The position numbers and the translations under genes were made by a program. Under the pieces are notes generated by a model. That model ran no database searches, was not told where the DNA came from, and saw only the letters and a list, made by a program, of their open reading frames with translations. From the NCBI RefSeq assembly GCF_001431665.1, contig NZ_LLXV01000055.1, positions 62,001 to 126,000 on the forward strand: 64,000 nucleotides of DNA, in the 5' to 3' direction. Positions 1 through 64,000 of the stretch are shown here, one piece after another. Source of the DNA: Stenotrophomonas beteli (lineage in GTDB: Bacteria > Pseudomonadota > Gammaproteobacteria > Xanthomonadales > Xanthomonadaceae). Position 1 is the stretch's first letter. Every line of letters starts with the position of its first letter.

Positions 1-387
1 TCGCGCCTGCAACGCATCGGCCGCGAAGGCGATGCCCTGCGGCTCTCTGGCCACGATGCCACCGGCAATGAACAGCAGTGGACGATTGGCGGGGTGATCA
101 ACGCCACCGGCGTGGAAACCCGTGCCAGCGCGCTGCGCAATCCGTTGCTGCAGCAGTTGCAGGCCGATGGCCTGGCCCGCCCCGGCCCGCATGGGCTGGG
201 CCTGGACAGCACGGTGCCGGGCGACCGCCTGCGCACCGAGGGAGGCCAGCCGCAGGCACGGCTGGGCGTACTCGGCAGCCTGCGCATCGGCAGCCTGTGG
301 GAAAGCCTGGCGGTGCCTGAACTGCGTCAGCAAGCGCAGGCGCTGGCCACCCAGGTGGTCGCAGGAGCCGCGACGGTGATGCCGTAA
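1..387 (+). CDS. FAD/NAD(P)-binding protein, C-terminal part (5' end outside window)
   Basis: The reading frame is open from the first base and stops with TAA at 385-387, so only the last 128 residues are present. The visible part carries VINATGVETR followed by RPGPHGLGLD and LGSLRIGSLWESLAVPELR. This is the pattern of the C-terminal end of COG4529-type FAD/NAD(P)-binding proteins, where a nucleotide-binding strand is followed by a Gly-rich segment and a conserved WES..PELR helix. The substrate of this family is not firmly known. The frame ends 9 bases before uvrD, so the two may be cotranscribed. The family call rests only on the C-terminal motifs. Confidence 0.6.
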   Translation, partial: SRLQRIGREGDALRLSGHDATGNEQQWTIGGVINATGVETRASALRNPLLQQLQADGLARPGPHGLGLDSTVPGDRLRTEGGQPQARLGVLGSLRIGSLWESLAVPELRQQAQALATQVVAGAATVMP

Positions 388-396
388 AATGGGGGC

Positions 397-2589
397 ATGG
401 ATGTCTCCCACCTGCTTGATGGCCTGAACCCGGCCCAGCGCGAAGCCGTCTCCGCTCCCCCCGGCCACCACCTGGTGCTGGCCGGTGCCGGTTCCGGCAA
501 GACCCGCGTACTCACCCACCGCATCGCCTGGCTGCATGAAGTCGACGGCGTGCCGACCCACGGCATTTTCGCGGTGACCTTCACCAACAAGGCGGCCGGC
601 GAAATGCGCCACCGCATCGATGCCCAGCTGCCCCATGGCAGCCGTGGCATGTGGATCGGTACCTTCCACGGCCTGGCCAACCGCCTGCTGCGCCTGCACT
701 GGCAGGATGCGAAGCTGCCCGAAGGCTTCCAGGTGATGGATTCGGACGACCAGCTGCGGCTGGTCAAGCGCGTGGTGCAGGCGCTGGAACTGGACGACGG
801 CAAGTACCCGCCCAAGCAGATCGCGTGGTGGATCAACGAACAGAAGGACGAAGGCCGCCGCCCGCAGCACATCCAGCCCGAACCGCACGACGCGTGGCTG
901 GAAACCATGCGCCAGGCCTACATCGAATACCAGGCGCGCTGCGACCGCGCCGGCCTGGTCGACTTCGCCGAGCTGCTGCTGCGCGCGCATGAACTGCTCC
1001 GCGACAACCCGGCGCTGCTGGCGCACTACCGCGCCCGCTTCCGCGAGATCCTGGTGGACGAGTTCCAGGACACCAACGCCATCCAGTACGCCTTCGTGCG
1101 CGTGCTGGCCGGTGATTCCGGCCACGTGTTCGTGGTCGGCGACGATGACCAGGCCATCTATGGCTGGCGTGGTGCCAAGGTCGAGAACGTGCAGGGCTTC
1201 CTGCGCGATTTCCCCGGCGCGCAGACCATCCGCCTGGAGCAGAACTACCGCTCCACCGCCAACATCCTCGGCGCCGCCAATGCGGTGATCGCGCACAACC
1301 CGGACCGCATCGGCAAGCAGCTGTGGACCGACAGTGGCGACGGTGAACCGATCGACCTGTACGCGGCGTACAACGAGATGGACGAGGCGCGCTACATCGT
1401 CGAGCGTGCCCGCCAGTGGGTGCGCGATGGTGGCAGCTACACCGAAGTGGCCGTGCTCTACCGCAGCAACGCGCAGTCGCGCGCGCTGGAAGAAGCGCTG
1501 CTGAGCGAGCAGGTGCCCTACCGCGTGTATGGCGGCATGCGCTTCTTCGAGCGTGCCGAAATCAAGGACGCGCTGGCCTACCTGCGCCTGCTGTCCAACC
1601 GCAACGATGACGCCGCCTTCGAGCGAGCGGTCAACACGCCCACCCGGGGCATCGGCGACCGCACGCTGGACGAAGTGCGCCGCGAGGCACGCGCGCAGGG
1701 CATCTCGTTGTGGGAAGCGACCATGCTGGTCACCCAGGGCAGTGCGCTGGCCGCACGTGCGCGCAATGCACTGGCCGGCTTCCTGGGGCTGGTCAACGAG
1801 CTGCAGGCGCAGACCGTGCACATGACCCTGGCCGAGCGCGTGGACCACGTGCTGGCCCGCTCGCAGCTGCGCGAGCACTGGAGCAAGGAAAGCCGCAATT
1901 CGCTGGATTCGGAATCGCGCACCGACAACCTCGACGAACTGGTCTCGGTCGCCTCGCGCTTCGTGCGCCGGGCCGACGACATTGAGGAAGTGGGCGAGGA
2001 CATGGACGAGCTGGTCGCGTTCCTGGCCTATGCCGCGCTGGAGGCCGGTGAAGGCCAGGCGCAGGCCGGCGAGGACGGCGTGCAGCTGATGACCCTGCAT
2101 TCGGCCAAGGGCCTGGAATTCCCGCTGGTGTTCCTGGCGGGCATGGAAGACGGCCTGTTCCCCAGCGCACGTTCGCTGGAAGAAAGCGGGCGGCTGGAGG
2201 AAGAGCGCCGCCTGGCCTACGTCGGCATCACCCGCGCGCGCCAGAAGCTGGTGCTGAGCTACGCCGAATCGCGCCGCATCCATGGGCAGGACAACTACAG
2301 CCTGCCGTCGCGCTTCCTGCGCGAGATCCCGCGCGAGCTGCTGCACGAAGTGCGCCCGAAGGTGCAGGTCTCGCGGCCGGCCTCGATGGGTGCCAGCCGG
2401 GTGATGGGCCATGCCTCGATCGAGGCGCCGCCAGTCAAGCTCGGCGCGCTGGTTACCCATCCCAAGTTCGGCGAAGGCATGGTGACCGACTACGAAGGCA
2501 GCGGCGCCCACGCCCGCGTGCAGGTCGAGTTTGCTGATGCCGGCAGCAAGTGGCTGGTGATGGCGTACGCCAACCTGACGGTGATCTGA
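397..2589 (+). CDS. uvrD: UvrD DNA helicase II
   Basis: Superfamily 1 3'-to-5' DNA helicase of nucleotide-excision and mismatch repair; 730 residues, the normal UvrD length. All helicase motifs are visible: Walker A GAGSGKT at residues 30-36, VTFTNKAA at about 60-67, Walker B DEFQDTN at 221-227, GDDDQAIYGWRGA near 248-260, LMTLHSAKGLEFPLVFLAG near 565, and AYVGITRAR near 610. The C-terminal end (KLGALVTHPKFGEG to WLVMAYANL) is the Tudor-like domain that separates UvrD/PcrA from Rep. The ATG at 397 follows a GGGGG tract. The gene lies just after the preceding FAD-protein gene and is followed by a paired GTAG repeat. Confidence 0.95.
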   Translation: MDVSHLLDGLNPAQREAVSAPPGHHLVLAGAGSGKTRVLTHRIAWLHEVDGVPTHGIFAVTFTNKAAGEMRHRIDAQLPHGSRGMWIGTFHGLANRLLRLHWQDAKLPEGFQVMDSDDQLRLVKRVVQALELDDGKYPPKQIAWWINEQKDEGRRPQHIQPEPHDAWLETMRQAYIEYQARCDRAGLVDFAELLLRAHELLRDNPALLAHYRARFREILVDEFQDTNAIQYAFVRVLAGDSGHVFVVGDDDQAIYGWRGAKVENVQGFLRDFPGAQTIRLEQNYRSTANILGAANAVIAHNPDRIGKQLWTDSGDGEPIDLYAAYNEMDEARYIVERARQWVRDGGSYTEVAVLYRSNAQSRALEEALLSEQVPYRVYGGMRFFERAEIKDALAYLRLLSNRNDDAAFERAVNTPTRGIGDRTLDEVRREARAQGISLWEATMLVTQGSALAARARNALAGFLGLVNELQAQTVHMTLAERVDHVLARSQLREHWSKESRNSLDSESRTDNLDELVSVASRFVRRADDIEEVGEDMDELVAFLAYAALEAGEGQAQAGEDGVQLMTLHSAKGLEFPLVFLAGMEDGLFPSARSLEESGRLEEERRLAYVGITRARQKLVLSYAESRRIHGQDNYSLPSRFLREIPRELLHEVRPKVQVSRPASMGASRVMGHASIEAPPVKLGALVTHPKFGEGMVTDYEGSGAHARVQVEFADAGSKWLVMAYANLTVI

Positions 2590-2615
2590 TCACCATCGAG
2601 GGATCGGGAATTGCT

Positions 2616-2681
2616 GTAGAGCCGAGCCCACGCTCGGCTGCTGTTGGCGGGGAAATCAGCCGAGCACAGGCTCGGCTCTAC
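2616..2681. repeat. Paired GTAG/SMAG-type palindromic repeat
   Basis: Two inverted units face each other: GTAGAGCCGAG...CTCGGCT, then AGCCGAG...CTCGGCTCTAC, separated by a short spacer. The GTAG head and imperfect stem match the SMAG (Stenotrophomonas GTAG) REP family. It sits between uvrD and the next gene and may act as a bidirectional transcript end. Confidence 0.8.
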
Positions 2682-2713
2682 AATAGCGGTCACATCCACC
2701 AGGAACGCCCCCG

Positions 2714-3268
2714 ATGACCGAACCGACCCTGCACGTTACCGTGACGTTGAACGCCAAGCTGCAGCCCGCGCATCGTCATGAACTGTTCGAGGATCCGCTC
2801 GACGCGTTGATGCAGGCCGCCGGGATCGGCGAGATCGTCGGCGGTGGCACCGCGACCTCCGACGAGGGCGAGGTCCTGTACGGCGACATCGAGGTTGCAC
2901 TGGTGGACGCCGCCGGCGTGCCCAAGCTGATCGACCTGCTGGAGCAGCTGGGTGCGCCGAAGGGCTCGCAGCTGCAGGGCGCGGGCGAGGCTGATCGCCA
3001 CTTCGGCGTGACCGAGGGCCTGGGCATCTACCTGGATGGCCTGAACCTGCCGGATGAAGTCTACGAGCAGTGCGATTCCAACCACGTGTTCGAGCAGCTG
3101 TCCGAGCGCATCGAAGGCCTGGGCGAGATCTGCAGCTGGTGGCAGGGCCCGAGCGAGACCGCGCTGTACATGTACGGCGAATCGTTCGAGGCGATGCGTG
3201 ATGCGATTGCCGGATTCGTAGCCAGCTACCCGCTGTGCCAGAACGCACGCGTGGTGCAGATCGCCTGA
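2714..3268 (+). CDS. Uncharacterised 184-residue protein
   Basis: I do not recognise the family. The protein is acidic, has no signal peptide, membrane segment or cysteine cluster, and contains one Gly-rich turn (GEIVGGGTATSDEGEV, residues about 38-53) followed by a predicted alpha/beta pattern. The second half has LGEICSWWQGPSETALYMYG. The two halves (GDIEVALVD..LIDLLEQLG and TALYMYGES..MRDAIAGFV) could be related beta-alpha units, but this is only an impression. It stands alone between two paired GTAG repeats and starts with ATG 14 bases after AGGAA. Coding is well supported by high third-position GC and a start with plausible upstream signals. Confidence 0.6.
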   Translation: MTEPTLHVTVTLNAKLQPAHRHELFEDPLDALMQAAGIGEIVGGGTATSDEGEVLYGDIEVALVDAAGVPKLIDLLEQLGAPKGSQLQGAGEADRHFGVTEGLGIYLDGLNLPDEVYEQCDSNHVFEQLSERIEGLGEICSWWQGPSETALYMYGESFEAMRDAIAGFVASYPLCQNARVVQIA

Positions 3269-3279
3269 GCGACATTGTT

Positions 3280-3338
3280 GTAGGGCCGAGCCCATGCTCG
3301 GCTCATGCATCCGAAGCCGAGCATGGGCTCGGCTCTAC
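3280..3338. repeat. Paired GTAG/SMAG-type palindromic repeat
   Basis: GTAGGGCCGAGCCCATGCTCGGC, a short spacer, then a near-perfect inverted copy ending GGCTCTAC. It begins 12 bases after the stop of the upstream gene. Confidence 0.8.
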
Positions 3339-3490
3339 AGAAGAGGGCGGGCGGAGCCTGTCCCCGGTAACACGTGACGATGCGCACGGGCCAATGCGCG
3401 GCGCCGGATTGATCCTGCTCAAGGCGCGGCCTGCACATCCGGTGTGCAATGGTGTTGTTCCCATCTGGCAGACCGCCACGGAGCCCCACC

Positions 3491-3937
3491 ATGTACAAGC
3501 GCATCCTGATTGCCACCGACGGGTCCGAGCTGGCCGACAAGGGCCTGGCCAAGGGCCTGGAACTGGCCAAGGACCTCAATGCCGAGGTCGATATCGTGAC
3601 CGTGTCCGAGCCGTGGGCCGTCGGCATGTACGACGCCATGGGCTGGAGCGTGGGCTACATGAACAGCCCGGAATACAAGGCTGACCGCGAGGAGGGCGCG
3701 CAGAAGGTGTTGCAGCCGGCGCTGGCCAAGGCCGCCGAGCAGGGCATCACCGCCAACCCGGTGCACGTGCTCGACCGCTACGCGGCCGACGGCATCATCG
3801 AGACGGCGGCCGAGCGCAACAGCGACCTGATCGTGATGACCTCGCATGGCCGCCGTGGCGTGACCCGTGTACTGCTGGGCAGCCAGACCGCCGAGGTACT
3901 GGCGCGCAGCACGCTGCCGGTGCTGGTCATCCGCTGA
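3491..3937 (+). CDS. Universal stress protein, UspA family
   Basis: A single-domain cytoplasmic stress protein of 148 residues, the normal Usp length. The start MYKRILIATDGSELADKGL is the typical first strand and nucleotide-binding loop. The C-terminal end HGRRGVTRVLLGS..EVLARSTLPVLVIR is the ATP-binding signature and last strand, so this looks like the ATP-binding UspFG/MJ0577-like subclass. I chose ATG 3491 because the 14 residues that an earlier in-frame ATG would add do not belong to the fold. The gene is monocistronic between repeats; the 150 bases before it show no clear promoter. Confidence 0.9.
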   Translation: MYKRILIATDGSELADKGLAKGLELAKDLNAEVDIVTVSEPWAVGMYDAMGWSVGYMNSPEYKADREEGAQKVLQPALAKAAEQGITANPVHVLDRYAADGIIETAAERNSDLIVMTSHGRRGVTRVLLGSQTAEVLARSTLPVLVIR

Positions 3938-4051
3938 TCCATACCCGCTGATTCAAGCGTTCCCCGGGGAGGGGGCCCGACGCCGGTGCGCAGGATGCGC
4001 GCCGGCGTTGTTTTTTGTGGGGGGATTGCGGGCCGTGCCGATGGCTTTGAG

Positions 4052-4090
4052 GGGGTCAGAGCCCTTTCCTGTGGAAAGGGATCCGACCCC
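4052..4090. repeat. Palindromic repeat, GGGGTCAGATCCCTTT family (copy 1)
   Basis: An imperfect inverted repeat: GGGGTCAGAGCCCTTTCC, a short loop, then GGAAAGGGATCCGACCCC. It lies between the convergent usp and DUF2782 genes. Five more copies occur in the window (7551, 39563, 54324, 60890, 61423). Confidence 0.75.
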
Positions 4091-4109
4091 GGTCACGTCC
4101 CCGGTCACA

Positions 4110-4394
4110 TCACCAGCTGTACAGCTTCCAGTACACCGGCGAGACGCCGTCCTTGTCGTTGTCCATGCGGCCGTCGCCGTTCTTGTCATACATGTAGAAC
4201 GGGGCACCGCGCGACGGGGTCACCTTGACCATGCGCAGCTGGCCGGACACCCGGTATTCCTCGATGGTGTCACCGTTGTCCATGGTGCGCTTGGATACAT
4301 CCGCGCCCTTGACGTCCACCGGGGGAGCGCCCGCGCCACCCATGCTGGCGCAGCCAGCGAGCAGGAGCAGGGAAGCCAGCATCAGGGTCTTCAT
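4110..4394 (-). CDS. DUF2782 family lipoprotein
   Basis: A 94-residue lipoprotein. ATG 4394 gives the signal peptide MKTLMLASLLLLAGC with lipobox LAGC and the acylated Cys at residue 15. The mature part contains GDTIEEYRVSGQLRMVKVTP and YMYDKNGDGRMDNDKDG, the core of DUF2782. The last part resembles a single calcium-binding DxNxDG loop. A DUF2782 gene beside polA is also known from pseudomonads, which supports the call; its function is not known. Here it is divergent from polA, 98 bases apart. The start was chosen for the lipoprotein signal; upstream in-frame sequence lacks any such feature. Confidence 0.85.
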   Translation of the reverse strand: MKTLMLASLLLLAGCASMGGAGAPPVDVKGADVSKRTMDNGDTIEEYRVSGQLRMVKVTPSRGAPFYMYDKNGDGRMDNDKDGVSPVYWKLYSW

Positions 4395-4492
4395 CGGCGG
4401 GGGCCTTTGCCTGGAAAGAACCCTGATTATGCCCCATCGCGGTGTACGGGCCGTGTCGCCGCGGTGCAGGCACGGGCGCGTAGAATCGGCGC

Positions 4493-7267
4493 ATGAGCAG
4501 ATTAGTCCTGATCGACGGGTCCAGTTACCTGTACCGCGCGTTCCACGCGCTGCCGCCCCTGTCCAATGCACAGGGTGAACCCACCGGCGCGCTGTTCGGC
4601 GTGGTCAACATGCTGCGTTCGACGCTGAAGGAGCGCCCGGCCTACGTCGCGTTCGTGGTCGACGCACCGGGCAAGACCTTCCGTGACGACCTGTACGACC
4701 AGTACAAGGCCAACCGCCCGCCGATGCCCGATGAGCTGCGCAGCCAGGTCGAGCCGATGTGCCGCATCGTCGAGGCGCTGGGCATCAGCATCCTGCGCAT
4801 TCCCGGCGTGGAAGCCGACGATGTGATCGGCACGCTGGCCCTGCAGGGCGTGGCGCAGGACCTGAAGGTGACCATTTCCACCGGCGACAAGGACTTCGCC
4901 CAGCTGGTGCGCCCGGGCATCGAGCTGGTCAACACCATGACCGGCAGCCGCATGGATTCGGACGCGGCGGTGATGGAGAAGTTCGGCGTGCGCGCCGACC
5001 AGATCATCGACCTGCTGGCGCTGATGGGCGACGCGGTCGACAACGTGCCGGGCGTGGAGAAGTGCGGCCCGAAGACCGCCGCCAAGTGGCTGGCCGAGTA
5101 CCAGCACCTTGACGGCGTGATGGCGGCCGCGCCGGCCATGAAGGGCAAGATCGGCGAGAACCTGCGTGCCGCCCTGGAGCGGCTGCCGCTGAACCGCGAG
5201 CTGGTGACCATCCGTACCGACGTGGAACTGGACGCCAGCCCGACCACGCTGGCCCTGCGCGAGCAGGATGTGCCGGAGCTGACCGAGCTGTATACGCGCT
5301 ATGGCTTCACCCAGGCGCTGAAGGAGCTGGGCGCGCCGGTGCCGGCACCGGTGGCCGCCAGCGAGGCGACCCCGAGCCTGCGTGGCACTGCGGCCGGCTT
5401 CGCGCGTGGCAGCATCGAGGCGCCCGCCGCCGGCACGCTGGATCCGGCACTGTCCGCGCCGGGTGAATACGAGACCGTGCTGACCGCCGAGCAGCTGCAG
5501 GCCTGGGTCGAACGCCTGCAGCAGGCCGACCTGATCAGCTTCGATACCGAGACCGATGCACTGGACGCGATGCGCGCGCGCCTGGTGGGCATCAGCCTGG
5601 CCGTCGAGCCGGGCAGGGCGGCGTACATTCCGGTCGGCCACGATTACCCGGGTGCACCGGCCCAGCTGCCGATGCAGCAGGTGCTGGACGCACTGCGCCC
5701 GGTGTTGCAGGACCCGGCGAAGAAGAAGCTGGGCCAGCATGGCAAGTACGACCTGCACGTGCTGCGCCGCCACGGCGTGGCGGTGCAGGGTTACCACGAC
5801 GACACCATGCTCGAGAGCTTCGTGCTCAACTCCACCGCCACCCGCCACGACATGGATTCGCTGGCCCTGCGTTACCTGGGCTACAGCACCATCAAGTTCG
5901 AGGACGTGGCCGGCAAGGGCGCCAAGCAGATCCCGTTCTCGCAGGTGGGCATCGACGAAGCCAGCCGCTACGCCGCCGAAGACGCCGACGTCACCCTGCG
6001 CCTGCACCATGCCTTGCAGCCGCAGCTGCTGGCCGAGCCGGCGCTGGACAGTGTGTACCGCACCATCGAGATGCCGCTGGTGCCGGTGCTGGCCAGCATT
6101 GAAGCCAATGGCGTTCGGATCGACACCGACGAACTGCGCCGGCAGAGCCAGGACCTGTCCTCGCGCATGCTGGCCGCGCAGCAGAAGGCCACCGGGCTGG
6201 CCGGGCGCAGCTTCAACCTGGATTCGCCCAAGCAGCTGCAGGCGGTGCTGTTCGACGAGCTGAAGCTGCCGGCGGTGGTGAAGACCCCGAAGGGCCAGCC
6301 CAGCACCAATGAAGAGGCGCTGGAGGCGATTGCCGACCAGCATGAGCTGCCGCGGGTGATCCTGGACTACCGTGGGTTGGCCAAGCTGCGCAGCACCTAC
6401 ACCGACAAGCTGCCGGAGATGGTCAACCCGGATACCGGCCGGGTGCATACCAGCTACCACCAGTCCGGTGCCGCCACCGGCCGCCTGTCCTCGTCGGACC
6501 CGAACCTGCAGAACATCCCGATCCGCACCGAGGACGGCCGCCGCATCCGCCGCGCGTTCATCGCCCCGGAAGGCTTCCAGCTGCTGGCCGCCGACTATTC
6601 GCAGATCGAACTGCGGATCATGGCCCACCTGTCCGAGGATCCGGGCCTGGTGCGCGCCTTCGAGCAGGGCGCCGACGTGCACCGTGCCACCGCCGCCGAG
6701 GTGTTCGGGCGCACGCTGGAGGAGGTGACCCCGAACGAGCGTCGTGCCGCCAAGGCCATCAACTTCGGCCTGATGTACGGCATGAGCGCCTTCGGCCTGG
6801 CCCGCAACCTGGGCATCGACCGGGGCCAGGCACAGGACTACGTGGCGCTGTATTTCAGCCGCTACCCCGGCGTGCGCGACTTCATGGAACGCATGCGCCA
6901 GCAGGCCCGCGACCAGGGCTACGTGGAGACCCTGTTCGGCCGCCGCCTGTACCTGAACGACATTCATGCGCGCAACCAGGGCCTGCGCGCCGGTGCCGAG
7001 CGTGCCGCGATCAACGCGCCGATGCAGGGCACTGCCGCCGACATCATCAAGCGGGCGATGGTGGACGTGGATCAGTGGCTGCGCGACAGCGGTGCACCGG
7101 CACGGATGATCCTGCAGGTGCACGACGAACTGGTCTTCGAAACCGAAAGCAGTTTCGTCGACGACTTGCGTTTGCAGGTGGTGGAACGTATGTCGCAAGC
7201 GGCCCAATTGCGGGTGCCGCTGGTGGTCGATACCGGCGTTGGCAACAACTGGGACGAAGCGCACTGA
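4493..7267 (+). CDS. polA: DNA polymerase I
   Basis: A 924-residue DNA polymerase I for Okazaki-fragment maturation and repair synthesis (E. coli 928). The order is 5'-nuclease (LVLIDGSSYLYR at the start, VEADDVIGT near 105, STGDKDFAQL near 128, LLALMGDAVDNVPGV near 180), 3'-5' exonuclease (ISFDTETDAL near 347, so the DTE catalytic motif is intact), then the polymerase domain. The latter has motif A ADYSQIELRIMAH with the metal-binding Asp at 701, motif B RRAAKAINFGLMYG, and motif C VHDELVFE with Asp 878. All three activities look intact. Downstream lies a small RNA, as with Spot 42 in E. coli and sX13 in Xanthomonas. Confidence 0.97.
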   Translation: MSRLVLIDGSSYLYRAFHALPPLSNAQGEPTGALFGVVNMLRSTLKERPAYVAFVVDAPGKTFRDDLYDQYKANRPPMPDELRSQVEPMCRIVEALGISILRIPGVEADDVIGTLALQGVAQDLKVTISTGDKDFAQLVRPGIELVNTMTGSRMDSDAAVMEKFGVRADQIIDLLALMGDAVDNVPGVEKCGPKTAAKWLAEYQHLDGVMAAAPAMKGKIGENLRAALERLPLNRELVTIRTDVELDASPTTLALREQDVPELTELYTRYGFTQALKELGAPVPAPVAASEATPSLRGTAAGFARGSIEAPAAGTLDPALSAPGEYETVLTAEQLQAWVERLQQADLISFDTETDALDAMRARLVGISLAVEPGRAAYIPVGHDYPGAPAQLPMQQVLDALRPVLQDPAKKKLGQHGKYDLHVLRRHGVAVQGYHDDTMLESFVLNSTATRHDMDSLALRYLGYSTIKFEDVAGKGAKQIPFSQVGIDEASRYAAEDADVTLRLHHALQPQLLAEPALDSVYRTIEMPLVPVLASIEANGVRIDTDELRRQSQDLSSRMLAAQQKATGLAGRSFNLDSPKQLQAVLFDELKLPAVVKTPKGQPSTNEEALEAIADQHELPRVILDYRGLAKLRSTYTDKLPEMVNPDTGRVHTSYHQSGAATGRLSSSDPNLQNIPIRTEDGRRIRRAFIAPEGFQLLAADYSQIELRIMAHLSEDPGLVRAFEQGADVHRATAAEVFGRTLEEVTPNERRAAKAINFGLMYGMSAFGLARNLGIDRGQAQDYVALYFSRYPGVRDFMERMRQQARDQGYVETLFGRRLYLNDIHARNQGLRAGAERAAINAPMQGTAADIIKRAMVDVDQWLRDSGAPARMILQVHDELVFETESSFVDDLRLQVVERMSQAAQLRVPLVVDTGVGNNWDEAH

Positions 7268-7410
7268 CGGAGTTTCAGGCCGAAAACGACGTGAATTGGT
7301 TCAGATGTCAGGTGTTTCTGACTCGTCCATGAATGTGTCCCTGATTGACGTTCATTAAATTGGGCCCCTTCACGAACCGTTAGTGTTCGGAGTGCTTCTA
7401 TAACTCCCGA

Positions 7411-7531
7411 CAGGCGCAACGCCTGTTGTGGATCTCTCCCATCCCCTGGAGCAGATCTCGGAACGGGGACTCCTCCCCAAGTGCCCGTTCCCCGGCCCCG
7501 TTGACCTCCCCCTGGTCAGCGGGGCTTTTTA
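7411..7531 (+). ncRNA. sX13-like small regulatory RNA with C-rich loops
   Basis: The sequence after polA has a -10 box TATAAC at 7399-7404 and four successive hairpins, with no convincing ORF. Hairpin 1 is ACAGGCG-CAA-CGCCTGT (7410-7426). Hairpin 2 is closed by GATCT/AGATC and hairpin 3 by GAACGGG/CCCGTTC. The last is a Rho-independent terminator. The loops expose runs of C (CTCCC, ATCCCC, CTCCCC, CTCCCCC). A position just after polA, a length near 115-120 nt and C-rich loops all match sX13 of Xanthomonas, which pairs with G-rich motifs in target mRNAs. The -35 box is weak, so the start is approximate. Homology is inferred, not aligned. Confidence 0.65.
7495..7531 (+). terminator. Rho-independent terminator of the small RNA
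   Basis: Stem GCCCCGTTGACC / GGTCAGCGGGGC with a C-rich loop (7507-7513), then TTTTTA. It closes the sX13-like RNA. Confidence 0.85.
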
Positions 7532-7550
7532 TTTGCGCCGCCGGAACCTC

Positions 7551-7601
7551 GGATGGGGTCAGATCCCTTTGCCCGTCGGGCAAAGGGATCTGACCCCATC
7601 C
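7551..7601. repeat. Perfect palindrome, GGGGTCAGATCCCTTT family (copy 2)
   Basis: The best copy of the family: two perfectly complementary 24-base arms with a 3-base centre (GTC at 7575-7577). It lies between the sX13-like RNA and the DUF421 gene. Perfect arms suggest recent insertion or active maintenance. Confidence 0.85.
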
Positions 7602-7639
7602 GGATGCTAGGCTGGGCCATCGCTCCGCAGGGGAAGACC

Positions 7640-8119
7640 ATGCCCGACCTGTTCGCACTGGCGATGCCGTGGTGGGAGTTCATCCTGCGCGCGGTGGTGG
7701 TCTACGTCGTGGTGCTGGGCATGGTCCGGCTGGGCGGCAAGCGGGCTCTGGGGCAGATCACGCCCTTCGACGTGCTGCTGATCGTGCTGCTGGGCAACGC
7801 AGTGCAGAACGCGCTGCTGGGCACCGACACCTCGCTCGGCGGGGGCCTGTTGCTGGCGGCCACCCTGATCGTGCTGAACTACGGGGTGGGCTGGCTGACC
7901 ACCCGGAATCGGCGCATGGAACGGATGATCGAAGGAGAGCCCACCGTGATCGCGCGCGATGGCCGGCTGTTGGAGGGCGTTCTCCGCCGTGAACTGATCA
8001 GCCGGGCCGACTTCGACGCCGCACTGCGCCAGCAGGGCAGTCTGCGGATCGAGGACGTGCAGATCGCGCTGCTGGAGACGACCGGGCACATCACGATCAT
8101 CGCGCGGAAGGGCACCTGA
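7640..8119 (+). CDS. DUF421 (YetF-like) membrane protein
   Basis: A 159-residue inner-membrane protein. Three hydrophobic segments lie in the first about 85 residues (WWEFILRAVVVYVVVLGMV, FDVLLIVLLGNAVQNALLG, GLLLAATLIVLNYGVGWL). A cytoplasmic domain follows with RMERMIEGEPTVIARDGRLL and LRREL, the DUF421/YetF hallmark. The RRELISRADFDAALRQQG part is also typical. ATG 7640 is preceded by CAGGGGAAGA; extension upstream would translate through the palindrome. No role is established beyond membrane association. The gene stands alone before convergent hemF. Confidence 0.85.
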   Translation: MPDLFALAMPWWEFILRAVVVYVVVLGMVRLGGKRALGQITPFDVLLIVLLGNAVQNALLGTDTSLGGGLLLAATLIVLNYGVGWLTTRNRRMERMIEGEPTVIARDGRLLEGVLRRELISRADFDAALRQQGSLRIEDVQIALLETTGHITIIARKGT

Positions 8120-8161
8120 CGTGCAGCACCGAGCCCAGGCCCGGCGCGACCAGGCCGCCCC

Positions 8162-9058
8162 TCAGAGCCAGTCGCGCGGCACCAGGTAGTCGGCCAGTCG
8201 CGATTCTGCGCTGCCGGGTTCAGGCGAGAAGCCGTACTCCCAGCGCACCCGTGGCGGCAGGCTCATCAGGATGCTTTCGCTGCGGCCACCGCTCTGCAGC
8301 CCGAACAGGGTGCCGCGGTCGTAGACCAGGTTGAATTCCACGTAGCGGCCGCGGCGGTACAGCTGGAACTCGCGTTCGCGCTCGCCGTAGGCGGCGTCCT
8401 TGCGCTGCTGCACGATCGGCAGGTACGCATCGAGGAAGCCATCGCCGACCGCACGCAGGTAATCGAAATCGCGCTCGAAGTCGCCGTGCAGGTCATCGAA
8501 GAACAGGCCGCCGACGCCGCGCGTTTCATTGCGGTGGCGCAGGAAGAAGTATTCGTCGCACCAGCGCTTGTGCGCGGCATAGCGTTCTTCGCCGAACGGT
8601 GTGCACAGGTCGCGTGCGACCCGGTGCCAGTGCTGCACGTCCTCGTCGAACGGATAGAACGGGGTCAGGTCGAAGCCGCCGCCGAACCAGCTGGCCACCA
8701 CTTCGCCGTCGCGCTGCGCCTGGAAGAAGCGCACGTTGGCATGGGTGGTCGGCACGTAGGGATTGAGCGGGTGGAACACCAGCGACACGCCGGTGGCGCG
8801 CCAGGAGGCGCCGGCCAGCTCCGGGCGGTTGGCCGAGGCCGACGGCGGCAGGCGGCTGCCGGCCACGTCGGAGAAGCCGATGCCGGCCTGCTCGAACACC
8901 GCGCCGTCGCGCAGCACGCGCGTGCGCCCGCCACCGCCCTCGGCACGCTGCCACAGGTCTTCCTGGAAGCGGGCCTGGCCATCGACGGCCTCGATCGCCG
9001 CACAGATACGGTCCTGCAGCTCGGTGAGGTAGGCACGCACGCGCTCGAATTCGTTCAT
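8162..9058 (-). CDS. hemF: Oxygen-dependent coproporphyrinogen III oxidase
   Basis: A 298-residue HemF that converts coproporphyrinogen III to protoporphyrinogen IX with O2 in haem synthesis. Family marks are [19 protein letters not shown] near 40-60, VHF-equivalent [54 protein letters not shown] and the C-terminal [23 protein letters not shown]. Length equals E. coli HemF (299). Soluble and cytoplasmic. The start lies only about 4 bases after the stop of the upstream minus-strand gene (stop at 9063), so it may be cotranscribed with the exported paralogues although they are functionally unrelated. Confidence 0.95.
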
Positions 9059-9062
9059 GGCG

Positions 9063-10247
9063 CTACTTTACCGCAGGGCCCGTGCCGGTACCCGCGCGCG
9101 CGGCGCAGTGGGATGCCGACCCATCGCGGAGGTAACGGGTAAAGCGGTTGTCGCGGTCGTTGGCCACCAGATCGCCGTTGGCCAGCTGCCAGAACACCCG
9201 GTCCTCGCCTTTCCCGCTGCGAACGTGTACGGCTCCCTCGCGCAGGGCGGCAGGTTGCGGCTCCTGCCCGGCCATCCGGACCCGGCCATCCTCGCCGAAC
9301 ACCAGGTCGCCGGCCTGCGCCTGGAAGCGACCACAGGGCAGCGCATCCAGAGGCGCTACGGCCATGTCGGCCGGTGACAGCGACGCCAGCGGCGTGGCCG
9401 CGCTGCAGGCCTGCGGATCCTGGCCGACCCTGCACGCCAGTTGCAGCGCGTCGCGTGCGGGCAGCAGGCGCTTGGAGGCCCACAACGCAACGGCGGTTGC
9501 ATGGCAGAAGCTGGCGCTGGGATGTTCGCGGCACAAGGTGCTGACCTCGTCCAGCTGCGCAGCGGGCAGCGGCACCTGATGCGGCGTACTGCCTGCCAGT
9601 GAGAACGCCCAGCCGATATCGCGTGCACGGCTGGCCATCTCGGCCTGCTCGCACGCGGCCTGGTCGTAGCTGGCGGTGCCTTGTTCACAGGCTGCTGGCG
9701 TGGGTGGCGCTTGGCGGTCGCTGGCAAGGGCCATCTCGACCAGCAGGTCGTTGCGGGCATCGCTGCGGTAGTCTTCGATCAGCAGATTGCAGGCGAAGGG
9801 AACATCTTCGCGGCACCATTGCCGCCAGCGATCGGGACCGGCGAGTGCCATGTCATCGATGCATTGGGCGATGTCCGCGCGGCAACTTCCTGCGGCGAAC
9901 ACCGGCGGTGGGCGGCACTCGGCAGCGCTTTCCAGCGTGTAGTGATGGTCCTCGCTGGCCAGAATGCGGCCGTCGCTGGCGATCTGCAGTGCACTGACGT
10001 TGCCGGTGGCCAGGCTGGCCATCACCAGCGACTCGCCCAGCCGCTCCAGGTTGTAAGGCTCCGGCGCCACGCCGGGCGCGAGCAGGCGGCCCTGTACAGG
10101 GCTTTCCACCTGCAGGCGGGCGCCGCTGCCGGCGTCCTTGAAGGTGCCGCACAGCAGGGACTGCGCGGACACGACCGGGCTCAGCAGCAACAGAAGCGCA
10201 GCCGCCCACCCTCGTGACAGGCGGCGGATGACGGTGACGGAGGGCAT
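9063..10247 (-). CDS. Cys-bracketed exported protein, paralogue A
   Basis: I do not recognise this 394-residue protein. It begins with a signal peptide ([19 protein letters not shown]). The mature part opens with a module [26 protein letters not shown] and closes with a second module [28 protein letters not shown]. Between them is a Cys-rich helical stretch with repeats of the type C..DMAL..C ([29 protein letters not shown]). The neighbour at 10281 has the same architecture. Paired cysteines suggest disulfides in the periplasm or outside the cell. The gene order (three exported or membrane proteins in a row) suggests one operon ending with hemF. Confidence 0.6.
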
Positions 10248-10280
10248 GCGGCAGCTCCTGGCAGAACGAAAGCGGAAAGG

Positions 10281-11243
10281 TCAGTGATCATGGCCGGGCG
10301 CAGTCCGGCATCGTGCGTTGGAAAAGGGCCGATATCGCTGGTAGCCGGTCTGCGTGTCCATGCCGAGCAGATCGCCGTTACCCAGCTGCCGCAGGACAAG
10401 GGTTTGGCCGTTCTGCTGCAGGTGGATGGCGCCTTCATGCAGACCGGCCTGCGCGCCATCACCGAAGTCGAGCGTGTCGACAACGCCCCCATCCGCCCGG
10501 TAGCGGCCACACGGGAGCCGCCGGGCCGGCACCAGGCGCAGATCCGCGCCGAGCTCAAGCAAGGGTGCCGTGCGCTCGCAGGCACTGGCGCGGCCCGCAT
10601 CGCAGACCACCTGCAGGGCCTGTACCGCCAGCGCAGGCTCCAGTGCGATCAGCTGCTGTTCGGCCACCCCGGTGCAGAAGCGGCCACTACGCTGTTGCAG
10701 GCAAAGGCGCTGCAGGATGGCGCGCTGTGTGGCCGGCAAGGGCGCCTCCTGCTGCACGGCCCCGCTGGCGGCTGCGGCGAGGAAATGACGCAGCAGTGCC
10801 GAGCAGCCGGCGCCGACGCCTTCCTCGCACGCGCGCTGCGCCTGTTCCGGAGGCGCCCCAGCGAGCCGCGCAATGCACCGCGCAGGGTGTGCCAGGCAGC
10901 CATCGGTGCGGCCGGTGGGGGTGCGCTGGCAGGCCTGGGGACGATGCAGCGTGTAGCTGGCCACACTGTCGTCGACATGCGTCCCGTCGGCAGCCACGCC
11001 GATGGCGGTGGCTACGCCGTCGTCGAGCAACACCAGCTGCAGGTCGCCGGCGCTGCGGTCGATGCGCAGCGGTGCGCGTTCCTGACCTTCCAGGGTCCGA
11101 TAACCGCGAGTGGGTGATTCAAACACCAGCGTGATGCCGCCATCGGCGCTGCGATACTCACCGCAGCGCGGTGCATCGGCGGCGGCAGTGGCAGGCAGCG
11201 CGGCAAACAACAGCAGCGCGGGGAGCAGCGTCAGCAGGCGCAT
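10281..11243 (-). CDS. Cys-bracketed exported protein, paralogue B
   Basis: A 320-residue exported protein with signal peptide MRLLTLLPALLLFAALPATAAA. Like its neighbour at 9063 it has an N-terminal module (PRCGEYRSADGG..LVFESP..YTLHRPQAC), a middle Cys-rich helical region (CLAHPARCIARLAG, CEEGVGAGCSALL, CDAGRASACERTAPL, the last resembling Sel1-like helices) and a C-terminal module (LPCGRYRADGG..HLQQNGQ..LGNGDLLG). The shared features show tandem duplication followed by divergence. Function unknown. The 34-base gap to the downstream paralogue supports cotranscription. Confidence 0.6.
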   Translation of the reverse strand: MRLLTLLPALLLFAALPATAAADAPRCGEYRSADGGITLVFESPTRGYRTLEGQERAPLRIDRSAGDLQLVLLDDGVATAIGVAADGTHVDDSVASYTLHRPQACQRTPTGRTDGCLAHPARCIARLAGAPPEQAQRACEEGVGAGCSALLRHFLAAAASGAVQQEAPLPATQRAILQRLCLQQRSGRFCTGVAEQQLIALEPALAVQALQVVCDAGRASACERTAPLLELGADLRLVPARRLPCGRYRADGGVVDTLDFGDGAQAGLHEGAIHLQQNGQTLVLRQLGNGDLLGMDTQTGYQRYRPFSNARCRTAPGHDH

Positions 11244-11275
11244 GCGACAGTCCCTGTCGTGCGGAAGTGGGGGGC

Positions 11276-11836
11276 CTAGTGGAACCGCGCGCGGATGTCC
11301 GGCCGCAGCAGGCGCCAGGCCAGCCAGCCCTGTGCAACGAGTATGGCCACAGCGCCCCCGAACAAGGTCAGTGACACCAGGACTCGCTGGACCTGGGCTT
11401 CGCGCAGCGTCTGTGGATCGACGATATGCGTCATGAGGTCAGCGAAAATGCTGTCCAGCCACCACACGAATGCGAAATTAGCCACGGCGGACAACCACAG
11501 AAACACCACATAGCTCCAGAGGCCCCAGCGACGCTGCCGGTAGAAGCCCCAGCTTGAAAGCACGGCAGGGATCCAGGGTAGCGCCAGCCACAAAGTGGCG
11601 GCGACCGGGGCCTTCAGCATCCACAGCACGCTGCGTGGAAACCCCTGCTCAGTGGCTGTCAGGGTCATTCCCTGCCAGAGCGGACTGTCAGCCAGCCACC
11701 CAAGCAACACCGCTTGAAGTGCAATGAGTACGCAGAAACCTGCGCAGACCAGCAGCGACGCCAAGCCCAGCGGCCGGATGAAATCCTGGGCTGCGACTGC
11801 GCTGTGAGGCCGGCCTTGGGGCGATTGAAGCGACAT
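11276..11836 (-). CDS. Small four-helix membrane protein, unknown function
   Basis: A 186-residue integral membrane protein with about four hydrophobic helices: GLASLLVCAGFCVLIALQAV, LWMLKAPVAATLWLALPWI, LWSYVVFLWLSAVANFAFVWWL and VLVSLTLFGGAVAILVAQGW. Tryptophans are frequent. There is no recognisable catalytic or transport motif. It lies upstream of the two Cys-bracketed exported proteins on the same strand (33-base gap) and downstream of the NUDIX gene. The stop is TAG at 11276-11278. Confidence 0.6.
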   Translation of the reverse strand: MSLQSPQGRPHSAVAAQDFIRPLGLASLLVCAGFCVLIALQAVLLGWLADSPLWQGMTLTATEQGFPRSVLWMLKAPVAATLWLALPWIPAVLSSWGFYRQRRWGLWSYVVFLWLSAVANFAFVWWLDSIFADLMTHIVDPQTLREAQVQRVLVSLTLFGGAVAILVAQGWLAWRLLRPDIRARFH

Positions 11837-11863
11837 CCGATGTCCTGGGCAGCAGTGGGGTGA

Positions 11864-12283
11864 TCAGCGGGCCGTCACCCGGGTGGCGACCGCCGGCAGG
11901 ATATGGTGTTCGCTCAGGGGTGCCAAGGGCCGCCCATGCGGCGGTTGCAGCGGCACCCAGGCCAGTTCGGCGATCTCGGCGCGCGGCTGCGGTGTACCGT
12001 CCACCTGCACCCACCACGCCTGGGCCTGCACGCGATGGCCGGGCTCGTTCACTGCCCAGTCTTCGAACGTGCCCAGCGCGATGGCGGCATCGGCGCGCAG
12101 CTGCACGCCCAGTTCTTCGTCCAGCTCGCGGGCCAGCGCCTGCAGCGGTGCTTCACCGGGCTCGGGCTTGCCGCCCGGCTGGATGAAGCGGGTGGCGCCG
12201 TGCTTGCGCACCACCAGCGCCCGGCCGCGGTCATCCAGGATGACCGCGGCCACGATCCGGATCGTGGCCGCGGCGTTGCTCAC
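11864..12283 (-). CDS. NUDIX hydrolase
   Basis: A small NUDIX pyrophosphohydrolase of 139 residues. The Nudix box is complete at residues 38-60: GKPEPGE, APLQALA, RELDEELGV, matching GX5EX7REUXEEXGU. The N-terminal strand IRIVAAVILDDRGRALVV and the FIQPGGK segment are typical of MutT-like members. I chose the GTG start at 12283 because it overlaps the stop of the upstream S9 peptidase (GTGA), which predicts translational coupling, and because the fold begins right there. The substrate cannot be told from the sequence. Confidence 0.85.
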   Translation of the reverse strand: MSNAAATIRIVAAVILDDRGRALVVRKHGATRFIQPGGKPEPGEAPLQALARELDEELGVQLRADAAIALGTFEDWAVNEPGHRVQAQAWWVQVDGTPQPRAEIAELAWVPLQPPHGRPLAPLSEHHILPAVATRVTAR

Positions 12284-14649
12284 TTCAGGTTCTGCTCGAA
12301 CAGCTTGAGGATGCGCTTGTACTGGTCCAGCCACGAATCGGCACGCACGTAGCCGTGGCGCTCCAGCGGGTACGGTGCGATCGACCAGTTGTCCTTGTGC
12401 AGCTCGATCAGGCGCTGGGTCAGGTTCACCGAGTCCTGGAAGAACACGTTGTCATCCATCATGCCGTGGGCGATCAGCAGGTTGTCCTGCAGGTTCTGCG
12501 CGTACTCGATCGGCGAGGACACGCGGTACGCCTCCGGGTCGATGTCCGGCGTGTTGAGGATGTTGCTGGTGTAGCCGTGGTTGTAGTTGTGCCAGTCGAC
12601 CACCGGGCGCAGCGCGGCGCCGGCCTTGAACGTGCCCGGTGCACGGAACAGCGCCATGAAGGTCATGAAACCGCCGTAGGAACCACCGTAGATACCTGCG
12701 TGGTCACGGTCGCCCTGCTGGGTGTCGACCAGCCAGTCCAGGCCGTCCTTGTAGTCTTCCAGTTCCGGATGGCCCATGTTGCGGTAGATCGCCGTGCGCC
12801 AGTCGCGGCCGTAGCCCTCGCTGCCGCGGTAATCCATGTCCAGCACGATGTAGCCCTTCTGCACCAGCAGGTTGTGGAACATCTGCTCGCGGAAGTAGGC
12901 CGGGTAGCGCTGGTGCACGTTCTGCAGGTAGCCGGCGCCGTGCACGAACATCACGATCGGGTACTTCTTCCCCGGTTCCTTGTTTTCCGGCTCGTAGTAC
13001 TTGGCCCAGACCACGCCGGCACCGTGCCTGGACGGTACCGCGACCAGCTTCGGCTGGATCCACTGGCGGGCCTTGTAGTCGGCGGTGCGGGTGTCGGTCA
13101 GCACGCGTGCCTGGCCACCGGCACTGGGCAGCACCGCCAGCTGCGGCGGCAGGTAGGCACCGGAGTAGCGCACCAGCAGCTGCTGGCCATCGGGCGACAG
13201 CGAGAAATCCTCCACGCCGTTGAGGCTGGTCAGCTCGCGCACCTGGCGGCTGCCGGTGTCGACCGCGCAGACTTCGTAGTCATGCGGCGCCTGCGGGTTG
13301 CACAGGAAGTAGAAGCCCTTGCCATCGGCCGACGGCACCGGCGCCGAGGTTTCCCACTTGCCGCTGGTCAGCGCCTGTGGCTTGGCGGTGCCGGCCTGGG
13401 TGTACAGGTGCGAGAAGCCCGACTCCTCGGACAGCAGCCACAGCGTGCGGCCATCGGCCATCCAGCCGAAATCGTTGAAGCCCCAGTTGATCCAGGCGTT
13501 GTCGGTCAGGCGGTGGCGGTTCTGCACGCGGCCGTCGGCGGCGTTGACGCTGATGATCCAGCGGTCCTTGTTGTCGTTGGCACGCAGCATCACCGCGGCC
13601 TGCTGGCCGTCGGCGCTCCAGCGGATGCCGCCGCCCATGAAGTCGCTCATCACCTGCACGCTGCGCTCGCCCTTCAGCGCGTCCTTGCCGGCCTTGCGGC
13701 GCAGTTCGGCCAGCGGGTCGGTGCTGATGCCCGGCAGGCTGGCCAGCGAGACCTTTTCAGCCTTGCCGGTGCGCACGTCCACGTACCACAGGGTGTGCGG
13801 TTCGAAGCCGTTGCGGCCGACGCGGGTGCGGGTGTCTTCGGTTTCCTCGTAACCCGATTCGGTCACGTACAACGGCATCTTGCTGGTACGGCCGTCGTCG
13901 AAGTCCTTCGGCTTGGTCACCACGATCAGGTGGGTCAGGTCCGGCGACAGCACGCTGTCACCGATCTCGACGTCGGCGCCCAGGTACACCGGGCCCGGTG
14001 CGCGGGTCGGATCGGCCTGGCGCCAGCGCTGGTCCTGGTCCTTCAATGCCTCGCGCTGCTCGCGGTCGCGGCGCAGGGTTTCCAGCGTGCGCAGCTGCTG
14101 GTCGCGCAGCACGTCGGCCTTGGGCGGCGTGCGCGGGTCCTTCTCGGCCTTCAGGCTGGCCACCTGCTGCACGCCGCTGGCGGCGGTCCAGTGGAACCAG
14201 TTCTGGCCGACGCGCCAGATCACGCCATTGTCGGCAGCGAAGTTCACGTTGCCCGCGCGCTCGTTGCTGCGGGTCAGCTGGGTCAGTGCGCCGCTGCGCA
14301 GGTCGCGCACGAACACATCGCCATTGCGGACGAAGGCGCTGCGGCTGCGGCTGCGGTCATAGACCGGCTCGGCCACATCCAGGGTGCCGCGCTGGTCATC
14401 GGCCACCTGCGCGGCCACGCCACCGGCCACCGGCTGGCGGAAGGTATCGCGTACCGGACTGCCGTTGCGCTTGAGCTGGTACTCCACCTGCTGGCTGTTC
14501 CACGACCACCAGGCCTTTTCGACCGGCGGACCGATCCAGTCCGGGTCGGCCATGGCCTGTTCGATGGTGATCGGCGTCGGCGCAGCATGCGCAGCCGGTG
14601 CGGCCAGCACGGCCGACAGCAGGAGGGACAGGGGCAGCACTCGGGACAT
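12280..14649 (-). CDS. Exported S9 family peptidase (DPP IV / prolyl oligopeptidase type)
   Basis: A 789-residue secreted serine peptidase. ATG 14649 gives signal peptide MSRVLPLSLLLSAVLAAPAAHA. An N-terminal beta-propeller (DPPIV_N) spans about residues 60-560, followed by an alpha/beta hydrolase domain. The catalytic triad is visible: Ser657 in GGSYGGF, Asp732 in HGMMDDNVF and His765 in ERHGY. The long propeller is expected to restrict access to short peptides, so a dipeptidyl-aminopeptidase role in the periplasm is likely. Family members in Xanthomonadaceae are common and abundant. An upstream start at 14799 would add 50 residues without signal-peptide character. The NUDIX gene follows with a 4-base overlap. 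Confidence 0.9.
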   Translation of the reverse strand: MSRVLPLSLLLSAVLAAPAAHAAPTPITIEQAMADPDWIGPPVEKAWWSWNSQQVEYQLKRNGSPVRDTFRQPVAGGVAAQVADDQRGTLDVAEPVYDRSRSRSAFVRNGDVFVRDLRSGALTQLTRSNERAGNVNFAADNGVIWRVGQNWFHWTAASGVQQVASLKAEKDPRTPPKADVLRDQQLRTLETLRRDREQREALKDQDQRWRQADPTRAPGPVYLGADVEIGDSVLSPDLTHLIVVTKPKDFDDGRTSKMPLYVTESGYEETEDTRTRVGRNGFEPHTLWYVDVRTGKAEKVSLASLPGISTDPLAELRRKAGKDALKGERSVQVMSDFMGGGIRWSADGQQAAVMLRANDNKDRWIISVNAADGRVQNRHRLTDNAWINWGFNDFGWMADGRTLWLLSEESGFSHLYTQAGTAKPQALTSGKWETSAPVPSADGKGFYFLCNPQAPHDYEVCAVDTGSRQVRELTSLNGVEDFSLSPDGQQLLVRYSGAYLPPQLAVLPSAGGQARVLTDTRTADYKARQWIQPKLVAVPSRHGAGVVWAKYYEPENKEPGKKYPIVMFVHGAGYLQNVHQRYPAYFREQMFHNLLVQKGYIVLDMDYRGSEGYGRDWRTAIYRNMGHPELEDYKDGLDWLVDTQQGDRDHAGIYGGSYGGFMTFMALFRAPGTFKAGAALRPVVDWHNYNHGYTSNILNTPDIDPEAYRVSSPIEYAQNLQDNLLIAHGMMDDNVFFQDSVNLTQRLIELHKDNWSIAPYPLERHGYVRADSWLDQYKRILKLFEQNLK

Positions 14650-14816
14650 GGGCGGACGGCACCAGAAGAGGAAACCGGCCAAGGGTACCAGCCGCCCCGG
14701 CCCGGGGCAGGGGCCACAGGTCATGGCAGCGGGATTGGCAAAGTGGTGCAACCGGTTGCCGTGGCCGCGCATCCATTCTCCTGAACCCGCATCATCCACC
14801 GAACAGGAGCCCGACC

Positions 14817-15146
14817 ATGCAGGAACTGATCCCGATCACCCTCTTCATCTGCATCGCCTATGCGATCCATGCCATTGCCGATGCCCGCGCCCGCAGCAAG
14901 CTGGTGGCGCCACACGTGCCGGAGGAAGTGATCCGCTCGCTGGCCGTGCTGGAAGAAGAGCGCCGCCGCCAGGGTGCGCTGCGCTGGGGCATCAGCCTGG
15001 TCTGCCTGGCCCTGGCCATGGCCCTGCTGGAAGCCATCGGTGCCCGTGACCTGACCTTTGGTGCCGCTGCCGCGCTGGTCGGTAGTGCCGGCCTCGGCCA
15101 GCTGCTGGCCTGGCACTTCACCCGCCCTGCGGCACGCAAGGGCTGA
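14817..15146 (+). CDS. Small two-helix membrane protein (DUF6249-like)
   Basis: A 109-residue protein with an N-terminal hydrophobic segment (IPITLFICIAYAIHAIA), a charged linker rich in Arg and Glu (LAVLEEERRRQGALRW), and two more hydrophobic stretches (ISLVCLALAMALLEAIG, AAALVGSAGLGQLLAW). ATG 14817 follows AACAGGAG at good spacing. It is 37 bases ahead of an ECF sigma factor gene. Small proteins of this kind (I think of DUF6249) are often found beside ECF sigma genes, but the family assignment is tentative. Confidence 0.65.
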   Translation: MQELIPITLFICIAYAIHAIADARARSKLVAPHVPEEVIRSLAVLEEERRRQGALRWGISLVCLALAMALLEAIGARDLTFGAAAALVGSAGLGQLLAWHFTRPAARKG

Positions 15147-15183
15147 GCCGGAACATGCCGCGGGCACAGGGGGCGCCCCGCGC

Positions 15184-15828
15184 ATGAGCCTGCTGGGCGG
15201 AGCACTGGCCGCATTGCGGGGGCGTCGCCGCGACGTGCCGGTCGAGCCCGCACCGGCCGTGGACGACGACCGCGCGCTGGTCAGCGCGATCATCGATGGC
15301 TCGCAACCGGCCTTCGCGCAATTGGTTGAAACCCACCAGCGCACCTGCGCGCATGTGATCGGGCGCATGGTCGGCGACCGCGACCAAGTGCCCGATCTGC
15401 TGCAGGAGACCTTCCTGGCGGCGTTCCGCCAGCTGCACCGGTTTCGTTTTGAATCCTCGCTGCGCACCTGGGTTTCCCGGGTCGCTTACACCACGGCGCT
15501 GCAGCACCTGCGCCGGCGGCGGCTGGAGGCGCAATGGATGGTGGCGGTGGAGGTGCCGGAGGAACTGGGTGTCGGCGATGAAGGCCCGGGCCCGGTGGAG
15601 TTGAGCGAGGCGCTGCAGGCCGGGCGCCAGCTCGGCGCGGCGCTGGAACGGCTGAGCCCGCCGCAGCGCTTGATGGTCGGGCTGCATTATCTGGAAGACT
15701 TCGATCTGGCCGAGATCGAACAGGTGACCGGGCTGGCACGCGGTACCATCAAGAGCCACCTGTTCCGCGCGCGCCAGGTCCTGAAACAGGAACTGACGCG
15801 GCACGCCACCGCCGGAGAACTGCTGTGA
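15184..15828 (+). CDS. ECF-type RNA polymerase sigma factor
   Basis: A 214-residue extracytoplasmic-function sigma factor. Region 2 includes DGSQPAFAQLVETHQRTC and DQVPDLLQETFLAAFRQLHRF, with RTWVSRVAYTTALQHLRRRR for region 2.4. Region 4 includes LSPPQRLMVGLHYLEDFDLAEI and GLARGTIKSHLFRARQVLKQEL, the DNA-binding helix-turn-helix. The start MSLLGG at 15184 adds an unusual 30-residue basic N-terminus. The next gene starts in a GTGA overlap, so its product is made together with the sigma factor and may control it. Confidence 0.92.
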   Translation: MSLLGGALAALRGRRRDVPVEPAPAVDDDRALVSAIIDGSQPAFAQLVETHQRTCAHVIGRMVGDRDQVPDLLQETFLAAFRQLHRFRFESSLRTWVSRVAYTTALQHLRRRRLEAQWMVAVEVPEELGVGDEGPGPVELSEALQAGRQLGAALERLSPPQRLMVGLHYLEDFDLAEIEQVTGLARGTIKSHLFRARQVLKQELTRHATAGELL

Positions 15829-16040
15829 ACCCACCGACCGACCCCCGCGATGCGGAAGCGCGCGCGCTGGCACAGGCGTTGCGTGAGCAGGTGCAGCGGG
15901 AAGAAACGCCGGATGTGAGTGAGGCGCTGCAGCAGCGCATCAACGCCGAGTCGCGCGACAGTGGCGTGGGCTATGTGGTGGTGCAGGTGCTGTTGTTTGG
16001 CGCACTGCTGGCTGCAGCGGCCTGGTATTTCTGGCACTGA
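15825..16040 (+). CDS. Tiny single-pass membrane protein coupled to the ECF sigma factor
   Basis: 71 residues: an acidic, helical N-terminal part (RDAEARALAQALREQVQREE, VSEALQQRINAES) and one C-terminal transmembrane segment (YVVVQVLLFGALLAAAAWYF). It starts at GTG 15825, which overlaps the sigma factor stop by 4 bases. It has no zinc-binding HxxxCxxC motif and no periplasmic domain. It could be a minimal anti-sigma factor or a membrane tether; that is inferred from position only. Confidence 0.65.
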   Translation: MNPPTDPRDAEARALAQALREQVQREETPDVSEALQQRINAESRDSGVGYVVVQVLLFGALLAAAAWYFWH

Positions 16041-16078
16041 AGCACCCGCCGGGTGATGGGCCGCGCCAATCGCTGTGG

Positions 16079-16134
16079 GTAGAGGCCGACCCTGGTCGGC
16101 GCCCGGGTGTGTGCCAACCAAGGTTGGCAGCTAC
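16079..16134. repeat. GTAG-type palindromic repeat pair
   Basis: GTAGAGGCCGACCCTGGTCGGC, a spacer, then GCCAACCAAGGTTGGCAGCTAC. It has the GTAG head and CTAC tail of SMAG elements but a divergent second stem. Confidence 0.7.
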
Positions 16135-16288
16135 CAGAGCGGTCAATCGGTAGCGCCGGGCGATGCCCTGCGGCCTTCACGCCGCCCTGCGACAAAGTGA
16201 AGCAGCGCGTCACCCGGTCGCATCCCGCCTTAACGAAATCCTCCTAAAGTGGTCCGGTATCCCACCGGTCGCAGGCAGGAGGCGTCCC

Positions 16289-17686
16289 TTGGACGCGTTG
16301 TTGTTGTCCCGGATCCAGTTCGGATTCGTCATCAGTTTCCACGTGCTGTTCCCCGCCTTCACCATCGGTACGGCCAGCTGGCTGGCCTTCATCGAGTGGC
16401 GCTGGCTGCGCACGAAGTTGCCTGTGTGGCGCGAGCTGTATTTCTTCTGGCAGAAGATCTTCGCGGTGTCGTTCGGCATGGGCGTGGTCAGCGGCATCGT
16501 CATGGCCTTCCAGTTCGGAACCAACTGGCCGCGGCTGAGCGAGGTGGCCGGCACGGTCATCGGCCCGCTGCTGACCTACGAAGTGCTGACCGCGTTCTTC
16601 CTGGAAGCCAGCTTCCTCGGCGTGATGATGTTCGGCTGGGGCCGGGTCTCGCCGCGCCTGCATTTCCTGTCCACCTGCATGGTGGCGCTGGGCACGCTGT
16701 TCTCCACGTTCTGGATCCTGTCGTCCAACAGCTGGCTGCATACCCCGGCCGGCTACGAGATGGTCAACGGCGTGGTGCATCCGGTGGACTGGTGGCAGGT
16801 GGTGTTCAACCCCTCGTTCCCGTACCGCCTGGCGCACATGGCGCTGGGCTCGTTCATCACCACCTGCTTCGTGATCGGTGGCGTCGGCGCGTGGTACCTG
16901 CGCAAGGGCACGCACGTGGAAGCGGGCCGGCGCATGCTGATCGCGGCGGTGGCGTTCGCCGCACTGACCGTGCCGGTGCAGATCTTCGTCGGCGACATGC
17001 ATGGCCTGAACACGCTCAAGCACCAGCCGATGAAGATCGCGGCGATGGAAGCGCACTGGCATGAAACGAAGGAGGGCGAGGGCGTACCGCTGGTGGTGTT
17101 CGCGCTGCCCAACGAAAAGGAAGAACGCAACGACTTCGAAGTGGCCATCCCGAAGCTGGGCAGCGTGATCCTCACCCACAGCCTGGACGGCACCTTCGAT
17201 CCGCTGACCTCGGTGCCGGCCAGCGAGCGGCCGCCGGTGACGCCGGTGTTCTTCGCCTTCCGCATCATGGTCGGGCTGGGCACGCTGATGCTGCTGCTGG
17301 CCTGGGTGTCAGCGTTCCAGCTGTGGCGCAGGAAGCTGCTGGATTCGCCGTGGCTGCTGCGCGGCTGGAACTGGATGCTGCCCAGCGGCTTCATCGCGCT
17401 GCTGTCGGGCTGGTTCGTCACCGAGATGGGCCGCCAGCCGTGGGTGGTGTATGGCCTGCTGCGCACCGCCGATGCCGTGGGCCCGCAGAGTGCGTGGATG
17501 ACCGCGCTGTCGCTGGGCGTGTACGTGGTCGGCTACGCCTTCGTGTTCGGCTGGGGCATCTGGTACCTGGTGAAGATCCTGCGCCACGGGCCGCAGCCCT
17601 ACGCCGAAGGGCCGTCGCTGGACCACGGCAGCCACACCCCGGCACGCCCGCTGTCGGCGGCCGACGAACCGCTGGAGGAGCGCTGA
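16289..17686 (+). CDS. cioA: Cyanide-insensitive quinol oxidase subunit I (CioA/CydA type)
   Basis: A 465-residue bd-type quinol oxidase subunit I. TTG 16289 is chosen because a full AGGAGG (16277-16282) stands 6 bases upstream and because the sequence then begins with LDALLLSRIQFGFVISFHVLFPAFTIG, the conserved first helix with the haem-ligand His (residue 18). An ATG at 16163 would add 42 unconserved residues. Other marks are FGTNWPRLSE, LEASFLGVMMFGW, STFWILSSNSWLHTPAGYEM, and the CydA signature GRQPWVVYGLLRTADAV. The Q-loop is short, as in CioA, not the long E. coli CydA type. It sits one base before cioB. The enzyme moves electrons from ubiquinol to oxygen in the inner membrane. Confidence 0.93.
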   Translation: MDALLLSRIQFGFVISFHVLFPAFTIGTASWLAFIEWRWLRTKLPVWRELYFFWQKIFAVSFGMGVVSGIVMAFQFGTNWPRLSEVAGTVIGPLLTYEVLTAFFLEASFLGVMMFGWGRVSPRLHFLSTCMVALGTLFSTFWILSSNSWLHTPAGYEMVNGVVHPVDWWQVVFNPSFPYRLAHMALGSFITTCFVIGGVGAWYLRKGTHVEAGRRMLIAAVAFAALTVPVQIFVGDMHGLNTLKHQPMKIAAMEAHWHETKEGEGVPLVVFALPNEKEERNDFEVAIPKLGSVILTHSLDGTFDPLTSVPASERPPVTPVFFAFRIMVGLGTLMLLLAWVSAFQLWRRKLLDSPWLLRGWNWMLPSGFIALLSGWFVTEMGRQPWVVYGLLRTADAVGPQSAWMTALSLGVYVVGYAFVFGWGIWYLVKILRHGPQPYAEGPSLDHGSHTPARPLSAADEPLEER

Positions 17687-17687
17687 C

Positions 17688-18701
17688 ATGGACCTGATGA
17701 CCTGGCTGCCGGTGGCGTGGTTCGCGGTGATCGGCTTCGGCGTGCTGATGTACGTGGTGCTGGACGGCTTCGTGCTCGGTATCGGCATCCTCGCCCCGTT
17801 CGCCGAGGACGAGGAGCAGCTGGACCTGATGATGAACACGGCCGCGCCGATCTGGGACGGCAACGAGACCTGGCTGGTGCTGGGCGGCGCCGGCCTGCTG
17901 GCGGCGTTCCCCAAGGCCTATGCGGTGCTGCTGTCGGCGCTGTACCTGCCGGTGCTGCTGCTGGTGGTGGCACTGGTGTTCCGCGGCGTGGCCTTCGAGT
18001 TCCGCTTCAAGGCGCACCGGTCGCGCCGGCTGTGGAGCGTGGCGTTCGGCCTCGGCTCGCTGCTGGCGACCTTTGCCCAAGGCGTGATCCTGGGCACCCT
18101 GGTGCAGGGCATCCCGCTGGTGGACGGTGCGTACCAGGGCGGTGCGTTCGCCTGGTTCAGCCCGTTTGCGATGCTGACCGGTGCGGCGCTGGTGGCCGGT
18201 TACGCGTTGCTGGGCAGCACCTGGCTGATCCTGAAGACCGAAGGGCGCGTGCAGGCGCTGGCGCGGCAGATGACCCGCCCGCTGGTGGTGGCGGTGATCG
18301 CGGCGATGGGCCTGGTCAGCAGCTGGCTGCCGTTCCTCGATTCGCGGTTGATGGAACGCTGGTTCAGCGATGGCAACTTCTGGTGGCTGTCACCGGTGCC
18401 GCTGCTGACCCTGGCGGTGGCGGCCGCGCTGTGGCGCAGCGCCACCCATCCGCGCCGCGACCTGCCGCCGTTCCTGCTCAGCCTGGCGCTGTTCGTGCTC
18501 GGCTTCCTCGGCCTGGTGCTGGGCATGTGGCCGTACCTGCTGCCACCGTCGATGACGCTATGGCAGGCTGCCGCGCCAGCGTCGTCGCTGGGCTTCACCC
18601 TGGTCGGGCTGGTCGTTCTGCTGCCGGTCATCCTCGGCTATACCGCGTGGTCGTACCGGGTATTCCGCGGCAAGGTGCACGCCGATACCGGTTACCACTG
18701 A
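17688..18701 (+). CDS. cioB: Cyanide-insensitive quinol oxidase subunit II (CioB/CydB type)
   Basis: A 337-residue integral membrane subunit II. It begins LPVAWFAVIGFGVLMYVVLDGFVLGIGIL and continues with NTAAPIWDGNETWLVLGGAGL, the best conserved CydB segment, and FRGVAFEFRFK. Eight or nine helices follow, ending in GYTAWSYRVFRGKV. It starts ATG 17688 right after the cioA stop and is certainly cotranscribed. No small CydX-like ORF follows. A GC-rich hairpin at 18711 probably ends the transcript. Confidence 0.94.
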   Translation: MDLMTWLPVAWFAVIGFGVLMYVVLDGFVLGIGILAPFAEDEEQLDLMMNTAAPIWDGNETWLVLGGAGLLAAFPKAYAVLLSALYLPVLLLVVALVFRGVAFEFRFKAHRSRRLWSVAFGLGSLLATFAQGVILGTLVQGIPLVDGAYQGGAFAWFSPFAMLTGAALVAGYALLGSTWLILKTEGRVQALARQMTRPLVVAVIAAMGLVSSWLPFLDSRLMERWFSDGNFWWLSPVPLLTLAVAAALWRSATHPRRDLPPFLLSLALFVLGFLGLVLGMWPYLLPPSMTLWQAAAPASSLGFTLVGLVVLLPVILGYTAWSYRVFRGKVHADTGYH

Positions 18702-18710
18702 TCGATCCAA

Positions 18711-18739
18711 GCGCGGACCCGGCGGTGGCGGGCCCGCGT
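18711..18739 (+). terminator. GC-rich hairpin after cioB, possible terminator
   Basis: Arms GCGCGGACCCG and CGGGCCCGCG around GCGGTGG, without a clear T-run. Its place 10 bases after cioB suggests a transcript end. A second small stem, CCTGCAC-ACCCC-GTGCAGG, lies at 18754-18772. The remaining bases to 18917 show no convincing promoter. Confidence 0.45.
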
Positions 18740-18917
18740 TGGGGAATGTGAAACCTGCACACCCCGTGCAGGACGTGCTAGCGTGCGCTCCTTTCCGGCG
18801 GCCAGGGGGGCAGCCGGCGACGTCCTGGACGGACGCACGGCTGCAGGAATGGGGGGCCGCCGCGCGTCGCCGTAATGGCTCGTGCCTATCGTTCTCCCAT
18901 TGAAGCACCACCGCTAA

Positions 18918-19661
18918 ATGATCGAATTCTCCATCGTCGACTGGGCCGCCTGGGCGCCCGGCCTGAGCGAGCGCAGCCAGTGGCTGCGCTGGGCCGATGC
19001 GCCGTACCTGCCGCAGGGCGAGGACACCCCGGCGCTGGCCGAGATCCCGGCAATGCAGCGCCGCCGCATCGAGCGGCTGGGCCGGATGGCGATCCAGGCC
19101 GCGTGCTGGTGCGAGGACGGGCAGGGCGCTGACAGCCAGGTGCCGCTGGTGTTCGCCAGCCGCCACGGCGACGTCGCCCGATCCATGGACCTGCTGTCCG
19201 CGCTGATCGGCGAACAACCGTTGTCGCCCACCGGCTTCGGCCTGTCGGTGCACAACGCGATCGCCGCGCTGTACTCGATCGCCCGTGGTCATCGCGGCAA
19301 CTACCTGGCACTGGCCGCAGGGCAGTCCACCGTCGAGGCCGCCTGCCTGGAGGCCGCCGGACTGCTGGCCGACGGCGCGCGCGAGGTGCGGGTGGTGGTG
19401 TATGAATCGCCACTTCCTGAAGTTTACGCGACGTTCGCCGACGAACCCGACCCGTTCTTTGCCTGGTGCTGGCGGCTCACGGCCCCTGCGGCCGGCCATC
19501 CGACCCTGTCGTTGCAGTGGCAACCGGCCGAAGGCCAGGCCAACACCGCGCCGGGCACGCTGCCGCACGCGCTGGACCTGCACCGCTTCCTGCTGTCCGG
19601 TGCGCCGGCGCTGGAGCACGTGACCCAGGGCCAGCAGTGGCGCTGGGGGCGCCGTGGCTGA
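18918..19661 (+). CDS. Chain-length factor-like ketosynthase of the APE cluster (ApeC type)
   Basis: A 247-residue truncated ketoacyl synthase. VPLVFASRHGDVARSMDLL and PTGFGLSVHNAIAALYSIARG are the family marks. Where active ketosynthases have Cys (TACSS), this protein has Gln136 in ALAAGQSTVEA. The same Cys-to-Gln change marks chain-length factors of type II polyketide synthases. It therefore probably pairs with the active ketosynthase at 31700 to set polyene length, without catalysis of its own. It is the first gene of the operon, and its stop overlaps the next start by 8 bases. Confidence 0.85.
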   Translation: MIEFSIVDWAAWAPGLSERSQWLRWADAPYLPQGEDTPALAEIPAMQRRRIERLGRMAIQAACWCEDGQGADSQVPLVFASRHGDVARSMDLLSALIGEQPLSPTGFGLSVHNAIAALYSIARGHRGNYLALAAGQSTVEAACLEAAGLLADGAREVRVVVYESPLPEVYATFADEPDPFFAWCWRLTAPAAGHPTLSLQWQPAEGQANTAPGTLPHALDLHRFLLSGAPALEHVTQGQQWRWGRRG

Positions 19662-20451
19662 GCTGCGGCGACGCCTGGACCATGCCTGGCGGGTGGTCGG
19701 CACCGGCCTGAGCTTTGCCGCGTTCGGCGTGGGCGGCCTGCTGCTGGGCCTGCTGGTGATGCCGGTGCTGATGCTGATGCGTGACCCGATGGCCCGCCGT
19801 CGCCGGGCCCGCCGGGTGGTGCAGGTGGCCTTTGCCAGCCATGTCCGGCTGATGTGCCGGCTGGGGGTAATGACCCTCCAGATCGAGGGCCGCGAGCGCC
19901 TGCAGCGCGACGGCCTGCTGGTTCTGGCCAATCATCCGACCCTGATCGACGTGGTCTGCCTGATCGCGCTGCTGCCCAACGCCGATTGCGTGGTCAAGCG
20001 GGCCGTGGCCTGCAACCCGTTCATGCGCGGCCCGGTGCGGGCGGCCGGCTACATCTCCAACGATGATGGCGCCGGGCTGGTGGACGACTGCGTCGCGGCG
20101 GTGCGCGCCGGCGGCACCCTGGTCATCTTCCCCGAGGGCACCCGCAGCGTGCCCGGGCAGCCGCCGCGGTTGCAGCGGGGCGCGGCCAACATCGCCGTGC
20201 GCGGCCGGCTGGACATCACCCCGGTGCGGATCACCTGTACCCCCCCAACGCTGACCAAGGGACAGAAGTGGTATCGTGTACCCTCACGTCGCTTTCACGT
20301 TCGGCTGCAGATCGGCGAAGATATCCCGATCGCGCCTTTCCTGGCCGAAGACGACTCGCCAAGGGGGGATGCCTTGGCGGCACGCCGCGTTACCGAGCAC
20401 CTTTCTCGTTATTTCGACCTGTCTGGAGAGCCGCCCCGTGCAAGCACTTGA
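19654..20451 (+). CDS. 1-acyl-glycerol-3-phosphate-type acyltransferase of the APE cluster (ApeD type)
   Basis: A 265-residue membrane-attached PlsC-like acyltransferase. GTG 19654 overlaps the chain-length factor stop. The N-terminus has a hydrophobic segment (VGGLLLGLLVMPVLMLM). Catalytic motif HX4D is ANHPTLID near residue 90; PEGTRSVPGQPPRLQRGAANIA is the substrate-binding motif III/IV. In aryl polyene clusters such proteins transfer the polyene acyl chain to a lipid or sugar anchor; the exact acceptor is not known here. Confidence 0.85.
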   Translation: MAELRRRLDHAWRVVGTGLSFAAFGVGGLLLGLLVMPVLMLMRDPMARRRRARRVVQVAFASHVRLMCRLGVMTLQIEGRERLQRDGLLVLANHPTLIDVVCLIALLPNADCVVKRAVACNPFMRGPVRAAGYISNDDGAGLVDDCVAAVRAGGTLVIFPEGTRSVPGQPPRLQRGAANIAVRGRLDITPVRITCTPPTLTKGQKWYRVPSRRFHVRLQIGEDIPIAPFLAEDDSPRGDALAARRVTEHLSRYFDLSGEPPRAST

Positions 20452-20695
20452 GCACGAGATCAAGGAACTGATCATTTCCTCCCTTTCGCTGGAGGACATC
20501 ACGCCGGAGGACATCGATCCGACCGCGCCGTTGTTCGTCGAAGGCCTCGGCCTGGATTCGATCGATGCGCTGGAGCTGGGCCTGGCGCTGCAGAAGAAGT
20601 ACGGTGTCAGCCTCTCGGCCGATTCGGACGAAACCCGTCGCCATTTCTCCAGCGTGCGCGCGCTCGGCGAGTTCGTCGCCGCCCGCCAGTCGTAA
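20438..20695 (+). CDS. Acyl carrier protein 1 of the APE cluster
   Basis: An 85-residue acyl carrier protein. The phosphopantetheine Ser41 lies in EGLGLDSIDALELG. GTG 20438 follows GGAGAG at 8 bases and overlaps the acyltransferase stop by 14 bases; no in-frame ATG is better placed. It carries the growing polyene chain for the operon's ketosynthases. Confidence 0.88.
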   Translation: MQALEHEIKELIISSLSLEDITPEDIDPTAPLFVEGLGLDSIDALELGLALQKKYGVSLSADSDETRRHFSSVRALGEFVAARQS

Positions 20696-20712
20696 CGGCG
20701 CCAGGAACTGCC

Positions 20713-20970
20713 ATGACCAAGAATGAACTGTTTGAACGCATCGTCAGCATCCTGACCGACAGCTTCGAGATCGAGCCTGCGCGGATCACCCCCGAGGCGC
20801 GCCTGTACGACGACCTGGACATCGACAGCATCGATGCGGTGGACCTGATCGTGCAGCTCAAGCCGCTGCTCGGCCGCAACCTGCAGCCGGAAGCGTTCAA
20901 GGCCGTGCGCACCGTGCAGGACATCGTCGATGTCGTGCACGGGCTGTTGCCGGACCAGGCAGCCGCCTGA
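20713..20970 (+). CDS. Acyl carrier protein 2 of the APE cluster
   Basis: A second carrier protein of 85 residues, with Ser39 in DDLDIDSIDAVDL. ATG 20713 follows GCCAGGAACTGCC. It differs strongly from carrier 1, so the two likely serve separate roles (starter loading versus elongation), as in other APE systems. Confidence 0.9.
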   Translation: MTKNELFERIVSILTDSFEIEPARITPEARLYDDLDIDSIDAVDLIVQLKPLLGRNLQPEAFKAVRTVQDIVDVVHGLLPDQAAA

Positions 20971-20992
20971 CCGCAGCGCCGGCGGCTTCGCC

Positions 20993-21544
20993 ATGGCACG
21001 CGCACGCACCGTCGTGGTGGCCGCGATTTCGCTGGCCTACCCGCTGCTGGTGTACCTGGCGATGGGCCGTTTCGAGCCGCGCTGGCTGTCGCTGCTGCTG
21101 TTCACCCTGGCCCTGCTGCGTGCCCTGAGCACGCGCCAGCCACTGTGGTGGGCCGCCGCAGCGGGCACCGGCCTGCTGGCGGTGCTGGCCACCGTGCTCA
21201 ACCAGGCCCTGCCGCTGAAGCTGTACCCGGCGCTGGTCAACGTGGTGATGCTGGCGGTGTTCAGCACCAGCCTGCGCTTCGGCCCGCCGCTGGTGGAACG
21301 CCTGGCGCGCCTGCAGGAGCCGGACCTGCCACCGTTCGCGGTGGCCTATACCCGCCGCGTCACCCAGGTGTGGTGCGGCTTCTTCGTTCTCAATGGCAGC
21401 CTGGCCCTGCTGACTGCGCTGTACGCGTCGGACCGGGTCTGGATGCTCTACAACGGATTGTTGGCGTACGTGATGATGGGCGTGTTGTTTGCAGGTGAGT
21501 GGCTGGTGCGGCGGCGGGTCAAGGCAGCGCACGCGCATGGCTGA
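20993..21544 (+). CDS. COG4648-type membrane protein of the APE cluster (ApeG type)
   Basis: A 183-residue membrane protein with about five hydrophobic helices, beginning VVVAAISLAYPLLVYLAMGRFEPRW. The later part has LPPFAVAYTRRVTQVWCGFFVLNGSLA, a pattern shared by COG4648 proteins encoded in APE and similar clusters. No function is established; a membrane scaffold or lipid-handling role is an inference. ATG 20993 is the first in-frame ATG after the carrier protein. Its stop overlaps the next start by 8 bases. Confidence 0.75.
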   Translation: MARARTVVVAAISLAYPLLVYLAMGRFEPRWLSLLLFTLALLRALSTRQPLWWAAAAGTGLLAVLATVLNQALPLKLYPALVNVVMLAVFSTSLRFGPPLVERLARLQEPDLPPFAVAYTRRVTQVWCGFFVLNGSLALLTALYASDRVWMLYNGLLAYVMMGVLFAGEWLVRRRVKAAHAHG

Positions 21545-23222
21545 GTGGATCGCCCTGGACCGGCTGCTGGTGGACCCGCAGCCGCAACGCAGCATCGGCC
21601 TCTGCGAGGGCGAGGTGATCGATCACGCTCGTTTCCGCCAGCGGGTGCTGGCCTGGCGCGCGGCCTTTGCCGCAGCCGATGGCCGCGACTGGGCCCTGTA
21701 CTTCGATGACGCGGTGGCCTTTGCGGCGGCGCTGTTCGGCGCCTGGCATGCCGGCAAGCGGGTGTTCCTGGCCGCCGACAACCTGCCGGCCACGCTGCAG
21801 GCGCTGCAGCCGCAGGTGAGCGGTTTCGCCGGTGATGTTTCCACCGACTACCGGCCGCTGGTTGCCCCCACCGTTGGCGTGGACGGCGAACTGCAGGCGC
21901 TGGACGAGCGCGCCTGCGAACTGTGCGTGTTCACCTCCGGCAGCACCGGCCAGCCCAGCGCGATCAGCAAGCGCATGGACCAGCTGGCGCGCGAAGTGGA
22001 CGCGCTGCAGGCCGCCTTCGGCGCGCAGCTGGACGGCGCGCAGGTGCATGGCACGGTCTCCCACCAGCACATCTACGGCCTGCTGTTCCGCGTGCTGTGG
22101 CCGCTGGCCGCGGGCCGCCTGATCCACCCGCGCCGGTTCTTCCACGAAGACCTGGTGGGCGCGCTGGCCGCCACCGATACGGTGCTGGTGGCCACCCCGG
22201 CCCATCTCAAGCGCCTGCCCGGACAGCTCGACTGGGCCAGCCTGCACGGCCGCCTGCGCGCGGTGTTTTCCTCCGGTGGCCCGCTGCCGGAAGAGGCCGC
22301 GCGGCAGGTGCGCCAGTGGCTGGGCGTGGCCCCTACCGAGGTGTACGGCAGCAGCGAGACCGGCGGCATCGCCTGGCGCCGCTGGGACACCGATCTGCCG
22401 CCCTGGCAGCCGCTGCCGGGCGTGCAGTGGCGGATCGACGATGGCTGCCTGGCGGTGGCCTCGGCGCATCTGCAGGACGCCGGCTGGTGGCGCACCCAGG
22501 ATCGCGTGGAAGCATTGGCCGATGGCCGTTTCCGCCTGCTGGGCCGCGCCGACCGCATCGTCAAGATCGAAGAGCGCCGAGTATCGCTGGATGCGCTGGA
22601 GCGCGCGCTGCGCGAAGACGCCGAGGTCGATGACGTGCGCGTGCTGGTGCTGCCGGGCCAGCGCGAGCAGCTGGCTGCGGTGGTGGTGCCAGCCGACCGC
22701 GCGCTGCTGGAGGGCGGCGATACGGCGCGCCGCGCGCTGGGCCAGCGCCTGGGCGCGCGCCTGGCCTCCGCCCACGACGCGGTCACCCGGCCGCGCCGCT
22801 GGCGCCTGGTGCAGGCCTTGCCGATCAACGCGCAGGGCAAGGTCACCCAGGCCGCCCTGGCAGCGCTGTTCCAGCCGTTGATGCCCGAACCGGTCTGGGA
22901 CCAGCGCAGCGCGGACAGCGCTACCCTGCGCATGACGCTCGACCCGGCGCTGCGGCCGTTCCAGGGCCACTTTCCACAGGCGGCGATCCTGCCCGGCGTG
23001 GCCCAGCTGGACTGGGCGGTGCGCTTCGGCCGCCAGGCGTTCGCGATGCCGGCGGGATTCCTGCGCATGGACGCGGTGAAGTTCCAGCACGTGGCGCGTC
23101 CGGGTGATGAGCTGACCCTGCAGCTGGACTGGGATGCTGCGCGCGGCGTGCTCGCCTTCCGCTATACCTCCCGCCACGGTGTGCATGCCAGCGGCAAGGT
23201 GGTGTTCGCCGATGTGGACTGA
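21537..23222 (+). CDS. Fusion of acyl-CoA/ACP ligase and hotdog dehydratase (ApeH-ApeI)
   Basis: A 561-residue protein. Residues 1 to about 440 form an AMP-dependent ligase: FTSGSTGQPSAISKRM (nucleotide-binding P-loop), VYGSSETGGIAWRRW, and LLGRADRIVKIEERRVSL. Residues about 455-561 form a FabA/FabZ-like hotdog domain, with LRPFQGHFPQAAILPGVAQL and MDAVKFQHVARPGDEL. In many APE clusters these are two proteins; here they are one chain. The ligase probably activates the aryl starter for the carrier protein, and the hotdog domain removes water from 3-hydroxyacyl intermediates. ATG 21537 overlaps the preceding stop. Confidence 0.88.
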   Translation: MAEWIALDRLLVDPQPQRSIGLCEGEVIDHARFRQRVLAWRAAFAAADGRDWALYFDDAVAFAAALFGAWHAGKRVFLAADNLPATLQALQPQVSGFAGDVSTDYRPLVAPTVGVDGELQALDERACELCVFTSGSTGQPSAISKRMDQLAREVDALQAAFGAQLDGAQVHGTVSHQHIYGLLFRVLWPLAAGRLIHPRRFFHEDLVGALAATDTVLVATPAHLKRLPGQLDWASLHGRLRAVFSSGGPLPEEAARQVRQWLGVAPTEVYGSSETGGIAWRRWDTDLPPWQPLPGVQWRIDDGCLAVASAHLQDAGWWRTQDRVEALADGRFRLLGRADRIVKIEERRVSLDALERALREDAEVDDVRVLVLPGQREQLAAVVVPADRALLEGGDTARRALGQRLGARLASAHDAVTRPRRWRLVQALPINAQGKVTQAALAALFQPLMPEPVWDQRSADSATLRMTLDPALRPFQGHFPQAAILPGVAQLDWAVRFGRQAFAMPAGFLRMDAVKFQHVARPGDELTLQLDWDAARGVLAFRYTSRHGVHASGKVVFADVD

Positions 23223-23982
23223 CCCGGCTGTTGCCGGTGCCGCATTCGCGCCACTGGTGGTGATTCCCGTCTACGACCACGAGCACGCCATTGCCGCGGT
23301 GGTCGATGGCGTGCAGGCCGCCGGCCTGCCGTGCCTGCTGGTCGATGACGGCTCGCACGCGTCCTGCGCGGCAGCGCTGCGTGCATTGGCACAGCGCCAG
23401 GGCGTCGACCTGCTGCGCCTGGACATCAACCAGGGCAAGGGCGGGGCGATGCTGGCCGGATTCGCCGAGGCCGGTGCGCGTGGCTACAGCCATGTGCTGC
23501 AGATCGATGCCGACGGCCAGCACGATACTGCCGACCTGCCGCGCTTCATCGAAGCCGCGCGCGCCCATCCCGAGGCGGTGATCTGCGGCATTCCGGCCTA
23601 CGACGCCAGCGTGCCGAAGGCGCGCCTGTACGGCCGTTACGCCACCCACATCTGGGTCTGGATCAACACGCTGTCGCTGCACCTGCGCGACACCATGTGT
23701 GGCTTCCGCGTGTATCCGCTGCCACCGGTGCTGCACCTGATCGGCGAAGAGACCATCGGCCGGCGCATGGATTTCGACACCGAGATCATGGTGCGCCTGT
23801 ACTGGCGGCAGTTGCCGGTCGAGCACCTGGCCACGCGCGTGACCTATCCGTCCGATGGGGTGTCGCACTTCGATGTGTGGCGCGACAACGTGCGCATCAG
23901 CCGCATGCACACCCGCCTGTTCTTCGGCATGCTCTGGCGCGCACCGCGCCTGCTGTGGCGCCGCCTGCGCGGACAGGGCTGA
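23212..23982 (+). CDS. Family 2 glycosyltransferase of the APE cluster
   Basis: A 256-residue GT2 enzyme. It begins PLVVIPVYDHEHAIAAVV, then CLLVDDGS, and has the metal-binding DXD in QIDADGQHD near residue 100. IPAYDASVPKARLYGRY and MDFDTEIMVRLYWR resemble polyprenyl-phosphate glycosyltransferases of the DPM1-like group. ATG 23212 lies inside the end of the ligase gene, an 11-base overlap. In clusters that have a fused ApeJ this domain is joined to the next acyltransferase; here the two are separate. It may glycosylate the polyene or its lipid anchor. Confidence 0.85.
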   Translation: MWTDPAVAGAAFAPLVVIPVYDHEHAIAAVVDGVQAAGLPCLLVDDGSHASCAAALRALAQRQGVDLLRLDINQGKGGAMLAGFAEAGARGYSHVLQIDADGQHDTADLPRFIEAARAHPEAVICGIPAYDASVPKARLYGRYATHIWVWINTLSLHLRDTMCGFRVYPLPPVLHLIGEETIGRRMDFDTEIMVRLYWRQLPVEHLATRVTYPSDGVSHFDVWRDNVRISRMHTRLFFGMLWRAPRLLWRRLRGQG

Positions 23983-23983
23983 G

Positions 23984-24925
23984 ATGGCAGACGCACCGCA
24001 CGCCCCGCACTGGGCCGACATCGGCGAATCCACCTCGGTGGCCGGCGTGCTGTTCCTGTGCTGGGTGCACCGCTGGTTCGGGCGCTGGCCGTTCCGCCTG
24101 TGCGTATGGCCAGTGGTGACCTGCCACTGGCTCGGCAACCGCGTCGGCCGCCAGGCCTCGATGCAGTACCTGCAACGCCTGCAGGCGCACAGTGGCGTGC
24201 TCGGCCGCGTACCGACCCGGCGCGACAGCCTGCGCCACTTCTTCGCCTTCGCCGACACGATGCTGGACAAGATCCTCGGCCTGGGCGGGCGCTACCCGCC
24301 CGAGCGCATCCACCTGCACCGCGACCTGGTGCTGCAGAAGATCGCGCGCCGCGAAGGCGGGTTGATCCTGACCGCGCATATCGGCTGCCTGGAGCTGTGC
24401 CAGGTGCTGGCCGAGCAGGTGCCGGGGTTCCACATCACCGTGCTGGTGCACACCGCCCACGCGCAGCGCTTCAACCGCCTGCTGCAGCGTCTTGACCCGC
24501 TGGCGGCGGTGGAGCTGGTGCAGGTCACCGAAATGGGCCCGGCCACCGCAATGATGCTGGCCGAGCGCGTGGCGGCCGGTGGCTTCGTCGCCATCGTTGG
24601 CGACCGCACGCCGGTACAGGGCGGGCGCAGCGTCACCGCCGACTTCCTCGGCCATCGCGCGCCGTTCCCGATCGGCGCCTATGTGCTGGCCGCCGCGCTG
24701 GCCTGCCCGGTCTATACCATGGCCTGCCTGCACCAGGGCGAGGGCTACCGCGTGGCGTTTGAACAGTTCGCCGAGCGCATCGTGCTGCCTCGCGGTTCAC
24801 GCGATGCCGCACTGGCCGAACAGGCCCAGCGCTTCGCGCGCTGGCTCGAACTCCAGGTCATCCAGTCGCCGTTGGACTGGTTCAATTTCTTCCCCTTCTG
24901 GGATCAGGCTCCGCATGACGACTGA
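23984..24925 (+). CDS. LpxL/HtrB-type lauroyl acyltransferase-like protein of the APE cluster
   Basis: A 313-residue member of the lipid A late acyltransferase fold. The HX4E catalytic motif is TAHIGCLELCQ near residue 130; later GDRTPVQGGRSVTADFLGH is the conserved substrate motif. An N-terminal membrane segment (VAGVLFLCWVHRWF) anchors it to the inner membrane. It starts one base after the glycosyltransferase stop. Expected role: transfer of the aryl polyene acyl group to a lipid or glycolipid acceptor. It is more distant from true LpxL than from APE counterparts, so lipid A is probably not the substrate. Confidence 0.85.
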   Translation: MADAPHAPHWADIGESTSVAGVLFLCWVHRWFGRWPFRLCVWPVVTCHWLGNRVGRQASMQYLQRLQAHSGVLGRVPTRRDSLRHFFAFADTMLDKILGLGGRYPPERIHLHRDLVLQKIARREGGLILTAHIGCLELCQVLAEQVPGFHITVLVHTAHAQRFNRLLQRLDPLAAVELVQVTEMGPATAMMLAERVAAGGFVAIVGDRTPVQGGRSVTADFLGHRAPFPIGAYVLAAALACPVYTMACLHQGEGYRVAFEQFAERIVLPRGSRDAALAEQAQRFARWLELQVIQSPLDWFNFFPFWDQAPHDD

Positions 24926-26465
24926 CGCCGTACCCGTGTGCCGCTTTGGCGAGGCACCGTTGACCATCGAAGATGTGGTTGCCCTGGCCCAGCGCCAGTG
25001 CGAGGCCGCACTGAGCGACGCGCCGGCGTTCCGCGCGCACATCCAGCGTGGTGCCGACTTCCTCGACCGCCTGCTGCGCGAGGACGGCGTGATCTACGGC
25101 GTGACCACCGGCTACGGCGACTCGTGCACGGTGAACATCCCGCCGGTGCTGGTGGCGGAACTGCCGCACCACCTGTACACCTACCACGGCTGCGGCCTGG
25201 GCCGTTACCTGGACCCGGTCGAGACCCGCGCGGTGCTGGCCGCGCGCCTGGCGTCGCTGGTGCGCGGCATGTCCGGCGTCAGCGTGCCGCTGCTGGAAGG
25301 CCTGGCCACGCTGCTGCAGCACGACGTGCTGCCGATGATCCCGGCCGAAGGCTCGGTCGGTGCCAGCGGCGACCTGACCCCGCTGTCGTACGTGGCGGCG
25401 GTGCTGTGCGGCGAGCGCGAGGTGCTGCACGACGGCCGCGTGCAGCCGGCGGCCGAAGTGCTGGCGAAGATCGGCATGACCCCGCTGAAGCTGCGGCCGA
25501 AGGAAGGCCTGGCGATCATGAACGGCACCGCGGTGATGACCGGCCTGGCCTGCCTGGCCTGGCAGCGCGCCGACTACCTGGCCCGCATGGCCACGCGCCT
25601 GACCGCATTCAACGTGCTCGCCAGCGACGGCAACGCGCACCACTTCGACGAAACCCTGTTCGCGGCCAAGCCGCACCCGGGCCAGGGCCGCATCGCCGCG
25701 CGCCTGCGCAGCGACCTGCACAGCGAACGCCCGCCGCGCAATGAGCAGCGCCTGCAGGACCGCTACTCGCTGCGCTGCGCACCGCACGTGATCGGCGTGC
25801 TGGAGGACAGCCTGCCGTTCCTGCGCCAGCTGATCGAAACCGAGCTGAACAGCGCCAACGACAATCCGCTGATCGATGCCGACGGCGAGCGCATCCTGCA
25901 CGGCGGCCATTTCTACGGGGGCCACATCGCGCTGGCGATGGACACCCTGAAAAACACCGTGGCCAACGTCGCCGACCTGCTCGACCGGCAGCTGGCATTG
26001 GTGGTCGATGCCCGCTACAACCACGGCCTGCCGGCCAACCTGTCGGCGGCCACCGGTCCGCGCGCGGCGATCAACCACGGCCTGAAGGCGCTGCAGATCA
26101 GCGTTTCGGCCTGGACCGCCGAAGCACTGAAGCAGACCATGCCGGCCTCGGTGTTCTCGCGCTCAACCGAATGCCACAACCAGGACAAGGTCAGCATGGG
26201 CACCATCGCCGCGCGCGACTGCCTGCGCGTGATCGAGCTGACCGAACAGGTGGTGGCCGCGATGCTGATCGCCGCACGCCAGGGCCTGGCGCTGCGCGAG
26301 CGGGTTGGCATGAATGCGCAGCTGCATGGCAGTCTGGCCGGCATGTACGCCGACCTGGGGCAGCGCATCGCCCTGGTCGAAGAAGACCGCGCGCTGGATC
26401 GCGAACTGCGGGAACTGCTGGTGGAGATCCGCGCGCAACGTTGGGAGCTGTATGCCGGTGAATGA
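24915..26465 (+). CDS. MIO-dependent aromatic amino acid ammonia lyase (HAL/PAL/TAL family)
   Basis: A 516-residue ammonia lyase. The MIO cofactor triad is Ala150-Ser151-Gly152 in GSVGASGDLTPL. Other marks are YGVTTGYGDS, NGTAVMTG, ELNSANDNPLI, RYNHGLPANLS and CHNQDKVSMG. At the substrate-selectivity position, aligned on HutH, the pair reads Tyr90-His91 (TYHGCGLG), not the His-Leu of tyrosine, Phe-Leu of phenylalanine or Ser-His of histidine lyases, so the substrate is open. In the operon it may deaminate an aromatic amino acid to give an aryl starter. ATG 24915 overlaps the previous gene by 11 bases. Confidence 0.88.
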   Translation: MTTDAVPVCRFGEAPLTIEDVVALAQRQCEAALSDAPAFRAHIQRGADFLDRLLREDGVIYGVTTGYGDSCTVNIPPVLVAELPHHLYTYHGCGLGRYLDPVETRAVLAARLASLVRGMSGVSVPLLEGLATLLQHDVLPMIPAEGSVGASGDLTPLSYVAAVLCGEREVLHDGRVQPAAEVLAKIGMTPLKLRPKEGLAIMNGTAVMTGLACLAWQRADYLARMATRLTAFNVLASDGNAHHFDETLFAAKPHPGQGRIAARLRSDLHSERPPRNEQRLQDRYSLRCAPHVIGVLEDSLPFLRQLIETELNSANDNPLIDADGERILHGGHFYGGHIALAMDTLKNTVANVADLLDRQLALVVDARYNHGLPANLSAATGPRAAINHGLKALQISVSAWTAEALKQTMPASVFSRSTECHNQDKVSMGTIAARDCLRVIELTEQVVAAMLIAARQGLALRERVGMNAQLHGSLAGMYADLGQRIALVEEDRALDRELRELLVEIRAQRWELYAGE

Positions 26466-26883
26466 GGCCCTCGAACGGGTCGGCGAGATCACGCTGACCC
26501 CCGCCTTCCATGACTGCGATCCGATGAACGTGGTCTGGCATGGCCACTACTTCAAGTACTTCGAGATCGCGCGCTGCGCGCTGCTCGGGCGCTACGACTA
26601 CGACTATCCGCAGATGCTCGAATCGGGCTACCTCTGGCCGGTGGTCGATGCGCGGGTGAAGTACGTGCGGCCGCTGCTGTTCAACCAGGCCCTGCGCGTG
26701 GTCGCGCGCATCGTGGAATGGGAGAACCGGCTGAAGATCGAGTACGAGATTCTTGATGCGGAAAGCGGCCAGGTGCTGACGCGCGCGATGACCATCCAGG
26801 TCGCGGTGGACGCGGCCAGCAAGGAAATGCAGTACCAGTGCCCGCCGGTACTGTGGGAACGACTGGGAGTGCCCGCGCCATGA
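26452..26883 (+). CDS. 4-hydroxybenzoyl-CoA-type thioesterase of the APE cluster (ApeK type)
   Basis: A 143-residue hotdog thioesterase. FHDCDPMNVVWHGHYFKYFEIAR is typical (catalytic Asp in DCDPMNVVWH). ATG 26452 overlaps the ammonia lyase stop by 14 bases and the stop overlaps the next ATG. It may release or edit aryl-CoA or aryl-ACP intermediates. Confidence 0.85.
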   Translation: MPVNEALERVGEITLTPAFHDCDPMNVVWHGHYFKYFEIARCALLGRYDYDYPQMLESGYLWPVVDARVKYVRPLLFNQALRVVARIVEWENRLKIEYEILDAESGQVLTRAMTIQVAVDAASKEMQYQCPPVLWERLGVPAP

Positions 26884-27509
26884 GCCTGCTTGCCCGTGTT
26901 TCGAGCGTGCTGCTGTGCGCGCTGCTGCTGGTGGCCGTACCGCGTGTACAGGCGGCCGACCCCGCCATCGATGCGATCACCCAGGCGGTGGCGCGTCCGG
27001 AGGTGCTGCGCGGCCAGTTCAGCCAGGAAAAGCAGGTCAGCGGCTTCAAGAACCCGCTGCGCTCGCAGGGCCGGTTCGTGGTCGCACGCCAGCACGGCGT
27101 GATCTGGACCACGCTCAAGCCGTTCCCCTCCGAGGTGGTGGTCACCGCCGACCGCATCCTCAGCCGCCAGCGTGATGGCAGCACCCGCGTCGAGCTCGAC
27201 GCGCGGCAGCAGCCGGCGATGCGTTCGGTCAACGCGATCATGTTCGCGCTGATGAGTGGCGACGTGCAGGCGCTGTCCAGCCAGTTCAACGTTGCCGCCA
27301 GCCGTGAAGGGCAGGGCTGGCGCCTGCGCCTGACACCGAAGTCGGCAATGCTGGCCAAGGCCTTCGAATCGCTGACCCTGCAGGGTGACCGTTACGTGCG
27401 CCAGGTCGAGATCGTCGAGGCCAACAAGGACCGCACGCAGATCCAGTTCAGCGCGTTGAGCGAGGCACCGGCCGCGCTCAACGCCGACGAGGCCCGCCGC
27501 CTTGAGTGA
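26880..27509 (+). CDS. LolA-like periplasmic carrier of the APE cluster (ApeL type)
   Basis: A 209-residue exported protein. Signal peptide LLCALLLVAVPRVQAA ends near residue 24. The mature protein has VLRGQFSQEKQVSGFKNPLRSQG and HGVIWTTLKPFPSEVVV, the half-barrel pattern of LolA. It likely shuttles a lipid-linked pigment through the periplasm, while ordinary lipoproteins use a separate LolA elsewhere. It starts in an ATGA overlap with the thioesterase and its end overlaps the transporter start. Confidence 0.88.
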   Translation: MSLLARVSSVLLCALLLVAVPRVQAADPAIDAITQAVARPEVLRGQFSQEKQVSGFKNPLRSQGRFVVARQHGVIWTTLKPFPSEVVVTADRILSRQRDGSTRVELDARQQPAMRSVNAIMFALMSGDVQALSSQFNVAASREGQGWRLRLTPKSAMLAKAFESLTLQGDRYVRQVEIVEANKDRTQIQFSALSEAPAALNADEARRLE

Positions 27510-29856
27510 GGCCGTGGCATCGAACGCACCGGACCGGTTGCAGCGCTGGTGGCATTGGCTGGGCATTGCCTGGTTGGTGCTGCTGCTGGCGTTGGGTGCG
27601 CAGCAATGGCACTTGTGGAGCCAGCAGTCGCGGATCGACACCGACATCCTTGCGCTGCTGCCGCAGGACGCCCATGACCGTCTGTTGAGCGATGTGACTC
27701 GGCGTATTGCCGATGGCAGTTCGCGGCAGGTGGTGGTGTTGCTGGGCAGCAAGGATGGCGCCGCCGCCAAGCGCGCGCAGGTGGCGTTCGCTGCGGCCAT
27801 GGCCAACGACGCTGACCATGCGTTGCTGGTACCCAGCGGGTCCATCGAGGGCTGGTTCGATCAGGCGCGTGCGTTCTACGCGCCGTACCGCGACCGCCTG
27901 CTGACGCCGGCCCAGCGCGAGCAGCTGCAGGGCAGCGAACCGGGCGCGCTGGCCGAGCAGGCGCTGGCCGCGCTGTACGGCCCGATGGGCGCCCCGCGCC
28001 TGACCGACTGGCGGCAGGACCCGTTGTCGCTGTGGCCGCAATGGTGGCAGCAGCAGGCGCAGGGTTCGGGCTTGCGGCTGGGTGATGATGGCCTGCTCGA
28101 AGCCGAGGGCAGGCATTGGGCGGCGCTGCAGTTCGATACCCCCGGCTCGGCATTCCAGCTCGATGGCGAGCGCCATCTTGATGGCCTGCTGGAACGTGCC
28201 GGGCAGGCCGCCAGGGCGGCAGCGCCGGAGCTGGAAATCCTGCATGCCGGCGTGCCGCTGCATGCTGAAGCCGCTGCCGTACAGGCCAACCGGGAGATCA
28301 ACACCATCGGCTGGGGCTCGCTGGCGGCGGTGCTGCTGCTGGTGTGGCTGGCATTCCGTTCGTTGCGCCCGATCCTGCTGGTCGCCGCGTCGCTGCTGAT
28401 CGGTTGCGGCGTGGCGCTGGCGGTGACCGTGCTGGTATTCGGCAAGGTGCACGTGCTGACCCTGGTGTTCGGCGCATCGCTGGTGGGCGTGGCCGAGGAT
28501 TACGGCATCCACTGGTTCGCCTCGCGCCAGGCCGAGCCGGCCGATCGCCGCTGGAAACTGCTGCGTCATCTGCTGCCGGGCCTGTGGCTGGCCCTGCTGA
28601 CCAGCGCGCTGGCCTACCTGGCCCTGGGCCTGGCTCCGTTCCCGGGCCTGCGCCAGATGGCGCTGTTCTCGGTGGTCGGCCTGGCGGCCGCGTTCCTCAC
28701 GGTGATCTTCTGGTTCCCGTGGCTGGATGGTGGCGAGATCCGCCCGACCCGCTTCTCGCAGTGGCTGGGCAACACGCTGGAGCGTTTCCCGCGGCTGCAC
28801 GGGACGCGCGCGATCAGCATGTTCATCGTGGCCACAGTGGCGCTGTCGGCCATCGGCATCGCGCGCCTGCAGAGCAACGACGATCTGCGCAGCCTGCAGT
28901 CTTCACCGCCGGCCTTGATGGCCCAGCAGATCCGCCTGAGCCAGCTGCTGGGCATGCCCAGCCCGGCGCAGTTCTACCTGGTGCAGGGCAGCGACGCCGC
29001 ACAGCTGCTGCAACGCGAAGAGGCGTTGACCGAACGACTGCGCGCGCTGGCTGATGACAAGCGCATTGGCGGCTACCGCGCGATCAGCGACTGGTTGCCG
29101 TCGCCGGCACGCCAGCAGGCCGATGCGGCGTTGACCGCGAAGGTGGAGCCCGGCGTGCTGGCGGCCGTGTCCGAGGCGGTGGGCGAGCCACTGCAGCGCC
29201 CGCACTTCGCCACCACGCCGCTGACCGCCGAGGCGTTCCTGGCCTCGCCGGCATCGCAGCCGTTCCGCCATCTGTGGGTGGGGGCCGTGGGCGGGCAGAT
29301 GATCAGCGTGGTGATGGTCGATGACCTGTCACGCGCCGATGCGCTGGCCACGCTGGAAGGTGCCGCCGAAGGCCTGCCCGGCGTGCGTTGGGTAGACCGT
29401 ACCTCCGATTTCTCCAAGCTGCTGGGCCACTATCGCAAGCTGATGGGCGGGCTGCTGCTGGTCGGCATTGCCCTGGTGTTCGGCGCGCTGTGGCTGCGCT
29501 ACCGCCGCCAGGCCTGGCGCGTGTTCGCCCCGACCCTGATCGCCGGTGCGCTGACCCTGGGCCTGCTGGGCCTGTTCGGCCAGCCATTGCAGCTGTTCAA
29601 CGTGCTGGCGCTGATGCTGCTGCTGGGCATGGGCATCGACTACGGCATCTTCCTGATCGAGCACCGTGGTGATGCCAGCGCGTGGCTGGCGGTGTGCGTG
29701 GGGGCGGCCAGCACCTGGCTGTCGTTCGGCCTGCTGGGGCTGTCGCAGACCCCGGCGCTGCGCGCCTTCGGCCTGACCCTGCTGTTCGGTATCGGCCTGG
29801 TCTGGCTGATCTCGCCGCTGTTCCGGCCACCGCCGCATGACGTGCCACCGGCCTGA
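27502..29856 (+). CDS. MMPL/RND-type exporter of the APE cluster (ApeM type)
   Basis: A 784-residue inner-membrane exporter of the MMPL family. It has an N-terminal anchor helix, a large periplasmic region (about 45-250), helices 2-6 including VFGASLVGVAEDYGIHWFASR, a second periplasmic region (about 450-620), and helices 7-12 with LMLLLGMGIDYGIFLIEHRG. The GxxxDYGI motif in both halves shows the internal duplication. Start TTG 27502 overlaps the LolA-like stop by 8 bases; a GTG at 27514 is an alternative. Likely exports the polyene or its lipid conjugate by proton motive force. Confidence 0.9.
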   Translation: MSEAVASNAPDRLQRWWHWLGIAWLVLLLALGAQQWHLWSQQSRIDTDILALLPQDAHDRLLSDVTRRIADGSSRQVVVLLGSKDGAAAKRAQVAFAAAMANDADHALLVPSGSIEGWFDQARAFYAPYRDRLLTPAQREQLQGSEPGALAEQALAALYGPMGAPRLTDWRQDPLSLWPQWWQQQAQGSGLRLGDDGLLEAEGRHWAALQFDTPGSAFQLDGERHLDGLLERAGQAARAAAPELEILHAGVPLHAEAAAVQANREINTIGWGSLAAVLLLVWLAFRSLRPILLVAASLLIGCGVALAVTVLVFGKVHVLTLVFGASLVGVAEDYGIHWFASRQAEPADRRWKLLRHLLPGLWLALLTSALAYLALGLAPFPGLRQMALFSVVGLAAAFLTVIFWFPWLDGGEIRPTRFSQWLGNTLERFPRLHGTRAISMFIVATVALSAIGIARLQSNDDLRSLQSSPPALMAQQIRLSQLLGMPSPAQFYLVQGSDAAQLLQREEALTERLRALADDKRIGGYRAISDWLPSPARQQADAALTAKVEPGVLAAVSEAVGEPLQRPHFATTPLTAEAFLASPASQPFRHLWVGAVGGQMISVVMVDDLSRADALATLEGAAEGLPGVRWVDRTSDFSKLLGHYRKLMGGLLLVGIALVFGALWLRYRRQAWRVFAPTLIAGALTLGLLGLFGQPLQLFNVLALMLLLGMGIDYGIFLIEHRGDASAWLAVCVGAASTWLSFGLLGLSQTPALRAFGLTLLFGIGLVWLISPLFRPPPHDVPPA

Positions 29857-29907
29857 CCCATCTTCCGGTTTCTTCTTTCCACCTGATCGAGCAACAAGGA
29901 CGCACCG

Positions 29908-31158
29908 ATGACTACTGCTGTGGATGCTGTCGAACGCACTGAAATCCTGATCATCGGCGCCGGTCCGGCCGGCTCGGTGGCCGCGGCGATGCTGCGCCAG
30001 CAGGGCCGCCAGGTGCTGATGCTGGAGCGCCAGCAGTTCCCGCGCTTCTCCATCGGCGAAAGCCTGCTGCCGCAGAGCATGGAGTACATCGAGGCGGCGG
30101 GGCTGTTGCAGGACGTGGTCGAGGCCGGATTCCAGTACAAGAACGGTGCTGCCTTCGTGCACGGCGAGGCACGCACCGCGTTCGATTTCAGGGAGAAGTT
30201 CTCTCCGGGCTGGGGCACCACCTACCAGGTGCAGCGTGCCGACTTCGACAACGTACTGGCACGCGGCGCCGAGCGCATGGGCGCCACGCTGCGCTTCGGC
30301 GACGAAGTACTGTCGGTCGAACCCGGTGAACAGCCGGCGGTGAACGTGCGCCGCCCGGACGGCAGCCACTACCGCATCGAAGCTGACTTCATCCTTGATG
30401 CCTCCGGCTTCGCGCGCCTGCTGCCGCGCCTGCTGCAGCTGGAATCGCCGTCCAACTTCCCGGTGCGTGGTGCGATCTTCTGCCACGTGCGCGACAACAT
30501 TCCGGCCGAAGCGGACTTCGACCGCAACAAGATCCTGATCACCACCCACCCCGAGCACATCGACGTCTGGTACTGGACGATCCCGTTCTCCAACGGCTGC
30601 TGCTCGCTGGGCGTGGTGGCCGAACCGTCGTTCTTCGAACGCTACGAGGGCGACGACCTGCAGAAGCTGCAGGCCATCGTCGGCGAGGACCCGAACCTGA
30701 CCGCGCTGCTGGCCAATGCCGAATGGGCGGTGCTGCCGGTGCGCCGCATCACCGGCTACTCGGCCAATGTCAGTTCGTTGTGGGGCCCGGGCTACGCCCT
30801 GCTGGGCAACGCTGGCGAGTTCCTCGACCCGGTGTTCTCCTCCGGCGTCACCATCGCCTTCAAGTCCGCGCAGCTGGCCAGCGAGTGCCTGGCGCGCCGC
30901 TATGCCGGTGAAACCGTCGACTGGGAAGCTGAATTCTCGATTCCGCTGCGCGCCGGCGTGAAGACCTTCCGTCGTTTCGTGGAAAGCTGGTACCAGGGCG
31001 GCTTCCAGAAGATCATCTACCACCCGCAGCAGCAGCCGGAAGTGCGCAACATGATCAGTTCCATCCTGGCCGGATACGCCTGGGACACCAACAACCCGTA
31101 TGTGGCTGACGAAAGTGGCCGCCGCATGCGCGTGCTGGAGGAATTGTGCAGCGTCTGA
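29908..31158 (+). CDS. FAD-dependent halogenase-like monooxygenase of the APE cluster
   Basis: A 416-residue flavoprotein. The FAD motif GAGPAGSVAA is at residues 18-27. Two marks of flavin-dependent halogenases are present: WxWxIP at W221-P226 (WYWTIP), and Lys78 in GFQYKNGAAF, at the place of the catalytic lysine. FSIGESLLPQSM resembles the same family. A related gene occurs in the xanthomonadin cluster of Xanthomonas, whose pigment carries bromine, so this protein may halogenate the aryl head. It could instead be a simple oxidase. ATG 29908 follows CAAGGA. Confidence 0.82.
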   Translation: MTTAVDAVERTEILIIGAGPAGSVAAAMLRQQGRQVLMLERQQFPRFSIGESLLPQSMEYIEAAGLLQDVVEAGFQYKNGAAFVHGEARTAFDFREKFSPGWGTTYQVQRADFDNVLARGAERMGATLRFGDEVLSVEPGEQPAVNVRRPDGSHYRIEADFILDASGFARLLPRLLQLESPSNFPVRGAIFCHVRDNIPAEADFDRNKILITTHPEHIDVWYWTIPFSNGCCSLGVVAEPSFFERYEGDDLQKLQAIVGEDPNLTALLANAEWAVLPVRRITGYSANVSSLWGPGYALLGNAGEFLDPVFSSGVTIAFKSAQLASECLARRYAGETVDWEAEFSIPLRAGVKTFRRFVESWYQGGFQKIIYHPQQQPEVRNMISSILAGYAWDTNNPYVADESGRRMRVLEELCSV

Positions 31159-31703
31159 TTGCCCCGATCGCGGCGCTGCTGCTGTGCGTGCTGGTGACGG
31201 CCTGCGCCGGCCGCATGCCGAAGCCGCAGGTGGAACTGCCGCCGCTGCGCCTGTCGCCGGCCAGCCTGCCGGCGCCGCTGGCGTTGCAGCAGCAGCTGCA
31301 TTTCCGTTTCGGCAGCCATGAGCGCGACCTCGATGCGCTGCTGGAAGCCGACGCACAGCGGGTGCAGCTGGCCGTGCAGGCGATGGGCCAGACCGGCGTA
31401 CGCCTGCAGTGGGATGGCCAGCAGCTGACCCAGCAGCGTGCGCCGTGGCTGCCGCCGCAGGTGCGCGCCGAGCGCGTGCTGGATGACCTGCAGTTCGCAC
31501 TATGGCCGACCGCTGCGATCGCCGCGGCGCTGCCAGCCGGCTGGCAGGTCAGCGATGATGGCCAGCAGCGCCGCCTGTCGCGCGATGGCGTGGTGTGGCT
31601 GCAGCTGCAGCGCCTGGACGACGGCAGCGTGCAGCTGGAAAACCGCGCCGAAGGCTATGCGCTGCGCATTGAGTCGATCGACATGGCCGGGCAGGACCGA
31701 TGA
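31146..31703 (+). CDS. DUF3261 lipoprotein of the APE cluster (ApeN type)
   Basis: A 185-residue lipoprotein. GTG 31146 overlaps the halogenase-like stop and gives MQRLIAPIAALLLCVLVTAC with acylated Cys at 20. The mature part has LHFRFGSHERDLDALLEADA, RAERVLDDLQFALWP, and VVWLQLQRLDDGSVQLENRAEGYAL. This fits DUF3261, found with APE clusters. It probably helps insertion of the pigment into the outer membrane, together with the LolA-like protein. Confidence 0.8.
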   Translation: MQRLIAPIAALLLCVLVTACAGRMPKPQVELPPLRLSPASLPAPLALQQQLHFRFGSHERDLDALLEADAQRVQLAVQAMGQTGVRLQWDGQQLTQQRAPWLPPQVRAERVLDDLQFALWPTAAIAAALPAGWQVSDDGQQRRLSRDGVVWLQLQRLDDGSVQLENRAEGYALRIESIDMAGQDR

Positions 31704-32884
31704 GTGCACCGATCTACCTGAACGACCTCGGCGTGGTCTGCGCGCTCGGCGAGGGCCGTGCCGCAGTGGCGTCGGCGTTGTTTGCCGATGCGCCGGGTGG
31801 GCTCAGCGACAATGATCGCCTGCTGCCGGGGCGCACCCTGGCGCTGGGCGAAGTGCGCACGCCACTGCCAGCGCTGGAGAACCTGCCGGTCGCCCTGCGC
31901 GGGCGCAACAATGCGCTGCTGGAGGTGGCACTGGCGCAGATCGCACCGGCGGTGGCTGCCACCATCGCCCGCCACGGTGCCGAGCGCGTGGCGGTGGTGC
32001 TGGGCACCAGCACCTCGGGCATTGGTGAATCCGAACAGGCGCTGCGCAGCCACGCCGAACAGGGCCAGTGGCCGCAGGGCTTCGACTACGCCCAGCAGGA
32101 AATGGGCACCGCCGCGCAGTTCGTGCGCCAGCGCAGCGGCGCCCAGGGCCCGGCCTGGACGCTGTCCACTGCCTGCTCATCCAGCGCCAAGGCGCTGATG
32201 TCGGCCGCGCGCATGCTGCGCGCCGGCATTGTCGATGCGGTGATCGCCGGTGGCGCCGATTCGCTGTGCCGCTTCACCGTGGCCGGTTTCAGCGCGCTCG
32301 AATCGGTGTCGGCGTCGCGCTGCAACCCGTTTTCGCAGCATCGCGCCGGCATCAACATCGGCGAAGGTGCCGCGCTGTTCCTGCTCACCCGCGAGCCCGG
32401 CCCGGTATGCCTGGCCGGGTGGGGCGAATCGGCCGACGCTCACCACATGTCCGCCCCCGACCCGCAGGGGCTGGGCGCCATCGAGGCCCTGCAGCAGGCG
32501 CTGCAGCGCGCCGGCTGGGCCGCCGATGAAGTGGATTACGTGAATCTGCACGGCACCGCGACCGGGCACAACGATGCGATGGAAAGCCTGGCGGTCTCGC
32601 AGGTACTGGGCCATGGCGTGCCGGCCAGCTCGACCAAGCCGCTGACCGGTCACACGCTGGGCGCGTCTGGCGCAATCGAGGCCGCGTTGTGCTGGATCCT
32701 GCTGGCCGAGAATCCGCAGCAGCAGCTGCCGCCGCACTGGTGGGATGGCGTGGCCGATCCGGCGCTGCCGGTGCTGCCGCTGGTGGCGCCGGGCACCCGC
32801 CTGGCGCAGCCAGCGCGGCGGGTGCTGAGCAACTCGTTCGCCTTCGGCGGCAGCAATGCCGTGCTGGCGCTGGAGCGTCGATGA
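31700..32884 (+). CDS. Beta-ketoacyl-ACP synthase of the APE cluster (ApeO type)
   Basis: A 394-residue active ketosynthase. The catalytic Cys159 lies in LSTACSSSAKAL; the two histidines are in NLHGTATGHND and KPLTGHTLGASGA; the C-terminal NSFAFGGSN is typical. It is a likely partner of the chain-length factor at 18918. ATG 31700 overlaps the DUF3261 stop by 4 bases. Confidence 0.9.
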   Translation: MSAPIYLNDLGVVCALGEGRAAVASALFADAPGGLSDNDRLLPGRTLALGEVRTPLPALENLPVALRGRNNALLEVALAQIAPAVAATIARHGAERVAVVLGTSTSGIGESEQALRSHAEQGQWPQGFDYAQQEMGTAAQFVRQRSGAQGPAWTLSTACSSSAKALMSAARMLRAGIVDAVIAGGADSLCRFTVAGFSALESVSASRCNPFSQHRAGINIGEGAALFLLTREPGPVCLAGWGESADAHHMSAPDPQGLGAIEALQQALQRAGWAADEVDYVNLHGTATGHNDAMESLAVSQVLGHGVPASSTKPLTGHTLGASGAIEAALCWILLAENPQQQLPPHWWDGVADPALPVLPLVAPGTRLAQPARRVLSNSFAFGGSNAVLALERR

Positions 32885-33336
32885 ACACGCTGTACGCGAT
32901 CGAAGAAGTGGTGCCGCACCGCCAGGACATGTGCCTGCTGGAGCGCATCACCCGCTGGGACCAGGATACCGTCGAGGCCGAACTGGTGGTGCCCGAGGCC
33001 GGCCTGTTCGTCGACAACGGCCAGGTGCCGGCCTGGGTCGGCATCGAATACATGGCGCAGGCCATCGCCGCGTGGGCCGGCTGCCGCGCGCGCGCGGCCG
33101 GCAAGCCACCGCAGCTGGGCTTCCTGCTCGGCAGCCGTCGCTACAGCAGTCCGCGCAGTGGCTTCCCCAGTGGCACCCGCCTGCGCGTACAGGCGCGCTG
33201 CGAGCTGTTGGGCGACAATGGATTGGGGATGTTCGCCTGCCGCATCCTGGCAGGCGAGGACGAATGGGCGACAGCCAACGTCTCGGTGTTCGAACCGACC
33301 GACGCGATGGCCTATCTGGAGAGTGGACAGGCATGA
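32881..33336 (+). CDS. Hotdog 3-hydroxyacyl-ACP dehydratase of the APE cluster (ApeP type)
   Basis: A 151-residue dehydratase-like protein. The start (YAIEEVVPHRQDMCLLERI) and IEYMAQAIAAWAGCRAR resemble ApeP dehydratases. It would form the double bonds of the polyene together with the dehydratase part of the protein at 21537. It starts in an ATGA overlap with the ketosynthase and ends overlapping the reductase. Confidence 0.88.
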   Translation: MNTLYAIEEVVPHRQDMCLLERITRWDQDTVEAELVVPEAGLFVDNGQVPAWVGIEYMAQAIAAWAGCRARAAGKPPQLGFLLGSRRYSSPRSGFPSGTRLRVQARCELLGDNGLGMFACRILAGEDEWATANVSVFEPTDAMAYLESGQA

Positions 33337-34064
33337 CAGGAAATCGAAGCGTGCTGGTGACCGGCGCCAGCCGGGGCATTGGCCGGGCCATCGCGCTGCG
33401 CATCGCGCGTGATGGCTTCGACGTGGTGGTGCATTGCCGCAGCCGCCTGGAAGAAGCACAGGCCGTGGTGGCCGAGATCCAGGCCTTGGGCCAGCAGGCC
33501 CGCGTGCTGGCGTTCGACGTGGCCGACCGCGAGGCCGCACGCGCCGCGCTGGAGGCCGATGTCGAAGCGCACGGCGCGTACTACGGCGTGGTCTGCAATG
33601 CCGGCATCGCCCGTGATGGCGCCTTCCCGGCACTGTCGGCGGAGGATTGGGACCAGGTCATCCACACCAACCTGGATGGCTTCTACAACGTGCTGCATCC
33701 GCTGATCATGCCGATGGTGCGGCGGCGCAAGCCCGGCCGCATCGTCACCCTGTCGTCGGTGTCCGGCCTGGCCGGCAACCGCGGGCAGGTCAACTACAGC
33801 GCCGCCAAGGCCGGCATCATCGGTGCCACCAAGGCGCTGGCGCTGGAACTGGCCAGCCGCCAGATCACCGTCAACTGCGTGGCCCCGGGCCTGATCGAGA
33901 CCGAAATGCTCAACGACGAAGTGATCGAACACGCGCTCAAGCTGATTCCCGCCGGGCGTGTCGGCCGTCCCGACGAAGTGGCGGCCACCGTGGCCTTCCT
34001 GCTGTCCGAACCGGCCGGCTACATCACCCGCCAGGTGATCTCGGTCAACGGAGGCATGCTCTGA
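33333..34064 (+). CDS. 3-oxoacyl-ACP reductase (FabG-like) of the APE cluster (ApeQ type)
   Basis: A 243-residue short-chain dehydrogenase. NADPH-binding TGASRGIG is at residues 10-17, NAGIARDG near 87, and the catalytic set is SSVSG...YSAAKAG. C-terminal VISVNGGML is typical of FabG. It starts in a 4-base overlap and its TGA shares one base with the next ATG, so it is translationally coupled on both sides. Confidence 0.92.
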   Translation: MTGNRSVLVTGASRGIGRAIALRIARDGFDVVVHCRSRLEEAQAVVAEIQALGQQARVLAFDVADREAARAALEADVEAHGAYYGVVCNAGIARDGAFPALSAEDWDQVIHTNLDGFYNVLHPLIMPMVRRRKPGRIVTLSSVSGLAGNRGQVNYSAAKAGIIGATKALALELASRQITVNCVAPGLIETEMLNDEVIEHALKLIPAGRVGRPDEVAATVAFLLSEPAGYITRQVISVNGGML

Positions 34065-35302
34065 TGGCCGCCGATCGTCGCGTGGTGGTCACCGGTGCGG
34101 CCGCGATCAGTCCGCTCGGCCATGACTGGCCGACCATCGAGGCGCACCTGCGCAGCTGCCGCAACGCGGTGCGCGGGATGCCCGAGTGGGATGTCTACGC
34201 CGGACTGAACACCAAGCTGGCCGCGCCGGCGCAGGACTTCGAGCTGCCGCCGAACTACAACCGCAAGACCACCCGCTCGATGGGCAAGGTCGCGATCATG
34301 TCGGTGCGCGCCACCGAAGTGGCGCTGCGCGAAGCCGGCCTGCATGAACACCCGGTGCTGCGCAGCGGACGGACGGGCGTGGCCTACGGGTCCTCGTCCG
34401 GCAGCCACGAGGCCACCGGCGAATTCGGACGCATGCTCAACGAATTCACCACCGAGGGCATCAGCGCCACCACCTACCTGAAGATGATGAGCCATACCGC
34501 GCCGGTCAACATCGGCGTGTTCTTCGGCTTGTCCGGGCGCGTCTACACCACCTCCAGCGCCTGCACTTCGGGCAGCCAGGGCGTGGGCGCAGCCTATGAA
34601 GCGATCCGCAGCGGCAAGCAGACAGTGATGGTGGCCGGTGGCGCCGAGCAGCTCGATGCCACCGCCGCAGCGGTGTTCGACACCCTGTTCGCCACCAGCG
34701 TGCGCAACGATGCGCCGCAGAGCACGCCGCGCCCGTTCGATGCCGGCCGCGATGGCCTGGTGCTGGGCGAAGGTGCCTGCACGCTGATCCTGGAAGACCT
34801 GGAACACGCGCAGGCGCGTGGCGCCACCATCCTCGCCGAGGTGGTCGGCTACGGCACCAACAGCGACGGCCAGCACGTCACCCAGCCCAGCGCCGATACC
34901 ATGGCCCAGGCCATGCGCCTGGCGCTGGAGGATGCCGGCCTGGACGCGGCGCAGATCGACTACGTCAACGCCCACGGTACCGCCACCGACCACGGCGACA
35001 TCGCAGAGACCCAGGCCACCGCGCAGGTGTTCGGCAGCCGTGTGCCGATCAGCTCGCTGAAGAGCTATGTCGGCCACATGCTCGGCGCCTGCGGTGCGTT
35101 CGAGGCTTGGCTGAGCATCGAGATGATGCGGGCCGGCTGGTTCGCGCCGACGCTGAACCTGGCCGAGGTCGACCCGCGCTGCGGCCAGCTGGACTTCATC
35201 ACCGGGCAGGGCCGCGAACTGCAGGCCGAGTACGTGATGAGCAACAATTTCGCCTTCGGCGGCATCAACACCTCGCTGGTGTTCCGCCGCTGGCGCGAAT
35301 GA
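34064..35302 (+). CDS. Second beta-ketoacyl-ACP synthase of the APE cluster (ApeR type)
   Basis: A 412-residue FabF-like ketosynthase. Catalytic Cys167 lies in TTSSACTSGSQGVG, and histidines in NAHGTATDHGD and LKSYVGHMLGACGA; NNFAFGGIN near the end. Two active ketosynthases in one operon suggest a split between the first condensation and iterative elongation, as in other APE systems. ATG 34064 overlaps the reductase stop by one base. Confidence 0.92.
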   Translation: MAADRRVVVTGAAAISPLGHDWPTIEAHLRSCRNAVRGMPEWDVYAGLNTKLAAPAQDFELPPNYNRKTTRSMGKVAIMSVRATEVALREAGLHEHPVLRSGRTGVAYGSSSGSHEATGEFGRMLNEFTTEGISATTYLKMMSHTAPVNIGVFFGLSGRVYTTSSACTSGSQGVGAAYEAIRSGKQTVMVAGGAEQLDATAAAVFDTLFATSVRNDAPQSTPRPFDAGRDGLVLGEGACTLILEDLEHAQARGATILAEVVGYGTNSDGQHVTQPSADTMAQAMRLALEDAGLDAAQIDYVNAHGTATDHGDIAETQATAQVFGSRVPISSLKSYVGHMLGACGAFEAWLSIEMMRAGWFAPTLNLAEVDPRCGQLDFITGQGRELQAEYVMSNNFAFGGINTSLVFRRWRE

Positions 35303-35364
35303 TCCACCGCCCCACCGCCGTTGTTCCCGCAACCTACCCGCACCCTCGACAAGGAGATGTTTCG

Positions 35365-35805
35365 ATGCGCCGTACCCTGATGATCGCCGCTGCCACCACG
35401 CTGCTGGCCCTGAGTTCCACCGCCTCCGCGCGCGATACCCGCGTCGAGCAGTCCCTGCAGGAACTGGTCAGTTCGCAGGCCGCCAAGGACGCCGGCATCG
35501 ACGGCAGCGTGCGCTTCTACCTGGCCGGCCAGCCGGTCAGCGTGCAGCAGCGCCTGGGTGAGGATGTGACCAACAAGAAGACCAATGCCGCCAACAAGAG
35601 CGACGCCGAGGCCTGCCGCTGGGTCGCGCTGTCGGCGCTGCGCGCGCTGCAGGATGGTGCGCGGTCGCGCGGGGCCAACGCCGTGGTCGACATCGTCAGC
35701 TACTACAAGAAGAACGAATTCAAGAGCAGCACCAACTATGAGTGCTGGGCCGGCACCTTCGTCGCCGGTGTGGCGTTGAAGGGCACCTACGCCAAGGTCA
35801 AGTGA
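35365..35805 (+). CDS. Small exported protein often misnamed excinuclease, end of APE operon
   Basis: A 146-residue protein with signal peptide MRRTLMIAAATTLLALSSTASA. The mature part has ACRWVALSALRALQDGARSRGANAVVDIVSYYKKNEF and ECWAGTFVAGVALKGT, a YajQ/YbjQ-like beta-alpha pattern with one pair of Cys. Such proteins are regularly named excinuclease ATPase subunit in databases, but there is no Walker motif or zinc finger, so that name is not supported. ATG 35365 is preceded by AAGGAG at 35351. It lies 62 bases after the ketosynthase and probably ends the operon. Confidence 0.75.
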   Translation: MRRTLMIAAATTLLALSSTASARDTRVEQSLQELVSSQAAKDAGIDGSVRFYLAGQPVSVQQRLGEDVTNKKTNAANKSDAEACRWVALSALRALQDGARSRGANAVVDIVSYYKKNEFKSSTNYECWAGTFVAGVALKGTYAKVK

Positions 35806-35859
35806 GTCACCGGTAGCGGCGGCCGTTGCCTGAACGCCGCCGCCACATTGCTGAACCCT

Positions 35860-35930
35860 ACCGGGGAAACACCGTCGATCGCGCCGCCATCGTCGGCTGA
35901 CGGCTTTCCCCGGTGTCGGCTTTCCGACAC
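35860..35930 (+). terminator. Inverted repeats after the APE operon, possible terminator
   Basis: ACCGGGGAAA (35860-35869) pairs with TTTCCCCGGT (35905-35914), then GTGTCGG-CTTT-CCGACAC forms a second hairpin (35913-35930). There is no T-run. Position between the last APE gene and ycgL suggests a transcript end or attenuator. Confidence 0.4.
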
Positions 35931-35965
35931 AATCATGGCTCTTCCCGGGTTATTGTCCCGCGGAC

Positions 35966-36226
35966 ATGCACGCCTACGTCTATAAAAGCCAACTCAAGCC
36001 GGACACCTACGTCTACGTTCCCCGACGCGAAGATTTCAGCGCGCTGCCTGCGCCGCTGCTCAAATCGCTGGGGGCGCTCACTTTCGTCCTGGACGTGGCC
36101 CTGGATGCCCAGCGCCGCCTGGCCCAGGCCGATCCGGACAAGGTCCGCAGCGAAATGAGCGAGCGCGGGTTCTATCTGCAGGTGCCGCCGTCGGTGGCCA
36201 GCCTGATGCCGCGCCACTATGACTGA
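35966..36226 (+). CDS. YcgL domain protein
   Basis: An 86-residue protein with the YcgL pattern: [21 protein letters not shown] at the start, [16 protein letters not shown], and [11 protein letters not shown] at the end. Function is not established in the family. Its stop overlaps the next start by 8 bases, so it is coupled to the ankyrin protein. Confidence 0.85.
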
Positions 36227-39200
36227 CGCCTCCCGTCCGCGCGCCCTGTCGATCGCCTTCGCGGTGGGCGCCGTGCTGGCGCTGGGTGCTGCCGTGGGCG
36301 GCGTTGCCGGTGCCATCCTCGCCGCCCTGGCGCAACCGGCGTTCGCGCTGGGCGTGTCGTGGTGGCGGCGCAGCCGCGCGCTGCTGCCGCTGAAGGTGGT
36401 GGCACGCCAGGACCTGCCGGCGTTGCTGGCGTTGTGGGCGGCGGCACCGTCGCTGCTGGCACTGCTGCTGGCCTGGCCGCTGGCGGCGCTGCGTGACAGC
36501 GGCAGCCTGGCGGCGGTGCTGGGCCTGAGCGTGCTGGTCAGCGCCGGCCTGCTGGCAGCCTGGCGCACCTGGCCGCTGTGGAACGATGTTGAACGCCTGG
36601 ATGGCAGCCTGGGCCAGCATTGGCAGGCGCTGGCCGGGCGCGACCTGACGGCCTGGCGCGGCCTCGGTGTGGCGGCGCTGGTGATCACGCTGGCCGCGCT
36701 GGTGGTGCTGCCGGCCTGGCCGGGCCTGCTGCCGGAAGGCGCGCGTTGGCCGGCCACGCTGGCGGTGGTGCTGCTGTCGCCGCTGCTCCATCTGCTGTTG
36801 CAGCGGGTGGCGCCTGCGCCGCTGGTCTCGCTGCGCCCGGGCGCGCTGGCCTCAGCCAGCAACGAGCAGGAGCCGCTGTTCACCGCAGCAGCCGAAGCGG
36901 CGCCGCTGGAAGCACTGGCACCGCAGGAGCTGACACCGGCGCTGTATGAAGCCGCCCGCCACGGCCGCATCGATCGCGGCCTGCAGCTGCTGCAGGCCGG
37001 TGCCGATCCTTACGCGCTGCCCGACCCGAACTGGCGCGACCAGCGCAGCCTGGCGGTGCTGGCTGCGGTGCTGCCGGACCTGCGCCTGCTGCGCGAACTG
37101 ATTGCCCGTGGCGTCGACGTGAATGCGCCGCATCGCGGCATGACGCCGCTGCTGGCAGCGACCCGCGACAGCTGGCATGGCCGCCCCGAAGCGGTGATGA
37201 CCCTGCTCGCCAACGGTGCTGATTCGCGTGCGACCGACAGCGATGGCAACACCCCGCTGCACCATGCCGCGCGCAGTTCCGACCCGGGCGTGGCGGCGCT
37301 GCTGCGCGACGCCGCCGCCGAAGTCGACGCGTTGAACAACGAGGGCTGGTCACCCCTGGCCGTGGCCTGCCAGGTCGGCAACTGGCGCCTGGCCCGCTTC
37401 CTGCTCGAACGCGGTGCACGCAGCGAACCGGCCGAGGGCACCCCGGTGCTGCTCGCCGCCGCCGCCACCGAAGACGACGACCCGGCTGGCGTGCAGCTGC
37501 TGCTCAAGCACAAGGCGCGCGCCGACGCGCGTGATCGCCAGCGCCGCAGCGCGCTGCACGAGGCGGCGCTGGCCGGCCACGTTGAAATCATCGGCGTGCT
37601 GCTGGCTGCCGGTGCCAACCTGGAAGCACGCGATGCACTGGGCCGCACGCCCTGGCTGGAAGCCGCCCGCGCCGGCCGCGCCGCCGTGGTCGAACACCTG
37701 CTGCCGCACAAGCCAGACCTGGTTGCCGTTGACGGCGAAGGCCGCAACGCGGTGCAGCTGGCGGTGATGGCCGAGGATGTCTCGCCGTTGCTGATCAAGC
37801 GCCTGGTGGAACTGGGCATCGCCGCCGACGCGACCGATCCGCTGGGTCGCCGGGCGGTGGATTACGCTGCCGAAGCCGGCCGCTGGGCGATCGTGGCGCT
37901 GCTGGATCCGTCCTATCCGTTGCCGGCTGCGGTCAGCGACGGCCTGGCCGAGCGCGGCGAAGCGGCCGCGGCCAGCGGCCTGCTGCCGGATCGCCCGCCG
38001 CTGACCCTGCTGCGCGAAGCGCTGGGCTTCGGCAACACCGACGGCATGGCGGCACTGGCCAGGCTGTGCCAGCCCGAAGAACTGGGCAGCCTGCTGCTCG
38101 ATCCGGAACTTGCGCTTGAGCCGGACGCGGTCGATTGGCTGCTGGCGCACGGCGCTGATCCCTACGTACGTGATGCCTGCGCGGACACGCCGATGTTCGC
38201 GCTGCTGTCGCGCGGCATCGATGCGGTACCGGCGCTGCAGGTGATGCTGCAGCGGGGCCTGTCGCCCGCCGGTCGCGGTGGGCTGGCACGCTTCCTGGCC
38301 GCCTGTGCGCAGCACGACCAGGCCGCCCGTGGCCTGGAGCAGCTGGCGCTGGAACTGCTGGAACGCGGCGCCGACCCGTTCGCCGCGTCCCCGGCCGGTG
38401 ATCCGCCGCTGTCGCTGGCGGTGCGCCTGGGCTGGCTGCGCCTGCAGCAGGCCCTGCTAAAAGCGGGCGTCGATCGCGAAGCGCGCGACAGCCACGGCAT
38501 GACCGCGTTGCACCTGGCCACCGCGCTGGCCCGCGAAGGCGCGCTGAAGCTGCTGGTGCAGCACGGCGCCTCGCCGGAAGCACGCGCCGCCGATGGCCAG
38601 ACACCACTGGGCGTGGCGTTGTCGATCGGCCGCCGCGATCTGGCCGACTGGCTCGATTGGCGGGTGTGGCCGTTGCCGCGCCGTACGCTGCGCGAGGCCG
38701 ATCTGCCGGCCGCCGCAATGGCCGGTGACGTGGATGCGGTACGCCGCCTGATCGATCTGGGCTTCGCCGTCGATGCCGTCGATGCGCAGGGCTGCACCGC
38801 GCTGTTGCGCGCGGCTGGTGGTGGCCATCTGGCGGTGACCGACCTGCTGCTGGCGCGCGGTGCCGATCCGCAGCACGCGGCGGCCAGTGGTGCCACGCCG
38901 CTGTCGGCGGCGGTCAGCATGCGCCAGGTGGATATCGTCTCGGCCCTGCTGGATGCCGGCGCCAAGCTGGAACATCGCCTGCCGGGCGGGGTGACCGTGC
39001 TGATGCTGGCCTCGGCGCTCGGCCTGCCGGACATCGTGGCGCGCCTGCTGACCGCCGGTGCCGACGTCCATGCCGGTGACGCGCAGCAGCTGGGGCCGCT
39101 GCATTGTGCCGCGCTGTACGGCTTCAGTGCGCGTGACCGCTCGCGCCTGCTGGCCCTGCTCGACACCCTGCTGCTGGCCGGTGCCGAACCGGACCAGGCT

Positions 39201-39557
39201 GCGGCCGGTTCGGTCACGCCGCTGCTGCTGCTGCTGGGCGCGCGCGCCGAACCGGGCACCGCCTGCGATGAGCAGGTGGTGATGGCGGCGGTGGAGCGCC
39301 TGCTCGATGAAGAGGTGAGCCTGGAGGTGCGTGACCCGCGCGGCTTCGGCCCGCTGCACCTGGCCGCGCTGCATGGCCTGCCGTTGCTGGTGCAGCGCCT
39401 GTTGCGCGCCGGTGCCGATCCGGAGGCGCGTGACAGCCTCAACCGCAGCCCGCGCGAGATCGCAGTGATGCGCGGCTTCATCGATGTGGCTGGCGAGTTC
39501 GAACCCCGCGTGCCGGGCGTCTCGTCGATGGCACGGTTCCTGCGCGACAACGGCTGA
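36219..39557 (+). CDS. Large membrane protein with C-terminal ankyrin repeats
   Basis: A 1112-residue protein. The first about 200 residues hold five or six hydrophobic segments ([92 protein letters not shown]). From about residue 240 on, ankyrin repeats follow: [107 protein letters not shown]. The repeats probably face the cytoplasm and bind proteins; the partner is unknown. The gene is coupled to ycgL and followed by a GGGGTCAG palindrome. Confidence 0.88.
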
Positions 39558-39562
39558 GAGTC

Positions 39563-39601
39563 GGGGTCGGATCCCTTTCCGAAGGAAAGGGCTCTGACCC
39601 C
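39563..39601. repeat. Palindromic repeat, GGGGTCAGATCCCTTT family (copy 3)
   Basis: GGGGTCGGATCCCTTTCC, a short loop, GGAAAGGGCTCTGACCCC. Placed 6 bases after the ankyrin gene and before the convergent antiporter gene. Confidence 0.75.
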
Positions 39602-39677
39602 AACACCGCGCTGCCGGATTCTGCAGTGGGTGGTGCCTGCCAGCGGCCGGCTCTACCGCAATCCGTGGTCGGCACGC

Positions 39678-41456
39678 CTACTCGCCGTCGCTTTCCGCGT
39701 CAGCTTCGAACAGGTGCATCAGATCGTTGCGTGCATCACGCGAGGTCTGGATCACGGCGGCCTCGTCGTCGTAGACCAGGTACTGGTCGCGCAGCAGCTG
39801 TTCGTCATGCTCGCGGAAGCGCTGCACGTGGCGTTCGGCCACGCTCGCCGCCACGCCCAGTGCGGTCAGCACGCGCCCGCTCATCTCCAGGCTGGTGCCG
39901 AATACTTCACGGAACGGTTCGGCCGACATGTCCATCAACCGCCACGCATGCTGGCGGTTGCGCGCACGCGCCAGTACCGTCGCGTCCGGGTACAGCCGGC
40001 GCACCATGCGTACCGCGCGCAGGTTGGTTTCCGGGTCATCGACGGTGATCACGAACACATCGATGTGCTCGCCGCCGGCCGCGCGCAGCATCTCCGGCCG
40101 GGTCGGGTCGCCGTAGTACAGCTGGTTGCCGAATCGGCGCAGGTCGGCCACGGTGTCCGGGTTCGCCTCCAACGCCACGAACGGCACCTTCTGCGCGGTC
40201 AGCAGGCGCGCGATCACCTGGCCGAAGCGGCCCATGCCGGCAATCAGCACCTTCGGCCGGTTGTCCGGTGCCACCTTGTCGGCGTCGGCGGCCTCGCGCG
40301 GCGCGGCCTTTTCCTGCCCGAGCAGCTTCAGCAGCGCGATCATCAGCAGGGGGGTGATCGCCATCGACAGGCCGACGATCGCCACCAGCCGGTCGTGGTT
40401 GGCGTTGCCCAGCAGGTGCGCGCGCTGCGCCTCGTTGAAGACCACGAAGGCGAACTCGCCGCCCAGCCACAGCACGCTGCCCAGCAGCAATGACTGCCGC
40501 GAACTGAGCCTGGCGATACGACCGACCGCGTACAGCAGGCTGAACTTGACCACCAGCAGGATGCCGACGCCGCCGGCGATCATCCACGGTTCGGCGGCGA
40601 TGCGGTCCAGATCGATGCCCATCCCCACCGCAATGAAGAACAGGCCGAGCAGCAGGCCCTTGAACGGCTCGATCTGCGATTCCAGCTCGTGCCGGAACTC
40701 CGAATCGGACAGCAGCACGCCGGCCAGGAAGGCGCCCAGGCTGGGGCTGAGGCCGGCCTCCTGCATGAACCAGGCGGTGCCCAGCACCACCAGCAGCGCA
40801 GTGGCGGTGAACACTTCGGGGCTGCGGGTACGCGCGATGGTGCTGAACACCCGGCGCAGTACCGGCCGCCCGCACAGGATCACCACCGCCAGCGCGCCCA
40901 GCGCCACCGCCGCGTCCTCCCAGCGCAGGGTCTCGTTCTTCACCCCGCCCAGCAGGGGGATGGCGGCCAGCAGCGGAATCGCGATCAGGTCCTGGAACAG
41001 CAGGATGGCAAAGCCCAGCCGGCCATGGTCGCTGTTGATCGCCTTGTGCTCGGACAGCAGCTGCAGGCCGACGGCCGTGGATGACAGCGCCAGCGCCACG
41101 CCCACCACCAGCGCGCTTTTCCACTGGAAATGGTCGAGCAGCAGCAGGCCGCCCAGCACCAGCCCGGACAGCGCTACCTGCGCCGCGCCGGCACCGAACA
41201 CCGAGCGCCGCATCACCTTCAGGCGTGCCGGCGACAGTTCCAGGCCGATCACGAACAGCAGCATCACCACGCCGATCTCGGCGGCGCCGAGGATGCGGTC
41301 GGCGTCCTGCACGAAGCCCAGCCCGTCCGGCCCGAGCACCACGCCGGCGGCCAGGTAGCCCAGCACCGCGCCGAAGCCGAACTTCTTGAACACCGGCACG
41401 GCGATGACCGCCGCCAGCAGCAGCACCAGCGCCAGTTCCAGACCACCGCTATGCAT
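39678..41456 (-). CDS. Kef-type potassium/proton antiporter (CPA2 family)
   Basis: A 592-residue membrane transporter. The antiporter domain covers about residues 1-385 with some 12 helices; GLELSPARLKVMRRSVFGAG and ALALSSTAVGLQLLSEH are the KefB/KefC marks, and LFQDLIAIPLLAAIPLL holds the conserved Asp. A TrkA-N (RCK) domain follows from about 412, beginning KVLIAGMGRFGQVIARLL, with GDPTRPEMLRAAG. The C-terminus has no separate TrkA-C domain. No kefF/kefG-type ancillary gene is adjacent. It probably guards against electrophiles or adjusts pH and K+. It is divergent from mgtE. Confidence 0.92.
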   Translation of the reverse strand: MHSGGLELALVLLLAAVIAVPVFKKFGFGAVLGYLAAGVVLGPDGLGFVQDADRILGAAEIGVVMLLFVIGLELSPARLKVMRRSVFGAGAAQVALSGLVLGGLLLLDHFQWKSALVVGVALALSSTAVGLQLLSEHKAINSDHGRLGFAILLFQDLIAIPLLAAIPLLGGVKNETLRWEDAAVALGALAVVILCGRPVLRRVFSTIARTRSPEVFTATALLVVLGTAWFMQEAGLSPSLGAFLAGVLLSDSEFRHELESQIEPFKGLLLGLFFIAVGMGIDLDRIAAEPWMIAGGVGILLVVKFSLLYAVGRIARLSSRQSLLLGSVLWLGGEFAFVVFNEAQRAHLLGNANHDRLVAIVGLSMAITPLLMIALLKLLGQEKAAPREAADADKVAPDNRPKVLIAGMGRFGQVIARLLTAQKVPFVALEANPDTVADLRRFGNQLYYGDPTRPEMLRAAGGEHIDVFVITVDDPETNLRAVRMVRRLYPDATVLARARNRQHAWRLMDMSAEPFREVFGTSLEMSGRVLTALGVAASVAERHVQRFREHDEQLLRDQYLVYDDEAAVIQTSRDARNDLMHLFEADAESDGE

Positions 41457-41510
41457 GGGAATACCTGGTCATGGCTGAAGCCCGTCGTGTGTCGATCCGG
41501 AGGGGAAGGC

Positions 41511-41647
41511 GTGGCGGACGCCACCGCGCCATTATGCGCGCCGCCCCGTGTACGGACGAGAACAACCCGCCGGGCACCAGGCTCCCCCGGGTTGACCTGC
41601 ATGGCGCGCAGGTCCAGACTGCCCGCCGCTGGCGGCGCGTCCGCCAG
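41511..41647 (+). other. Hairpin-rich spacer between the antiporter and mgtE, possible mgtE leader RNA
   Basis: The 334-base gap between divergent genes has four clean hairpins: GTGGC-GGAC-GCCAC (41511-41524 region), CAACCCG/CGGGTTG (41563-41594), GACCTGC-ATGGCGC-GCAGGTC (41594-41614) and CTGGCGG-CGCGT-CCGCCAG (41629-41647). If transcribed with mgtE they would form a structured 5' leader ending about 143 bases before the start codon. I see neither an M-box nor a yybP-ykoY consensus, so any regulatory role is inferred. No ORF in the gap looks coding. Confidence 0.4.
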
Positions 41648-41790
41648 TACACGCATCCCGGAGTCCCCAACCCATGTCCAGCGACAGTAGAAGTCGACCT
41701 CGTTCGACGCCAGCGATGGCCACCGCCTGACATCGGGATGGTTCGCCTGCGTTGGCGTTGCGCGAGGTCGCACCCCACAAGGCAGAACCG

Positions 41791-43161
41791 ATGAACCAGA
41801 AGCAATTGCTGCGCCCGGTGGCAGATGCCGCCGCACTGGCCGCGCCACTGGCGAACTACAACACGGCCGATGCGGTTGAGTTCCTCAACACGCTGGAACT
41901 GACCCGCGCCGCGGAAACGCTGGCGGCGCTGCCGTTGCCGCGCGCGGTGAAGATGCTCGAAGCGCCCGAACTGCAGCGCAGCGGCGAGCTGGTGGCGGCG
42001 CTGCCGCCGGCCCGCGCCGCTGCCCTGCTCGGGCTGATGGCCGACGACCGCGCCACCGATATCGTCCACGAACTGGACGAGGAAGAGCGCGCGCGGCTGA
42101 TTCCGCTGCTGGGCACCGATGCCCGCCAGGCCATCCAGAAGCTGCTCAGCTACCCGCCCAACACCGCCGGCGCGCTGATGACCACCGAATACGTGGCGGT
42201 GCCCGCCAGCTGGACGGTGGCGCAGACCCTGCAGCACATCCGCCAGGTCGAGCGCACGCGCGAAACGGTGTACGCGATCTACGTGCTGGAGCCGGCCAGC
42301 CAGCAGCTGCAGCAGGTGGTGACCATGCGCCGGCTGATCACCGGCCTGCCGGAGGAATCGATCCTGGACGTGGCCCAGGTCAACCCACCGGTGACGGTGG
42401 ATGCGCTGATGGACCAGGAAGAAGTGGCGCGGCTGATCCGCCGCCACGACCTGCTGGCGATTCCGGTGGTCGATGCGCAGCAGCAGATGCTCGGCATCGT
42501 CACCGTCGACGACGTGCTCGATGCACTGATCGAGGAATCCACCGAAGACGCGCACAAGTTCGGCGGCATGGAAGCGCTGGACAAGCCGTACATGCAGATC
42601 GGCTTCTTCGAGATGCTGCGCAAGCGTGCCGGCTGGCTGAGCGTGCTGTTCGTGGGCGAGATGCTGACCGCCAGCGCGATGCAGCACTACGAGGATGAGC
42701 TGGCACGCGCGGTGGTGCTGACCCTGTTCATCCCGTTGATCATGAGTTCGGGCGGCAACTCCGGCTCGCAGGCCACCTCGCTGCTGATCCGCAGCCTGGC
42801 GCTGCGCGAACTGCGCCTGCGCGACTGGTGGAAGGTGGCCATCCGCGAGATCCCCACCGGCATGGTGCTGGGCGCCATCCTCGGCTGCCTGGCGATCGTG
42901 CGCATCGTGATCTGGCAGCTGGGCGGCCTGCATGACTACGGTGAGCACTGGATCCTGCTGGCGCTCACCATCGGCGCCGCCCTGGTGGGCATCGTCACCT
43001 TCGGTTCGCTGTCCGGCTCGATGCTGCCGTTCATACTCAAGCGCCTCGGCTTCGATCCGGCCAGCGCCTCCGCCCCGTTCGTGGCTACCCTGGTGGACGT
43101 GACCGGACTGGTGATCTATTTCAGCATCGCCGCGCTGATCCTGCACGGCACCTTGCTGTAA
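41791..43161 (+). CDS. mgtE: Magnesium transporter MgtE
   Basis: A 456-residue Mg2+ channel. The N-terminal superhelical domain (ADAVEFLNTLELTRAAETL, about 25-130) is followed by two CBS domains (about 140-255; LMTTEYVAVPASWTVAQTL, VVDAQQQMLGIVTVDDVLDAL) and five membrane helices from about 285. The last part has MSSGGNSGSQATSLLIRSLA, which is the pore sequence, and FVATLVDVTGLVIYFSIAAL. ATG 41791 fits the family start; upstream in-frame sequence is not conserved. A GTAG repeat unit follows. Confidence 0.94.
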   Translation: MNQKQLLRPVADAAALAAPLANYNTADAVEFLNTLELTRAAETLAALPLPRAVKMLEAPELQRSGELVAALPPARAAALLGLMADDRATDIVHELDEEERARLIPLLGTDARQAIQKLLSYPPNTAGALMTTEYVAVPASWTVAQTLQHIRQVERTRETVYAIYVLEPASQQLQQVVTMRRLITGLPEESILDVAQVNPPVTVDALMDQEEVARLIRRHDLLAIPVVDAQQQMLGIVTVDDVLDALIEESTEDAHKFGGMEALDKPYMQIGFFEMLRKRAGWLSVLFVGEMLTASAMQHYEDELARAVVLTLFIPLIMSSGGNSGSQATSLLIRSLALRELRLRDWWKVAIREIPTGMVLGAILGCLAIVRIVIWQLGGLHDYGEHWILLALTIGAALVGIVTFGSLSGSMLPFILKRLGFDPASASAPFVATLVDVTGLVIYFSIAALILHGTLL

Positions 43162-43181
43162 GCCGGAACCATCGTGCTCCG

Positions 43182-43205
43182 GTAGGTGCCGACCTTGGTC
43201 GGCAC
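43182..43205. repeat. GTAG-type repeat unit (single)
   Basis: GTAGGTGCCGACCTTGGTCG continuing to GCAC at 43205, one stem of the GTAG family. The same unit stands at 47339. Confidence 0.7.
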
Positions 43206-43212
43206 GCAGAAC

Positions 43213-43289
43213 AAAAAGGGGACGGAGGGGATTAAGCCGTTTAAGGCACATGAGGTGGAAACGACTTGATCCCCTCCGTCCCCTTTTTT
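43213..43289. repeat. Long palindrome with AAAAAGGGGACGGAGGGGAT arms
   Basis: Arms of 20 bases match perfectly (43213-43232 and 43269-43288), extended by TAAG against CTTG (one G-T pair), around a 28-base centre. The right arm ends with TTTTTT, so it could end transcription in the plus direction; the left arm does the same for the minus strand. It lies only 16 bases before the start of the next gene. Similar arms are known as dispersed palindromes in many proteobacteria. Confidence 0.8.
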
Positions 43290-43304
43290 GGGTACCGTAG
43301 GCGC

Positions 43305-46025
43305 ATGAGTACCTACCACCTGCAGTCCGTGTTCCGTCCGCAGTCGGTCGCGGTGATCGGCGGCAGCCCGCGTGAGCGATCGGCCGGCCGTGCGGTGATG
43401 CGCAACCTGCGCGGCACCGGCTTCCCCGGCAAGGTGGCGTGGATCAATCCGCGGCACGCCGAGATCGACGGCATCCGCACGGTCAAGCGGCTGAAGGACC
43501 TGGACTGGGTGCCTGACCTGGTGGTGGTCACGGCACCAGCGGCAATCGTGCCGCAGGTGGTGCGCACCGCCGCCGAGCGTGGTGTGCAGGCCGCGATCAT
43601 CCTCACCGCGCACCTGGGCGAAGGCCCGGGCTCGCTGTCGGCGCAGGTGGAAGCGGTGGCACGCAAGCATGGCCTGCGCATCCTCGGCCCGCACTGCCTG
43701 GGCGTGATCGCGCCGCATGCGCGGCTCAACGCCAGCATCGCCGCGCATTTCCCGCAGGCCGGCGACCTCGCGCTGATCTCCGAATCCTCGGCCATTGCCG
43801 CTGCGCTGGTGGAGTGGGGCGTGGCCCGTTCGGTGGGCTTCTCGGCAGTGGTCTCGCTGGGCGACACGATGGATGTCGACTTCGGTGACCTGCTCGATTA
43901 CTTCGCCACCGACTACCGCACCCGCGCCATCCTGCTCTATGTCGAGCAGATCAAGGACGCGCGCAAGTTCATGTCGGCCGCGCGTGCCGCCGCGCGCGCC
44001 AAGCCGGTGGTAGTGGTGAAATCCGGCCGCGCCGAGCGGGTGCAGCCGGGCAGCCGTGATACCCATGTGCAGGCGTTGGCGCGCGCCGACGACGTGTATG
44101 GCGCCGCGTTCAACCGTGCCGGCCTGCTGCGCGTGGGCGCGCTGGACGAGCTGTTCACTGCTGCCGAATCGCTGGGCCGGTTGGGGACGTTCCCTGGCCG
44201 CCGCCTGGCCATTCTCAGCAATGGTGGTGGTGTCGGCCGGCTGGCCGTCGACCAGCTGGTGGCGTTGCGCGGCACCCTGGCACAGCTCTCCGACAGCACC
44301 GTGGAAACCCTGGACAAGGTGCTGCCGCAGGGCTGGTCGCGCAGCAATCCGGTCGACATCGTGGTCGATGCCGATGGCGAGCGTTACGCCGCGGCCATCG
44401 AGGCGCTGCTGGCCGACAACGAGAACGACGCGGTGATGGTGGTCAATGTGCCCACCGCATTCACCTCGTCTGCAGACGCTGCGCAGGCGCTGACCCGTAC
44501 GCTCGGCCTGCGTCCGCGTCACCACCGCGACAAGCCGGTGTTCGCGGTGTGGCTGGGCAACGATGACCGGGCCACCGCCACGCTGAACGCGGCACGCGTG
44601 CCGACCTACCCGACCGAGGCCGAAGCGGTACGTGGCTTCCAGCATATGGTGCGTTACCGCGAAGCGCAGAACGCGCTGATGGAAACGCCACCGAGCCTGC
44701 CGCAGGACTTCAATGTCGACGCGGCGGCCGCACGCGCGCTGGTCGATGCCGCGCTGGCCAACGGCCAGCAGTGGCTGGACCCGCTGGCCACGCATGAACT
44801 GCTCAAGGCCTATGGCATTCCGTCCGCGCCGGTGATGCATGCGCGCGATGCGCACGAGGCGATGGACCTGGCGCAGCCACTGCTGGAGCGTGGCGCCAGC
44901 GTGGCGCTGAAGATCCTGTCGCCGGACATCCCGCACAAGTCCGAAGTGGACGGCGTGCGCCTGAACCTGTCCACGCTGCCGGCGGTGCAGAGTGCGGCCA
45001 ACGCGATCCTGTCGCGCGCGCGCCAACTGCGTCCAGACGCGCGCATCGATGGCCTGCTGGTGCAGCCGACCATCGTCCGCCCGAAAGCGCGCGAACTGAT
45101 CGTCGGCATCGCTGACGACGCAACGTTCGGCCCGGTGATCGTGGTCGGTCGCGGTGGTACTGCGGTCGAAGTGATCAACGACAAGGCGCTGGCGCTGCCA
45201 CCGCTGGATCTGCGCCTGGCCCATGAGCTGATCGGCCAGACCCGTGCCTCGCGCATCCTCAAGGCCTACGGGGATGTGCCTGCCGCCGACGAGCGCGCAC
45301 TGGCATTGGCGCTGGTCAAGCTGGCACAGCTGGCCGCCGACATCCCCGAAGTGCGTACGCTGGACATCAATCCGTTGCTGGTCGACGGCAAGGGCATCCT
45401 CGCCCTCGACGCACGCGTGGCGGTGGCGCCGTCGCGCATCCTGCACAAGGGCCGTGGCCATCCGCGCTTCTCGGTGTTCCCGTACCCGAAGGAGTGGGAG
45501 CGCACGATCGAACTGTCCGATGGCGGCCGCGCCTTTGTTCGCCCGGTGCGGCCGGAAGACGATGCGCTGTTCCGTGCGTTCTTCGCCCGCGTCAGCGACG
45601 AGGATCTGCGCCTGCGCTTTTTCCAGTCAGTGAAGCACTTCAGCCATGAGTTCATCGCGCGCCTGACCCAGCTCGACTACGCGCGCTCCATCGCACTGGT
45701 GGCGATCGAACCACGCAGCGGCGAAATGCTCGGCGCGGTGCGCCTGCACGCCGATGCCGATTACCACCGCGGCGAGTACGGCATCCTGATCCGCTCGGAC
45801 CTGAAGGGCCACGGCATCGGCTGGCGGCTGATGGCGATCATGATCGAGTACGCCAAGTGGCTGGGCCTGGACGTGGTCGAAGGCCAGGTGCTGCGCGAGA
45901 ACAGCACCATGCTGGCGATGTGCCAGAGCCTGGGCTTCAAGACCCGGCTCGACCCGGACGATCCGACGGTAATGGTGGTGACCCTGCCGGTGCAGCAGGT
46001 CGAGGTGCCCGAAACCCCTCTGTAG
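43305..46025 (+). CDS. Pat-type protein: acyl-CoA synthetase (ADP-forming) with GNAT acetyltransferase domain
   Basis: A 906-residue fusion. Residues 1 to about 700 resemble ADP-forming acetyl-CoA synthetase: CoA-binding (FRPQSVAVIGGSPRERSAG), succinyl-CoA ligase-like flavodoxin domain (RRLAILSNGGGVGRLAVDQL), and an ATP-grasp domain (KILSPDIPHKSEVDGVRL, VGRGGTAVEVINDKALALPP). From about 740 a GNAT domain follows (RAFVRPVRPEDDALFRAFF; EYGILIRSDLKGHGIGWRLM is the acetyl-CoA loop). The same layout is seen in YfiQ/Pat, which acetylates lysines of metabolic enzymes such as Acs. The synthetase part may be inactive, as in Pat. Its stop codon lies within the following SMAG element. Confidence 0.9.
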   Translation: MSTYHLQSVFRPQSVAVIGGSPRERSAGRAVMRNLRGTGFPGKVAWINPRHAEIDGIRTVKRLKDLDWVPDLVVVTAPAAIVPQVVRTAAERGVQAAIILTAHLGEGPGSLSAQVEAVARKHGLRILGPHCLGVIAPHARLNASIAAHFPQAGDLALISESSAIAAALVEWGVARSVGFSAVVSLGDTMDVDFGDLLDYFATDYRTRAILLYVEQIKDARKFMSAARAAARAKPVVVVKSGRAERVQPGSRDTHVQALARADDVYGAAFNRAGLLRVGALDELFTAAESLGRLGTFPGRRLAILSNGGGVGRLAVDQLVALRGTLAQLSDSTVETLDKVLPQGWSRSNPVDIVVDADGERYAAAIEALLADNENDAVMVVNVPTAFTSSADAAQALTRTLGLRPRHHRDKPVFAVWLGNDDRATATLNAARVPTYPTEAEAVRGFQHMVRYREAQNALMETPPSLPQDFNVDAAAARALVDAALANGQQWLDPLATHELLKAYGIPSAPVMHARDAHEAMDLAQPLLERGASVALKILSPDIPHKSEVDGVRLNLSTLPAVQSAANAILSRARQLRPDARIDGLLVQPTIVRPKARELIVGIADDATFGPVIVVGRGGTAVEVINDKALALPPLDLRLAHELIGQTRASRILKAYGDVPAADERALALALVKLAQLAADIPEVRTLDINPLLVDGKGILALDARVAVAPSRILHKGRGHPRFSVFPYPKEWERTIELSDGGRAFVRPVRPEDDALFRAFFARVSDEDLRLRFFQSVKHFSHEFIARLTQLDYARSIALVAIEPRSGEMLGAVRLHADADYHRGEYGILIRSDLKGHGIGWRLMAIMIEYAKWLGLDVVEGQVLRENSTMLAMCQSLGFKTRLDPDDPTVMVVTLPVQQVEVPETPL

Positions 46026-46094
46026 AGCCGAGCCCACGCTCGGTTGCCCTGCATCACACGGGCACGCCTGAGCCGAGCATGGGCTCGGCTCTAC
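46022..46094. repeat. Paired SMAG repeat that supplies the stop codon of the upstream gene
   Basis: GTAGAGCCGAGCCCACGCTCGG, a spacer, then a CCGAGCATGGGCTCGGCTCTAC copy. The TAG at 46023-46025, inside the GTAG head, is the stop codon of the Pat-type gene. Confidence 0.8.
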
Positions 46095-46097
46095 AGC

Positions 46098-46478
46098 TCA
46101 CCGCAACGGTTCCACCACCACCGCCGTGCCATAGCACAGCACCTCGGTCAGCCCGGTCATCACATCGGTGGCGTCGTAGCGCATGCCGATGATCGCGTTG
46201 GCGCCCAGCTGCCGCGCGTGCTTGACCATGTCGCGGGAGGTTTCCTCACGGGCCTGTTCGCACAGCTCGGTGTAGATGGTGATGTTGCCGCCGAAGAGGG
46301 TCTGGATGCCGCCGAGGAAGTTGCCGACGATCGAGCGCGAGCGCACGGTGATGCCGCGCACCACGCCCAGGTTGCGCACGACGCGGTGCCCGGGCAGCTC
46401 GAAGGCCGTGGTAACCAGCGCGTCGTCGAAGCGCAGTGTGGGCGGGGAAGGTGAGCCGCTGTTGTAGGGGTCTGCCAT
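46098..46478 (-). CDS. YbjQ/DUF74 family protein
   Basis: A 126-residue soluble protein. Typical parts are [40 protein letters not shown], and [17 protein letters not shown]. YbjQ-like proteins form pentamers, and a heavy-metal role has been suggested but is not proven. ATG 46478 is taken because residues from an earlier start would run through the neighbouring repeat. Its gene lies between repeats. Confidence 0.88.
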
Positions 46479-46503
46479 GGTCGCGTCCGTATCGCTGCCT
46501 TCT

Positions 46504-46560
46504 GTAGAGTCGAGCCATGCTCGACGGGCTGTGCAGCCGTCGAGCATGGCTGGACTCTAC
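46504..46560. repeat. GTAG/SMAG-type paired repeat
   Basis: GTAGAGTCGAGCCATGCTCGAC, centre GGGCTGTGCAGCC, and a nearly perfect inverted copy ending ACTCTAC. It lies in the divergent promoter region of the ybjQ-like and hydrolase genes. Confidence 0.75.
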
Positions 46561-46617
46561 AATGCAACCACCCGTTGCGGCATGGCTCCGTCACCGTGAT
46601 GGCGCGACAATACCCCC

Positions 46618-47331
46618 ATGACCGATCGCATCCCCCTGTTGCTGCTGCCCGGCCTGCTCAACGATGCCGAGCTCTGGCGCGCGCAGCTGGCTGACCTGGC
46701 CGACATCGCCGATTGCACGGTGGGCGACCAGACCCGTGGCGAGACCCTGCAGGCGGTGGCCGAGGACGTGCTGGCGCAGGCGCCGGAGCGCTTCGCCCTG
46801 GCCGGTTTCTCGCTGGGCGGTTTCGTCGCGCAGCAGATCCTGCGCATCGCACCGGAACGCGTGCTGCAGCTGGCGCTGATCGACACCTCGATCCATGCCG
46901 ATTCGCCGGAACGTGCCGAGCAGCGCCGCAGCCAACGTGCCAGCGTGCGCCTGCCAGGAAAATTCCACGGCTTCGGCGATGTGCTGATGCGCAGCTACAT
47001 CGATGCCTCGCGGCTGGACGACTACGTGCTGGTGCAGCGCGTGCGCGACATGACCGCTCGCCTGGGCGCAGACGTGTTCCTGCGCCAGAGTGCGCTGGAG
47101 CGCCGCGACGGCCATGACGTGCTGGCCGGTTACCGCGATCCGCTGCTGATCGTGTGCGGTGCCAACGATCGCATCACGCCGCTGGCGGTGAGCGAGGAGA
47201 TGCACGCGATGGTGCCGCACTCGCAGCTGGTGGTAGTGCCCGACTGCGGGCACCTGGCACCGATGGAGAAACCGGACGAAGTGAGTGCGGCGATGCGTGG
47301 GTGGTTGCTGCAGGGCGGGAGGTCGCGCTGA
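46618..47331 (+). CDS. Alpha/beta hydrolase
   Basis: A 237-residue alpha/beta hydrolase. The oxyanion region is LLLLPGLLNDAELW; the nucleophile Ser is in GFSLGGFVAQ near residue 65; the acid is in VCGANDRITPL (about 183) and the His in DCGHLAPMEKP (about 210). The triad is complete. There is no signal peptide. It looks like esterase/BioH-like members, but the substrate cannot be told. Confidence 0.88.
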   Translation: MTDRIPLLLLPGLLNDAELWRAQLADLADIADCTVGDQTRGETLQAVAEDVLAQAPERFALAGFSLGGFVAQQILRIAPERVLQLALIDTSIHADSPERAEQRRSQRASVRLPGKFHGFGDVLMRSYIDASRLDDYVLVQRVRDMTARLGADVFLRQSALERRDGHDVLAGYRDPLLIVCGANDRITPLAVSEEMHAMVPHSQLVVVPDCGHLAPMEKPDEVSAAMRGWLLQGGRSR

Positions 47332-47338
47332 CCGTCCG

Positions 47339-47413
47339 GTAGGTGCCGACCTTGGTCGGCACGGTGTTCCATCGATCTATCCGACGTCTGCGCCGACCAA
47401 GGTCGGCGTCTAC
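47339..47413. repeat. GTAG-type paired repeat
   Basis: GTAGGTGCCGACCTTGGTCG...GCAC, a spacer of about 30 bases, then GCCGACCAAGGTCGGCGTCTAC, an inverted pair between convergent genes. Confidence 0.75.
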
Positions 47414-47440
47414 CAGAGCAGTTGCGCGCCGTCGTTGGAA

Positions 47441-48250
47441 TCAATCCCAGGCCGGCGCGATGCCTTCCGGGTTGGCCAGGCGGTGCCCACGATCCAGCTT
47501 GGCGATCTGCGCCATGTCTTCGTCAGTCAGGCGGATGGCCGCCGCTTCCAGGTTGCTGGCCAGGTTCTCGCGCCGGGTCGAAGACGGAATGACCGAGAAG
47601 CCCTGCTGCAGCGCCCAGGCCAGCGCGATCTGCGCCGGCGTGGCCTGATGGCGGCCGGCGATGGCCTGGATCACCGGGTCCTTGATCACCTCACCATAGG
47701 CCAGGCTCATGTAGGCGGTGATGTGGATGCCGTTGTCCTGCAGGAACTTCACCAGCAGGCGGTTCTGCAGGTAGGGGTGGATCTCGATCTGGTTGGTGGC
47801 GATGGCCTCGGCACCGAGGATCTCGATCACCTTGCGGGTCTGCGCGATGGTGAAGTTGGAGATGCCGATCTCGCGGGCCAAGCCCTGCGCCTTGGCCTCG
47901 GCCAGCGCCGGCAGGTACTCCTCCATCGGCACGTCGACCTTGTCGTTCGGCGAGGGCCAGTGGATCAGTGCCAGGTCGACCCGGTCGGTGCGCAGCTTTT
48001 CCAGGCTGGTACGCAGGCTGGCCAGCAGCGCATCGCGCTTGAACTCGGTGATCCACACCTTGGTGGTCAGGTAAAGATCATCACGCGCTACGCCGGACTC
48101 GGCGATGGCCTGGCCGACTTCGGCTTCGTTGCCATAGATCTGCGCGGTATCGATGGCGCGGTAGCCGACGTCCAGCGCGTCGCGCACCGAGTCGATCACG
48201 GTCTGGCCCTTCAGGCGGAAGGTGCCGAGGCCAAAAGCGGGGACAGTCAT
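47441..48250 (-). CDS. dkgB: Aldo/keto reductase, 2,5-diketo-D-gluconate reductase B type
   Basis: A 269-residue NADPH-dependent aldo/keto reductase. It matches DkgB of E. coli very closely in segments: [78 protein letters not shown]. The catalytic set Asp-Tyr-Lys-His is present ([19 protein letters not shown]). It starts at ATG 48250; a more distant start would add a Pro/Ser-rich tail with no support. It lies downstream of the MFS gene on the same strand (103 bases). Confidence 0.92.
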
Positions 48251-48353
48251 GGGGGACTCCACTGGGGAAGGAAAAGGCGATGAAGGGAAAGGGTAGGGCA
48301 GGCGATGTCGGCATGCCGGCAACGGTGCATTGCGCGACCGGCACGACCGCCGC

Positions 48354-49568
48354 TCAATGCCCCGCCGCGGCGATGCCCTCGGCTCGGTCGTCGATGCCAT
48401 CGCGGCGGTCCAGGCGGCCGCTGAGCACGGTCAGCGCGTAGGCGCCCACCACCACCAGCGCGCCCAGCCAGGGCGTATGCATCAGGCCGATGTGCTCCAC
48501 TACCAGGCCACCCAGCGAAGCGCCCAGCGCGATGCCGATGTTGAACGCGGCGATGTTCAGGCCCGAGGCCACGTCGGTGGCCTGCGGCGCATAGCGCTGG
48601 GCCTGCTTGACCACGTAGACCTGCAGGCCGGGCACGTTGCCGAACGCCACCGCACCCAGTGCCAGCACCGTCAGCAGCATCAGCCAGGTGTTGTAGGCGG
48701 TGAAGGTGAGCACGAACAGCACGACGGCCAACAGGGCGAAGATGCGCTTCAGTGCCGGCACCGGACCCATCCGGTCGGCCAGGCGGCCGCCCCACAGGTT
48801 GCCGATCGCCACCGACACGCCGTACACCAGCAGCACCAGGCTGACCGCATTGGCGGAGAAGCCGGTGACGTCCTGCAGGATCGGCGCCAGGTAGGTGAAG
48901 GCCAGGAACGTGCCGCCGTAGCCCAGCGCGGTCATCGCATAGACCAGCAACAGGCGCGGCTGCGCCAGCACGGCCAGCTGCTGGCGGAAACTGGCCGGCA
49001 CGCTCTGCGGCAGGTGGCGCGGCACGAACAGCAGTGCTCCCAGCAGTGCGACCAGGCCCAGCGCGGCCACGGCCAGGAAGGTGGCGCGCCAGCCCAGGTG
49101 CTGGCCGATGAAGGTGCCCAGCGGCACACCGGTCACCAGCGCCACGGTCAGGCCGGTGAACATGATGGCGATCGCGCTGGCCGCCTTCTCCTTCGGCACC
49201 ACCGCGGTGGCGATGATCGAGCCGATCGAGAAGAACACGCCGTGGGCGAGGCCGGTGAGGATGCGCGCGGCGATCAGCGAGGTGTAACCCGGCGCCATGA
49301 ATGCGATGACGTTGCCGACGGTGAACAGCACCATCAGCGCCACCAGCAGCTGCTTGCGCGGCACGCGGCCGGTCAGCGCGGTCAGTACCGGCGCGCCGAT
49401 AGCCACGCCCAGCGCGTACAGCGAGACCAGCAGGCCGGCCGAAGGCAGGCTGACGTGCAGGTCGGCGGCAATGGTCGGGATCAGGCCGACGATGACGAAC
49501 TCGGTGGTGCCGATGGCGAAAGCACCCAGGGTCAAGGCCAGCAGTGCAAGGGGAATGCCACGGATCAT
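48354..49568 (-). CDS. MFS transporter, DHA1/AraJ-like
   Basis: A 404-residue exporter with about 12 helices. It begins [29 protein letters not shown], the hallmark of the AraJ/YdhP/NepI group, with GRVPRKQ in the loop between helices 2 and 3 and [13 protein letters not shown] in the middle loop. The natural substrate is not known; members export sugars, nucleosides or drugs. ATG 49568 is divergent from the LysR gene at 49674 (105 bases), a typical regulator-target pair. Confidence 0.9.
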
Positions 49569-49673
49569 GGCAGGCTCCGAAGGGAAGGAAGGCGCGCAGT
49601 GTGCGCGGCGCACCTTTGCCGAAAAACCGGCCTTCACGCCAATCACTCTTGCCTGGTGGTCAATAATGGCGGC

Positions 49674-50576
49674 ATGAAGACCACCCTCGACGAAATGCAG
49701 GCCTTCCTGGCCGTCATCGACAGCGGCTCGATCAGCGCCGCCGCCGAACAGCTGGGGCAGACCCCCTCCGGCGTCAGCCGCGCACTGGGCCGGCTGGAGG
49801 AAAAGCTGGGCACCACCCTGCTGACCCGCACCACGCGCCGCCTGCACCTGACCGCCGAGGGTGAGGCCTACCTGCGCCATGCGCGGGCGATCATCGACGC
49901 GGTGGAATCGGCCGAGGAACAGATGGCGGCGCGTCGCGAGCGCCCGGCCGGGCGCCTGCGCGTGGACGCGGCGATGCCCTTCGTGCTGCACGTGATCGCA
50001 CCGCTGGTGGCCGGCTACCGCGCGCGCTACCCGGAGGTGCAGCTGGAGTTGAACAGCTCCGAACGCTATATCGACCTGCTGGAACGGCGCACGGACCTGG
50101 CCATCCGCATCGGTCCGCTGGCCGACTCGACGCTGCATGCGCGCTCGCTGGGACGCTGCCGGCTGCAGCTGGTCGCCAGCCCGGCCTATCTGGCCACGCA
50201 CGGTGAGCCAGCCAGCGTGGCGGCGCTGGGTCAGCACACCCTGCTGGGCTTCAATGAGCCGGAGTCGCTGAACCGCTGGCCGTTGCCGGGCGATGCCGAG
50301 GGTCAGTTGCTGGTACGCCCGGATATCGCCGTATCCAGCGGCGAAACCCTGCGCCGGCTGGCGGTGGAAGGCGTGGGCATCAGCTGCCTGTCCGATTTCG
50401 TCACCGATCGCGACCGTGCCGCGGGCACCCTGGTACCGGTGCTGGCGGCGCAGACGCTGGATGTGTACCAGCCGATCCATGCGGTGTATTACCGCAACAC
50501 CGCGGTATCGGCGCGGATCAGCTCGTTCCTGGATTACCTGGGTGATGCGATGGCGAAGAGCGATTACCTGCGCTGA
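49674..50576 (+). CDS. LysR-type transcriptional regulator
   Basis: A 300-residue LysR regulator. The winged helix-turn-helix is MKTTLDEMQAFLAVIDSGSI to SAAAEQLGQTPSGVSRALGRLEEKLGTTLLTR. The effector domain includes LRVDAAMPFVLHVIAPLV and SSERYIDLLERRTDLAIRIG. It belongs to the subgroup near AaeR/PtxR-like regulators (DLAIRIGPL). It probably controls the divergent MFS gene, maybe also dkgB. The effector is unknown. Confidence 0.92.
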   Translation: MKTTLDEMQAFLAVIDSGSISAAAEQLGQTPSGVSRALGRLEEKLGTTLLTRTTRRLHLTAEGEAYLRHARAIIDAVESAEEQMAARRERPAGRLRVDAAMPFVLHVIAPLVAGYRARYPEVQLELNSSERYIDLLERRTDLAIRIGPLADSTLHARSLGRCRLQLVASPAYLATHGEPASVAALGQHTLLGFNEPESLNRWPLPGDAEGQLLVRPDIAVSSGETLRRLAVEGVGISCLSDFVTDRDRAAGTLVPVLAAQTLDVYQPIHAVYYRNTAVSARISSFLDYLGDAMAKSDYLR

Positions 50577-50585
50577 GGGTTGCAG

Positions 50586-50655
50586 CCGGGTTGCCGGCCA
50601 GCGGCCGGCACTACCGTTCATCACGAGGGTAGTGCCGGCCGCTCGCCGGCAACCG
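50586..50655. repeat. Inverted repeat, CCGGGTTGCCGGCC type
   Basis: CCGGGTTGCCGGCCAGCGGC...CACTACC and GGTAGTGCCGGCCGCTCGCC...CCGG form a large inverted pair with a short centre. The GGTAGTGCCGGC unit is a GTAG-family variant. It stands between convergent genes and may end both transcripts. Confidence 0.7.
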
Positions 50656-50661
50656 GATCAA

Positions 50662-52782
50662 TCAGGCCGCGCGCGCCAACGCATCCCTCGCTGCCGCCGT
50701 GGTCGACAGGTCGAACACATCCACCGCATCGATCAGCCGGTTCGCCTGCTGTTCCAGACTGCGCGCGGCGGCGCTGGCTTCCTCCACCAACGCGGCATTC
50801 TGCTGGGTGGTGCCGTCCATCTGGATCACGGTCTGGCTGACCTGTTCGATGCCCGCGCTCTGCTCCTGCGAGGCGGCGGAGATCTCGGCCATGATGTCGG
50901 TCACGCGCTGCACCGACGCCACGATCTCGGCCATGGTGTCACCGGCCTCGCGCACGCGCTGTGCACCGTGCCCCACCTGTTCCACCGAGGCTTCGATCAG
51001 CGCCTTGATCTCCTTGGCGGCTGCGGCCGAGCGCTGCGCCAGCGTGCGCACTTCACTGGCGACCACCGCGAAGCCACGGCCCTGTTCGCCGGCGCGTGCC
51101 GCTTCCACCGCCGCGTTCAATGCCAGGATGTTGGTCTGGAAGGCGATGCCATCGATCACGCTGATGATCTCGGCGATCTGCCGCGACGAGGTCTCGATGG
51201 CGCCCATTGTCGCCACCACCTGGCCGACCACGCTGCCGCCCTGCGAGGCGACCGCATGCGCGCCGATCGCCAGCTGGTTGGCCTGGCGCGCATGTTCGGC
51301 GTTCTGGCGCACGGTGGAGGTCAGTTCCTCCATCGACGCGGCGGTCTCTTCCAGGTTGGCCGCCTGCTGCTCGGTACGGCGCGACAGGTCGTTGTTGCCT
51401 GCGGCAATCTCTGCCGCCGCGCTGTGGATGCTGCCGGAGGCGTGCTTGATGTCAGTGACGATGGTCGCCAGTTGCGCGGCGGTGGTGTTGGCGTCGCCGG
51501 CAATACGTGCGAACACGCCCTGGAAATCGCCGTGCATGCGCGCGCCGAGGCGGCCATCGGCAATTGCGCGCAACATGCTGGAGACCTCGCCAAGGTTCAG
51601 TTCGGTGGTCTGCATCAGACGGTTCAGACCGTCGACCATCGCGCGGAAATCATGCTCGAAGCGCGCGCTGTCGCCGCGCTGGCTGAAGTCACCGGCGGCG
51701 GCCGCTTCGGCCAGGCGGCGGATCTCACCATTGATCATGCCGAGGTTGCGCTTGGCCATGTCCAGCGCCTCGGTGATCACTGCCTTCTCGCCGGGCAGGC
51801 GTTCCATGTCCTGGCTGAGGTCGCCGATCGCATAGCGGCCCATGATCGCGATCGCGCGCATCTTGACCTGGATATGCGCATCGACCAGAGCATTGCTGTC
51901 GGCCACCATCGCGCCGAACGCACCGGGGAAGGCGCTGGCATCCATGCGGTGGCTGATGCTGCCGGCTTCATGCGCCTGTGCCATCGCGGCCTGGGCATCC
52001 AGCACACCGCGCAGTGTCGATTGCACTGCCTGCATGGCCTGCGCGAGGCGGCCGATCTCGTCGCGGCTGCGCACCTGCACCACGTGCTGCAGGTCGCCGA
52101 CAGCCACGGCGCGCGCAGCGGCTTCCACCGCCAGCACCGGCTGCACCACCGCACGCCGCAGCCACCAGGCCAGGCCCATCAGCAGCAGCACCGCAGCCAG
52201 TACGGTCAGTGCCGCGCACAGCAGCAGGGTCTGCCGCGCCTGTTGCGAACGCGCGGCCACGGCTGCTTCGGCCACCTGCGCGGCGTGCGTGCTCAGCGCA
52301 TCCAGTGCCGACGCCGCCGGGCGATCCTTGCCGCGCACCAGGGTGTCGCCCGCGGCAGGCGCGTAGCCGGCCTCGGCGAAGGCCTGCAGCGCGCCGTGGT
52401 AGTCCTGCTGCAGCTGCGCATGCAGGCCGACGAACGTCTGCGCCTGCTCTCGCGTGCGTGCATCGGGGCTGCTGGCCAGGCCCTTGGCCAACTGCTGGAC
52501 CAGGCGGCCTTCGCTGTCGAAGGCGTCCAGGTGCCGCTTGCGCAGCGCGTCATCGTGGCCGCGCAGCAGCACATTCTTCCATTCCTGCACCTGGCCGCGG
52601 AACTCGCGCTGCAGGCGTTCGGCGTCGCGGCTGTGCGCGACTTCGGGCGGAACCTCGGTGGACAGTTTCAACCAGGCAGACGCCAGGCCGGCCAGGGCGC
52701 ACAGCAGAACCACAGCCAAGCCAATGGAAACCGCGCCGAGCAGCTTGGACTGCAGCCGCGGCGCACGGGTGGACGCATTCAT
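50662..52782 (-). CDS. Methyl-accepting chemotaxis protein
   Basis: A 706-residue chemoreceptor. ATG 52782 puts a first membrane helix at about residues 13-33 ([21 protein letters not shown]), then a helical periplasmic sensor part of about 150 residues, a second helix near 190-210 ([21 protein letters not shown]), HAMP ([22 protein letters not shown]), a second HAMP-like segment, and the signalling domain with [20 protein letters not shown] and [20 protein letters not shown]. The signal is unknown; there is no C-terminal CheR-binding NWETF peptide. No che genes lie nearby. Confidence 0.92.
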
Positions 52783-52847
52783 GGGGGCACTCTCGGGAAG
52801 GGGCGATGCGGTATCGACCGGAGTCGACCGCCTCTGAAGTGCGATAG

Positions 52848-52877
52848 ACATCACATTAGCGTTTCGTTTAGTGATGT
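52848..52877. promoter_or_regulatory. Inverted repeat upstream of the chemoreceptor gene
   Basis: ACATCAC (52848-52854) and GTGATGT (52871-52877) are perfect inverted copies separated by 16 bases of AT-rich DNA. The site is 66 bases before the chemoreceptor start and could bind a regulator of the chemoreceptor or of the divergent Rrf2 gene. Confidence 0.4.
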
Positions 52878-52929
52878 GAAGGAGATGTTTCATAGGACAG
52901 ATGTGTCCATATGGAACGAAAGCAGACTC

Positions 52930-52966
52930 TCGACAGGGGATTTAAATGTAACTATTGTTGTTACAT
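52930..52966 (+). promoter_or_regulatory. Rrf2 gene promoter with embedded operator
   Basis: TCGACA (52930-52935), 17 bases, then TATTGT (52953-52958) make a good sigma-70 promoter. The -10 lies in the centre of a perfect inverted repeat ATGTAAC-TATTGTT-GTTACAT (52946-52966). The predicted transcription start falls at or beside the ATG at 52965, so the mRNA may lack a leader. No Shine-Dalgarno sequence is seen near this ATG. Confidence 0.6.
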
Positions 52967-53420
52967 GAAATCAGCCAACCCGCTCTCCGACGCGCTGCAC
53001 GTGATGGCCCATCTGGTTGGCCAGCCCGGGCCGCGCACCTCCGAACAGCTGGCCGCGTGCCTGCCAACCCACCCGGTGGTGATCCGCCGCCTGCTGGCCC
53101 AGATGCACAGGGCCGGGCTGGTGCACAGCACGCGCGGCCATGGTGGCGGCAGCCAGCTGGCACGCGATGCCGCGGCGATCACCCTGCACGACATCTACCT
53201 CGCGGTGGGGGCGCCTGCGCTGGTCCAGGCCGGCACGCGCGATGCCGGCCGTGGTTGCCCGATCCAGCAACTGGTCAACAACGCCCTGCTGGAGGGCGCG
53301 CGCGAGGCGCAGCGGCTGCTGGAAGCGCGCCTGCAGGCGACCACGCTGGACCAGCTCGGCGCCGACTTCGCACGCCACCTTGCCCATCACCGCTCCCTGG
53401 AAGGTCATCATGAATCCTGA
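52965..53420 (+). CDS. Rrf2 family transcriptional regulator
   Basis: A 151-residue Rrf2-type repressor. ANPLSDALHVMAHLV is the typical first helix; EQLAACLPTHPVVIRRLLAQM is the helix-turn-helix; STRGHGGGSQLARDAAAITLHDIYLAV the wing and next helix. The three-Cys Fe-S motif of NsrR/IscR is missing (only ACLP and GCPI Cys remain), so it is nearer to YwnA-like members that sense by thiols or small molecules. I chose ATG 52965 over 52911 because the family starts here. It overlaps the flavoprotein gene by 11 bases, so it likely controls it. Confidence 0.88.
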   Translation: MKSANPLSDALHVMAHLVGQPGPRTSEQLAACLPTHPVVIRRLLAQMHRAGLVHSTRGHGGGSQLARDAAAITLHDIYLAVGAPALVQAGTRDAGRGCPIQQLVNNALLEGAREAQRLLEARLQATTLDQLGADFARHLAHHRSLEGHHES

Positions 53421-54315
53421 TGTGCTCATCGTCGGCGGCAGCTACGCCGGCATTGCCGCCGGCCTGATCCTGGCCCGTGCCCGCCGCCCGGTCACCGTCA
53501 TCGACGCCGGTTCCCCGCGCAATCGCTTCGCCAGCCACTCGCACGGTGTGCTCGGGCTCGACGGCATCAGTGGTGCCGAGCTGCTGAAGACGGCGCGCCA
53601 GCAACTGCTGGAGTACCCCAGCGTGCGCTGGGTCAATGCGCAGGCGGTGCAGGCCAGCGCCAGCGCCGACGGGGTGCAGGTGCACACCGCCGATGGCCAG
53701 GTGCTGGCCGCGCGCAAGCTGCTGCTGGCCAGCGGCATTGCCGACCAGCTGCCGGAACTGCCGGGGCTGGCCGAGCGTTGGGGCAGCAGCGTGCTGCACT
53801 GCCCGTACTGCCACGGCTATGAAGTCGGTGGCGGCGCCATCGGCCTGCTCGGTGGGCACCCGATGTCGGCCGCCAAGGCGCCGTTGTTCGCCGACTGGGG
53901 CAATGTCACTTTCTTCAGCCAGGACCTGCCGATCTCGGGGGAGGAACGGGCCGCGATGCAGCAGCGTGGGGTGCAGATCGAAACCACGCCGGTGGTGGGC
54001 GTGCAGGGCGACCAGCCGACCTGGCTGGAGGTGGAGCTGGCCGATGGCCGCCGCATCGCCCAGCGCGCACTGTTCGTACCGGCCACCCAGGCGATGGCCA
54101 CGCCGCTGGTACAGCAGCTCGGCTGCGCATTGGCCGAAAGCCCGCTGGGCGTGCTGATCGAAGTGGACATGATGAAGCAGACCTCGGTGCCGAACGTGTA
54201 TGCCGCAGGCGATGCCACGACGGTCGGCAACATCACCCTGGCCATGGCCGAAGGCGTGCGTGCGGGCATTGGCGTGCACCACGCGCTGGTGGCCGAAGAC
54301 AGCGTGGCGCGCTGA
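53410..54315 (+). CDS. Thioredoxin reductase-like FAD-dependent oxidoreductase
   Basis: A 301-residue class II flavin disulfide oxidoreductase-like protein. The FAD site is IVGGSYAGIAAGLILARA at residues 6-23. A CPYC redox pair is in HCPYCHGYEVGGG near residue 137, as in low-molecular-weight thioredoxin reductases, but the NADPH-binding GxGxxA segment is degenerate (IGLLGGHPMSAAKAP). C-terminal VYAAGDATTVGNITLAMAEG is typical. It could be a peroxide or thiol-stress reductase, or a dithiol oxidase. It overlaps its Rrf2 regulator and is expected to be derepressed by stress. Confidence 0.88.
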   Translation: MNPDVLIVGGSYAGIAAGLILARARRPVTVIDAGSPRNRFASHSHGVLGLDGISGAELLKTARQQLLEYPSVRWVNAQAVQASASADGVQVHTADGQVLAARKLLLASGIADQLPELPGLAERWGSSVLHCPYCHGYEVGGGAIGLLGGHPMSAAKAPLFADWGNVTFFSQDLPISGEERAAMQQRGVQIETTPVVGVQGDQPTWLEVELADGRRIAQRALFVPATQAMATPLVQQLGCALAESPLGVLIEVDMMKQTSVPNVYAAGDATTVGNITLAMAEGVRAGIGVHHALVAEDSVAR

Positions 54316-54323
54316 ATGTGCCT

Positions 54324-54358
54324 GGGTCAGATCCCTTTCGCAGAAAGGGATCTGACCC
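54324..54358. repeat. Palindromic repeat, GGGGTCAGATCCCTTT family (copy 4)
   Basis: GGGTCAGATCCCTTTC, 3-base centre GCA, GAAAGGGATCTGACCC: a perfect short version of the family, 9 bases after the flavoprotein stop. Confidence 0.75.
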
Positions 54359-54379
54359 CCGACGCGACGTGCTGCTCTG

Positions 54380-54403
54380 GTAGAGGCCGGCCTTGGCCGG
54401 CAC
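54380..54403. repeat. GTAG-type repeat unit (single)
   Basis: GTAGAGGCCGGCCTTGGCCG to GCAC, one stem of the GTAG family, just before the rtcB stop. Confidence 0.65.
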
Positions 54404-54410
54404 CACCCCA

Positions 54411-55631
<1,221 letters not shown>

Positions 55632-55656
55632 GTCTTCGTGTGTGTCCTTGATGGGC

Positions 55657-55680
55657 CGGCGGCGCGTCCCTGCGCCGCCG
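55657..55680 (-). promoter_or_regulatory. Strong hairpin between slipin and rtcB
   Basis: CGGCGGCGC (55657-55665), GTCCCT, GCGCCGCCG (55672-55680): a 9-bp GC-only stem in the slipin-rtcB gap. It could be an attenuator, a processing site or a weak terminator lowering rtcB relative to slipin. Confidence 0.5.
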
Positions 55681-55687
55681 CGACCCC

Positions 55688-56812
55688 CTACCTGATCGTC
55701 ACCAGTTGCTTCAGCACGCCATCCAGGCCGCCGAACACGGTGAGCGTGTCGATCTTCTCGGTGACCTTCTCCAGTGCCTCCAGCTCCTTCAAGCGCATCA
55801 GCACCGGGTTGTCCTCGATCAGCTTTGCGGTGTTGAGCTGCGAACGGGTGGCGTTGGCCTCCTCGCGGCGACGGATCACGCTGGCCTGGGCCTGCTTCTC
55901 GGCCAGCACCACGCCGTTGAGGATCTCCTTCATCTCGCCCGGCAGGATCACGTCCTTGATGCCGACGCCGAGCAAGTGCACGCCGTGGCCCTCGATTGCC
56001 GCCTGCACATGTGAGGCGATCTCGCCGTCCAGCGCCGCCTTGTCGCCCAGCAGCTCGTCCAGGCTGCGCGCGGCAATCGCCTGGCGCAGGCCGAACTGCA
56101 GCTGCCGGTAGACGAACTCATCGGCGTTGCTGAGCGTGCGGTGTGCACGCACCGGGTCGATCACCTGCACGGTCGCGGCCAGGTTCACCCGCAGGGTCAC
56201 CTTGTCGCGGCTGAGCAGCTCCTGGCCGGCCACGTCCAGTGACCGTGCGCGCAGTTCCACGCGCTCCACCGACACGTTGCCGTTGAAGTTCCAGAACGCA
56301 TGCAGGCCGGCGTCCAGCGTCTGCCGCAGCGTGCCATCGATGAACAGCAGGCCCACCGACTCGCTCGGCACGGTGCTGATCACCGCCACACGCGGCAGCA
56401 CGCCCAACTGGCCCAGGCGCTGCTGCACGTCCGCCGGAATGCGCGGCTCGTCACCCAACGCCATCACCTGCACCTGGGTATCGACCGAACCGCGCCAGTA
56501 CAGACGGCGGCTGCCCGGCGGCAGCACTTCATCGATGCGGCCGTTGCGCAGCACCAGGCCGACCTCGCTGGCGCCGACGTTGGCCAGCACGAAGTGCGTG
56601 TCCAGCTGTGCGCCCAGCGCTTCGATCAGGCTGTCCTGGTCGCTGCCGGTGTAGGCCGCGCCCTTCGATGCAGTGTGGATGTCCACGTGCGGCCGGCCGC
56701 CGAACGGCGACAGGCGGTGCACGCCCGGCAGCAGGATCTGCTGGAAACGACGGTTGCGATACACCAGGCCGCGCTCGCCGTCGCCGATCACGACCTTGAT
56801 GGTCCAGAACAT
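55688..56812 (-). CDS. SPFH/Band-7 slipin family protein in the rtcB operon
   Basis: A 374-residue SPFH protein. It begins VVIGDGERGLVYRNRRFQQILLPGVHRL and has LAATVQVIDPVRAHRTLSNADEFVYRQLQ and VKDVILPGEMKEILNGVVLAEKQAQA-like segments (IKDVILPGEMKEIL here). A first half (to about 130) looks like a second beta-rich repeat of the SPFH start (ASEVGLVLRNGRIDEVLPPG). There is no N-terminal membrane helix, unlike classical slipins. ATG 56812 follows GGAGAG. Association of this slipin type with rtcB is known from other bacteria; its role there is not settled. A coiled-coil with Glu-Ala-Arg-rich sequence (KQAQASVIRRREEANATRSQ) is near 305-325. Confidence 0.88.
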   Translation of the reverse strand: MFWTIKVVIGDGERGLVYRNRRFQQILLPGVHRLSPFGGRPHVDIHTASKGAAYTGSDQDSLIEALGAQLDTHFVLANVGASEVGLVLRNGRIDEVLPPGSRRLYWRGSVDTQVQVMALGDEPRIPADVQQRLGQLGVLPRVAVISTVPSESVGLLFIDGTLRQTLDAGLHAFWNFNGNVSVERVELRARSLDVAGQELLSRDKVTLRVNLAATVQVIDPVRAHRTLSNADEFVYRQLQFGLRQAIAARSLDELLGDKAALDGEIASHVQAAIEGHGVHLLGVGIKDVILPGEMKEILNGVVLAEKQAQASVIRRREEANATRSQLNTAKLIEDNPVLMRLKELEALEKVTEKIDTLTVFGGLDGVLKQLVTIR

Positions 56813-56840
56813 GGGAGTCTCTCCTTGTATGGCTCTGGTG

Positions 56841-56882
56841 GTTCGACCCGTTGCGGATGCATCGCCCTGACCCGGGTCGAAC
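56841..56882 (-). promoter_or_regulatory. Inverted repeat with GTTCGACCC arms upstream of slipin
   Basis: GTTCGACCC (56841-56849) and GGGTCGAAC (56874-56882) are perfect inverted copies with a 24-base spacer, just above the slipin ribosome-binding site. In RNA it forms a 9-bp stem near the translation start. The arms resemble a tRNA T-arm sequence (GGTTCGA), like the tRNA-like element further upstream. Confidence 0.45.
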
Positions 56883-57161
56883 AGGTCGTGGCACAACCGC
56901 CTGCACACCATGTGCAGCCAGCGGAAGAGGGCGGCCATCGGTGGACGGTCCGCGCGCGGAGCCTTCGGTGCGCCGGCACTGCTGCCATCGTCGTTGCCGG
57001 CAGGTAGCACCGGTGCGGAACGTCGCTGGCAGTGGCGGCGGACCGGGGCCCGGCGTGCGGTCCGTTGCCTTCCACGCCCCGCCCGAAGGCGATGACGGTG
57101 GACGGCGACGATGGCCGCTGGGGCTTGCGCCCCGGGTGTTGCTTCAAGTCATGACGTGACA

Positions 57162-57302
57162 GGTCATGGGGTTTGGAGTGGGAATCGAACCCACGACAGA
57201 CGGATTACGGATCCGTTGCTCTGACCAAGCTGAGCTATCCAGTTGGGGACCGCGCGGAATCGAACCGCGTACCGGCGAACCGGCGCCTGCCTGCAGCAGG
57301 CG
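57162..57302 (-). ncRNA. tRNA-like structured RNA upstream of slipin-rtcB, YrlA/Y RNA-like candidate
   Basis: Read on the minus strand, the sequence contains a D-arm look-alike TAGCTCAGCTTGGTCAGAGC, an anticodon-like arm ACGGA-TCCGTAA-TCCGT, a 5-base variable loop and a T-arm GTGGG-TTCGATT-CCCAC. All are spaced as in a tRNA. The acceptor stem has only 4 pairs (TGGA/TCCA, 57238-57241 with 57174-57177) and loop position 33 is C, not T. Just outside, GGTC/GACC (57248-57251 with 57162-57165) can pair. A second T-arm CGCGG-TTCGATT-CCGCG lies at 57253-57269, and a perfect hairpin CGCCTGC-CTGCA-GCAGGCG at 57284-57302. tRNA mimicry without a full acceptor stem is known for YrlA Y RNAs at RtcB/Ro loci. 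No Ro60 gene is in the window. Ends are approximate. Confidence 0.5.
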
Positions 57303-57411
57303 ATCCAGGCGATGGCATGTCCGCGACCTCCGGCATACGCCACGGCAACGCCGCGCGCACCAGCCCGTGGTTGAAACGGGACCGTTGGAAAATCGAGGGT
57401 ACAGGCCACCG

Positions 57412-57434
57412 ACATTATCGGTGAGCGATAATGT
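57412..57434. promoter_or_regulatory. Perfect palindromic operator-like site
   Basis: ACATTATCG-GTGAG-CGATAATGT is a perfect 9-base inverted repeat; a third half-site AGATAATGTC follows at about 57448. It lies upstream (minus strand) of the tRNA-like RNA and slipin-rtcB and is the clearest protein-binding type palindrome there. The bound regulator is unknown. Confidence 0.55.
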
Positions 57435-57574
57435 TTGGGTGCGATGCAGATAATGTCCAGGCGCCGCCACCAGCGCGAAGTAAATCCTCCGTCGCGGCGG
57501 GAAAAGCCTGGGTCAGTGAGCGGCGGGCTGCCGCGCGGGGTGTAGTTCTGGCATCGCGGGTCCTTGTGCCGACG

Positions 57575-57791
57575 CAAACGAAAACGCCCCCGGGGACTTG
57601 CGTTCCGAGGGCGTCGTCAGGCCTCGGAGATCGGGGTGGCCGATCTCCGCAGGGCGGGCATCAGGCCGTTGTCAGCTGGTCTTCCTTGCCGAACGCGCGC
57701 GCCAGCACGTCCATGCGCAGGCATGGCAGCAGTTTGGCGATGGCGACGGAATGCGCGTTCAAGGGAAGTTTCCAGTGGTTGTTGAAACGAG
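57575..57791 (-). ncRNA. Small independent transcript (sRNA or short mRNA)
   Basis: A self-contained unit on the minus strand. A promoter (57798-57826) predicts a start near 57791. The body contains a perfect 10-bp hairpin CGGAGATCGG/CCGATCTCCG (57625-57649). It ends in a Rho-independent terminator, stem ACGCCC/GGGCGT at 57584-57614 followed by TTTTCGTTTG on the transcribed strand. Length is about 215 nt. It contains a possible 33-codon ORF, listed separately. Whether RNA or peptide is the product is open. Confidence 0.5.
57661..57762 (-). CDS. Possible 33-residue small protein within the short transcript
   Basis: From TTG 57762 the frame reads LNAHSVAIAKLLPCLRMDVL then ARAFGKEDQLTTA, an amphipathic helical peptide. 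GGAAA lies 6 bases upstream. A shorter version starts at the internal ATG (MDVLARAFGKEDQLTTA). It fits wholly inside the promoter-terminator unit, but codon evidence is too short to be sure. Confidence 0.35.
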   Translation of the reverse strand: MNAHSVAIAKLLPCLRMDVLARAFGKEDQLTTA

Positions 57792-57797
57792 GTGCGC

Positions 57798-57826
57798 ACG
57801 ATAAACCACGATTTAGTCGCGTGCAA
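57798..57826 (-). promoter_or_regulatory. Sigma-70-like promoter of the small transcript
   Basis: On the minus strand TTGCAC (57826-57821), exactly 17 bases, then TATCGT (57803-57798), within an AT-rich stretch that is unusual for this window. Confidence 0.55.
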
Positions 57827-57863
57827 CCATTTTGTTCAATTATTTTCTTCGGCATGCGTGCAA

Positions 57864-57882
57864 TGCCGGCCAGCGGCCGGCA
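57864..57882. repeat. Short palindrome TGCCGGCCAGCGGCCGGCA
   Basis: A single stem related to the GTAG-family variant at 50586, immediately after the end of the aldo/keto reductase gene. Confidence 0.55.
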
Positions 57883-57892
57883 CCACCGGGCC

Positions 57893-58849
57893 TCAGCCTT
57901 CCGCGCTGGCAGCGTCGAGCTGCGCGACATCCTGCACGCTCAACGACAGGTTCGCCGCCGCCAGCAGCTCGTGCAGCTGCTCGACGCGGGTGGCGCTGAC
58001 GATCGGCGCGGTGATCGACGGGCGGGCGATCTGCCACGCCAGCGCGATCTGCGCGGCGGTCGCGCTGTGCTTGCTGGCCACGTCATCCAGCGCCTGCAGG
58101 ATGCGCAGGCCGCGCGGGTTCAGATAGCGTTTCACCACCGTTTCGCCACGTGCCGGGCTCTTGGCCGCATCGGCCGGTGTGCGGTACTTGCCGCTGAGGA
58201 AGCCACTGGCCAGCGCGTAGTAGCCGATCACACCGATCTGTTCGCGCTGCACCAGCGGTTCCAGTTCCTTTTCGTAGCCGGCACGGTCGTACAGGTTGTA
58301 CTCCGGCTGCAGCGTTTCGTAACGCGGCAGTTTGTAGTCAGTGGACACCTTCAGCGCATCGGCCAGGCGCGCGGCGCTGTAGTTGGAGGCACCGATGGCG
58401 CGTACCTTGCCGGCCTCGATCAGCCGGCCGAATGCGGCAAGCGTGGCTTCCAGCGGCGTCGACTCGTCGTCCTCGTGGGCCTGGTACAGATCGATCACGT
58501 CGGTCTGCAGCCGGCGCAGCGAATCCTCGACCGCCGCATTGATGTTGTCCGGGGTCAGCCCGGGGCGCTCGGCCCACTTGGCCACCTTGGTCGCCAGCAC
58601 CACCCTGTCGCGCTTGCCGCTGCGCGCGAACCACTTGCCGATCAGCGTTTCCGATTCGCCGCCGGCATTGCCGGGCACCCACGCCGAATACACATCGGCG
58701 GTATCGACCAGGTTGAAGCCGGCATCGACGAAGGCATCGAGCAGTGCGAAGCTCGCCTTTTCATCGGCGCTCCAGCCGAACACGTTGCCGCCGAAGGCGA
58801 GCGGACGCACATGCAGGCCGGAACGGCCCAGTTCGCGGGTTGCCGTCAT
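57893..58849 (-). CDS. Aldo/keto reductase (AKR11/YajO-like)
   Basis: A 318-residue NADP-dependent oxidoreductase. Key parts are RELGRSGLHVRPLAFGGNVFG, FNLVDTADVYSAWVPGN (catalytic Asp and Tyr), VLATKVAKW (Lys) and DLYQAHEDD (His), with IGASNYSAARLADAL and VVSATRV-like VSATRVEQLHEL at the NADP end. ATG 58849 is chosen because AAGGAG lies 9 bases upstream; GTG 58855 would be too close. It is a general aldehyde or ketone reductase; no substrate can be named. Confidence 0.9.
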   Translation of the reverse strand: MTATRELGRSGLHVRPLAFGGNVFGWSADEKASFALLDAFVDAGFNLVDTADVYSAWVPGNAGGESETLIGKWFARSGKRDRVVLATKVAKWAERPGLTPDNINAAVEDSLRRLQTDVIDLYQAHEDDESTPLEATLAAFGRLIEAGKVRAIGASNYSAARLADALKVSTDYKLPRYETLQPEYNLYDRAGYEKELEPLVQREQIGVIGYYALASGFLSGKYRTPADAAKSPARGETVVKRYLNPRGLRILQALDDVASKHSATAAQIALAWQIARPSITAPIVSATRVEQLHELLAAANLSLSVQDVAQLDAASAEG

Positions 58850-59018
58850 GGGCACGGACTCCTTGGGGGAAGTGTTCCAGAATAGAACGCGTTGTGTGAC
58901 CGTGCTGCGGCGATGGCCACAAAACTGTGTTCCGCAACGCGCACGCCGCTAACGTTTTGTGAACACCTGGGGCGCTGCGGCTGCTAGTCTCGCCGCATCT
59001 TCCGCTGGAGTCGCTCCG

Positions 59019-59876
59019 ATGATGCCTGCTTCGTCCCTGCGTGGTTGCCGCCTGCTGCTTGCTTCGGCCCTGCTAGCCGCCGTTCCCGCATTCGCCGCGC
59101 CGGCCACGGTGGCGCCGGCGACGATCCAGGTCTCACCGGCCATCGATGCGGCAGTGAAGGCGCCGACCCGCGACGCCAACAATGCCAAGCGCGACACCTA
59201 TCGCCACCCCGCGCAAACGCTGTCGTTCTTCAAGATCACGCCTGAAAAGACCGTCATCGAGATCACCCCCGGCAACGGCTGGTACTCGGAAATCCTGGCG
59301 CCGCTGCTGCATGACAAGGGCCGCTATGTTGCCGCTGTGGTCGACCCGATGGCGGTGCCCGAGGGTCGCGGCCGTGACTATCAGCAGCGCAGCCGCGACA
59401 GCCTGGAAAAGAAGTACGCCGCTGCACCGGCGCAGTTCGGCAAGACCGCCGTGGTGGCCTACGATCCGGCCAAGCCGGTGTTCGGCCCCGCCAGTTCCGC
59501 CGATGTGGTGCTGACGTTCCGCAACGTGCACAACTGGCGCAAGGCCGGCCAGGCGCAGGGCATGTTCCAGGGCTTCTTCAACGTGCTCAAGCCGGGCGGT
59601 GTGCTGGGCGTGGTCGAGCATCGCGCCAAGGCCGACGTGGCCGACGACGATGACACCGGCTATGTCGGCCAGCAGCAGGTGATCGCGATGGCCGAGGCCG
59701 CCGGCTTCAGGCTGGATGCGCGCAGCGAGGTCAACGCCAATCCGCGTGACACCAAGGACCACCCGAACGGCGTGTGGACGCTGCCGCCGACCAACCAGCA
59801 CGACAAGGCCGATGATGCGAAGTACCAGGCGATCGGCGAAAGCGACCGCATGACCCTGCGCTTCATCAAGCCGTAA
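59019..59876 (+). CDS. Exported SAM-dependent methyltransferase-like protein (COG4798)
   Basis: A 285-residue protein. It has a signal peptide (CRLLLASALLAAVPAFAAP, cleaved near residue 28) and then a class I methyltransferase fold: KTVIEITPGNGWYSEILAPLL is motif I (normally ExGxGxG, here ITPGNGW), VVAYDPAK and SADVVLTFRNVHNW motif III/IV, LKPGGVLGVVEHRA motif V. The export signal is at odds with use of SAM, which is not known in the periplasm. ATG 59019 follows CTGGAG at 8 bases. Confidence 0.85.
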   Translation: MMPASSLRGCRLLLASALLAAVPAFAAPATVAPATIQVSPAIDAAVKAPTRDANNAKRDTYRHPAQTLSFFKITPEKTVIEITPGNGWYSEILAPLLHDKGRYVAAVVDPMAVPEGRGRDYQQRSRDSLEKKYAAAPAQFGKTAVVAYDPAKPVFGPASSADVVLTFRNVHNWRKAGQAQGMFQGFFNVLKPGGVLGVVEHRAKADVADDDDTGYVGQQQVIAMAEAAGFRLDARSEVNANPRDTKDHPNGVWTLPPTNQHDKADDAKYQAIGESDRMTLRFIKP

Positions 59877-59929
59877 GGGGGGGGCGGGCTGCGCCTGGTG
59901 AGCACGCAGCGCGGTGGTGGACGGAATGG

Positions 59930-59957
59930 GTAGCGGCCGGGCAATGCCCGACGCTGC
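59930..59957. repeat. GTAG-type repeat unit (degenerate)
   Basis: GTAGCGGCCGGGCAATGCCC followed by GACGCTGCC. The head is GTAG and the stem CGGGC/GCCCG, typical of degenerate units. Confidence 0.5.
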
Positions 59958-59975
59958 CTTCAATGGAGTGTGCTG

Positions 59976-60236
59976 TTGAAGAAAGTGCTGTACTTCGCCT
60001 TCGCATTGATGGCGCTGCCGCGGTTGTACGACTTCGTGTTTCATGCGGGTCACGTGCATGACCTCGTGGCGGCGGCAGGTTTTGCGGTGCTGCTCGTGGG
60101 TTGCCTGTGGGACGAACGTGCGCGCAGGGCCTACCCACCGGTAGCGCGGCTGCGGTACCGCGCCAACGCTGCCGCTACGTGCGGCGTCGTGGTGGTGCTC
60201 GTTGCGCTGTTGATGGAAAGGAGGGTCTTCGGCTGA
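59976..60236 (+). CDS. Small membrane protein, unknown function
   Basis: An 86-residue protein with three hydrophobic stretches: VLYFAFALMALPRLYDFVF, LVAAAGFAVLLVGCLW and AATCGVVVVLVALLMER. TTG 59976 is the best start because GGAG lies 7 bases upstream; GTG 59970 would be too near. Unrecognised. Next to rluE but not overlapping. Confidence 0.6.
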   Translation: MKKVLYFAFALMALPRLYDFVFHAGHVHDLVAAAGFAVLLVGCLWDERARRAYPPVARLRYRANAAATCGVVVVLVALLMERRVFG

Positions 60237-60300
60237 GTGGTGATCGCGGCGGCGATGCGGGAATGGGACAATGCTCAACCCGCCGACTGCCGTGCCCGCA

Positions 60301-60840
60301 ATGCTGATCGCCTTCAACAAGCCCTTCAACGTGCTCTGCCAGTTCACCGACCGCAGCGTGCCGCCGCGGCCGACCCTGGCCGGTTTCGACCTGCCGCCGC
60401 GCGTGTACGCCGCCGGCCGCCTGGACCATGACAGCGAGGGCCTGCTGCTGCTGACCGACAACGGCACGCTGGCGCACAAGCTGACCGACCCCCGGCACAA
60501 GGCCGACAAGACCTACTGGGTGCAGGTGGAAGGCACGCCCGGTGAGGAGCAGTTGCAGCGGCTGCGCGACGGGGTGGAGCTGAATGACGGGCCGACCCTG
60601 CCAGCGAAGATCGAGCGCCTCGATCCGGCCCCCTCGTTGTGGTTGCGCGATCCGCCGGTACGTTTCCGCAAGACCGTGCCCGACAGTTGGCTGGCGATCA
60701 CGATCCGCGAGGGCCGCAACCGGCAGGTGCGGCGGATGACCGCGGCGGTGAACCTGCCGACGCTGCGCCTGGTGCGCGTATCGATGGGCCCCTACCGGCT
60801 GGACGACCTGCAGCCGGGGCAGTGGCGGCAGATCGGTTGA
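60301..60840 (+). CDS. rluE: 23S rRNA pseudouridine synthase, RluE type
   Basis: A 179-residue RsuA-family enzyme without S4 domain, the size and layout of RluE, which modifies U2457 of 23S rRNA. LIAFNKPFNVLCQF starts it; AAGRLDHDSEGLLLLTDNG holds the catalytic Asp; KTYWVQVEG, IREGRNRQVRRM and LRLVRVSMGPY follow. ATG 60301 fits the family; ATG 60271 would add ten residues without support. Confidence 0.9.
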   Translation: MLIAFNKPFNVLCQFTDRSVPPRPTLAGFDLPPRVYAAGRLDHDSEGLLLLTDNGTLAHKLTDPRHKADKTYWVQVEGTPGEEQLQRLRDGVELNDGPTLPAKIERLDPAPSLWLRDPPVRFRKTVPDSWLAITIREGRNRQVRRMTAAVNLPTLRLVRVSMGPYRLDDLQPGQWRQIG

Positions 60841-60847
60841 AACAGAA

Positions 60848-60877
60848 AGGGCCGGATACCTCGCGGCATCCGGCCCT
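60848..60877. terminator. Hairpin between rluE and the convergent membrane protein gene
   Basis: AGGGCCGGAT / ATCCGGCCCT, a 10-bp stem with a short loop, 7 bases after the rluE stop. There is no long T-run, but position suggests a bidirectional transcript end. Confidence 0.55.
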
Positions 60878-60889
60878 CTCGTAGCTGGT

Positions 60890-60925
60890 GGGGTCAGAGC
60901 CCTTCCTGCGGAAGGGACCTGACCC
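60890..60925. repeat. Palindromic repeat, GGGGTCAGATCCCTTT family (copy 5)
   Basis: GGGGTCAGAGCCCTTCC, TGC, GGAAGGGACCTGACCC. Between convergent rluE and the membrane-anchored protein gene. Confidence 0.7.
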
Positions 60926-60932
60926 GGCAGAC

Positions 60933-61307
60933 TCAGGCGTCGCTGCCGATATCGCTGTGCTCGTCCACCACGGTGTCGTTGCGGCGGTCACGCGCGTTGA
61001 TGCGCTGCGCTTGCCCGTTCACCACATGGCCGTTGGCCGCCTTCTTCTTCTGCTGCTTGCGGTACAGCGCATAGCCGAGCAGGCCGACACCGACCGCTGC
61101 GGCGGCCACCGCCACTGCCGGGTTGCGGCGCACGAACTTGGTGGCGACCTTGCCGCCGGTCTTCACCGCGCCGATGGCGGCACCGGTCTTGATCCAGTCC
61201 GCATTGCGCAGGCTGCCACCGGCGCTCTTCAGGCCATCGCCGGCCGTGTGTGCCAGTTCCAGGGCGCGCTCCAGAGCGCGGTCGGTGATTACGGTCAGCT
61301 TGCTCAT
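60933..61307 (-). CDS. Single-pass membrane-associated protein, unknown function
   Basis: A 124-residue protein. An amphipathic N-terminal half (TVITDRALERALELAHTAGD, KTGAAIGAVKTGGKVATKFV) precedes one membrane segment (AVAVAAAAVGVGLLGYALY) and a very basic then acidic tail (RKQQKKKAANG ... DEHSDIGSDA). It has the look of small stress-related or ribosome-near membrane proteins, but I do not recognise a family. It stands between two GGGGTCAG palindromes. Confidence 0.65.
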   Translation of the reverse strand: MSKLTVITDRALERALELAHTAGDGLKSAGGSLRNADWIKTGAAIGAVKTGGKVATKFVRRNPAVAVAAAAVGVGLLGYALYRKQQKKKAANGHVVNGQAQRINARDRRNDTVVDEHSDIGSDA

Positions 61308-61422
61308 GCGGGGGGTCCTTTGCCTCGGGTCGAAGTCCAGTGTCGCGTGTTGCCCGTAAACGGTATGTCAGTCGGCGTCGCGCGTGGCGTGACTCTACCC
61401 CAGCCATTCAGGATCGGGCAGG

Positions 61423-61467
61423 GGTGGGGTCGGATCCCTTTCCATTGGGAAAGGGCTCTGACCCCAC
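61423..61467. repeat. Palindromic repeat, GGGGTCAGATCCCTTT family (copy 6)
   Basis: GGTGGGGTCGGATCCCTTTC, a small loop, then GAAAGGGCTCTGACCCCACC. It ends 3 bases before the hrpB stop. Confidence 0.75.
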
Positions 61468-61470
61468 CCT

Positions 61471-63975
61471 TCAGGTTCCGCGCGGCTTGGCCCGATGCGT
61501 GGCCGTGGCCGTCCACGGGTCATCCGGCCACGGATGGCGCGGGTAACGGCCCTTCATTTCCTTTTTCACCTCGGCATAGGTGTTTTCCCAGAAATTGCGC
61601 AGGTCCTGGGTGACCTGCAACGGGCGGCCACCGGGGGAGAGCAGATGCAGGGTCAGCGGCACGCGGCCATCGGCAATGCGCGGCGTGTCGGCCAGGCCGA
61701 ACAGTTCCTGCAGCTTCACCGCCAGCACCGGTGGCAGCGGATCGCCGCTCTCGCTGTCCAGCGCATAGGAGATCGGCCGCTCCAGTCCGGACGGCACGGT
61801 GATGCGGGTGGGTGCGTGGCGTTCGACCAGCTGCCGTTGTGACCATTCCAGCGGCGACTTCAGCGCTTCGCCGAAGCTGGCCTCGTCCAGCGCATCCAGG
61901 CGGCTCTTGCCGGCGAAGGCCGGCTGCAGCCACTGCGTGCGGTTGGCCAGCAGGGCCGCGTCGCTGCAATCGGGCAGCCCGAGCTCCGGCATCCAGCGCC
62001 GTAACGATTCGACCCGCGCCTGCCACTGGCGCAGGCCCTCGGTCCACGGCAATGCCTGCGGGCCGAGTTCGGCCACCGCATCGGTCAATGCCTGCGCGGC
62101 GTGCTGCGGATCGACCCGGCCGGCCGAGCGGCTGTCCAGCACGATCCGGTCGAAACGGGTCTCGCGCAGCGCCACCAGGGCGCGCCGCTCGCTGTTCCAG
62201 CGCACCACGTCTTCGGTGACGAAGCGTTCCGGCCATGCCTTGCGCAGCTGATCTTCGTCCACCGGCGCGGCGCGCAGCAGCAATGCATCGCGCGCCTCGA
62301 AGCGCAGTTCGCTGGCTACCAGCCACGGCTCGCCGCGCAGATCGCTCAGCTCGTGCAGGCGTGCGCTGCGGCCATTGGCCAGCAGGTAGCGCAGCGGATC
62401 GCTGGGATGCTGGAAACCGATCCGGTCGGGAAAGGCGTGCGCAAGCAGGTCTCCCAGTTCGTGCGCCTCGATGCTGGCCGGCGGCGTGGCCTCGCAGCGC
62501 AGGCGGCGACGCCACTGCTTGGCGGCGGCATCAATGGCGGCCAGCCCGCTGCGGTTGGCATCGCCCGGTGCGCGGCCATTGCGGAACGCGGCCAGTGCGC
62601 GCCAGCGGGCCGCCAGCGCGTCACCGCCCTGGCGCAGCGGGTCGCGCGCTTCCAGCAGGGCGGCCAGATCGGCGGCCAGCGCCTGCGCGCGGGCATCGGG
62701 CGCTGCCAGCAGCATCGCCGCCATGCGCGGGTGCGTACCCAGTGCCAGTACACGGCGCCCGAGTGCGGTGATCGCGCCCGAGCCCGACAGTGCACCCAAG
62801 CGTTGCAGCAGCTCGCGCGCCGCACCCATCGGGCCGGCCGGTGGCGGGTCGAGGAAGCGCAGGTCGCTGCTGCCCCACGCGGCCAGTTCCAGCGCCAGGC
62901 CGGCCAGCTCCACCTGGTCGATCTCGGCGCGGCGCTGCGGTTCCAGTCGCTGCGACTGTGGCCACAGCCGCCAGGCCACGCCTTCGGCGACGCGTCCCGC
63001 GCGGCCGGCACGCTGGTCGGCCGAGGCCTGGGCGATGGCCACCACGTCCAGCCGGGTGAAACCGCTGTTGGGGTCATAACGCGGTTCGCGGGCCTGGCCG
63101 CTGTCGATCACCACGCGCACGCCAGGCAGCGTCACCGATGATTCGGCCACGTTGGTGGCCAGCACCACGCGGCGGCGGCCGTCGCTGGCGGCCTGCAGCA
63201 CGCGCGCCTGTTGTTCGACCGGCAGCTCGCCATGCAGCGCCAGCACCTCGACGTTGCCATCGAGCGACTCCTGCAGGCCGGCCTGCACGCGCGCGATCTC
63301 GCGCTGGCCGGGCAGGAACACCAGCAGGTCACCCGGGTGCTCGGCCAGTGCCTGCTGCACCGCGCGCCGGACCTGCAGTTCCAGGGCTTCGTCGCGGCGC
63401 GCCGGGAAATGGCCGATCGCCACCGGGTAGCTGCGGCCCTCGCTGCTCAGCCGCGGCGCATCGAGGAAGCGTGCCAGCCGCTCGCCGTCCAGCGTGGCCG
63501 ACATCACCACCAGGCGCAGGTCGTCGCGCAGCTGCGCCTGCACGTCCAGCGCCAGCGCCAGGCCCAGATCCCCACTGAGATGGCGCTCGTGGAATTCGTC
63601 GAACAGGATCGCACCGACCTCTTCCAGCATCGGGTCGTCCTGCAGCATCCGGGTCAGGATGCCTTCGGTGACGACTTCAATGCGCGTGCGCGCCGAAACC
63701 TTGTTCTCGAAGCGGATGCGGTAGCCGACCGTGCCGCCGACCTCCTCACCCAGCTGCCGTGCCATGAACAGCGCGGCGCTGCGTGCGGCGACCCGGCGCG
63801 GCTCCAGCAGGATGATCTTGCGGCCCTGCAGCCACGGCGCATCCAGCAGCGCCAGCGGCACCTGGGTGGTCTTGCCGGCGCCGGGCGGGGCCTCCAGCAC
63901 CAGCCGTGGCTGCACGGCCAGCTGGTGCTGGATCTGCGGCAGCAGCGGGGAAATCGGGAAGAGCGGGGCGTTCAT
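61471..63975 (-). CDS. hrpB: ATP-dependent RNA helicase HrpB
   Basis: An 834-residue DEAH-box helicase. Walker A is EAPPGAGKTTQVPLALL near residue 35; the Walker B motif reads DEFHERHL (DEFH in place of DEAH, usual for HrpB); MSATLDGERLARFL is motif III; QRAGRAGRVAEG is motif VI. The C-terminal HrpB region ends KKEMKGRYPRHPWPDDPW. ATG 63975 is chosen because MNAPLFPISPLLPQI matches the family start. The gene is complete in the window; the last 25 bases of the window are upstream sequence with no feature. Confidence 0.95.
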   Translation of the reverse strand: MNAPLFPISPLLPQIQHQLAVQPRLVLEAPPGAGKTTQVPLALLDAPWLQGRKIILLEPRRVAARSAALFMARQLGEEVGGTVGYRIRFENKVSARTRIEVVTEGILTRMLQDDPMLEEVGAILFDEFHERHLSGDLGLALALDVQAQLRDDLRLVVMSATLDGERLARFLDAPRLSSEGRSYPVAIGHFPARRDEALELQVRRAVQQALAEHPGDLLVFLPGQREIARVQAGLQESLDGNVEVLALHGELPVEQQARVLQAASDGRRRVVLATNVAESSVTLPGVRVVIDSGQAREPRYDPNSGFTRLDVVAIAQASADQRAGRAGRVAEGVAWRLWPQSQRLEPQRRAEIDQVELAGLALELAAWGSSDLRFLDPPPAGPMGAARELLQRLGALSGSGAITALGRRVLALGTHPRMAAMLLAAPDARAQALAADLAALLEARDPLRQGGDALAARWRALAAFRNGRAPGDANRSGLAAIDAAAKQWRRRLRCEATPPASIEAHELGDLLAHAFPDRIGFQHPSDPLRYLLANGRSARLHELSDLRGEPWLVASELRFEARDALLLRAAPVDEDQLRKAWPERFVTEDVVRWNSERRALVALRETRFDRIVLDSRSAGRVDPQHAAQALTDAVAELGPQALPWTEGLRQWQARVESLRRWMPELGLPDCSDAALLANRTQWLQPAFAGKSRLDALDEASFGEALKSPLEWSQRQLVERHAPTRITVPSGLERPISYALDSESGDPLPPVLAVKLQELFGLADTPRIADGRVPLTLHLLSPGGRPLQVTQDLRNFWENTYAEVKKEMKGRYPRHPWPDDPWTATATHRAKPRGT

Positions 63976-64000
63976 GTGCAAAGGATAAGGGGCCACGGCG

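What the first reader, a model, noticed from the sequence alone, without database searches (positions are those of the whole stretch)
57162..57302. tRNA-like RNA upstream of slipin-rtcB: a possible Y RNA or RNA-repair guide
Minus-strand sequence folds with correct D-, anticodon- and T-arm look-alikes, but the acceptor stem is cut to 4 pairs, position 33 is C, and a second T-arm stands right before it. Bacterial YrlA RNAs mimic tRNAs and occur near rsr-rtcBA. Here the mimic would precede slipin-rtcB without a Ro60 gene nearby, so it may be a new variant: a substrate, sensor or tether for the RtcB ligase.
Basis: partly seen in the sequence, partly recalled or inferred. Interest (0 to 1): 0.88.

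Follow-up and report, generated by a model that had tools for sequence, protein, structure and literature searches.

The report
Twin tRNA-mimic RNA before slipin-rtcB
Upstream of a bacterial RNA-repair operon lies a large, strongly conserved structured RNA that carries two truncated look-alikes of transfer RNA; it is not a broken tRNA gene, it travels with one particular protein (slipin) across distant bacteria, and it probably serves as that protein's RNA partner.

Summary
The tRNA-like element (TL2, 57241-57174, minus strand) has a conserved 4-bp acceptor stem. The "second T-arm" before it is a second tRNA-like (TL1). Both lie in a structured RNA of roughly 500 nt (about 57434-56931, ends inferred) with a three-way-junction domain upstream and a closed domain downstream. 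In 33 related loci 71 pairs are kept in 94% of cells, 47 with changes on both sides.

All 77 named slipin loci with at least 800 nt upstream carry a sense T-arm motif within 1 kb; none has it in antisense; 9 of 267 control windows do. A model of the junction domain alone hit 13 of 398 genomes: all 13 have T-arms next to it, 12 have slipin downstream, one is cut by a contig end. It is not YrlA by Rfam's cut-off.

Best reading: a trans-acting tRNA-mimic scaffold RNA for slipin-based RNA repair. A Beggiatoa MAG has three tandem copies before one slipin, and one locus has an opposite-strand PhyH gene between RNA and slipin. No transcript was tested. A 2016 abstract, recalled but not readable here, seems to mention an SPFH-linked tRNA-like RNA.

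The parts
57412..57434 (-). 5' hairpin ACATTATCG-CTCAC-CGATAATGT (RNA hairpin or operator)
   Evidence: Its core occurs once in the genome; 1.1% of cells differ across 31 genus loci; a perfect inverted repeat lies at the same place in 20 of 71 loci, with other letters in most, against 1 of 355 shuffled controls
57308..57411 (-). Three-way-junction domain: stems P0, P1, P2, P3 with core GGUGCGC...GCGUAUGCC
   Evidence: RNAalifold and pair counts; covariance model R1 hit 57410-57307, E 2e-22 (the window is one of the 33 sequences R1 was built from)
57244..57306 (-). TL1: tRNA-like with 6-bp acceptor (57306-57301/57252-57247), UUCG mini-hairpin for anticodon arm, T-arm 57269-57253
   Evidence: Read by eye; the parser scores this copy below its full-cloverleaf limit, the pairing statistics come from relatives
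57174..57241 (-). TL2: tRNA-like with 4-bp acceptor, C33, anticodon loop TCCGTAA
   Evidence: ARAGORN, Rfam tRNA 48.1 bits, covariation
57150..57168 (-). Hairpin CATGAC-CTGTCAC-GTCATG with a 7-nt anticodon-like loop
   Evidence: Read directly; 2.0% of cells differ in the genus
57120..57133 (-). GNRA tetraloop hairpin GGGGC-GCAA-GCCCC
   Evidence: Read directly; similar hairpins recur in related loci
56931..57118 (-). 3' domain closed by a 10-bp helix GCGGCCATCG (57118-57109) / CGATGGCCGC (56940-56931)
   Evidence: A perfect helix of at least 9 bp at this offset in 41 of 118 loci, mostly GGAAACGCCCC/GGGGCGTTTCC, against 7 of 1180 shuffled controls
55688..56812 (-). slipin (SPFH/Band 7) gene, 374 aa
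   Evidence: Pfam PF01145 E 5e-34; fold matches stomatin
54411..55631 (-). rtcB RNA ligase gene, 406 aa
   Evidence: Pfam PF01139 E 8e-126

Best explanation
The element is part of a non-coding RNA of about 500 nt encoded at the head of slipin-type RNA-repair operons. It consists of a three-way-junction domain, two (in other species one to several) tRNA-like modules with mostly shortened acceptor stems and non-decoding anticodon arms, and a closed 3' domain. Shown: the structure, its covariation, and its tie to slipin. Inferred: it works in trans, the junction and 3' domains binding the slipin oligomer while the tRNA-like modules dock or imitate damaged tRNA for the repair enzymes (RtcB, RlaP), much as Y RNA does for Ro60.
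For: Covariation: 47 of 71 pairs with changes on both sides (shuffled mean 28, slid 20-33), score 0.394 against 0.066-0.081 when slid. T-arm upstream of slipin in 77 of 77 loci, antisense 0 of 77, control windows 9 of 267. R1, which holds no tRNA part and was trained on none of them, hits 33 of 51 distant loci at E<0.01, including a Firmicute record. R2 finds 13 of 398 phylum genomes; seven of these genomes were not met before, all seven with T-arms next to the hit, six with slipin and one cut by a contig end. For acting in trans: Beggiatoa MAG L145 has three tandem ~544-nt units before one slipin; in L083 the RNA is 1.4 kb from slipin with an opposite-strand PhyH gene (PF05721, E 6e-30) between; the stretch between RNA and slipin is, after the two TL2 loops, the least conserved part measured in the genus. 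For an RNA-repair role: rtcB in 63, rtcR in 14 and RlaP in 8 of 85 loci; a sigma-54-like motif 73-85 nt before the junction hairpin in nine loci, eight of them with rtcR. Not decoding: 51 of 120 TL2 loops are not 7 nt, and 31 of 58 TL1-type loops are 4 nt.
Against: No transcript, processing or binding data were available. In nearly all loci the RNA is on the same strand just upstream of slipin, as a cis-acting leader would be. L083 is one draft-genome contig and L145 a MAG. L060, a 45%-identity slipin, has no T-arm in 1 kb. 18 of 51 distant loci gave no R1 hit at E<0.01 and 13 of 51 no fitting R2 hit; E. coli and Citrobacter keep only one T-arm and no junction hit. 20 of 85 loci show none of rtcB, rtcR, RlaP. 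Within the genus the RNA is no more conserved than the start of slipin (third codon positions 1.5%, junction domain 2.6% of cells), so the case rests on distant comparison. The sigma-54-like motif had no chance control.
Confidence: 0.5

Rival explanations
1. Cis-acting leader: the tRNA-like modules sit in the 5' UTR and sense tRNA damage or a tRNA-binding protein, switching slipin-rtcB expression.
For: Same strand and upstream of slipin in nearly all loci; sigma-54-like motifs put the RNA at the start of the transcript in RtcR-type loci; a further inverted repeat lies near the slipin start (56882-56841).
Against: Three tandem units before one slipin in a Beggiatoa MAG; an opposite-strand PhyH gene between RNA and slipin in L083; the spacer to slipin is poorly conserved in the genus.
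Confidence: 0.25
2. Bait or substrate: the tRNA-like arms are cut by anticodon nucleases in place of real tRNAs and resealed by RtcB, as decoy or as damage signal.
For: Within the genus the TL2 anticodon loop is, with the D loop, the most variable part (18.9% of cells, 7 of 7 columns, against 8.2% in the spacer and 0-1.9% in the rest of TL2), though shared by related species and so perhaps few events; 27 different triplets among 69 seven-base loops; a competitive-inhibitor role was proposed for the tRNA-like part of YrlA (PMC7790460, passage seen).
Against: TL1 often has a tetraloop instead of an anticodon loop and TL2 loops range from 3 to 8 nt, poor targets for anticodon nucleases; the large junction and 3' domains are not explained.
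Confidence: 0.15
3. Degenerate tRNA genes, drifting remains of a tRNA array.
For: ARAGORN names scattered amino acids or '???'; acceptors are short; further ARAGORN tRNA calls stand next to a few loci (L079, L083).
Against: Stems hold by compensatory change over very distant species; stems of TL2 differ in 0-1.9% of cells within the genus; co-occurrence with slipin.
Confidence: 0.02
4. A working tRNA-Thr(CGU).
For: ARAGORN call.
Against: 4-bp acceptor, C33, and a loop that changes between sister species (TCCGTAA, TCCTGAT, TCCTGAG).
Confidence: 0.01

Closest known systems
[quoted passage not shown]
   Same: Non-coding RNA with a tRNA-like part, encoded with RtcB in an RNA-repair operon under RtcR and sigma-54 (PMC7790460 and PMC9879122, passages seen).
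   Different: Partner gene is slipin (SPFH), not Ro60; YrlA score far under cut-off (21.7 of 69 bits); two tRNA-likes in series behind a three-way junction, plus a 3' domain.
'Novel tRNA-like molecule' of SPFH/Band-7 RNA-repair systems, Burroughs and Aravind 2016 (NAR 44:8525)
   Same: As I recall its abstract, a tRNA-like ncRNA cognate to SPFH modules in RNA-repair systems: very probably the same RNA in outline.
   Different: Recalled only; the paper is not held, so I cannot say which species, extent or structure it gives.
Anabaena trn operon and TrcR regulon
   Same: A stress-induced tRNA operon and rtcB share one repressor, whose deletion also raises a slipin gene 42-fold (PMC10272220, passages seen).
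   Different: The tRNA operon lies on a megaplasmid; I did not look at that slipin's upstream region.
Vault particle (major vault protein with vault RNA)
   Same: SPFH-type fold; the slipin model matches major vault protein (Foldseek E 1e-9 to 1e-8, VIA Z 10-12). That vaults hold a small RNA is recalled knowledge.
   Different: Stomatin, HflK and prohibitin match better (Z about 15 to 17.6); no evidence of a vault-like shell.

Membership tests
YrlA (Rfam RF02553) | Score over the curated cut-off of 69 bits | tested here: not met
   21.7 bits in the window; 27.0 bits in Photobacterium L171; no YrlA hit at gathering in 20 further loci
YrlA (Rfam RF02553) | Ro60/Rsr (TROVE) gene in the genome | tested here: not met
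   0 of 91 genus genomes over the PF05731 cut-off; 7 genomes with weak sub-threshold matches, not this one
YrlA (Rfam RF02553) | Carries a tRNA-like domain | tested here: met
   TL2 48.1 bits with the Rfam tRNA model
YrlA (Rfam RF02553) | Binds Ro60 and PNPase | not testable with these tools
   Needs experiment
Decoding tRNA | 7-bp acceptor stem with 3' CCA | tested here: not met
   4 bp in the window; 8 of 120 TL2 have 7 inner pairs; CCA at 74-76 in 12 of 120, one place earlier in 10 more
Decoding tRNA | 7-nt anticodon loop with U33 | tested here: not met
   C33 in the window; 69 of 120 TL2 loops are 7 nt and 48 of those have U33
Decoding tRNA | D-loop GG, T-loop TTC, positions 8-9 TA (elbow) | tested here: met
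   Present in the window (read directly). In relatives GG 120 of 120, TTC 120 of 120, TA 116 of 120, but the parser requires TTC and favours the other two
SPFH-linked tRNA-like RNA (Burroughs and Aravind 2016) | tRNA-like ncRNA next to an SPFH gene in an RNA-repair system | tested here: inconclusive
   The locus fits, but the description is recalled and the paper could not be read

The most novel reading that the evidence does not exclude
A bacterial vault-like ribonucleoprotein: a soluble SPFH protein (no clear membrane segment in the window's slipin) assembles a ring or cage around its own ~500-nt tRNA-mimic RNA, and this particle gathers broken tRNAs with RtcB and RlaP for repair. The RNA family would be a distinct class present in Proteobacteria and at least one Firmicute record, in one known case in tandem copies.
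Probability: 0.15. Interest if true: 0.92.

Novelty: new variant of a known kind. Interest (0 to 1): 0.68.

Why it matters
What bacterial RtcB repairs, and how repair enzymes find damaged RNA, is open. A conserved RNA with tRNA-shaped modules, locked to the slipin of RNA-repair operons, is a concrete candidate for the recruiting part. Over these RNAs Rfam 15 reported only ordinary tRNA matches at its cut-offs in the loci scanned. A simplified T-arm-only form lies before the slipin gene of some E. coli: 1621 of 5426 complete genomes hold at least 80% of that slipin-and-leader query, so tests in tractable strains are possible.

Tried and rejected
Y RNA membership: rejected by score and by lack of Ro60. 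Pseudogene and decoding tRNA: rejected. The sub-threshold Rfam matches to miRNA families are taken as chance or as repeats. The Rfam sX9 hit in one Xanthomonas-like locus (L037) first looked like transcript evidence, but it lies just outside the RNA and a paper speaks of several sX9 genes (PMC10924375, passages seen), so I dropped it. The palindrome as operator of a shared regulon: it occurs once in the genome, and related loci keep matching arms with other letters, which suits an RNA hairpin better; not settled. A plasmid DNA search gave one short hit (60 nt over TL2, E 7e-9) in a Streptomyces record, not followed. No slipin relative in phage records at E 1e-20.

Limits of the counts. A2 used the window and 32 of the 74 regions listed, chosen because the farther rows did not look alignable; the structure tested was derived from the same alignment. 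R2's training alignment (66 rows) holds one probable false hit at window 41886-41962 and a second hit in L123, and it includes many of the loci searched, so one search is not an independent test; searches are fairer. Of the 13 genomes, six had been met before. Of nine plasmid records matched I looked at six. The tRNA-like parser chooses the best-pairing anticodon arm; its control is 171 of 178 records with a perfect arm of at least 5 bp against a shuffled mean of 19. Long perfect helices alone are not rare in this GC-rich DNA: at least 10 bp in 54 of 118 loci and in 184 of 1180 shuffles; the fixed offset is what counts (41 of 118 against 7 of 1180). Sequences are related, so shuffle comparisons are not p-values.

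Papers: those cited were seen as passages found by word search; none was read whole. Searches for earlier description. Burroughs and Aravind 2016 was not readable; its abstract is recalled.

Full report
Observation. On the minus strand, 57241-57174 folds as a tRNA-like molecule (TL2). ARAGORN calls it tRNA-Thr(CGT) and Rfam's tRNA model gives 48.1 bits. The acceptor is 4 bp (TGGA/TCCA) and position 33 is C. The T-arm before it belongs to a second tRNA-like, TL1 (57306-57244). Its acceptor reads GGATCG/CGGTCC and its anticodon arm is replaced by CCGG-UUCG-CCGG. In 10 of 31 genus loci TL1 ends ...GGTTC-ACCA where this genome has ...GGTCC-CCAA.

Conservation in the genus. 31 of 91 genus genomes carry the element at 83% identity or more; exactly these 31 have a slipin orthologue of 87% identity or more. 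Two further genomes, G026 and G049, have a 59-60% slipin and also two T-arms upstream. Across 31 loci, TL2 outside its loops differs in 0-1.9% of cells, its anticodon and D loops in 18.9%, the junction domain in 2.6%, TL1 in 3.8%, and the spacer towards slipin in 8.2%; the first 37 codons of slipin differ in 0.4, 1.0 and 1.5% at the three positions. Related species share loop variants, so the loop changes may be few events. Conservation inside the genus is thus weak evidence by itself.

Spread. Of 40 family loci (slipin 45-64% identical) 39 have the T-arm motif within 1 kb upstream of slipin; L060 does not. ARAGORN alone calls something in 29 of 40. Fourteen of 14 loci drawn from the class have it within 1500 nt. 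A scan of named genomes kept 80 loci: Stenotrophomonas, Xanthomonas, Lysobacter, Luteimonas, Pseudoxanthomonas, Dyella, Rhodanobacter, Pseudomonas, Acidovorax, Ottowia, Competibacter, Beggiatoa and others. Of the 77 with at least 800 nt upstream, 77 have the motif in sense and 71 have two or more; 0 have it in antisense. Control windows elsewhere in the same loci have it in 9 of 267. Six of nine matched plasmid-collection records were opened (Citrobacter, two E. coli, Burkholderia, Photobacterium, Subdoligranulum) and all six have it.

Structure. The consensus fold of 33 sequences has a long closing stem P0, stem P1, hairpins P2 and P3, then TL1 and TL2. 94.2% of cells pair (shuffled 80.8%, slid 37-46%), 47 of 71 pairs show changes on both sides (shuffled 28, slid 20-33), and the covariation score is 0.394 (slid 0.066-0.081). 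Over 120 loci with a full cloverleaf, out of 132 distinct upstream regions, TL2 typically keeps four acceptor pairs; 58 TL1-type records keep six. The outer TL2 pairs fall to 49, 40 and 25 of 120; the first two still exceed every shuffle, so some loci have longer stems. A 3' domain closed by a perfect helix recurs at one offset in 41 of 118 loci (controls 7 of 1180), mostly GGAAACGCCCC/GGGGCGTTTCC; in the window the same place holds GCGGCCATCG/CGATGGCCGC. A perfect inverted repeat stands 5' of the junction in 20 of 71 loci (controls 1 of 355). The RNA thus runs from about 57434 to about 56931; its ends are inferred.

Homology beyond the family. Model R1 holds only the junction domain. It was built from 33 sequences, mostly of the family and its near relatives. 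It hits 33 of 51 distant loci at E<0.01 (34 hits, two in L145), including a Firmicute record (E 5e-6); none of the 51 was in its training set. R2, a broader model, searched 398 genomes of the phylum with stricter filters and found 13 hits at E<=1e-4, one per genome. The 12 hit loci other than the window's all have T-arms directly downstream, and 11 have slipin; the twelfth (L186) ends at its contig edge. The window makes the thirteenth, with slipin. Six of the 13 genomes had been met in earlier searches, seven were new. With R2, 40 of 41 matches at E<0.01 in the 51 distant loci are in sense, upstream of slipin, with a T-arm within 200 nt, in 38 loci, but many of these loci were in its training set.

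Context. Over 85 loci rtcB is present within the fetched stretch in 63, rtcR in 14 and RlaP in 8; 20 have none, several being short contigs. In E. coli the gene after slipin is RlaP (PF10127). Sigma-54-like motifs lie 73-85 nt before the junction hairpin in nine loci (no chance control), eight of which hold rtcR, which would place the RNA at the head of RtcR-type transcripts. Salmonella's RtcR operon likewise carries Y RNAs, YrlA with a tRNA-like domain (PMC7790460 and PMC9879122, passages). In Pseudomonas aeruginosa an SPFH gene lies in the rtc locus (PMC13086221, passage).

Cis or trans. A leader would be expected once per operon and next to the start codon. The Beggiatoa MAG L145 has three tandem units of about 544 nt before one slipin, each with junction, two tRNA-likes and a 3' part. 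In L083 a PhyH gene on the opposite strand (PF05721, E 6e-30) lies between RNA and slipin. Apart from these two, the distance from the junction domain to slipin in the 51 loci was 311 to 649 nt. The two cases favour an RNA gene acting in trans, but both come from draft assemblies.

Protein. The slipin is an SPFH protein, modelled at pLDDT 87, pTM 0.66. The best fold matches are stomatin (Z to 17.6), HflK and prohibitin; vault protein follows at Z 10-12. The window's slipin shows no strong membrane segment (maximum 19-residue hydropathy 1.34; 5 of 36 aligned slipins reach 1.6). A vault-like particle is conceivable but not shown.

Known or new. It is not a YrlA member by Rfam (21.7 of 69 bits) and no TROVE gene passes the cut-off in 91 genomes. 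I recall that the abstract of Burroughs and Aravind 2016 names SPFH/Band-7 modules with a novel tRNA-like molecule. The paper's existence is confirmed from reference lists but it could not be read. I therefore rate this a new variant of a known kind rather than a wholly new one. The twin layout, shortened acceptors, junction domain, 3' domain and spread were worked out here; my searches of the held library (listed under Tried and rejected) showed no description of them, and whether they are in print elsewhere is unknown.

Noticed in passing
L145:2405-4060: Beggiatoa MAG: three tandem ~544-nt copies of the whole RNA unit before one slipin gene.
   Followed up: partly
L083:2758-4093: The RNA is separated from slipin by an opposite-strand PhyH gene (PF05721).
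   Followed up: yes
L169:4500-6119; 1621 of 5426 E. coli genomes hold at least 80% of it: E. coli slipin-RlaP locus whose leader has a sigma-54-like motif and a single T-arm but gives no junction-domain hit; possibly a reduced form.
   Followed up: partly
57762-57661 (-): Small ORF starting MNAHSVAIAKLLPCL (read with TTG start), conserved in the genus (3.4% of cells differ) and followed by hairpins and a terminator-like stretch.
   Followed up: no
56882-56841 (-): Inverted repeat GTTCGACCCG/CGGGTCGAAC just before the slipin start, whose 5' arm could instead form another T-arm-like hairpin.
   Followed up: no
50574-50670 (+): Long GC-rich inverted repeat that Rfam matched weakly to an animal miRNA model (29.9 of 90 bits); more likely a repeat element.
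   Followed up: no
PMC10272220 (passages): In Anabaena one repressor, TrcR, controls a tRNA operon and rtcB, and its deletion also raises a slipin gene: a parallel grouping under stress control.
   Followed up: no
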